From positions 1-32,470 of the forward strand of contig DYSU01000029.1 in NCBI GenBank assembly GCA_020726335.1: a stretch of 32,470 bases of DNA, in the 5' to 3' direction. The position numbers were made by a program, and so were the translations under genes. Shown one piece after another: positions 1 to 32,470 of the stretch; position 1 is the stretch's first letter, and each line of letters starts with the position of its first letter. The notes beneath the pieces are model-generated. The model saw nothing but the letters and a program-made list of their open reading frames with translations, did no database searches and was not told where the DNA came from. This DNA is from Thiomargarita sp. GTDB lineage: Bacteria; Pseudomonadota; Gammaproteobacteria; Beggiatoales; Beggiatoaceae.

Positions 1-43
1 TATACCCAGTTGCAGGCGATGATGTAAAATGGGCCACATGCGC

Positions 44-71
44 TTGCTTGACCAAGGCGATGGCTTATAAT
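44..71 (+). promoter_or_regulatory. Putative sigma70 promoter for prmA
   Basis: A perfect -10 box TATAAT lies at 66-71, with TTGCTT at 44-49 as a -35 candidate and a 16-base spacer. Transcription would start near 78, about 23 bases before the GTG start of prmA. This suggests that prmA opens its own transcription unit here. Seen by eye only. Confidence 0.5.
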
Positions 72-100
72 AGGCCATCATCATTTCAACGAGAATCAAA

Positions 101-967
101 GTGGCTTGGATTCAATTTATTTTTGCCAGCACGGGCGAACAGGCGGAAAACTTGTCTGACCAATTACAAGCTTTGGGCGCGGTGGCGGTGACTTTGAGCG
201 ATGCCGCCGACCAACCTGTGTATGAACCTGCGCTCAACACCACGCCTGTGTGGTCGCAAACCCACGTTAGCGCGTTGTTTGCCGATGGCGATTGGCAGGC
301 ATTGCAACAGGCGATACAAACCCTTGAACCCTTGCCGTTTTATCAAGTACAACGGTTAAAAGACCAAGATTGGGTGCGGGTTTGTTTGGCTGATTTTCAG
401 CCCATGCGCTTTGGTCAACGGCTGTGGGTCTGTCCCAGTTGGCAAGCTGTTCCTGATCCGCAGGCAGTCAATATTTTGCTTGACCCCGGCTTGGCCTTTG
501 GCACGGGTACGCACCCAACCACCGCGCTGTGTTTGGCCTGTTTGGATGGTTTGGGCGATTTAAGCGGGCAAACGTGGGTTGATTACGGTTGTGGATCGGG
601 AATTTTGGCGATTGCCGCCGCCAAATTGGGGGCAGAGGTGTGGGCGGTGGACAACGACCCGCAAGCGTTGTTGGCCACCCATAACAATGCAGTCAAAAAT
701 CAAGTGGCGCATAAAATCACCGCTGTGTTGCCTGAAAATTTGCCCGCATTGCAAGCTGATGGTTTGCTGGCCAATATTTTAGCCAACCCGCTGTTACAGC
801 TTGCGCCGACCTTGGCCACATTGCTGAAACCGCAAGCCCAGTTGACTTTGTCGGGCATTTTATCCGCACAAGCTGAAGCTGTTTTGGCGTGTTATGCACA
901 GTATTTCAATCACTTAAACACCACAAGCCAAGCGGGCTGGCTGCGCATTGATGGGAAAAAATCATGA
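101..967 (+). CDS. prmA: Ribosomal protein L11 methyltransferase
   Basis: PrmA trimethylates ribosomal protein L11 using S-adenosylmethionine in the cytoplasm. The 288-residue product has the usual family length. The N-terminal third (1-100) corresponds to the L11-recognition domain. The catalytic part shows the family signature GTGTHPTT at about 134-141 and the SAM-binding glycine loop DYGCGSG at 161-167, followed by the acidic strand end VDNDP. The start is GTG at 101, chosen because the conserved N-terminus begins there and TATAAT sits about 30 bases upstream; only a weak purine stretch serves as ribosome binding site. The stop overlaps the next start by four bases (ATGA), so the DUF3426 gene is probably translationally coupled. 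Confidence 0.96.
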   Translation: MAWIQFIFASTGEQAENLSDQLQALGAVAVTLSDAADQPVYEPALNTTPVWSQTHVSALFADGDWQALQQAIQTLEPLPFYQVQRLKDQDWVRVCLADFQPMRFGQRLWVCPSWQAVPDPQAVNILLDPGLAFGTGTHPTTALCLACLDGLGDLSGQTWVDYGCGSGILAIAAAKLGAEVWAVDNDPQALLATHNNAVKNQVAHKITAVLPENLPALQADGLLANILANPLLQLAPTLATLLKPQAQLTLSGILSAQAEAVLACYAQYFNHLNTTSQAGWLRIDGKKS

Positions 968-1656
968 AAAACAACGACACCCAACAAGTCAAATGCCCTG
1001 AATGCCATAAAATTTTTCGCATCACCAGCGCGCATTTGGCGGTGGCCCATGGCCAAATCGTGTGTATTGACTGCAAAGCTAAATTTGATGGCCAACAACA
1101 TTTATTGGAAAATGAGCTGAAAAAGGCGGTCTTGGGTCAAACCGTGGTGAAAAAAACGGGTTGGTTGAGACGGTTTTTGGCGTTTGGCTTGGCATTGCTG
1201 TGGGCTGTTTTGTTGTTGGCGCAATATTATTGGTTTTATCAGCCTGCGTTGTTGTTGCAAAATGCACAGATTCGCCCCGTTTTGACCCAAGGTTGCCAAT
1301 GGGTGAACCAATATGCTGTGCCGTGTCATCTGCCGTTGACCCGCGATACCCGTCAAATTGCAGTGAAAAAACGTTATTTGGATGTCCACTCCCATCAAGC
1401 CGATGCCAGCACTTTGCATGTGGTGTTTGAGAACACCGCCGCGTTTGCGCAAGCCTATCCTTATGTCAGTTTGAGTTTTATGGATGAAAACAAAAACATC
1501 ATCGCGTTGCGCCGTTTTTCGCCTGTTTATTATCTGCAAGATGAGGCGGCGTTAAGCAAAGAATTTGCCCCAAACGAACAAGTGCATATGAAATTGGATT
1601 TGCGCAACGTCGTGGCCAAGATGCACACGTATAGTTTTCAGATTGATTTTTTATAA
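964..1656 (+). CDS. Zinc-ribbon and DUF3426 membrane protein
   Basis: This is a 230-residue protein of unknown function. An N-terminal MJ0042-type zinc ribbon is visible as CPEC at 11-14 and CIDC at 34-37. One hydrophobic segment (about 69-92, rich in Leu, Ala and Trp) should cross the inner membrane. The rest (about 110-230) matches the DUF3426 layout, with the typical middle GCQWVNQYAVPCHLPL and the typical C-terminal strand. Topology by inference: zinc ribbon in the cytoplasm and DUF3426 domain in the periplasm. The gene overlaps prmA by four bases. Proteins of this kind next to prmA are common in beta- and some gammaproteobacteria; their role is not known. Confidence 0.88.
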   Translation: MKNNDTQQVKCPECHKIFRITSAHLAVAHGQIVCIDCKAKFDGQQHLLENELKKAVLGQTVVKKTGWLRRFLAFGLALLWAVLLLAQYYWFYQPALLLQNAQIRPVLTQGCQWVNQYAVPCHLPLTRDTRQIAVKKRYLDVHSHQADASTLHVVFENTAAFAQAYPYVSLSFMDENKNIIALRRFSPVYYLQDEAALSKEFAPNEQVHMKLDLRNVVAKMHTYSFQIDFL

Positions 1657-1711
1657 CGACCACTCAGCCGTGTCACGGGCATGATTCTATTTGATTTTAG
1701 CCACAAAAAAA

Positions 1712-1741
1712 TTGACAAGCTTGGCCTTTTTTTTATAGAAT
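1712..1741 (+). promoter_or_regulatory. Strong promoter immediately upstream of yceD
   Basis: A consensus -35 box TTGACA (1712-1717) is followed by TATAGAAT (1734-1741). Reading the -10 as TAGAAT gives an 18-base spacer; reading it as TATAGA gives 16. Transcription should begin around 1747-1750, at or within a few bases of the ATG at 1751. The discriminator after the -10 is GC-rich (TGCGCGC), a feature of growth-rate-regulated promoters. It should drive yceD-rpmF-plsX-fabHDG. Confidence 0.75.
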
Positions 1742-1750
1742 TGCGCGCTT

Positions 1751-2305
1751 ATGCTATTAACTTTACCCGATGCCGTGGTGCCTTTTCGCTTGGCGCGACA
1801 AGGCGTGCATTTACAAGGTTGGTGTGATGTCACGAAAATGCACCGCTTGGCTTTAAGCGCGCAAACAGTCTGCCACCACCAACACTTGGCTAACGAAGAC
1901 CATCAAATCAATATTGATTGGTCTTTTTCGTTATATCAACAACGTTATCCACGGTTGACAGGGCAGTTGACAGCACAAATAACGGTGTTGTGTTGTCGTT
2001 GTTTAAGCCCGTTTCTCTTTGATTTACAGGCAGAAACAGATTTATTGTTGGTCAACAGTGCTGATGAAATAGAATTGGCTGATGACGTGCTGTTAAGCCA
2101 CAGTGAATTTTATGCAATGGATGGGCAAACGCTGTCATTGGCAACCGTGTTGGAAGATGAGCTGTTGTTGGCTTTGCCTCTGATGCCTTGCCATACGGTT
2201 TGCCCTGATAATCAATATATCGACCAACATAAACCAACCGACGTAACCGAAAACTTGAAGACATCTGACAATCCATTTCAAGTGCTTGCCCATCAAAAAG
2301 TTTGA
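1751..2305 (+). CDS. yceD: YceD-family (DUF177) 23S rRNA accumulation protein
   Basis: In E. coli the homologue is needed for normal 23S rRNA accumulation. The gene sits directly before rpmF, as here, throughout proteobacteria. The 184-residue product has the family layout: an N-terminal LTLPDAVVPFRLARQG segment, a central CCRCLSPF, and the acidic VLEDELLLALPLMPCH segment near 134-150 that matches the family's EDE.LL.LP..P.H signature, ending in NPFQVLAHQKV. Two cysteine pairs (the CCRC near residue 77 and the later CHTVC) could bind metal, by inference. No Shine-Dalgarno is visible; the promoter -10 ends only nine bases before this ATG, so the message is probably leaderless or nearly so. The conserved N-terminus argues against a later start. 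Confidence 0.9.
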   Translation: MLLTLPDAVVPFRLARQGVHLQGWCDVTKMHRLALSAQTVCHHQHLANEDHQINIDWSFSLYQQRYPRLTGQLTAQITVLCCRCLSPFLFDLQAETDLLLVNSADEIELADDVLLSHSEFYAMDGQTLSLATVLEDELLLALPLMPCHTVCPDNQYIDQHKPTDVTENLKTSDNPFQVLAHQKV

Positions 2306-2320
2306 AGTAAGGACAAAGCC

Positions 2321-2527
2321 ATGGCTGTACAACAAAACCGTAAAACCGCTTCCAAACGTGACATGCGTCGGGCGCATGATGCTTTGGGAAACCCCACATT
2401 ATCAACCGACAGTTTAACGGGCGAAATTCATCGCCGCCATCACATCACCAAAGACGGCTATTATCGTGGCCGCCAAGTGATTCCAAGCAAAGTTGCCAAA
2501 GACAACGACGACAATACTGACGAATAG
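2321..2527 (+). CDS. rpmF: 50S ribosomal protein L32 with acidic tail
   Basis: L32 is a small protein of the large ribosomal subunit. The start [20 protein letters not shown] and the [16 protein letters not shown] core are diagnostic. There is no CxxC zinc ribbon, as in other proteobacterial L32 proteins. The product is 68 residues, against about 56-60 usually; the extra residues form a C-terminal tail that ends in DNDDNTDE, which is strongly acidic and odd for an rRNA-binding protein. An AAGGA ribosome binding site precedes the ATG with good spacing. The TAG stop shares its last base with the GTG start of plsX, so the two are likely coupled. Confidence 0.96.
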
Positions 2528-3537
2528 TGGCTTTGCGCATTGCTTTGGATGCGATGGGCGGCGATTTTGGTGCTGACATCATCGTTCCCGCCGCAATTGA
2601 CAGTTTGGCATTGCACCCAGAACTTGAATTGATTTTGGTTGGCGATGCCGCTGTTTTAGCGGATAAATTAAAAACCTTTCCTGTTAATCAGCGTATTTCT
2701 GTCGTCCATGCGTCTCAAAAAGTGGACATGGATGAAGCACCTTCCCATGCGTTGCGATTCAAAAAAGATTCGTCCATGCGAGTTGCTATAAATTTAATCA
2801 AGGAAAATCAAGCAGATGCTTGTGTCAGCGCGGGTAATACAGGGGCGTTGATGGCCACAGCGCGTTATGTGTTAAAAACCTTGCCCAATATAGACCGCCC
2901 TGCCATTTGCACCGCTTTGCCCACCATGACAGGCCATTGTCACATGCTGGATTTGGGCGCAAATATTGATTCAACTGCCCACCAATTGTTTCAATTTGCG
3001 GTCATGGGGTCAGAGTTGACCAGCGCAATCGATGGTTTGAGCGCGCCCAAAGTCGGCTTGTTGAACATAGGCCAAGAAGAAATCAAAGGAAATGAACAAG
3101 TTAAAGAAACCGCTCAACTTTTGGCAAAAAGCGATTTAAATTATATAGGCTTTGTTGAAGGCGATGACATTTATAAAGGCGTGGTTGATGTGGTGGTGTG
3201 CGATGGTTTTGTCGGCAATGTGTCGATCAAAACCTCTGAAGGCGTGGCCAAAATGATCGGTTTTTATTTGAAAAAAAGTTTCAACCGCCATTGGTTCAGC
3301 CGTTTGGCAGGCTTGATTGCCATGCCCGTGTTAAAACAGTTTAAAGACCAAATCGACCCGCGCCACTACAACGGTGCGAGTTTATTGGGCTTGCGCGGCA
3401 TTGTGGTCAAAAGCCACGGCAGTGCGGACCGTTTGGCTTTTCGTCATGCCATCAAAGAAGCGGTGTTGGAAGTGGAAAAAAATGTGCCTGCACGCATCAG
3501 CAACCATTTAGGGCGCAATTTAAATAAAGGTGGGTAA
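2527..3537 (+). CDS. plsX: Phosphate acyltransferase PlsX
   Basis: PlsX converts acyl-ACP and phosphate into acyl-phosphate, the donor for PlsY in phospholipid synthesis; it is a peripheral membrane enzyme. The 336-residue product has normal length. The start [14 protein letters not shown] is diagnostic, as are AGNTGALMA near 102-110, DLGAN near 142, [10 protein letters not shown] near 181-190, and [13 protein letters not shown] near 235. The GTG start at 2527 overlaps the rpmF stop by one base; this start puts the conserved LDAMGGD at the expected position. FabH follows after two bases. Confidence 0.97.
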
Positions 3538-3539
3538 GG

Positions 3540-4502
3540 TTGTTTTTTTCTAAAATTGTCGGCACAGGTGGCTATTTACCTGAAAAAATCTTAACCAATT
3601 TTGATTTAGAAAAAATGGTAGACACCTCTGATGCGTGGATTGTCGAACGCACAGGCATCCGTTCCCGCCACATTGCCGCCGCCAATGAAACCACCAGCGA
3701 TTTGGCCGAACACGCCGCCCGTCGCGCCTTAGACATGGCAGGTTTAAGCCCACATGATTTAGACTTAATCATTTTGGCCACCACAACCCCCGATAAATTA
3801 TTCCCCAGCACCGCGTGTTTATTGCAAGAGCGTTTGGGGGTGGGCGGTTTTCCTGCGTTTGACGTGCAAGCCGTGTGTACGGGTTTTTTATACGCGCTGG
3901 CCACGGCGGATAAATTCATCCAAACAGGCGGTGCCAAAAACGTGTTGGTGGTGGGCGCGGAAACCTTTTCCCGTTTGGTTGATTGGACAGATCGCAACAC
4001 CTGCGTGTTGTTTGGCGATGGCGCGGGTGCGGTGGTCTTGTCTGCCAGCGATGAGGCGGGCATTTTGTCCACCCATTTACACGCCGATGGTCGCTATCAC
4101 GAAGCCTTGGCCGCCAACGGCCATGTCAAACAAGGTCAACTCAATCAAGGCGATGGCTTTACTTTCATGCGCGGGCAAGAAGTGTTCAAATTTGCGGTCA
4201 AAGCCTTGTCGCAAGTGGTCGCTGAAGCCTTGGAAGCCAATCAACTGACGCAAAATCAAATTGATTGGCTGGTCCCGCATCAAGCCAATAAACGCATCAT
4301 CGATGGCATTGCCAAAAAATTACAATTACCCAGTGAACGGGTGGTGGTCACGGTCGATTACCATGGCAACACCTCAGCCGCTTCGGTGCCGTTGGCGTTG
4401 GATGTCGCGGTGCGCGATGGCCGCATTCAACGCGGTGATACCCTGCTGTTAGAAGCGATGGGCGGCGGCTTCACTTGGGGTTCAGCTTTGTTGGTTTATT
4501 AA
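3540..4502 (+). CDS. fabH: 3-oxoacyl-ACP synthase III (KAS III)
   Basis: FabH condenses acetyl-CoA with malonyl-ACP to start fatty-acid elongation. The 320-residue product is of standard length. The Cys-His-Asn triad is visible: C113 in [14 protein letters not shown]247 in VPHQANKRI, and N277 in [14 protein letters not shown]. The start motif [16 protein letters not shown] is conserved, which forces a TTG start at 3540. It lies two bases after the plsX stop, with an AAGGTGGG sequence inside the end of plsX acting as ribosome binding site. The weak start codon may lower FabH output relative to its neighbours (inference). Confidence 0.97.
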
Positions 4503-4522
4503 AAATTTCAAACACTTAAAAC

Positions 4523-5452
4523 ATGAGATACGCATTTTTATTTCCCGGACAAGGCTCACAAGCCCAAGGCATGTTGGCCGAATTTGCCCAAACATATTCC
4601 CAAATTAAACAAACCTTTGCCCAAGCCTCCGATGTTTTGGGCTATGATTTGTGGCAGGTGGTGCAAGACAACCCTGACAAGCTCAACCAAACTGAAATCA
4701 CCCAACCTGCGATGTTGACCGCAGGCGTGGCCATCACACGGGTTTGGCATAGCATAACCGACAGCCAACCCCATGTTTGTGCTGGCCACAGTTTGGGCGA
4801 ATATACCGCCTTGGTTTATGCAGGTGCGTTGGATTTTGCCGATGCCGTCGCTTTGGTGGCCGCCCGTGGCCGTTTTATGCAAAATGCCGTGGCCGCAGGT
4901 GAAGGCGCGATGGCCGCGATTTTGGGTTTGGACGATGCCCAAGTGCGGGCGGTTTGTGAACAAGCGGCGCAAGGTCAAATCGTTGCGGCGGTCAATTTCA
5001 ATGCCGTCGGTCAAGTGGTGATTGCGGGCCAAAGCCTTGCTGTACAACGGGCGATTGCTTTGGCCAAAGAGGCGGGGGCAAAACGCGCTGTGCCTTTGGC
5101 CGTCAGTGTGCCATCGCATTGCGCATTGATGCAACCTGCGGCAGAGCAACTGGCCAAGTATTTAGCCCATGTGAAAATTGTGCCACCAAAAATCCCTGTT
5201 TTGCACAATGTGGATGTGCAAACCCATGATACTGCTGAGGAAATCAAAGCAGTGTTGGTGCAACAGCTTTATAATCCTGTGCGCTGGGTGGACACCATCA
5301 ACGCCATGTCAGTGGATAATGTGATTGAAATGGGGGCGGGTAAAGTGTTGATTGGTTTGAATAAACGCATTAAAAAACAACAGCCTGCGTTGGCTGTTTT
5401 TGACCCCGCCAGTTTGGAGATTGCGTTGACCACACAAAGGTTAAATCAATGA
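4523..5452 (+). CDS. fabD: Malonyl-CoA:ACP transacylase
   Basis: FabD moves malonyl groups from CoA to ACP, supplying extender units to FabH and FabF. The 309-residue product shows FPGQGSQ at 7-13, the nucleophile motif GHSLGEY with Ser90, an Arg near 115-117 that binds the malonyl carboxylate, and the catalytic His199 in VPSHCALM. The C-terminal region has EMGAGKVLIGLNKR, typical of the family. The ATG at 4523 lies 20 bases after fabH; upstream is AT-rich with no clear Shine-Dalgarno. Its TGA overlaps the fabG start (ATGA). Confidence 0.97.
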   Translation: MRYAFLFPGQGSQAQGMLAEFAQTYSQIKQTFAQASDVLGYDLWQVVQDNPDKLNQTEITQPAMLTAGVAITRVWHSITDSQPHVCAGHSLGEYTALVYAGALDFADAVALVAARGRFMQNAVAAGEGAMAAILGLDDAQVRAVCEQAAQGQIVAAVNFNAVGQVVIAGQSLAVQRAIALAKEAGAKRAVPLAVSVPSHCALMQPAAEQLAKYLAHVKIVPPKIPVLHNVDVQTHDTAEEIKAVLVQQLYNPVRWVDTINAMSVDNVIEMGAGKVLIGLNKRIKKQQPALAVFDPASLEIALTTQRLNQ

Positions 5453-6177
5453 GTGAACAAAAGAAAATTGCTTTGATCACGGGCGCAAGCCGTGGGATTG
5501 GTCAAGCCATTGCACGTGCCTTGGCAGTGCAAGGGGCTTATGTGATTGGCACGGCCACCACGCAACGGGGGGCGGATACCATCAGTGCCGAGTTGGCGGA
5601 CAATGGACGCGGTGCGGTGTTGGATGTGTCTGATGTCGATTCCATTCATGCGTTAATGGCCCGTTTGGCCGAACAAAGCCCCGCTATTTTGGTGAACAAT
5701 GCCGCCATTGCCCGCGATAATTTATTGATGCGCATGAAAGATGATGAGTGGGATGCGGTGATTCAAACCGATTTAACCGCTGTATACCGGTTGTCTAAAG
5801 CCTGTTTGCGCCCGATGATGAAACAGCGTTGGGGACGGATTATCAGCTTGACTTCGGTGGTCGGTTTGACGGGCAATGCGGGTCAATGTAATTATGCCGC
5901 CGCCAAAGCGGGGGTGATTGGCTTTAGCAAATCTTTGGCACGTGAAGTGGGCGCACGCGGGATTACCGTCAACACGGTCGCTCCGGGGTTTATTGACACC
6001 GACATGACTCAACAATTACCCGATGCCTACCGCCAAGCGGTTTTAGGCCAAATTCCCTTGGGACGCGCTGGCACACCTGATGATATTGCCGCTGCCGTGT
6101 GCTTTTTAGCCTCAAATGCGGCCAGCTATATCACAGGGGAAACCTTGCATGTCGGTGGCGGCTTGTATATGCCTTGA
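5449..6177 (+). CDS. fabG: 3-oxoacyl-ACP reductase FabG
   Basis: FabG performs the NADPH-dependent first reduction of each elongation cycle. The 242-residue short-chain dehydrogenase has the cofactor loop TGASRGIGQAIA at 11-22, NNAAIARDN at 83-91, and the catalytic Ser136, Tyr149 and Lys153 in the S-Y-x-x-x-K arrangement (NYAAAK). The C-terminal TGETLHVGGGLYMP is typical of FabG and supports this over a generic reductase. It overlaps fabD by four bases, and the acpP promoter follows within about 50 bases, so FabG is likely the end of the first transcription block. Confidence 0.96.
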   Translation: MSEQKKIALITGASRGIGQAIARALAVQGAYVIGTATTQRGADTISAELADNGRGAVLDVSDVDSIHALMARLAEQSPAILVNNAAIARDNLLMRMKDDEWDAVIQTDLTAVYRLSKACLRPMMKQRWGRIISLTSVVGLTGNAGQCNYAAAKAGVIGFSKSLAREVGARGITVNTVAPGFIDTDMTQQLPDAYRQAVLGQIPLGRAGTPDDIAAAVCFLASNAASYITGETLHVGGGLYMP

Positions 6178-6193
6178 TTTAAAGTGAATAGTT

Positions 6194-6233
6194 TTGCACA
6201 CTGATTTTATTTGCCCATGGACTGTGATAGAAT
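6194..6233 (+). promoter_or_regulatory. Extended -10 promoter for acpP
   Basis: TGATAGAAT at 6225-6233 reads as an extended -10 (TGn plus TAGAAT). A TTGCAC at 6194-6199 is present but its 28-base spacer is too long, so the promoter may rely on the extended -10. A GC-rich discriminator (CCGCGCC) follows, as at the yceD promoter. It would give acpP its own transcription, suited to the high ACP demand. Confidence 0.5.
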
Positions 6234-6281
6234 CCGCGCCACATTTTGCATTATGTTGAACCTATTAGGAGATTAAACCCG

Positions 6282-6515
6282 ATGAATGATATCGAAGCTC
6301 GTGTTAAAAAAATTGTTGCTGACCAATTAGAAGTCGATGGCAACAGTGTTTCCAATGAAGCCTCTTTTATTGAGGATTTAGGCGCAGATTCATTGGATAC
6401 CGTTGAATTGGTCATGGCTTTAGAAGAAGAATTTAATTGTGAAATCCCTGACGAAGATGCTGAAACCATCACAACCGTGCAAGGTGCCATTGATTATATA
6501 AATGCCCATTCATAA
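6282..6515 (+). CDS. acpP: Acyl carrier protein
   Basis: ACP carries growing acyl chains on a phosphopantetheine arm. The product is 77 residues, acidic, with the attachment motif [18 protein letters not shown]; Ser37 takes the prosthetic group. The start at 6282 is chosen because ATAGGAGA-like purines (AGGAGA, 6267-6272) lie about nine bases upstream and [12 protein letters not shown] is the normal N-terminus. A TTG in frame at 6246 would add 12 unconserved residues and is rejected. It sits between fabG and fabF as in E. coli, with its own promoter and a downstream hairpin that may set its level apart from fabF. Confidence 0.97.
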
Positions 6516-6524
6516 TCAGTATTT

Positions 6525-6566
6525 GAAAAGCTGTCTTGGCCACAGCTTTTCGCCCTCGGTTTTTTC
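6525..6566 (+). terminator. Hairpin between acpP and fabF, likely partial terminator
   Basis: A perfect 10-base stem, GAAAAGCTGT (6525-6534) with ACAGCTTTTC (6542-6551), encloses a seven-base loop. A T-run (6560-6565) follows about eight bases after the stem, further than in a classic terminator. The placement fits attenuation that leaves more acpP than fabF message; it could also stabilise the acpP 3' end. Confidence 0.6.
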
Positions 6567-6605
6567 CTATCCAATTCCAGCTTGTCAGTTTGAAGGTTTG
6601 TTGTC

Positions 6606-7868
6606 ATGTCTGCCGCGCACAAAAAACGCCGTGTTGTCATCACAGGTTTAGGCATTGTTTCGCCCGTGGGTTCAACAGTTGCCACCGCATGGAAAAATAT
6701 TTTAGCAGGCAAAAGTGGCATCACCCCGATTACTCATTTTGATGTCAGCAATTTTCCCACCAGATTTGCGGGCATAATCAACGATTTAGATTTAGACGCT
6801 TATTTATCTAAAAAAGAAGCGCGCAAAATGGACCCTTTCATCCATTATGGCATGGTTGCAGCGATGCAGGCGGTAGAAGATGCTCAATTGGACATCAATG
6901 ACCACAATGCAGAGCGCGTCGGCGTGGCTTTGGGCGCGGGTATTGGTGGTTTGCCGGGCATTGAAAAAGGTCATACGATTTATTTAAAAGGCGGGGTGAA
7001 GCGCATTTCGCCTTTTTTTGTGCCAAGCAATATCATCAACATGATTGCAGGCAATGTATCCATCAAATTGGGCATTAAAGGCCCTAATTATGCGATTGTC
7101 ACGGCTTGCGCCACAGGCACGCACAACATCGGCGATGCGGCACGCCTGATTGAATACGGCGATGCCGATGCCATGATTGCAGGCGGGGCAGAAATGGCCA
7201 GCTCGCCCATGGGTTTGGGGGGGTTTGGCGCGGCACGGGCGTTGTCCACGCGCAATGACAACCCCCAAGCGGCCAGCCGTCCGTGGGATAAAGACCGCGA
7301 TGGTTTTGTGTTGGGTGATGGCGCGGGTGTGTTGGTGCTGGAAGCTTATGAACACGCCAAACAACGCGGTGCCAATATTTACGCCGAATTGACCGGCTTT
7401 GGCATGAGCAGTGATGCTTATCACATGACTTTGCCCAGCGAAAACGGCGAAGGTGCCAGCCGTTGCATCAACCATGCGTTGCGCAATGCCTGTTTAAATC
7501 CAGAACAAATTGATTATATCAATGCCCACGGCACATCCACTTTGGCGGGCGACATTGCCGAAACCCAAGCGATTAAAACCAGTTTTGGCTCTCATGCCTA
7601 CAAATTGGCCATCAGCTCAACCAAATCCATGACGGGTCATTTATTGGGGGCGGCAGGTGGTGTTGAAGCCATTTTTTCGGTGCTGGCCATTCGTGATCAA
7701 GTCGCACCACCGACCATCAATTTAGACCATCGTGACGCTGAATGTGATTTAGATTACGTTCCGCACCACGCCCGCACGATGCCAATCAACCATGTATTAT
7801 CCAATTCCTTTGGTTTTGGTGGTACCAATGCTTCTTTGGTGTTCAGTAAAATAGAGGATGCCCCATGA
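6606..7868 (+). CDS. fabF: 3-oxoacyl-ACP synthase II (KAS II)
   Basis: FabF condenses malonyl-ACP with acyl-ACP during elongation. The 420-residue product has the KAS I/II catalytic set: Cys168 in [10 protein letters not shown], His308 in [12 protein letters not shown], Lys near 340 in SSTKSMTGH, and His345. The [14 protein letters not shown] close is typical. It begins [13 protein letters not shown], so the ATG at 6606 is sound, with AAGG about nine bases upstream. It is separated from acpP by the hairpin at 6525-6551 and overlaps the aminotransferase gene by four bases. Confidence 0.97.
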
Positions 7869-9037
7869 AAATAGCGCAACGCGTGCAACACGTTAAACCA
7901 TCGCCCACGTTGGCGGTGACCCAACGGGCTGAAGAATTAAAACGCCAAGGTTATGACATCATCAGCTTGGGCGCGGGTGAGCCTGATTTCCCCACGCCTG
8001 ACCACATTTGCTATGCGGCTGTGCAAGCGATCACCCATGGCAAAACCTATTACACGGCGGTTGATGGCATCAGCGAATTAAAACAAGCGATTATCCAAAA
8101 ATTTGCCCGCGACAATCAATTGAACTATAAGCCTGAACAAATCGTGGTCTCCACAGGCGCAAAACAGAGCATTTACAATGCGATGCAAGCGTTGATTGAA
8201 GAAGGCGATGAAGTGATTATCCCTGTGCCTTATTGGGTGTCGTATCCCGATATGGTCAAATTGGCTGAAGGTGTACCTGTGTTTGTTCACGCCGATTTAA
8301 GCCAAAATTTCAAAATCACCCCCGCGCAATTGGCCGCTGCAATCACGGATAAAACGCGGATGGTGATTCTCAACAGCCCATCCAACCCATCGGGTGCGTG
8401 TTATTCAGCACCCGAACTCAAAGCGTTGGGCGAGGTGTTGTTGCAACACCCCAACATCATCGTGTTGAGCGATGACATTTATGAATCCATCATTTGGGAG
8501 GGCCAGTTTCATCACATTTTAAACCAAGTACCCGCGCTGGTTGACCGCACTTTGGTTTTAAACGGCGTATCCAAAGCCTATTCAATGACAGGTTGGCGCA
8601 TCGGCTATATCGCAGGCGCGTTTGAGCTGATCCAACCGATAAAAACCATTCAATCTCAAAGCACATCCAACGCCTGTTCTATCGCCCAATATGCGTCGGT
8701 GGCCGCGCTCAATGGCCATCAAGATTTTATCCAAGATTGGGTGGCACAATTTAAAACCCGCCATGATTTTGTTGTCGCCGCGTTGCAAGCCATTGACGGG
8801 GTTGAAGTTAAACCCAGCCAAGGCGCGTTTTACAGTTTTCCCAACATGCAAGGCGTGATTGACCGCTTGGGTTTGCAAAATGACCTTGAATTGGCCGATT
8901 TGCTGTTGACCCAAGCCCAAGTCGCCGCCGTTTCTGGCAGTGCGTTTGGTTTGGAAGGCTATCTGCGCTTTTCCTTTGCCACCTGTATGGAAAACTTAGA
9001 AAAAGCGTTTGCATCCATACAAAAAGTATTGGCCTAA
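7865..9037 (+). CDS. aatA: Aspartate aminotransferase (class I, subgroup I-gamma)
   Basis: This PLP enzyme interconverts aspartate and 2-oxoglutarate with oxaloacetate and glutamate. The 390-residue product shows the N-terminal [15 protein letters not shown] motif, SPSNPSG near 171-177 (Asn for PLP), LSDDIYE near 201-207, the PLP lysine K237 in [16 protein letters not shown], and a substrate-binding arginine in LRFSFA near the end. The motif set fits the aspartate aminotransferase type common outside enterics, though some relatives also use prephenate. The start overlaps fabF (ATGA), an unusual partner, and the stop is one base from the convergent nrdA stop. Confidence 0.9.
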
Positions 9038-9038
9038 C

Positions 9039-12000
9039 TCATTGACAAGCTTCACATTCTGGGTCGTCAAGCAAACATTCTTTGGCTGACAGAACAGGCG
9101 CGGGCGCGGTCAAAGGATGAATATTTTGCACCCCACTGCGTTCCACCCGCGTGGCGGCAACACTGCGCAAATAATACGTGGTTTTCAACCCGCGCATCCA
9201 CGCCAGTTTGTACAACGCATCCAGTTTTTTGCCTGAAGGCTCTTTGATATACAAATTTAACGACTGCGCTTGATCCAGCCATTTTTGCCGCCGTGAAGCC
9301 GCTTCAATCAACCAATCCGCATCAATTTCAAATGCAGTGGCATACAAGGCTTTCAGTTCAGCAGGAATACGCGCAATGGCTTGTACACTGCCGTCAAAAT
9401 ATTTCAAATCGTTGATCATGGTTTCATCCCACAAGCCTAACGCTTTCAAATCATTCACTAAATAGTGGTTGATCACCGCAAATTCGCCCGATAAATTGGA
9501 TTTGATAAATAAATTTTGATACGTGGGTTCAATCGATTGGGTGACACCGCAGATGTTTGAAATGGTGGCAGTCGGGGCAATCGCCATGCAATTGGAATTG
9601 CGCATACCGTGGGTTTGCACTTGCTGGCGCAAGCTGTCCCAATCCAGCCGCGCATCTAAATTGACCTGCAAATAATCAGGACGTTCATGGTGTAGTTTTT
9701 TCAAACTGTCCAATGGCAAAATCCCTTGTGACCACAACGACCCCGCAAAAGAGGGATACACGCCACGTTCTTTGGCCAAGTCACTGGAGCTTTTAATCGC
9801 ATAATAGCTGATGAGTTCCATGGATTTATCAGCAAATTCAGCCGCTTGTTCAGAAGCATAAGGAATGCGCTGTTGATACAAAGCCGCTTGAAAACCCATA
9901 AGCCCTAAACCCACAGGACGATGGCGCAAATTGGCGCGCTCCGCTTGTGGCACAGAATAATAATTGATGTCGATCACGTTATCCAACATCCGCAGGGCGG
10001 TTTTTATCGTTTGTGCCAACTTGGCTTCGTTCAGCCCATTTTCACTGGTGTGGGCGGGTAAATTGATGCTGGCCAAATTGCACACGGCAATTTCTTCTTC
10101 GGATGTGTTCAACGTAATTTCTGTACACAGATTACTGGAATGCACCACACCGACATGTTGTTGTGGCGAGCGGATGTTGCAAGGGTCTTTGAAGGTCAAC
10201 CATGGATGACCCGTTTCAAACAGCATGGTCAACATTTTGCGCCACAAAGCAATGGCAGGCATTTTTTTCGACAGCTTAATGTCGCCTTTCGCGGCAAGCC
10301 TTTCATAATAAAGGTAAATAATTAAAAATTGTTGGCCGTAAATATCATGTAAATGAAACACTTTCTTTGATTTGCGTTGAATGATTTGCCTGACTTTCAT
10401 GGCCTTCTGTCCTGTAAATAATGGCGTATCATCGTCTTCAGCCAAATCAGCGGCCAAAACAACCGCGCTGAGACCTTGGCGGATCACGGTCAACGGCATA
10501 TCGACAGGAATATCCACCGCTTTGCCTGTGTCATCGACAATGCTGATGACAACCAACTCACGGTTGACTTCATCGGGTGAGAACAGCGTCCATTCTCGGT
10601 CTTCATGCACCCGTCGCATGAATTCATCAGGAATCCACAGAGCGGTGTTCATATCATGGGTGCGGCGGCGTTCATCGCCTGTGCTTTTGCGCAATTCCAA
10701 AAATTCTTCAATGTCCAGATGCCACGTTTCCAAATAGGCACAACCTGAGCCTTTGCGACGGCCACCATTGTGTGCCAATGCGGACGTGGTCATGTAACTG
10801 GGGTCGCCATCGACTTTGAGATCGAAAATAAACGGCAGTGAAGGGATTTTTTGGCTGGATTTAAGCCGTGTAAACACACAACCCCGCCAGTGAATCCAGT
10901 TGTATTTGCTTAAGGGTTGGCAGTTTAGGCATTGTGCCAGCTCGGGAATGGCAGGAATGCGTAAATCATAGACTTTGCTGATGCCGTTGAATTGAATTTC
11001 AGTGCCGTCTGCTCGAACGCCTGTATGGGCATTGTCTCGTTCTCGGTATTGACCTGCAACGGGCGCACCCAAACGCAAACATTGATAGCGCACGCCTTCA
11101 ATTAAATATTCGGAGCTGTTAGTAAAATAAATTTCTTTGCCACGACTGATGCCGCCATCGGTTTCAATCAGCCCTTGTAATAAAGCCAACGTGTGTTGTT
11201 TGGGTAAATGTGAAAAACGCGGCGCAATGCGTTTTTGTTTGTTTTCATTATATAAATCATCATAACTGAAAGGCAAATGGCTACTTTCATTGCGGACAAA
11301 CTGGCCTGTGGTGCCATCGCGTAATAAACCCGAGGAATTTGCCCAATGCAGTTGCATATAATTATCACGTTTACCAACTTCCCAATAATGCACACCACGT
11401 TTTTCCAAATAGTTACGCACAAAAATCAAATGTTTATCGCTGCTCGGATTGCCTGAAACTCCCCATTCGTAGGTTTCATAAGTTTTGTTGTTCACGGTTT
11501 GCTGGCGTTTACAACAATGACCATCACCCAGCATAATGCCATATAAATGGGCATCATCTTCGTTAAAATCGGCCACAGGGATGATTTCTTGTGGAATCAC
11601 TTGCGCCACATAATCGCCAACTTCCAAATCGCCTGCTGCAACCCAATCAGGGTTGAGTTTGCCTTTTTCTAACCACAAACGCCTTGTTGATTGGGACTTT
11701 GGTACGCCTTTAATTGCCCAGAAAGGGTGACCGCTGGTGACTTTCACAGGTTCAATGCTGTGTTTGAAATTCAAGGCCACCATGTCGTCAAGCTGGTTGT
11801 AAGCCAGCTTTTGTTTGACTTCACGGTATTCACCGCGTTGACCTAAAACCAAATCACCGATTTCAATGTCTTTAATCGGTTTAACGCCTTGTGCGGTAAA
11901 CACTTTGGTGTCAGGGGAAAAACATTGGTTACAGGCCACCAAAGTATCGTTGGCAACTTTCAAAAAAGGCACAACCCCTTGTGATTTGCCGTTGGTGCCT

Positions 12001-13208
12001 TTGATATGCGCCCCCATGGCACGCACCGCTGTCCAATCGTTGCCCAAACCACCTGCGAATTTCGACAACAGTGCGTTGTCGCGGATGCCTGAAAAAATGC
12101 CGTTCAAATCATCGGGAATCGTGGTCAAATAACAGCTGGACAATTGTGAACGCAATGAACCCGCGTTAAATAACGTGGGGGTACTGCTCATCAGGCTGAA
12201 GGTTGATAAGGCATGATAAAATGAAAGGGTGTGCTGTTCTTTGTCGCTTTCATTCAAAGCCAAGCCCATGGCAATGCGCATAAAAAACGCCTGCGGCAAT
12301 TCAAAACGGGTCTTGCGATAATGGAGAAAATAGCGGTCATACAAAGTTTGCAAGCCCAAGTAACTGAATTGTAAATCTCTTTCTGGCACAATCGCTTGTG
12401 CCAGCACAGCCAAATCAAAGTGCAATAATTTAGGATTCAATAATTCATGGTCAACGCCTGTTTGCAAATAGCGTTTAAAATAATCGGGATAATAGCCCGC
12501 CATTTCTTGGGCAGTGGCGTTGGCTTGGGGGAATTGGACAAAAGGCAAGGCTTCAGAACGCAACCTGTCCAACAACAGCCGCGCAGCAACATGGCTGTAA
12601 TTGGGTTCTTTTTCAATCAAATGGCTGCTGCACATCACCAACGAACGGCTGACATCATCAATATGGATGCGGTCAAACATGGCCTTTTCGTTTTCAGCCA
12701 ACACGGTGGCAAAGCTGACATCGGCCAAACCTTCGCAGGCCTCATGAACCACGGTGTACAAGCGCGCTTGGTCTAAAAATTGTACCGAGCCATCGGCGCA
12801 CGTCACCCGCACAGGCGTTGGATTGGTGGCACGTTGTTTGGACTGTTGTTCACGATACAACACATACAGCCTAGCCACTTTTTGTCGCCCTGTACGCATC
12901 AGTTCAGTTTCCACTTGGTCTTGAATCTCTTCAATATGCACCGCGCCGTGCCGTTGCATTTTGGGCTTCAAATCGTCAATCACTGCCAGCGCGATTTTTT
13001 GAGCAAAATCATGAATCCGACGCGCCACTTGGCCGTGGCCGCCTTCGCTGGCCATAAAAGCCCTGTCCACGGCGATGATGATGCGATGGGGGTCAAATGC
13101 CACCCGTTCACCATTGCGACGAATCACATAAAATCTTTGAAAATGTTGAGGGTCAAGCTCAGGCCTTAATGGCAAGTTATCGCTGATGTCAAAAGTTGTG
13201 TCAGTCAT
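9039..13208 (-). CDS. nrdA: Ribonucleotide reductase class Ia large subunit, intein-bearing
   Basis: NrdA reduces ribonucleoside diphosphates to deoxy forms with the radical supplied by NrdB. Residue numbers here use ATG at 13208 (1389 residues). An ATP cone spans about 24-125, with a second cone-like region after it. Catalytic landmarks are Cys359 in SSCYLT, the NLCTE motif at 1026-1030, the radical-path tyrosines 1345-1346 in TTYYLR, and the C-terminal CEAC redox pair at 1385-1388. An intein occupies 429-814. A further insertion of about 69 residues lies at 882-950, between FSPDE and LHDIYG. Removing both leaves about 934 residues, close to the long NrdA type. ATG 13241 and TTG 13268 are alternative starts; none has a good Shine-Dalgarno. 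No nrdB lies in the window. Confidence 0.95.
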   Translation of the reverse strand: MTDTTFDISDNLPLRPELDPQHFQRFYVIRRNGERVAFDPHRIIIAVDRAFMASEGGHGQVARRIHDFAQKIALAVIDDLKPKMQRHGAVHIEEIQDQVETELMRTGRQKVARLYVLYREQQSKQRATNPTPVRVTCADGSVQFLDQARLYTVVHEACEGLADVSFATVLAENEKAMFDRIHIDDVSRSLVMCSSHLIEKEPNYSHVAARLLLDRLRSEALPFVQFPQANATAQEMAGYYPDYFKRYLQTGVDHELLNPKLLHFDLAVLAQAIVPERDLQFSYLGLQTLYDRYFLHYRKTRFELPQAFFMRIAMGLALNESDKEQHTLSFYHALSTFSLMSSTPTLFNAGSLRSQLSSCYLTTIPDDLNGIFSGIRDNALLSKFAGGLGNDWTAVRAMGAHIKGTNGKSQGVVPFLKVANDTLVACNQCFSPDTKVFTAQGVKPIKDIEIGDLVLGQRGEYREVKQKLAYNQLDDMVALNFKHSIEPVKVTSGHPFWAIKGVPKSQSTRRLWLEKGKLNPDWVAAGDLEVGDYVAQVIPQEIIPVADFNEDDAHLYGIMLGDGHCCKRQQTVNNKTYETYEWGVSGNPSSDKHLIFVRNYLEKRGVHYWEVGKRDNYMQLHWANSSGLLRDGTTGQFVRNESSHLPFSYDDLYNENKQKRIAPRFSHLPKQHTLALLQGLIETDGGISRGKEIYFTNSSEYLIEGVRYQCLRLGAPVAGQYRERDNAHTGVRADGTEIQFNGISKVYDLRIPAIPELAQCLNCQPLSKYNWIHWRGCVFTRLKSSQKIPSLPFIFDLKVDGDPSYMTTSALAHNGGRRKGSGCAYLETWHLDIEEFLELRKSTGDERRRTHDMNTALWIPDEFMRRVHEDREWTLFSPDEVNRELVVISIVDDTGKAVDIPVDMPLTVIRQGLSAVVLAADLAEDDDTPLFTGQKAMKVRQIIQRKSKKVFHLHDIYGQQFLIIYLYYERLAAKGDIKLSKKMPAIALWRKMLTMLFETGHPWLTFKDPCNIRSPQQHVGVVHSSNLCTEITLNTSEEEIAVCNLASINLPAHTSENGLNEAKLAQTIKTALRMLDNVIDINYYSVPQAERANLRHRPVGLGLMGFQAALYQQRIPYASEQAAEFADKSMELISYYAIKSSSDLAKERGVYPSFAGSLWSQGILPLDSLKKLHHERPDYLQVNLDARLDWDSLRQQVQTHGMRNSNCMAIAPTATISNICGVTQSIEPTYQNLFIKSNLSGEFAVINHYLVNDLKALGLWDETMINDLKYFDGSVQAIARIPAELKALYATAFEIDADWLIEAASRRQKWLDQAQSLNLYIKEPSGKKLDALYKLAWMRGLKTTYYLRSVAATRVERSGVQNIHPLTAPAPVLSAKECLLDDPECEACQ
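10359..10565 (-). other. Unexplained ~69-residue insertion within NrdA
   Basis: Most NrdA proteins pass directly from FSPDEVP to a LHD.YG segment. Here, after FSPDEV, about 69 residues intervene (NRELVVISIVDDTGKAVDIP through QRKSKKV) before FHLHDIYGQQF. The reading frame is open and codon use resembles the host gene. It lacks intein blocks: no Cys or Ser at the start and no His-Asn at the end. The residues just after it (FLIIYLYYE) are also more hydrophobic than the charged EF..Y..YE usual there. Boundaries are approximate and rest on recalled family sequences. Confidence 0.55.
10767..11924 (-). mobile_element. Intein with LAGLIDADG homing endonuclease in nrdA
   Basis: The 386-residue insert begins with Cys in CFSPDTKVFT and ends with His-Asn in ALAHN. 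Splicing blocks are visible: block A (C429), block B TSGHPFW with Thr491 and His494, block F around FIFDLKVDGDPSYM with Asp796, and block G with His813-Asn814. Two LAGLIDADG-type motifs, LYGIMLGDGH and LLQGLIETDGG, keep their catalytic Asp562 and Asp684, so the endonuclease looks intact. Exact removal rejoins CNQ to GGRRKG, matching the conserved CSQGG of E. coli NrdA, so the boundaries are firm. The odd point is Gly at the +1 position, where standard inteins need Cys, Ser or Thr. The segment looks richer in A and T than flanking nrdA. Confidence 0.93.
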
Positions 13209-13281
13209 GATTTTCAGTTTGTCAAAAATGCAATCGGACATCTTACTAAAGGGGCTGGATGGATTCAAATGTGATTTGCTT

Positions 13282-13376
13282 ATTGTAATTAAATCAACAA
13301 TATCTATAACATCATGATTTTTATGTGGTTTATTTTATATGATTGAAAAATAAAGGCTTGGCACAATATCGTCTGT
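13282..13376. promoter_or_regulatory. Divergent nrdA / ABC intergenic control region
   Basis: The minus strand has a -10-like TACAAT (13287-13282) for nrdA. The plus strand has TTGGCA (13358-13363) and an extended -10 TGTTAGACT (13376-13384) for the ABC gene. Two sequences resemble NrdR boxes (consensus about ACACWATATATWGTGT): one at 13361-13376 agreeing at roughly 12 of 16 positions and a poorer one at 13295-13310. Their 66-base spacing is not the usual two or three helical turns, so NrdR control is only a possibility. Confidence 0.25.
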
Positions 13377-13409
13377 GTTAGACTGTGCGTTTTTTGAGCG
13401 CAAACCCAC

Positions 13410-14318
13410 ATGACTGCCGCCATTCAAATTAAAAATTTATCCAAACATTATGGTTCATTGCCCGCATTAACGGCGATTGATTTTCAAATTCCCCAAGGCT
13501 GTTTTTTTGGCTTATTGGGGCCCAATGGCGCGGGTAAATCGACTTTAATCAACATTATCGCGGGTTTAACCCATACCAGTTCTGGTCAAGTGACGGTGAT
13601 GGGTTATGATGTGCGCCAACAATGGCGACAAGCGCGCCAATTGCTGGGCATCGTGCCGCAAGAATTGGTTTACGACCCGTTTTTTACCGTGGTTGAGCTG
13701 TTGCGTTTGCAATCGGGCTATTTTGGTTTTGGGCGGGAAAATTGGCCGTGGATTGACGAATTATTGATGACTTTGAATTTAGCGGACAAAGCCGATGAAA
13801 ACTTGGGTCGTTTATCAGGCGGCATGAAGCGGCGGGTGTTGATCGCGCAAGCGTTGGTGCATAAGCCGCAGGTGATGATTTTGGATGAACCAACAGCGGG
13901 CGTGGATGTTGAATTGCGCCAGATTCTGTGGCAGTTTGTCCGCAAACTGCATCAACAAGGCCACACCATTATTTTGACCACCCATTATCTGGAAGAAGCC
14001 GAAGCCTTGTGCGAACACATCGCCATTTTGAAACAAGGGCGGTTGCGCGCCATCGACAGCAAAGCGGCGTTGTTGCAACGCCAGCCTTATCGTCTGCTGT
14101 GTTTAAAATTGCGAACAGAAGGGTCTGTGACACAATTGCCGCCTGCTTTGGCCGATAAAGTGGGCGAATTACACAATAAGCAATTGATTTTACGCTTAAA
14201 TCGACAAGATTCGCTCTATGCAGTGTTGAATCAATTGCACCAAGCGGGCATTGAAGTGTTGGATTTGCACACCCGTGACCCCAGTTTGGAAGACGTATTT
14301 GTTGAGTTGACCCATTAG
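13410..14318 (+). CDS. ABC transporter ATP-binding protein, YadG-like
   Basis: A cytoplasmic ABC ATPase of 302 residues. Walker A GPNGAGKST is at 37-45, the Q-loop near VPQELVYDP (82-90), the signature LSGGM at 135-139, Walker B VMILDEP at 155-161, and the switch His in TTHYLEEAE. The spacing and the phrases LDEPTAGVDVELR and TTHYLEEAEALCEHI closely resemble E. coli YadG, which pairs with the permease YadH. No permease gene follows; ccmH comes next. It is too long and different from CcmA, so the ccmH neighbour does not make it a haem exporter. Substrate unknown; the permease may be encoded elsewhere. Confidence 0.88.
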   Translation: MTAAIQIKNLSKHYGSLPALTAIDFQIPQGCFFGLLGPNGAGKSTLINIIAGLTHTSSGQVTVMGYDVRQQWRQARQLLGIVPQELVYDPFFTVVELLRLQSGYFGFGRENWPWIDELLMTLNLADKADENLGRLSGGMKRRVLIAQALVHKPQVMILDEPTAGVDVELRQILWQFVRKLHQQGHTIILTTHYLEEAEALCEHIAILKQGRLRAIDSKAALLQRQPYRLLCLKLRTEGSVTQLPPALADKVGELHNKQLILRLNRQDSLYAVLNQLHQAGIEVLDLHTRDPSLEDVFVELTH

Positions 14319-14330
14319 CCCATGCGCCAT

Positions 14331-14366
14331 GCAAATATGGCTATTTGCCCCTTGATGTACTAAAAT
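14331..14366 (+). promoter_or_regulatory. Small hairpin and putative ccmH -10 element
   Basis: A seven-base perfect stem GCAAATA/TATTTGC (14331-14337, 14342-14348) with a four-base loop follows the ABC gene; it lacks a T-run. Next comes CTAAAATGCGGCTTCTT (TAAAAT at 14361-14366), very like the tuf promoter's CTAAAATACGCGGCTT. No good -35 box is seen at the right distance, so promoter function is tentative. Confidence 0.35.
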
Positions 14367-14403
14367 GCGGCTTCTTTAATTATCAAAGACATGGGTAAGT
14401 GTC

Positions 14404-14874
14404 ATGCCAAAACCCGCTTATTTCTGGTTTTTTTTGTTGTTATTTCCTGCCACCACTTTGGCGGTCAACAAACATTTTCAAGCCTTTAACGACCCCAGCC
14501 AAGAGCAACGCTATCAAGCTTTGATTGAAGAACTGCGTTGTGTGGTTTGCCAAAATCAATCGCTGGCCGATTCCAATGCCGAATTGGCGCAAGATTTACG
14601 CGACGAAGTGCGGCGCATGATCATCGCAGGTCATTCGGATGGGGAAATCATGGGCTTTTTGGTGCAACGTTATGGCAATTTTGTGTTGTATCGGCCCCCA
14701 TTAGAGCCAAAAACCTATGTTTTATGGGCAGGGCCTTTGCTGTTGTTGCTGTTGGCTTTGCTGGTGTTGGCCTATTTTATTTATCGCCACAGCCAAAACA
14801 AAGCGCAAACCGCGCCGTTGTCTGAAGATGAGCAACAAAAAATGGCTCAAATTATCAAGGATGTGCAGTCATGA
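14404..14874 (+). CDS. ccmH: Cytochrome c maturation protein CcmH
   Basis: CcmH is a membrane-anchored thiol protein that reduces apocytochrome c so that haem can be attached in the periplasm. The 156-residue product has an N-terminal signal segment (about 5-20), the redox motif LRCVVCQNQS with Cys46 and Cys49, the family phrases RDEVRRMI and GNFVLYRPP, and a C-terminal membrane helix (about 105-125). GGGTAAG upstream of ATG 14404 is a plausible ribosome binding site. It overlaps ccmI by four bases. The other ccm genes (A to G) are not in the window, so this pair is split from them or lies at the end of a distant set. Confidence 0.95.
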   Translation: MPKPAYFWFFLLLFPATTLAVNKHFQAFNDPSQEQRYQALIEELRCVVCQNQSLADSNAELAQDLRDEVRRMIIAGHSDGEIMGFLVQRYGNFVLYRPPLEPKTYVLWAGPLLLLLLALLVLAYFIYRHSQNKAQTAPLSEDEQQKMAQIIKDVQS

Positions 14875-16073
14875 TGACTTTTTGGCTCAGTGCCGCCGCG
14901 TCTACCCTCATCGCTTTGGCCTTTATTTTACCACCTTTTTTGCGCAAAATCTCCGTGGATGACCGCCGCCAGCAAAAAATGAACATTGCGATTTATCAAG
15001 AACGTTTGGCCGAATTGAACAAGGCCGATTTAAGCGCGGCGGAAAAAGCGCAAGCCAAACAGGAACTGGACAAAAGTTTGGTGGAAGATTTGGGCAATAC
15101 ACAACAAACCAGTCAACATCACTGGGCGCGTTGGCCTGTGTGGTTGTTGGCGGTTTTGGTGCCAACCTTGGCATTTGGCGGCTATTATTGGACGATGCAA
15201 CCACAAGTGTTTGATCCACAAGCCAAAGTTGCGCCCGAGGCTTTGCCAATGGCGCAAATCATGGTCCAATTAGAACAACGGGTTAAAGACCATCCCGACA
15301 ATTTGGATGATGCCATGATGTTGGCGCGCACTTATCAAGCGATGGGCGAACATGCCAAAGCCAAACCGTTGTATCAAAAATTGATGACCACGGAAAAAGC
15401 CCACGACCCTGATGTTTTGGTCAATTATGCCGAAACCTTGGCCATTTTAAATGAACGTCACGATGATTCAGCTAAGCAATTGATTGACAAAGCATTGTCC
15501 TTGTCACCGCAACATGTCAAAGGCTTGTGGTTGGCGGGTTTGATACAAATTCAAGCCAAACAGCCTGAAAAAGCCTTGTCTTATTGGCAAACGTTGTTGG
15601 CACAGTTATCGCCTGAGTCCGAAGATTGGCAACACATCAAGGGACAAATTGCTGAACTTAAAGCCCTGTTGGGCGATGACAGCCCAGCGGTTGCCCCAAC
15701 TGCGCCAAGCCCTGAAATCAACGGCAAAAAATTGCACGTCAATGTCAAATTGAGCGCGCAACTACAAGCCAAAGTGCCAGACAACGCCGTGTTGTTGGTG
15801 TATGCCCGTCCTGCAACAGGGGCAAAAATGCCGTTGGCCATGGTGAAAAAAGCGGCCAGCGACTTGCCTTTGACCGTCACTTTAGATGACAGTTCGGCCA
15901 TGATGGCACAAATGAAGTTGTCTAATTTCACTCAAGTGGTGGTGATGGCCAAAATTTCACCCCAAGCATCCGCGCAATTGGCCCATGGCGATTTGGTGGG
16001 GCAAAGTGTGGTGGTTGATTTGAGCCAAACAGAAACCCAAGCTGAGCTTGAAATCAATCAAATTTCACCTTAA
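14871..16073 (+). CDS. ccmI: Cytochrome c maturation chaperone CcmI, TPR protein
   Basis: CcmI (CycH) binds the C-terminus of apocytochrome c and presents it to the haem ligation complex. The 400-residue product has two membrane segments (about 5-22 and 84-105) joined by a cytoplasmic loop containing the conserved IYQERLAEL and a leucine-rich helix. Tetratricopeptide-like repeats follow at about 120-265 (DNLDDAMMLARTYQAMGEHA is typical). The C-terminal part (about 290-390) is the periplasmic domain common in CcmI, with VFVYARP-like LLVYARPATG. It starts inside ccmH, indicating coupled translation. Confidence 0.93.
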   Translation: MMTFWLSAAASTLIALAFILPPFLRKISVDDRRQQKMNIAIYQERLAELNKADLSAAEKAQAKQELDKSLVEDLGNTQQTSQHHWARWPVWLLAVLVPTLAFGGYYWTMQPQVFDPQAKVAPEALPMAQIMVQLEQRVKDHPDNLDDAMMLARTYQAMGEHAKAKPLYQKLMTTEKAHDPDVLVNYAETLAILNERHDDSAKQLIDKALSLSPQHVKGLWLAGLIQIQAKQPEKALSYWQTLLAQLSPESEDWQHIKGQIAELKALLGDDSPAVAPTAPSPEINGKKLHVNVKLSAQLQAKVPDNAVLLVYARPATGAKMPLAMVKKAASDLPLTVTLDDSSAMMAQMKLSNFTQVVVMAKISPQASAQLAHGDLVGQSVVVDLSQTETQAELEINQISP

Positions 16074-16116
16074 CCTATTCATATCATTATATTATTATAA
16101 AATCTTATCCATTGTT

Positions 16117-16140
16117 CGCAACGGTTTACGCGCCGTTGCG
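16117..16140 (+). other. Hairpin upstream of the YfiR-like gene
   Basis: A perfect eight-base stem CGCAACGG/CCGTTGCG (16117-16124, 16133-16140) encloses eight bases and ends 13 bases before the ATG at 16154. Only three T residues follow. It may be a weak terminator for ccmHI or a leader structure near the ribosome binding region; an AT-rich block (16085-16105) just upstream could hold a promoter. Confidence 0.45.
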
Positions 16141-16153
16141 TTTGATACAGTGC

Positions 16154-16711
16154 ATGTCAACTCGTCTTTTTTGCACAAAACTGAACTGGTTTTTATTGTT
16201 CGCCAGTTTGTCTTTACCCCTTTGGGCGGATAAACAAGTGGATGAATACACCATGAAATCGGTTTTGTTATACAATATTATCCGTTTCGTTGCATGGCCT
16301 GAATCCGTGGTTGCACCTGAATGGCGGTTGTGTTTCATTGGTGAAGATGGTTTTGGCCAACAATTAGAAGAATTGGTGGGCAAAAAAATTCAACAAAGGG
16401 AACTGACCCTTTTGCGCAACATCAGCGTTGAACAAATTCCTGTCTGTCATTTATTGTTTATTGCCGGCTCAGAACGTGACCGATTGACCTCTTTATTGAG
16501 CTTAACCCAAGCCCACCCGATTTTAACCGTGGCAGATACGCCGAATTTTGCCCAATATGGCGTGATGTTTAATTTGATTAAAAGCCCAGCAGGTGTGGCA
16601 GAACAAGATCAATATATTCAAATTGAAATCAATGCCCAACGTGCCAAAGTGCTTGGTTTCACCATTCATGCCCGATTGTTGAATTTAGCCCATATTGTGG
16701 ACAGTTTTTAA
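16154..16711 (+). CDS. YfiR-like periplasmic protein (DUF4154)
   Basis: In Pseudomonas, YfiR is a periplasmic repressor that binds the CHASE8 sensor of YfiN. This 185-residue protein begins with a signal peptide (to about LPLWA) and then shows the family pattern: YTMKSVLLYNIIRFVAWPE, the CFIGEDGFGQQLEEL segment, CHLLFIAGSE, and the close VMFNLIKSP, then FTIHARLLNLAHIV. Two mature cysteines could form a disulphide. The ATG at 16154 is used since it gives a proper signal peptide; an in-frame TTG at 16112 adds 14 residues without support. Its TAA overlaps the kinase ATG, so the two are coupled. The partner is a histidine kinase with a CHASE8 domain, not a diguanylate cyclase. Confidence 0.85.
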   Translation: MSTRLFCTKLNWFLLFASLSLPLWADKQVDEYTMKSVLLYNIIRFVAWPESVVAPEWRLCFIGEDGFGQQLEELVGKKIQQRELTLLRNISVEQIPVCHLLFIAGSERDRLTSLLSLTQAHPILTVADTPNFAQYGVMFNLIKSPAGVAEQDQYIQIEINAQRAKVLGFTIHARLLNLAHIVDSF

Positions 16712-18969
16712 TGTTACGCCAATTATCCATTCGGCAAAAATTACAATTAATCATTGTCAGCACCAGTGGGGTCGTGTTGTTTTTAGCGGCGGTGGTGTTT
16801 GCCATCAACAACAGCAAAGATTACCAACGCAACCTCAAAGCCGATGCCAATATCACCGTCGATTTAATCGGTTTAGCCACGGCTGCGGGCGTGGTGTTTT
16901 TGCAACCTGATGTGGTGGAACAAACCTTACAAAATTTAAACCTAAAAACCAACTTAATGAGTCTCTATATATTTGATAATGAAGGTGTTTTAGTGTCTTT
17001 TTATCAAAGACAAGGTGATAAAAAACTCAAATTGGATAAATTGCAAGATTATTATCAATTAAACTTTGAGGCAAGTGCTTTTGATTTAAGCACGCAAACC
17101 TTAAGTTTTTTTCAACAAAATCATTTAGATATGTTCAAACCGCTGTTATCCACCACAGGAAAAACAGGGTTTCAAGAAACCAGCCAAGTGGGGACAATTT
17201 TTGCGCGTTTCGACACCAAAGAACTGACACAACAACATTGGAAATTAGTTAAAATCAGTGGGTTAATTTTTATTTTGTGCCTGTTTTTGGCGTATATTTT
17301 ATCCTTAAGACTGCATTTAATCATCACAAAACCGATAGAACGCTTATTGGCTATTATCGATTATGTGGCAAAAAACAAAGATTATTCCATTCGTGGCACT
17401 AAACTATGCAATGATGAGCTGGGGGCTTTGATGTCGGGCTTTAATCATATGTTGGCACAAATTGAACAGCGCAATTTGAAATTAGAGGAATACCACAATT
17501 CATTAGAAGATAAAGTGAAAGTGCGCACCCAAGAGCTGGCCGAAGCACGTGACCACGCTTTGGCCGCCAACCAAGCCAAAAGTATTTTTCTGGCCAACAT
17601 GAGTCATGAAATTCGCACCCCAATGAATGCGATTTTGGGCTATGCGCAAATTCTACAACGTGACAGCCAGCTCAACGTGGAACAACGTGAAAATATCCAA
17701 ATCATTGAAAACAGTGGCAATCATTTATTGGCATTGATTAACGATATTTTAGATTTGTCTAAAATTGAAGCGGGTGCGATGGCGTTGAACTTGGAACAAT
17801 TTAATTTGTTCAAGTTGATTCGCAATGTCGCGTCCATGTTTTCAATTCAATGTGAAAACAAAGGGTTAGAATGGCGCGTCGCCTATCAATTGCCTGAAAA
17901 TTTATTGTTATATGGTGACCAAGGTAAATTGCGGCAGATTTTAATCAATTTATTGGGCAATGCGGTTAAATTTACCCAACAAGGCCATGTGTTGTTGCAA
18001 GTTGACCAAGTGGCCACCATGGGCAAGCATCAAAATCAATACCGTTTTTTGGTCAAAGACACGGGGCGAGGCATCAGCCAAACAGCGCAACAGCGCATTT
18101 TTGAACCTTTTCAACAAGAAACGCTTGATCCCAATCAAGGCGGCACGGGTTTGGGCTTGGCCATCAGCAAACGGCAAGTGGATTTGATGGCGGGCGAAAT
18201 TTATTTGCAATCATCACCGCAACAAGGCAGTTGTTTTACGGTGTTATTGCCCCTTGTCGTCAAACAGGCAACTGAAACCGCAGAAAGGATTGAACAGCCC
18301 ATTAAAACAGTCCATTTAGCGGATGGCGAAAAAGTCAACGCCTTGGTGGTCGATGACATTAAAGAAAATCGGGATATTTTGGCAAAAATTTTGCGTGACA
18401 TCGGGGCCAATGTCTATAGCGCGGCTGATGGTGAACAAGCCCTTGCGCTGATTAAACAACAGCCGTTAGACATTGTTTTTTCTGATATTCGAATGCCCAA
18501 AGTGGATGGTATTGCTTTGATTCATCAGCTAAAACAGGACAATTTAACAAAAAATTTACCCTGTATTGCCATTTCTGCTTCTACTTTGTTGCATCAAAAT
18601 CAAAACGTGTTGGCAGCAGGTTATGACAATTTTATTGCCAAACCTTTTGAATTTTCTGCAATTTATCGTTGTTTGGCGGATTATTTACAAGTGCAGTTTG
18701 TCTATACCCGCGATGAAAAACCAACAACAGCCGTTGAAACAACGCAAAATGGGTTAAAATTTGTGCAACTGCCCTGTGATCTATACCATCGTTTGCAAAC
18801 CGCCGCACAATTTAATGAATTGACTGAAATGGAAATTCTGATTGAGGCCTTGCGCCAAGGCGATCTTGCCCAACAACAATTGGCTGACCAACTGCAACTT
18901 TTGCTCAATCAGTATGATATTGAGGGTATTTTACGACAATTAACGGCCATTGACTGTTTAGATGACTAA
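16711..18969 (+). CDS. CHASE8-HAMP hybrid sensor histidine kinase
   Basis: An inner-membrane hybrid kinase of 752 residues. Order: membrane helix 1 (about 12-33), CHASE8-type periplasmic sensor (about 35-172, with DLIGLATAAGVVFL and LYIFDNEGVLVSFY), helix 2 (about 181-205), HAMP (206-258), coiled coil, HisKA with His299 in MSHEIRTPMNA, HATPase with N-box Asn413/Asn417, DTGRG at 450-454 and GGTGLGL at 477-483, then a receiver with Asp548/549, Asp592 and Lys644. A leucine-rich tail (about 660-752) resembles the C-terminal helical extension of similar kinases and has no obvious HPt histidine. It directly follows the YfiR-like gene, which probably sets its activity. Confidence 0.92.
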   Translation: MLRQLSIRQKLQLIIVSTSGVVLFLAAVVFAINNSKDYQRNLKADANITVDLIGLATAAGVVFLQPDVVEQTLQNLNLKTNLMSLYIFDNEGVLVSFYQRQGDKKLKLDKLQDYYQLNFEASAFDLSTQTLSFFQQNHLDMFKPLLSTTGKTGFQETSQVGTIFARFDTKELTQQHWKLVKISGLIFILCLFLAYILSLRLHLIITKPIERLLAIIDYVAKNKDYSIRGTKLCNDELGALMSGFNHMLAQIEQRNLKLEEYHNSLEDKVKVRTQELAEARDHALAANQAKSIFLANMSHEIRTPMNAILGYAQILQRDSQLNVEQRENIQIIENSGNHLLALINDILDLSKIEAGAMALNLEQFNLFKLIRNVASMFSIQCENKGLEWRVAYQLPENLLLYGDQGKLRQILINLLGNAVKFTQQGHVLLQVDQVATMGKHQNQYRFLVKDTGRGISQTAQQRIFEPFQQETLDPNQGGTGLGLAISKRQVDLMAGEIYLQSSPQQGSCFTVLLPLVVKQATETAERIEQPIKTVHLADGEKVNALVVDDIKENRDILAKILRDIGANVYSAADGEQALALIKQQPLDIVFSDIRMPKVDGIALIHQLKQDNLTKNLPCIAISASTLLHQNQNVLAAGYDNFIAKPFEFSAIYRCLADYLQVQFVYTRDEKPTTAVETTQNGLKFVQLPCDLYHRLQTAAQFNELTEMEILIEALRQGDLAQQQLADQLQLLLNQYDIEGILRQLTAIDCLDD

Positions 18970-18975
18970 AAATGT

Positions 18976-20511
18976 ATGATAGGTTCAACCCGCCAATATC
19001 GCCCTGATTTAAGAACAGCCAAAGTTTTGATGGTGGACGATACCCCTGCCAACATTGATGTTTTGCGTAAAGTGTTAAAACCTGAAGGGTATAAATTATC
19101 GTTTGCCAGCGGTGGCAACCAAGCTGTGCGTTTGGCGCAATACGCAATGCCCGATTTAATTTTACTGGACATCATGATGCCTGATTTAGATGGCTTTATG
19201 GTGTGTCAACAACTGCGCAACAGCCCGTCTACAGCCGATATTCCGATTATTTTTATCACCGCCAAAACCGATATTCAAGATTTGCTCAAAGGTTTTCATT
19301 TGGGCGCAGTCGATTACATCACCAAACCATTTCAACACGCCGAAGTGTGTGCCAGAGTACGCACCCATTTGGAAAACCGTTTTTTTCTCAAACAGCAACA
19401 AGAATTGGTGCAAAAAATTTCCGCCAGCGAACAACGCTTTCGTCAATTGGCGACATGGATGCCCATCGGTGTGCTACAGCTCAAAGACACGGGTCAAGTG
19501 GTTTATTGCAATGCCCCTGCAAAAGCCTTGATGGCACAGCATGAAAGTGAAGCGAATGAACAACGCTATTGGTGGCAAACAGCGGCTGACTACCAGCAAG
19601 AACACCTAAAACAACAATGGTTGGAACACATTGAAATTGAACAAGAATGGGGCTGTGAATTTGACTGTCATCCCAACATCAAACACGGTTATTATCGTTT
19701 GCGGGTGATGCCGATGCCTGATGCTTGTGATTGGGTGGCGGTGTTGGAAGACATCAGCGCGCAACGGCAAAAGACCCAAATTTTAGAGCAAGCCAAAAAC
19801 GCGGCGGAAATTGAATTGAAACACAAAGCCGATTTTTTGGCGGGCATGACCCATGAACTGCGTACACCGATGAACGCAATCATCGGTTACAGTGAAATGT
19901 TGCTGGATGACGTGCTGGAAGGGCAAGTGCGCAATGATTTGCAAAAAATCACTGAAGCAGGGCGTTATTTACTGGAACTGATTAATAATGTTCTGGATTT
20001 ATCCAAAATTGACGCACAAAAAATGGAGCTGAATTTGCAGTCATTTTCAGTGATTGAAGCCTTAGACAAGGTTTATGGCATCATAAAACCCTTGGTGGCG
20101 AAAAATAACAATCAATTTGATATGCAATTGGAAATGAAAGAAATTTTCATGTACTCTGACCCCATTAAATTACAACAAATTTTGTTTAACCTGTTGAGCA
20201 ATGCTTGCAAATTTACCTGCAATGGGCATATCCTATTGCGATTACAACAAAAAAATGATGTGGGCATTGATTGGTTTGTGTTTGAGGTTCAAGACACGGG
20301 TGTGGGTCTAACGCCACAACAGATTGAACATCTGTTTCAAAAATATACCCAAGTGACCAACCCACAAATGCACAATGTTGGCGGTACAGGTTTGGGTTTG
20401 GTGTTGAGCCAACAATTTGCCGTCTTATTGGGTGGCCATTTAAGCGTAACGAGTCAGCCCGCGCAAGGCACTGCTTTTCAATTAAAGTTGCCGAAAAACT
20501 TAAAACAATAA
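18976..20511 (+). CDS. REC-PAS sensor histidine kinase
   Basis: A soluble 511-residue kinase with no membrane segment. An N-terminal receiver carries Asp21/22, Asp65 in LLDIMMPDLDG and Lys117. A short coiled coil leads to a PAS domain (about 150-265), then HisKA with His293 in MTHELRTPMNAIIGYSE and HATPase with NLLSNACKF, DTGVGL and GGTGLGL. It starts six bases after the hybrid kinase, so its receiver is the likely acceptor of phosphate from that kinase (inference). Neither protein has a DNA-binding, GGDEF or EAL domain, so the final output is not visible here. Confidence 0.9.
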   Translation: MIGSTRQYRPDLRTAKVLMVDDTPANIDVLRKVLKPEGYKLSFASGGNQAVRLAQYAMPDLILLDIMMPDLDGFMVCQQLRNSPSTADIPIIFITAKTDIQDLLKGFHLGAVDYITKPFQHAEVCARVRTHLENRFFLKQQQELVQKISASEQRFRQLATWMPIGVLQLKDTGQVVYCNAPAKALMAQHESEANEQRYWWQTAADYQQEHLKQQWLEHIEIEQEWGCEFDCHPNIKHGYYRLRVMPMPDACDWVAVLEDISAQRQKTQILEQAKNAAEIELKHKADFLAGMTHELRTPMNAIIGYSEMLLDDVLEGQVRNDLQKITEAGRYLLELINNVLDLSKIDAQKMELNLQSFSVIEALDKVYGIIKPLVAKNNNQFDMQLEMKEIFMYSDPIKLQQILFNLLSNACKFTCNGHILLRLQQKNDVGIDWFVFEVQDTGVGLTPQQIEHLFQKYTQVTNPQMHNVGGTGLGLVLSQQFAVLLGGHLSVTSQPAQGTAFQLKLPKNLKQ

Positions 20512-20525
20512 CAACGGGATTTATC

Positions 20526-23096
20526 ATGCGTCTGATTTATTTTTGTTTTTTTATGTCGCTGAGCTTGTTAACCGCTTGCAATGGCGCAGGCCTAGACAGT
20601 TTGGGCGGCTTGAGTCTCAGCGGCACGTTGAGTGTTCCTGCCAACACCGCCATTGACAGCGATGTCAACAGCCAAGACAGCCAACCGATTGGCAACAACA
20701 GCGTCGAAACAGCGCAAATCATCAGAACCAACCCCGTGATATTAGGCGGCTACGCCAGTCAAGCCAACGCGGGTGCAGTGGGTGTGTTGACCCCCAACGG
20801 CGATGATCAGGATTTATTTCGCATTGATTTACAAACAGGCCAGACCATCCGTTTATTTGTCGCCAGCAACGACTTAGACCGCAACGATTTGGATTTATTA
20901 CTGCTCAATGACGCAGGCGAAGTCATTGATGCCTCCACCAACAGAAGTCACCTTGAAAGTTTATATGCGCCACAAGGTGGCCGCTATATTATTGAAGTAT
21001 TGGCACATCAAGGTGCGTCTAATTACGTCTTAAGCGTGGGTTATCAAGACAACACACACACACAACAAGGCTTGCGCTTAAGCAGTGATTTCATGCCCGA
21101 ACAAACCACCTTAAAATTCAAATCTGCCACCGATGATGCTGATTTCCAAGCTTATGATGCCGTCGCATTCGGTTGGGAAAAAATTGCCGATGGCGGTGAA
21201 CAGCGCAGTTTGTATCAACTCAATGCCCAAGGCAAACAAGCGTTGGCCGCAACCAGAAGTTTATCTTTCACCAACGACGAAATGGCCGCCAAATACCACA
21301 CATTAATGGCGATTAAACAATTGCAACAGCATGAAAACATTGACTATGCAGAACCCAACTTTATTTATCACGCTTTACGAACACCCAACGACAGCTTATA
21401 CCACTTGCAATGGCATTATCCGTTGATCCAACTGCCACAAGCGTGGGAAATCACCACAGGCACAGCCCAAGTCGTGGTCGCCGTATTGGACACAGGCATT
21501 TTAAGCAATCACCCTGATTTGCACTATAAAATTTACGATGGCTATGATTTTATTTCCAGTATCAGCATCGCCATGGACGGCGATGGCATAGACAACAATC
21601 CCTATGATCTGGGTAGTTCGCCCGATGCCCCCGGTGGCAGTAGTTTTCACGGCACCCATGTGGCAGGCACGATCGCCGCCGCCAGCAACAACAACACAGG
21701 CACAGCAGGCATCAGTTGGGGCAGTTTGGTGATGCCAATGCGCGTGTTGGGTAAAAACAGCGCGGGAACTGATTTTGACATCGAACAAGCCGTGCGTTAT
21801 GCCGCAGGTTTGAGCAATGCTTCGGGTAAAATACCCGCCCATCCTGCCGATGTCATCAACCTCAGCTTGGGTGGTGATGAAATTTCCAAAGGTTTGCGCA
21901 GTGCGATTGATGAAGCTTATAACAAAGGCATTGTGATTTTAGCCGCCGCAGGCAACAACGGCAACGCCACGGTGTCTTATCCTGCCGCATTGGACAACGT
22001 GGTGTCGGTGGCCGCCGTTGACATCAACCGCAAACGCGCCAGCTATTCCAATTATGGCGCAAGCATCGACATCGCCGCCCCAGGCGGTGCCAGCACCGCC
22101 GACCTCAACGGGGATGGCGCGCCCGATGGCATTATCAGCACCGTGGGCAATGACAGCAGTGGCCAAATTAAACTCAGCTATGCGTCATCCATCGGCACGT
22201 CCATGGCCACGCCGCACGTTGCAGGGGTTATCGCGTTGATGAAATCAGTTTATCCCTCATTGACGGCACAAGACTTTTTTGGCCTGTTGCGCGCAGGCGA
22301 ATTGACTGACGATTTAGGCCCTGTGGGCAAAGACGACAGCTTTGGCTATGGTTTAATCAACGCCCAAAAAGCCGTCAACGCGGTCAATGTATTGGCAGGC
22401 GGCAATGCGGTGGCCAACAGCCCTGCACAATTGATGGTCAGTTCGCGTACTTTAAATTTTGGCTTAAATTCCAGCAGTTTATCATTGAACGTCAGCAATG
22501 GCGGCGATGGCTTGTTGAGCGTGGAACGCATCACAGAAACGTCAGGCGGCGCGGTTAAAATCAGCGATGGCGGCTTAAATGCCCAACGCTTAGGCACCTA
22601 TTTTATCAGCGTTGACCGCGATCGCTTGGCGGCAGGTGCTTATGAAGCGACACTGAGCTTTATTTCCAATGTCAATACCGTGGATGTGCGTGTGGTTTGG
22701 CAAGTGGGGGTCAGTCAAAGTACGGGCAATGTTGGGCAACAATATGTTTTATTGGTTAACCCCGATACCATGGCCACTTTACAACAAGTCAGCGTTGCCG
22801 CCAACCAAGGCCAATACCGCTACCGTTTCGATGACGTGGCCGCAGGTCGGTATTTGGTCATCAGTGGCAGTGACAACGACAACAACGGCACGATCTGTGA
22901 TTTAGGCGAATCGTGCGGTGCATATTTGACTTTGGACAGCCCCAACCCCATTCAATTGGAGCAAAGTCGTTCAGATATTAGTTTTGATTTAAACTACAAC
23001 ACCAATTTCTTGGTCAAAACCAGCGCGGATTTAAACCAAGGCTTATATCAAATTTACCCTGTTTATCAACGGCTTAGGTTAAAATCGTTGTATTAG
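20526..23096 (+). CDS. S8 subtilisin-like serine protease lipoprotein
   Basis: An 856-residue exported protease. The lipobox LTAC places the lipidated cysteine at 18. A pre-peptidase-type beta domain (about 66-172, DQDLFRIDL) is followed by a prodomain-like region (about 195-285). The catalytic triad is Asp322 in VVAVLDTGI, His375 in FHGTHVAGT and Ser559 in GTSMATPHVAG; Asn477 in AAAGNNG is the oxyanion residue. The catalytic domain ends near 625. Two beta domains follow: about 640-730, Ig-like, and about 735-835, with a D-N-D-N-N-G calcium-like loop near 790. It begins 14 bases after the kinase gene, hinting at joint expression. It is convergent with the large exported gene 47 bases away. 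Confidence 0.93.
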   Translation: MRLIYFCFFMSLSLLTACNGAGLDSLGGLSLSGTLSVPANTAIDSDVNSQDSQPIGNNSVETAQIIRTNPVILGGYASQANAGAVGVLTPNGDDQDLFRIDLQTGQTIRLFVASNDLDRNDLDLLLLNDAGEVIDASTNRSHLESLYAPQGGRYIIEVLAHQGASNYVLSVGYQDNTHTQQGLRLSSDFMPEQTTLKFKSATDDADFQAYDAVAFGWEKIADGGEQRSLYQLNAQGKQALAATRSLSFTNDEMAAKYHTLMAIKQLQQHENIDYAEPNFIYHALRTPNDSLYHLQWHYPLIQLPQAWEITTGTAQVVVAVLDTGILSNHPDLHYKIYDGYDFISSISIAMDGDGIDNNPYDLGSSPDAPGGSSFHGTHVAGTIAAASNNNTGTAGISWGSLVMPMRVLGKNSAGTDFDIEQAVRYAAGLSNASGKIPAHPADVINLSLGGDEISKGLRSAIDEAYNKGIVILAAAGNNGNATVSYPAALDNVVSVAAVDINRKRASYSNYGASIDIAAPGGASTADLNGDGAPDGIISTVGNDSSGQIKLSYASSIGTSMATPHVAGVIALMKSVYPSLTAQDFFGLLRAGELTDDLGPVGKDDSFGYGLINAQKAVNAVNVLAGGNAVANSPAQLMVSSRTLNFGLNSSSLSLNVSNGGDGLLSVERITETSGGAVKISDGGLNAQRLGTYFISVDRDRLAAGAYEATLSFISNVNTVDVRVVWQVGVSQSTGNVGQQYVLLVNPDTMATLQQVSVAANQGQYRYRFDDVAAGRYLVISGSDNDNNGTICDLGESCGAYLTLDSPNPIQLEQSRSDISFDLNYNTNFLVKTSADLNQGLYQIYPVYQRLRLKSLY

Positions 23097-23143
23097 CCCA
23101 AGCAAAACTGCAGGGTCGCTTTGCACGGCTACAACCCATTGGT

Positions 23144-26100
23144 TTATTGAAACAACAGTTGTTGATAGCTTGAAGGGTATATCAACAACTTGTCTTTCAC
23201 CCCATCTTGATTAAAATCTTCGACATTCTTCACCTGTAATTGCGCGCTGTCGCTGTGGCGTTGTTCCAGCAACACATCCAACCGCCCGCTGTGGGTGATG
23301 CCCGCCAATGAAAAACGGATATTGCCTTTATTATCAATCTGTAAGCCCGTGGTCTGCGCCGCCAACATGTTTTTATCCCACAACGCAGGTGACAGCGTTT
23401 GCCGCCACAGCGCGTCTTCTTGCGACCAAGCCAATGAAAATTCAGGCAGTTGTTGTTCGCTGATATGCAAACCCGCAGTTGCCTCCGTCAATTGTTCGCT
23501 GGTCAAATTCGGTTGTAAAGTCGCCCAAAAACCGCGCCCCAAGGGCAACAACAGATTTTCAGCTTGCCAGCGCAACGCTTGACTAAAACCCAGTTGGCGC
23601 ACCGACACTTGCAAGGCGATGGGATTTTGCAATGCAGGCACGGCCAACACTTGCAAACCTGTGGCTGTGGTCAGCAATACGCTGTTATCTCCTTGAATTT
23701 CAATTCCTTGCGCTTCATCGCTGCGTTTCAAACTGACAGGCAATAACGCATAACGCTGTTGCTGAACATCCCATTGCAACCAACCTTCATCCGCGTTTTG
23801 TTCAACAGGCCAAAGCTGTTGCAGTTGGGTCAACACATCAAGCTGATTCAAGGCCAAGCGTGCATTCAAATCCACCGCTTTGCGGTTGTTAAACAGCTTT
23901 TTTGGTAAAATATTGAGCAATTCCAATTGTTTAGGTACGTCCGCCCAATCGTCAAACACCCCATCATAAAGCGTGATGGTATGCAACTGAGCGGGAAACG
24001 CCACGTTTTTACCGATGCGCAATTGATGCAATTCGGTATAGGGCAACAGCGTCACGTTGTCGATGCGCGCACCTGTTGCACCGTGAATCAAGCCACTGAG
24101 TTGACCGCCTGAAATTTGACTGTCGGCGGCAAGCTGGACATTGCTGATCACCCCTGATTGTGCATGGACTTTCCCAGCCAACAGCCCGCATTGCAAGCGC
24201 GTGCCGTTAAATTGAATATCGCGCAAACTGCCGTGGTTTTCCACATTGCCCGTATAAATGCCGCCCGTGATTTGCGCTTGTGCCGAAACGTTGACATTGT
24301 GCAAAACCGTGTTAGCGGTGATGAAAGTGTCATTGTCTAATAAGGTGCTTTCCACATTATTTTCATTAAAATCATCTGCATACAACACTTGTTGCCAGCC
24401 TTCGGGATAAATCAGCAGATAATCAGACACGCCGTCTTGGTTTTTATCTTCAATATGCCACATTTGCAAAGTGGCGGGCGGATTGGCCACCGCTGAAGCC
24501 TCTTTGGCCAAAAAACCGCGATAACGTTGGCCTTGAAGCAACACATCCAGCCGCCCTTGGTCTTCATAAAACACCTTGTCGGCCCATTGATGCAATTGAT
24601 TGACATTGGCGGGCGCGGCATACAACGTTTGTTGCCACAACACGCTTTGTTCATCTTCAAACACCAAATAAAACAACGGCATCAGCCCTTGTTGCGCACC
24701 GTAAATCCCCGCTGGGCGGTCGGTTTGTTGTGCTTGCAAGGCAGGGCGAATAAACCACGCCGCTTTTTCGTCCGTGTCTATGCGCAAACTGCCGTCACCG
24801 CGTTCAACAAACCCTGTCTTATCATATTGTTGTAAAATCCTGTGCAAGGCCAGCGGGGCTTGCAACGCGGCATGACCCGTTAAAATCAAATGTTCGCCGC
24901 TGTGTAATTCAAACCAACGACCCTCACGAATCATCACGGGGAAATCACAACTTTGATGGGTCAACAACGGCAAACGGCTGTTGCGCTGTAAACTGACAGG
25001 CCGCAATGCAAACCGCTGCTGACCGTTGCGCAACACCAACACCCCTGCACCCAATTGAAAATCTTGAAAAAATTGCAATCCCACCGCTTGATAAACGGGC
25101 GTTTGATTGAACTGCTCAACCACGCTGACACCCCCTAAAATCAAGTGAGCGGTCAAATCTGCCCACGGATAACCGCTGGGGTTGGGCGCGTCCACTTTCG
25201 TTCCCAAAGCCGCCAACAACGGCACTTGTTCAGGCACGGCTTCCATTGAAGTGAAGCGCACCCCCGCATTCAATTTTAATTGAGTGACATCAAAGGGATA
25301 GCGGATGTTATTGCCCAAAGTCACATCGCTCAACACACTGCCATTGAGAATCACCGCGTTTTCAATCAGCGCGTTGGGTGTGCGGGTGGCGGTTTGGCCA
25401 ACCAACCACCCTTTGATCTGATTATTGCCCGCCGACAAAGTTGCGCCTGCGGCAAAGGTCACATGCGTCAGCACCCGATTAAAGCCCGACACCGTGACAT
25501 CGCCTTGCAACCACACGTTGGTTAAATTTTGAGTAATATCATCGCCATAGACTCCCGTCATCCCACCCGTTGGCACTGGCACGGCAGGCGGCGGCACGGC
25601 AATGGGTTTTTCAGGCTGTCCAGTCGTTGCCGCGCCCAAGGTCTCCGCAGACAACACCCAGACATCGGCATCAGCGGTTAAATTGCCGCTGGCATCCTCC
25701 AACACCAGCCACACTTGATAACGACTGCCTGAAATCAAATCATTGACCACTTGTTTGACAGGCGCGTTGACATCGACGCTGAAATGGCCGCGCAAATGCG
25801 GTGCAAGCAAATTATTGGCTGCATCCAGCCCTTGCTTGATTTGATACGCGCTGGGTTTGGCCATGCCCGCAGGCAGAACGATAAAATAAACGAGGGCTTT
25901 TTCCACCGCCGCGACTTCCAGCGTCAATTGATGCAAAGCGATGTCGCGGAGGGTGGGTGGAAAATTCTCATACAACTGTGGCGGCGTGGTGTCTTTGGCC
26001 ACGCCACGGCCTTGAATTACAAAGGTATAGGGATTTTCTGTTGCATCATTGCTGGCAATGCTGACCGTGGCTTGCCGCACGCCCAATGCGCGGGGAATAA

Positions 26101-27139
26101 AACGAATTGCCATGCTGTGTTTTGCACCGACAGGCACAGGATTGAGCGGCAACGTGGTCAGGCTAAAATCAGCCGCCTGTTCACCGCTCAACGTCACCGC
26201 AGGCGAGCCGATTGTCAAGGGCATACCGCCTTGGTTATACAGCTCAAACACAAACTGCTTGCTTTGTGGCGTTTCGTCTGCCAAGGCCTGCACCACATCG
26301 CCAAAATCCGTGAAATCATCGCCGCTGGGCGTGGTGTCGTGCTGGGCAATGGTTTTGTTGTTACCCAACACGCTCAAATCAGTGGTCAACGCGCCAAACA
26401 CCCATGTGGTTTTATCCGCAATGCCCGCAAATTCATTGCCCGCATTGTCGCGCCACGCGCCCGTATCTATTTGTATATAATAGCTTTGATCGGCTTCCAG
26501 TAAAATCTGTGGCACAATTTTAAGCTGTGTTGTCGTTGCGCCCGAAACCTGCGCGCTGGTCAAAGCGAGGGTTTCCAAGGTTTGATTATCACGCAACCGT
26601 TTGATGATCAAAGATTTATTGATCCACGGCAACACAGGCTCGGCAAACTGCAATAATAAACCGCCTGCCAAATCCAACGCCACTTGGCGGGCATTATTTT
26701 TAGGTGTTAATTCAATGGGTTGAGGGGGTTGCGTGTCTTGCGCCGTGCCTGTGGTAAACCGCCACGCGGTTTTATCGCTGATGCCCGCATGGTCGCTGAA
26801 CGCACCTGCATCCAAAGTCAAATAATAGCCCGTGTTGGCTTGCAACAACGCGCCGTTTAATAAATCTAATGCAATCAATGCATTGCCGTTGTTTGTCACC
26901 TGTTGGGCGGTGACATCCAATATTTGCACTGTGCTGTCATCCAGCATTTTATGTAAGCGAATGTGCTTGCCCGCATGGGCTTGCACCGTTTGATCAAACA
27001 GCAAGGCAAAGCGGCTGTTCAACGCCACCGCGCCGCTGTCGTTGGCAGGCAGTTGGCGCACAATCGCAGGCGCAGCCAACAATGCGTTGCTCCAAAACCA
27101 AATCAATAAAAATAGAGCGTAAATTTTAATATTTTTCAT
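23144..27139 (-). CDS. Large exported multidomain protein with internal duplication
   Basis: A 1331-residue secreted or surface protein; function unknown. A signal peptide ends near LLAAPA (20-25). Two Big_5-type Ig domains follow (about 26-132 and 140-250, each ending DKT.W.F), then a choice-of-anchor D-like domain (252-380, with FIPRALGVRQATVSIASND), another beta domain (385-500) and a proline linker (508-525). The rest is two related modules (about 540-920 and 935-1331). Each starts with a beta-solenoid-like stretch rich in N-V-T-L repeats and ends with a DxNQDGVxDxLLIYP motif. No LPXTG, autotransporter barrel or obvious sorting tail is seen; the protein ends right after the second motif. 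Adhesin or cell-wall role is only a guess. Confidence 0.85.
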   Translation of the reverse strand: MKNIKIYALFLLIWFWSNALLAAPAIVRQLPANDSGAVALNSRFALLFDQTVQAHAGKHIRLHKMLDDSTVQILDVTAQQVTNNGNALIALDLLNGALLQANTGYYLTLDAGAFSDHAGISDKTAWRFTTGTAQDTQPPQPIELTPKNNARQVALDLAGGLLLQFAEPVLPWINKSLIIKRLRDNQTLETLALTSAQVSGATTTQLKIVPQILLEADQSYYIQIDTGAWRDNAGNEFAGIADKTTWVFGALTTDLSVLGNNKTIAQHDTTPSGDDFTDFGDVVQALADETPQSKQFVFELYNQGGMPLTIGSPAVTLSGEQAADFSLTTLPLNPVPVGAKHSMAIRFIPRALGVRQATVSIASNDATENPYTFVIQGRGVAKDTTPPQLYENFPPTLRDIALHQLTLEVAAVEKALVYFIVLPAGMAKPSAYQIKQGLDAANNLLAPHLRGHFSVDVNAPVKQVVNDLISGSRYQVWLVLEDASGNLTADADVWVLSAETLGAATTGQPEKPIAVPPPAVPVPTGGMTGVYGDDITQNLTNVWLQGDVTVSGFNRVLTHVTFAAGATLSAGNNQIKGWLVGQTATRTPNALIENAVILNGSVLSDVTLGNNIRYPFDVTQLKLNAGVRFTSMEAVPEQVPLLAALGTKVDAPNPSGYPWADLTAHLILGGVSVVEQFNQTPVYQAVGLQFFQDFQLGAGVLVLRNGQQRFALRPVSLQRNSRLPLLTHQSCDFPVMIREGRWFELHSGEHLILTGHAALQAPLALHRILQQYDKTGFVERGDGSLRIDTDEKAAWFIRPALQAQQTDRPAGIYGAQQGLMPLFYLVFEDEQSVLWQQTLYAAPANVNQLHQWADKVFYEDQGRLDVLLQGQRYRGFLAKEASAVANPPATLQMWHIEDKNQDGVSDYLLIYPEGWQQVLYADDFNENNVESTLLDNDTFITANTVLHNVNVSAQAQITGGIYTGNVENHGSLRDIQFNGTRLQCGLLAGKVHAQSGVISNVQLAADSQISGGQLSGLIHGATGARIDNVTLLPYTELHQLRIGKNVAFPAQLHTITLYDGVFDDWADVPKQLELLNILPKKLFNNRKAVDLNARLALNQLDVLTQLQQLWPVEQNADEGWLQWDVQQQRYALLPVSLKRSDEAQGIEIQGDNSVLLTTATGLQVLAVPALQNPIALQVSVRQLGFSQALRWQAENLLLPLGRGFWATLQPNLTSEQLTEATAGLHISEQQLPEFSLAWSQEDALWRQTLSPALWDKNMLAAQTTGLQIDNKGNIRFSLAGITHSGRLDVLLEQRHSDSAQLQVKNVEDFNQDGVKDKLLIYPSSYQQLLFQ
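23147..24337 (-). repeat. Internal module 2 of the large exported protein
   Basis: Residues about 935-1331. Matching landmarks are QQRYALLPVSLKRS, GRLDVLLEQRHS and VEDFNQDGVKDKLLIYPSS, in the same order and similar spacing as module 1. The D-x-N-x-D-G-x-x-D loop resembles calcium-binding loops of dockerin or thrombospondin type 3 repeats. Confidence 0.65.
24380..25522 (-). repeat. Internal module 1 of the large exported protein
   Basis: Residues about 540-920. It contains a beta-solenoid-like part, the phrase QQRFALRPVSLQRN, then GRLDVLLQGQRY and the terminal IEDKNQDGVSDYLLIYPEG. The order of these phrases is repeated in module 2, showing an ancient duplication. Limits are approximate. Confidence 0.65.
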
Positions 27140-27263
27140 GACGTTGTCTACTTTTCAGTGATCAGAACCCAACACATGATACACCACTGCCCGTTTTACC
27201 TCTACATGCGCTGTTTAATCTAAAAAAGCAAAAAAATTTAAGAATTCTCGTCAGAGGTATGCA

Positions 27264-27282
27264 GTGGATTCAGCTTATCCAC
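27264..27282. promoter_or_regulatory. Inverted repeat upstream of a secreted-protein gene
   Basis: GTGGAT (27264-27269) and ATCCAC (27277-27282) form a dyad with a seven-base centre, 28 bases before the ATG at 27311. It could be an operator or a short hairpin. The rest of the 27140-27310 gap is AT-rich, with no clear -35/-10 pair I would defend. Confidence 0.3.
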
Positions 27283-27310
27283 GTATTGTTTAAACGATAG
27301 GAGAACTCTT

Positions 27311-28516
27311 ATGTGCGATAAAAAACGGCCTGATGTTCATCAGGTTAAAATTCCGATTGCATTTGGCATCGTTTTGGCCTTGATTGGCCAGAGTTTGCCG
27401 ACCAATGGTTTAGCCGCTGGTTGTGAAGGAATGATAACCAAGACTTATCTTGGTGGCAAAATAGATGAATACCTATTACCAACCGATCCCGCTGACACGA
27501 CGGGTTATAGCCTCAGTTATCCATTGACTGATTTTGATAGCACTGTTATAGACAGGCACATGGTTCATCGCTTTAGCAATTTGGCAATGGCAGGCTATTC
27601 AATTGCGGATGCGCGGTTTGAGTTTAAAGCCAAACCTCTTGCTACAACAGGTCCGCATAGTTCAGGCAATGATACGATTCGTCTACGGTTTGATTTTACT
27701 TCCGCTGTTTACTCCGCTTATTTTGGTTCGGGCAATAGTGGCAATGATTTATCAGCTGTTTTTGGTGCTGGTCAATGGGGAACGAATAATTCAACGCTCA
27801 CTCCCATGGTTGCCGCAGGTGGCATGGTGTTTAATAATGCCAATTTAACCAATTTCGGTTCGGTAGCATCTGCATTGTTATCAGGCTTGAACACCCATGG
27901 ACAAATATATTTTTATGTACAAGATGATACTGCAGTGGACTATGCTCAATTGACTTTGGATTATTGTCCTCTTAAAAAACCACCTGTGTTGACGGATGGT
28001 GGCAATCATTGGATGCTCACCAGCCATCAAGATGCCTCACCTGCACATGTGGAGTTGAACAGGCAAGACCTGTGTTTTAAATACGTGACCTCTTCAGGCA
28101 CACATCAAGTTTATCGTTGGTATTCAACGGTTTCCCCTAGCTGGCGTGGTTGGGCAAGGGTAGAAGGCGACCAAGTGTTTATGCACGGTGATTATGCTTT
28201 AGCCAACAGCAAAACCCCTCAACACACGGCTTTGCAATGGGAGGTTGCCAGTGAAATTGGTAATCAAAAACAACCTTCTACCAAAGGTTACGGCCATTGT
28301 GTGGATTGGGAAAACAACACCACCTATGGCAATACCAATATGTTTGCCAATGTTCGTTTGGAACGTACGGGCAAAACATGTCCAGAAGCTGTGGAACCCC
28401 CACCAGCCAATAAAACTTATGTTTGTACCCCAAAAAGAGAACAAATTAAAATTGATATTGATATTGATCCCGCCCCTGTAGAAAAAGAAATAAGTTCTAT
28501 AAGTTCTATTAAATGA
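27311..28516 (+). CDS. Exported two-domain protein of unknown function
   Basis: I do not recognise this 401-residue protein. An N-terminal signal-like segment (about 13-36, ending GLAAG) suggests export. The first domain (about 45-220) is rich in Ser, Thr, Gly and Asn and ends with YFYVQDDTAVDYAQLTLDY, a pattern of secreted jelly-roll-like anchor domains. The second (about 232-357) carries GWARVEGDQVFMHGD, QWEVAS, GHCVDWENN and RLERTGKTC, and is repeated in the next gene. A short tail with IDIDIDP and SSISSIK follows. A strong AGGAG (27299-27303) sits seven bases before the ATG. Its stop overlaps the region of the next gene's start; the two genes form one unit. Confidence 0.75.
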   Translation: MCDKKRPDVHQVKIPIAFGIVLALIGQSLPTNGLAAGCEGMITKTYLGGKIDEYLLPTDPADTTGYSLSYPLTDFDSTVIDRHMVHRFSNLAMAGYSIADARFEFKAKPLATTGPHSSGNDTIRLRFDFTSAVYSAYFGSGNSGNDLSAVFGAGQWGTNNSTLTPMVAAGGMVFNNANLTNFGSVASALLSGLNTHGQIYFYVQDDTAVDYAQLTLDYCPLKKPPVLTDGGNHWMLTSHQDASPAHVELNRQDLCFKYVTSSGTHQVYRWYSTVSPSWRGWARVEGDQVFMHGDYALANSKTPQHTALQWEVASEIGNQKQPSTKGYGHCVDWENNTTYGNTNMFANVRLERTGKTCPEAVEPPPANKTYVCTPKREQIKIDIDIDPAPVEKEISSISSIK

Positions 28517-28527
28517 AGGAGATGAAC

Positions 28528-29025
28528 ATGTTAACCACAACTGCAAAAAAAAGGACATTAAAACTTGGCGTAATAGTGCTGGGTATGGTTTCAACGTATG
28601 GCTGGGCGGCTCCGCCTTTGCCACCACATCCGCCTTATTTAGACAGCAATATCACTGATATACGAGAAGGGGAATTATGGAAAATGGAAGTTTTTATTGA
28701 TTCAAAACTGTCGCACCCTTTTCTGGGTCAATTAGAGACGATTTGTTTTGTCTATGATGGCTTGTATTCTCCACCCAATCCCAGCCAAGATAAATACAAA
28801 TGGTGTGATGTCGCATCTCCCAGTTTTGGTTGGGCAGGTGTTGCCACCAAAGAGGGCGACCAAGTGTTCATGCACAATGACCAAGGCAAGTTTTACAATG
28901 GTGCGCAATGGGAATTGACATCCAAAGACGAAGGCGCGGGTCATTGGCGGCTTTGGGAAAATAATTTTTTCTTTGATTTAAATGTCATTTTCACCCGCAT
29001 TGGCAAGCCTTGTCGTTGCCAATAA
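28528..29025 (+). CDS. Small exported protein sharing a domain with its neighbour
   Basis: A 165-residue protein of unknown function with a signal peptide (about 1-27, ending YGWAAP) and a proline-rich start to the mature part. Its body matches the second domain of the upstream protein: ICFVYD, KWCDVASPSFGWAGVATKEG, then DQVFMHND, GAQWELTS, GHWRLWENN and FTRIGKPC line up in order. The start is put at 28528 because AAGGAG (28516-28521) lies six bases before it; ATGs at 28513 and 28522 overlap that site. The gene is likely co-translated with its neighbour. It ends before a hairpin shared with convergent pyrB. Confidence 0.75.
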   Translation: MLTTTAKKRTLKLGVIVLGMVSTYGWAAPPLPPHPPYLDSNITDIREGELWKMEVFIDSKLSHPFLGQLETICFVYDGLYSPPNPSQDKYKWCDVASPSFGWAGVATKEGDQVFMHNDQGKFYNGAQWELTSKDEGAGHWRLWENNFFFDLNVIFTRIGKPCRCQ

Positions 29026-29046
29026 GCTGATCCAAAGCCTAACCAT

Positions 29047-29081
29047 TTATCTCAGCCGTGCCAACGCACAGGCTGGGATAA
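29047..29081. terminator. Hairpin between convergent genes
   Basis: TTATCTCAGCC (29047-29057) pairs with GGCTGGGATAA (29071-29081) in an 11-base stem with one wobble, and the loop contains a further GTGC/GCAC pairing. It lies between the small exported gene and pyrB, so it can serve both. No T-run follows on either strand, so termination is likely but not classic. Confidence 0.55.
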
Positions 29082-29093
29082 AAGAATCCCGCA

Positions 29094-30050
29094 CTATTGT
29101 TCATACAATCCCAAGATCATGGCCATCACCGCCATGCGCACGGCGATGCCGAAGCTGACTTGTTGCAAAATCACGGCACGCGGCGAATCAACCACACTGG
29201 ATGCGATTTCCACCCCGCGATTGATGGGGCCGGGGTGCATGACAATCGCATCTTTAGCCGCGTGTTCTAACGCTTTATGCGTTAATCCATAACAGCGGAA
29301 ATATTCACACTCACTGGGCAGCAGCGCGCTGGTCATGCGTTCATATTGCAGACGCAACATGATGACCACATCGACATTTTTTAAGCCCGCTGTCAAATCA
29401 TGATACCGTTTCACCCCCATTGATTCAATACCGACAGGGCTGAGGGTTTTGGGGCAGATCACGCGAATTTCTGCCACGCCCAACGTGCTGAGGGCGTAAA
29501 TTTGGGAACGCGCCACCCTTGAATGAAAAATATCGCCGACAATCGCCACTTTGAGTGGCACAAAATCGTGTTTGTAATGGCGAATGGTGTACATGTCCAA
29601 CATTGCTTGGGTGGGGTGTTCGTGTTGGCCATCGCCTGCATTGATCAAGCGGGTTTGTGGTGACAGGTGTTGAGCGATGAAATAGGCCGCGCCGCTTTGA
29701 TGGTGACGCACCACGAATAAATCGGCATACATCGCTTCTAAGTTGTGCAATAAATCGGTCAGCGATTCACCTTTTTTGTTGGATGAGGATTCCATATTAA
29801 AATTAACCACATCGGCAGACAAGCGTTTGGCCGCTAATTCAAATGTGGTGCGGGTGCGGGTGCTGGGTTCAAAAAACAGATTGAACACGGTTTTGCCGCG
29901 TAAAATGGGGACTTTTTGAATGGTATGGTCAACCGGGTTAATAAAAGTTTGCGCTGTGTCTAAAATTTTAAACAAAAGATGATGCGGTAAACCTTCAATG
30001 CCAATAAAATGTTTTAAGCGGCCATCAGCATCAAATTGGATATTCGGCAT
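29094..30050 (-). CDS. pyrB: Aspartate carbamoyltransferase catalytic subunit
   Basis: PyrB joins carbamoyl phosphate and aspartate in the first committed step of pyrimidine synthesis. The 318-residue product has the carbamoyl-phosphate loop [12 protein letters not shown] (residues 60-71), the SSNKKGES loop with Lys92/93, [14 protein letters not shown] at 143-156, and [11 protein letters not shown] near 271. The start HFIGIEGLP resembles the Pseudomonas-type enzyme, which usually partners a PyrC' pseudo-dihydroorotase encoded just downstream. Here neither pyrC' nor pyrI follows; a hairpin and an unrelated convergent gene do. A promoter candidate lies 36 bases upstream. Confidence 0.96.
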
Positions 30051-30085
30051 AAGTACACCAATGTCAGTTTATCAAGAGTTGCCAA

Positions 30086-30116
30086 AGTCTAGCATAAGCG
30101 GACAACCGGGTTGCAA
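30086..30116 (-). promoter_or_regulatory. Putative pyrB promoter
   Basis: On the minus strand, TGCTAGACT is an extended -10 (hexamer TAGACT at 30091-30086). TTGCAA at 30116-30111 gives a long 19-base spacer as -35. No pyrimidine-control attenuator is obvious in the short leader before the ATG at 30050. Confidence 0.4.
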
Positions 30117-30170
30117 AAAATATAGGTAATCGGTGTTAAATTTGCATCGTGGCGCGATGGTTTGCTTGGG

Positions 30171-30199
30171 TTGTATAAAATTGGAGCAACACTTATAAT
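30171..30199 (+). promoter_or_regulatory. Promoter for the lipoprotein-lspA operon
   Basis: TTGTAT (30171-30176) and a perfect TATAAT (30194-30199) are separated by 17 bases. This would yield a leader of about 70 bases before the ATG at 30275 that includes the hairpin at 30221-30241. Confidence 0.65.
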
Positions 30200-30220
30200 G
30201 CCAAACCACCTTAAAAAAAC

Positions 30221-30241
30221 TTTCTAAGTCCTGCTTAGAAA
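30221..30241. other. Leader hairpin with adjoining A-tract
   Basis: A perfect eight-base stem TTTCTAAG/CTTAGAAA with a five-base loop lies in the leader of the lipoprotein operon. Seven A residues (30213-30219) precede it, so read on the minus strand it is stem plus T-run, the shape of an intrinsic terminator that would block antisense transcription towards pyrB. The stem is AT-rich and so weak. Confidence 0.45.
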
Positions 30242-30274
30242 AGAAAATATTGGAAACCCACCACAGGGGGCTGT

Positions 30275-31084
30275 ATGCAAAAAAAACCGTTATTATTGAC
30301 TTTATTGGTCGGTAGCCTGTTGGTCAGTGCGTGTTCACACACACCCGTGCCTTTAGCTGAAAGCTATCCTTTCTCTAAACAACAACGGATGCAGGCGGTT
30401 CATCATTGGGATGTGTTGGCCGAGCATGTCGCCACCCGCATTCAAGCCAGTTTACCCAACCGCACCACGCCAGACCCTGTTGTACAACAAGCCATTCATA
30501 TTGAGGGCAATAACAGCGGCATGGGCAATCCGATGTCGGGCTTGGATGCGATGGATGCCGTTTCAGCCACCAATGCGTTGTACATCAACCCGCCCAAACG
30601 CGGCCAAGAAACCGATTTTGGTGTGGCATTTGGCCGCATGTTGCGCAACCAATTGGTGCGACGGGGTATTATGGTCACCACCAACCCCGATGGTGTCAAC
30701 ACTTTTTGCACGGCCAGCGCATCGTGCAAACCCATGGTGTTGGATTACGACATCCAAGTGGTGCATCATAAAGACCATGATGCCTCGTTATTGACCCCCG
30801 GCTTGTTCAGTGCCAGTTCGGTGGGCGTGTGGTTGATTGCCCAAATCGTCACCCAATGGCAAAACCCTGAATGGGCCGTGGCACCGATTGCCGTGGCTTT
30901 GGATTTAAACGCGGCGAAAAACCTGCGTTTTCCCGGCCAAACCAACACGGAAGTGGCCGTGACAACTTCCATCATGGATGGCGATTTGGTGGTTTATGGT
31001 GAAACCAATGTCTATTACATCAATGAAGGCGACGATGACCAGTATGAAAAAGGCACACAAACTTATCGAATGGTGAGCAAATAA
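30275..31084 (+). CDS. Putative lipoprotein of unknown function
   Basis: A 269-residue protein with a lipobox LVSAC, Cys20 being the lipidation site. Ser follows at +2, which predicts outer-membrane sorting by the E. coli rule. I do not recognise the body. It includes FGVAFGRMLRNQLVRRGIMV, similar in style to the segment FGRMIGEEVASRFAQSGYPV of the next protein, which suggests a distant FlgO-like relation. Other visible parts are a FCTASASC pair of cysteines, a hydrophobic stretch VGVWLIAQIV, and VYGETNVYYINEGDDDQY near the end. AGGGGG precedes the ATG. The stop overlaps the next start by one base. Confidence 0.8.
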   Translation: MQKKPLLLTLLVGSLLVSACSHTPVPLAESYPFSKQQRMQAVHHWDVLAEHVATRIQASLPNRTTPDPVVQQAIHIEGNNSGMGNPMSGLDAMDAVSATNALYINPPKRGQETDFGVAFGRMLRNQLVRRGIMVTTNPDGVNTFCTASASCKPMVLDYDIQVVHHKDHDASLLTPGLFSASSVGVWLIAQIVTQWQNPEWAVAPIAVALDLNAAKNLRFPGQTNTEVAVTTSIMDGDLVVYGETNVYYINEGDDDQYEKGTQTYRMVSK

Positions 31085-31680
31085 TGAAAACAACCCGCTT
31101 AATCCTGCTTTTCACCCTTTTTTTAACCGCCTGCGCCGCAGGGCCTTCAGCCCAAAAAGAACCCAATAAACAAGCTGTTGGTCCTGATGATGAAGAATTG
31201 CACCTCATCAAAGCCAGCTATGAAGCGGTTGATACCGTTATCGCCCAAATTGAACGCAGTCATTTAAAATACGATTTGCAAAAAACCAAACCGATCATGG
31301 TGGCCAGTTTTGTTGACATTGATTATGTGCAAAATTCTTCCACTTTTGGCCGTATGATCGGTGAAGAAGTGGCTTCACGCTTTGCCCAAAGCGGTTATCC
31401 TGTGATTGAGCTGAAAATGCGCCCCGAAACGGTCGTGATTTATGAAGAACTCAACAGCCATGCCACAGGGGAAAAAATCTTGTCGCGCAATTTACAAAAC
31501 TTGACATTTGAACACGATGCACAAGCGGTGGTGGTTGGCACTTACGCCCCTGCTAAAAACCATGTTTATGTCACGATGAAAGTCATTCGCGCCAAAGACG
31601 GCATCATCATATATTCGCATGATTACCGCTTGCCCATGGATGCCGATACCAAAAGCTTGTTACGCAGTAAACGCAGATAA
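31084..31680 (+). CDS. FlgO-family lipoprotein
   Basis: A 198-residue lipoprotein with lipobox FLTAC (Cys17). The mature part follows the FlgO domain pattern: MVASFVDIDYVQNSSTFGRM, then EEVASRFAQSGYPVIELKMR, a stretch with QAVVVGTYAPAKNHVYV, and MKVIRAKDGIIIYSHDYRLP. FlgO in Vibrio is an outer-membrane protein linked to flagella, but related proteins occur away from flagellar genes, and no flagellar gene is in this window. It lies directly between another lipoprotein and lspA, two bases from the latter, which suggests an envelope role. Function uncertain. Confidence 0.82.
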   Translation: MKTTRLILLFTLFLTACAAGPSAQKEPNKQAVGPDDEELHLIKASYEAVDTVIAQIERSHLKYDLQKTKPIMVASFVDIDYVQNSSTFGRMIGEEVASRFAQSGYPVIELKMRPETVVIYEELNSHATGEKILSRNLQNLTFEHDAQAVVVGTYAPAKNHVYVTMKVIRAKDGIIIYSHDYRLPMDADTKSLLRSKRR

Positions 31681-31682
31681 CC

Positions 31683-32189
31683 ATGAACAATTCCATTCAT
31701 TCCGTTGGTTCGGTTCGCACAAGCGGCTGGTTGTGGTGGTCGTTGCTGGTGGTTTTGCTCGACCAATTGACCAAATATTGGGCAAGCAACCAACTCCAGC
31801 TTCACCAGCCTGTGCCAGTGATTGCAGATTTTTTAAATTGGACGTTAATGCACAACGCAGGCGCGGCTTTTAGTTTTCTGGCCCATGCAGGCGGTTGGCA
31901 ACGTGGTTTTTTCATCACACTGAGTTTTGCCATCACCTTGGTGTTGTTGGTTTGGTTGTCGCGCACCCCGCCCACTAAAAAAGGCCTGTGTTTTGGTTTG
32001 AGTGGCATCATTGGTGGTGCGATGGGCAATGTCATTGACCGCATTGTTTACGGACATGTTATTGATTTTATTGATATTTATTACCAATCATGGCACTGGC
32101 CCGCCTTCAATCTTGCCGACAGTGCCATCACCTTTGGCGTGGTCTTTTTATTGATTGACAGCTTGGGCAAACAAGAACCTTCTGATTAA
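31683..32189 (+). CDS. lspA: Lipoprotein signal peptidase (signal peptidase II)
   Basis: LspA cleaves the signal peptide of diacylglyceryl-modified prolipoproteins in the inner membrane. The 168-residue product has four hydrophobic segments. It keeps the motifs DQLTKYWA near 27-34, N58 in MHNAGAAFSF, and the catalytic aspartates Asp119 in GNVIDR and Asp146 in FNLADSAI. It begins two bases after the FlgO-like gene, so it is in an operon with two of its likely substrates. This differs from the common ileS-lspA pairing. No convincing terminator precedes the tuf promoter. Confidence 0.96.
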   Translation: MNNSIHSVGSVRTSGWLWWSLLVVLLDQLTKYWASNQLQLHQPVPVIADFLNWTLMHNAGAAFSFLAHAGGWQRGFFITLSFAITLVLLVWLSRTPPTKKGLCFGLSGIIGGAMGNVIDRIVYGHVIDFIDIYYQSWHWPAFNLADSAITFGVVFLLIDSLGKQEPSD

Positions 32190-32253
32190 AAGTTTTATGA
32201 CGACAGCCCCTAGACATTTCAAATGGACGAGCTTAAAAGCAGTTAAATGAATA

Positions 32254-32282
32254 TTGCACTTCATTTTTTATTTTGCTAAAAT
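32254..32282 (+). promoter_or_regulatory. Strong tuf promoter
   Basis: TTGCAC (32254-32259) and TAAAAT (32277-32282) are 17 bases apart, and TGC before the -10 makes it an extended -10. A GC-rich discriminator (ACGCGGC) follows. Start of transcription is near 32289, leaving a leader of about 126 bases. Confidence 0.75.
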
Positions 32283-32319
32283 ACGCGGCTTTCTTCGGGC
32301 TTAACCTGTAAAGATAACA

Positions 32320-32344
32320 AGAATTTGCCATCAGGCAAAGTTCT
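32320..32344 (+). other. Hairpin in the tuf leader
   Basis: AGAATTTGCC (32320-32329) pairs with GGCAAAGTTCT (32334-32344) around an ATCA loop, giving ten base pairs with one bulged G. It lies in the middle of the tuf leader and could affect translation or mRNA stability. The rest of 32190-32414 has no tRNA or gene that I can see. Confidence 0.45.
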
Positions 32345-32414
32345 GTAACAGTTTGGATTCATATTGATATTGCAATGAGGTCAGCCCTCCCTTGCATTTT
32401 AAGGAGTTGTTATT

Positions 32415-32470
32415 GTGGCAAAGGAAAAGTTTGAGCGCAAAAAGCCCCACGTGAATGTGGGAACAATCGG
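32415..32470 (+). CDS. tuf: Elongation factor Tu (start only, cut by window end)
   Basis: EF-Tu delivers aminoacyl-tRNA to the ribosome. The visible 18 residues, MAKEKFERKKPHVNVGTIG with the last codon at the edge, match the invariant EF-Tu N-terminus; the GTP-binding loop lies beyond the window. The start is GTG at 32415, with AAGGAG at 32401-32406 eight bases upstream. It has its own strong promoter, so it is independent of lspA. Confidence 0.95.
   Translation, partial: MAKEKFERKKPHVNVGTI

Follow-up and report, generated by a model that had tools for sequence, protein, structure and literature searches.

An unnamed family of predicted exported barrel proteins, two of which, one canonical and one diverged, stand side by side in a Thiomargarita genome

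Two adjacent genes of Thiomargarita sp., analysed here within a stretch of 32,470 nucleotides (the window), share a small protein domain that is nameless in four profile libraries, Pfam, NCBIfam, PHROGs and PADLOC. We take it as an even bet (a probability of roughly 0.5) that this domain defines a family of exported ligand-binding barrels of the avidin/calycin type, and that the product of the second gene, P2, is a diverged partner copy of the product of the first, P1. Fold and export are predicted. For a small exported barrel in which certain aromatic and polar residues are conserved, ligand binding would be the simplest interpretation; the barrel may hold a small molecule or a sugar. Barrels of this kind are a common fold, and no long-standing question depends as yet on the family. 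Its value lies in a confident fold prediction, in a conserved pair of cysteines and in a set of conserved residues that can be mutated, together with a natural comparison, as a copy with the full site and a copy with a reduced one stand next to each other.

The genome (2.1 Mb, 97% complete) belongs to the family of Candidatus Marithrix, an organism that NCBI files under Thiotrichaceae. Both open reading frames are on the forward strand, where the earlier note had placed them. P1 (27311..28516) is a protein of 401 residues made of a signal peptide region (aa 1-37, 27311..27421), an unnamed N-terminal domain (aa 38-219, 27422..27967), the barrel domain (aa 232-357, 28004..28381) and a short tail, while P2 (28513..29025) would count 170 residues from its first ATG and has its barrel domain at aa 53-167 (28669..29013). 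Both are probably exported, a prediction that follows from signal peptides judged by eye. An AGGAG motif (27299..27303) stands 7 nt upstream of the ATG of P1, and an AAGGAG motif (28516..28521) 6 nt upstream of a later ATG of P2, at 28528. Because this motif is correctly spaced for ATG 28528, P2 probably starts there, 11 nt past the P1 stop codon, and not at ATG 28513; it would then have 165 residues, and the 4-nt overlap of the two frames is probably not used. That the two proteins are translated as a unit, as had been proposed, stays plausible, but not by way of this overlap. The two ribosome-binding sites had also been described as strong and unlike those of most neighbours. In a survey of 25 starts of 24 genes (P2 being entered with two starts), which took mechanically the first start codon of each open reading frame, the AAGGAG of P2 was the longest match, with 6 bases, and AGGAG itself was found in front of P1 only; in length, however, the 5 bases of P1 were equalled at three other starts (AGGTG, AAGGA and GGTGA). 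Downstream of P2, between it and a convergent carbamoyltransferase gene, lies a terminator-like hairpin of 37 nt (29046..29082, assigned to neither strand), and the region 29020-29110 folds with -26.8 kcal/mol and a z of -4.75. A simple promoter scan returned 5 sites for 4.4 expected from shuffles, hence nothing above shuffles, and the GC content of the pair, about 43%, is within the 38-54% of the window. Divergent from P1, on the reverse strand (23144-27139), a gene codes for a protein of 1331 residues in which Pfam recognizes only Big_5 Ig-like domains, in two stretches.

The domain shared by P1 and P2 is real, and the two copies are homologous. Aligned by BLASTP, residues 231-357 of P1 and 53-167 of P2 have 31% identity (E 1e-12), bearing out the list of shared motifs from which the pair had been recognized. 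A hidden Markov model built from the 14 relatives that lie outside the window's family retrieves P1 with 136.8 bits (E 3e-41) and P2 with 64.1 bits (E 5.7e-19), where the best of 1000 shuffled sequences, 500 per protein, reached 8.1 bits. The earlier note knew of no named family with this pattern, and the searches agree: Pfam, NCBIfam and PHROGs run over 22 members gave no significant match to the barrel domain, nor did PADLOC run over three proteins, and among PDB sequences no relative of solved structure turned up. None of the libraries searched places the domain in a known enzyme or binding family with an explained function, and a literature search at the level of titles and the openings of abstracts returned nothing on it. 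In the Pfam scan of the 22 members (limit E 10, HMMER filters dropping most hits above 0.1), the matches below threshold concerned one or two members each and were taken as chance: zf-Paramyx-P (0.043), ToxA (0.12), DUF1328 (0.21), LppM (0.22) and Dyp_perox_N (0.29). From the scans with the other libraries, SdrC at 0.014 in two members and two PHROGs of unknown function (0.024 and 0.057) were set aside in the same way. Viral contigs, plasmids and phages yielded no relative of the barrel domain, and viral contigs and plasmids none of the P1 N-terminal domain, leaving a viral or plasmid origin without backing; a structural search among viral proteins gave a single match below 0.001, an uncharacterised phage protein with TM-scores of 0.31/0.36.

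The family is rare and patchy. It was met in 5 of the 42 genomes of the window's family, the window's own included, in 3 of 369 genomes sampled from the class (2 of 368 if the window's own is left aside); among 398 sampled from the phylum, the window's own was the single carrier. A locus scan derived from alignment A2 returned 97 stretches that fit its pattern, among which 17 loci in named genomes encoded a relative; as the scan required one exact short pattern, this number is a lower bound. Three of these loci belong to the window's family (GMC7 and two Marithrix genomes). The 14 others come from Bowmanella, Sessilibacter, Exilibacterium, Zooshikella (two loci), a single Thiodiazotropha (two loci), a Ctena symbiont, three metagenome-assembled genomes identified in their titles no further than as Gammaproteobacteria, two Nitrospirota and one Acidobacterium. 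One further locus from the class sample (L052, genome G168) had no frame with the motif sought and entered no tree or alignment, and the protein of L051 (genome G121) is identical to that of L038. Outside the window's family all 14 members consist of the barrel domain alone, in proteins of 186-211 residues (their starts being chosen by hand) with a signal-like start as judged by eye, and the DNA analysed around each of these loci has a single copy. The usual form would be one small exported protein. All 14 have exactly two cysteines after residue 22. Beyond the barrel, eight of them have the pattern G.....P.G (for example L026, L029, L030, L031 and L034), in five cases extended to P.D..G.....P.G. 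P2 terminates directly past the barrel. The proline-rich start of P2, which had also been remarked on, is shared by other members: the pattern PPHxPxL is present in 10 of 22 rows, P2 included, with near variants in others.

Eleven residues (in P2 numbering) are invariant over the 21 rows of alignment A4: W56, D63, C78, W97, E114, D116, Q117, H144, W148, N157 and R162. H68 is kept in 20 of these rows, H92 and H121 in 18 each, and H128 in 17. The second cysteine, C167, is found in 20 of the 21, the exception being P1, where A4 is shifted; alignment A5 places Cys357 of P1 in register and makes this position invariant. Along the strands, the conserved residues do not clearly gather on one face.

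The two proteins had been put forward as a secreted pair. Pairing is not the rule for this family, and homologues do not always come in pairs: besides the 14 loci outside, two of the five carriers inside the window's family (GMC7 and genome G026) have a single copy. Tandem copies occur in the window genome, which has just two, and in two Candidatus Marithrix genomes, BB16 and Canyon 246, and they follow the same order in all three. In a tree of 19 rows, from which L021, L036, L038 and L051 were omitted, the P1 domain groups with the first (a) copy of both Marithrix genomes (support 77/80) and with that of BB16 in particular (99/98), and P2 groups with both second (b) copies and with GMC7 (85/85). 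Constraining P1 and P2 to be sisters costs 14.9 log units and is disfavoured (p-AU 0.032). The 23-row tree has the same split (76/91), with the long-branched copy of G026 grouping with P1; this copy (L021) is part of alignments A1-A3 and of the first tree, and absent from A4. The pair is probably the outcome of an old tandem duplication; long branches leave this with only moderate support, and the age of the pair is supported, short of proof. The two types also differ in residues. All 17 canonical-type rows of A4, P1 among them, have both Q75 and H128, and the four P2-type rows have neither; two of these four have also lost H92, and H121 is lost in three of the 21 rows. The G026 copy, outside this count, seems by eye to be devoid of Q75. 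The pair reads as a lineage-specific variant, in which a canonical copy would go with a diverged one. Canyon 246 has two further pieces, a-type by eye, that are cut within the domain by contig ends, and as one of them has the P1 N-terminal domain in front, the architecture of P1 is not unique to the window. These pieces (L049 and L050, at the ends of contigs C29 and C18) are nearly identical over the barrel domain and both stop at one and the same part of it, which suggests that the assembly was interrupted by copies of recent origin or by gene conversion.

Structure prediction with AlphaFold2 gave for P1 and P2 alike an antiparallel barrel of eight strands, with 10-residue means of pLDDT of 67-96 over the domain in P1 and 76-93 in P2, the whole P2 model having a mean of 78.3. 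High structural matches of both models include 8ah9 (for P1 Z 12.1, rmsd 2.2, 106 residues aligned; for P2 Z 11.9, rmsd 2.8, 105 aligned), together for P2 with afifavidin 6hds (Z 10.5, rmsd 2.4, 96 aligned) and the amine dehydrogenase 1jmx (Z 10.5, rmsd 3.3, 102 aligned), and for P1 with 1jmx (Z 10.6, rmsd 2.8, 100 aligned) and Cap15 7n34 (Z 9.6, rmsd 3.6, 101 aligned). Designed barrels, avidins, the amine dehydrogenase barrel, Cap15, the exclusion domain of DPPI and the linkers of annelid haemoglobin all lie at Z of about 9-12, in a comparison where Z below 8 is common and where a shared fold is no proof of function. Outer-membrane barrels were matched too, OmpA at Z 9.0-9.4 by P2 and PagL at Z 9.5 by P1; because the top matches include designed and outer-membrane barrels, the fold is little guide to function or to the location of a site. 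Avidins are exported proteins, as P1 and P2 are predicted to be, and many of them (family PF01382) match at Z of about 9-10.5 the predicted up-and-down barrel of some 115 residues. The conserved motifs of the present family differ from theirs, however: the PF01382 profile matched none of the 22 members (within the limit of E 10 and with filters that drop most hits above 0.1), and homology by sequence was set aside on an hhalign probability of 0.39% against five avidin rows. Calycins (lipocalins, fatty-acid-binding proteins and nitrobindin) hold their ligand in an antiparallel meander barrel. Foldseek lists entries of all three kinds among its weak matches (best E 7.8e-4 for P2 and 9.9e-3 for P1), but with E from 2.2e-3 (the FABP-like Ycf58) to 0.25 and low TM-scores, and the six Pfam families that the scan of the 22 members listed include no lipocalin, FABP or nitrobindin profile. 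The quinohemoprotein amine dehydrogenase barrel (1jmx, 1jju) is a natural barrel that matches both models at Z 9.5-10.6; it is, unlike ours, part of a large enzyme, and identity over the aligned part is 9-17%.

We can picture the domain as a closed barrel of eight antiparallel strands in up-and-down order, avidin- or calycin-like and probably tied together by one disulfide between C78 and C167 (P2 numbering). The ligand would be held by W56, D63, H68, W97, E114, D116, Q117, H144, W148, N157 and R162, to which most members would add Q75, H92, H121 and H128. In the window's lineage the duplication would have left a canonical-type P1, which binds, and a P2 deprived of Q75 and H128, which might bind something else or assist. 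The same residues invite another view, namely that the polar residues kept throughout (D, H, E, Q, N, R) form the catalytic site of an enzyme, with P2 as its inactive partner. The constancy of D63, E114, D116, Q117, H144, N157 and R162, and nearly so of H68, agrees with this, as does the clean partition of Q75 and H128 between the two types, which is what pairs of enzyme and pseudoenzyme display; the spirocyclases OssO and OlmO even rank 3rd, 5th and 6th in the Foldseek list of P2. Yet the spirocyclases match only weakly, at E 2.4e-3 to 3.6e-3 and rmsd 12-14, and no operon partner points to a pathway, so that we hold an enzyme to be rather unlikely. A broader proposal, that a nearly invariant site makes this exported family an enzyme or cofactor binder spread among unrelated bacteria by gene transfer, and that in the Marithrix lineage P1 and P2 form a hetero-oligomer of an active and an inactive subunit, the active one being tethered in the window genome through a second new domain, seems to us doubtful to a similar degree. 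Binding of haem or of another cofactor through the conserved histidines, in the manner of nitrobindin or of secreted haemophores, would make sense of the retention of H144, H68, H92, H121 and H128 in most rows, and nitrobindin and a haemophore do appear among the weak Foldseek matches of P1; at E 0.04-0.2, and with H128 missing from every P2-type row, H92 from half of them and H121 from three rows, this has to be counted as improbable.

Peptidases enter the discussion in two ways, as targets and as relatives. Among the inhibitors of peptidases or lysozyme there are small periplasmic proteins that consist of one exported barrel held by a disulfide, and the domain might be another of this kind. 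A subtilase gene is present in the window (20526-23096), a C25 peptidase gene lies close to the Nitrospirota member L040, an M19 dipeptidase gene comes directly after the Exilibacterium member L031, and another C25 peptidase gene is found on the Marithrix contig that bears the cut P1-like protein. It is because of these genes, of different families and near few members, that inhibition is kept in play. At the other scanned loci the neighbours are of other kinds, however, and inhibitors are often variable in sequence, where this domain retains many invariant residues; the six Pfam families on the list of the 22 members include no Inh-type protease inhibitor, and we find this reading hard to credit. 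Over the neighbourhoods scanned (19 flanking genes with Pfam, others by eye) no recurring partner gene was seen, except between close relatives (L035 with L036, L037 with L038). In two gammaproteobacterial metagenome-assembled genomes (L037, L038) the gene sits, by eye, between glmU-like and pseudouridine synthase-like genes, and the two Zooshikella loci likewise have a neighbourhood in common. Distant kinship with the glutamic peptidases (eqolisins, Peptidase_A4, MEROPS G1) was considered on account of a local similarity of 34 positions around the EGD hairpin: among PDB sequences scytalidopepsin B comes first, at E 0.23 and along 34 positions of the profile, Peptidase_A4 is matched at E 0.086, and a non-significant profile-profile alignment falls just before the scytalidopepsin B stretch, in roughly the same register. 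None of this is significant: one member of 22 is concerned at E up to 10 (with filters that drop most hits above 0.1), the profile-profile probability is 0.18%, with two peptidase rows only, and a plasmid search for further glutamic peptidase sequences found none. Eqolisins are two-sheet sandwiches, against the one eight-stranded barrel predicted here, and they are absent from the best 50 structural matches of each list, an absence that does not amount to exclusion. The 34-position alignment, moreover, covers neither of the positions that we take to be the catalytic Gln and Glu. This homology is unsupported, and we regard it as very improbable.

To return to P1 as a putative ligand-binding barrel, it appears to have gained its second domain at the N-terminus, which may anchor the barrel or present it. 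That P1 had an extra N-terminal domain was correctly foreseen; over aa 38-219 it proved to be a second unnamed one, with no significant match in Pfam or among PDB sequences, a BcsB match at 0.09-0.18 being taken as chance. It recurs within two Marithrix proteins of 774 and 779 residues, the former with Pfam DUF642 and CARDB above cut-off and nothing over the part in question, and in a Marithrix protein of P1 architecture truncated by a contig end. Carriers amount to 3 of 42 genomes of the family and, in the class, to 1 of 229 sampled genomes, the window's own. Its predicted model is unusable, because nearly all residues have a pLDDT below 50. The motif LAAGC at the start of P1 might evoke a lipoprotein. 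This was set aside, as Cys38 aligns with an invariant cysteine of the Marithrix N-terminal domains, and comparison of these sequences makes a disulfide partner more likely than a lipobox.

Elsewhere in the window, the gene of a large ribonucleotide reductase (9039-13268, reverse strand) carries an intein-like insert, with matches to Hint and LAGLIDADG, that separates its all-alpha domain from its barrel domain. Beyond the terminator-like hairpin, at 30275-31680, two successive genes have products that by eye are probably exported and lipoprotein-like, one of them without a Pfam match and the other FlgO-like.
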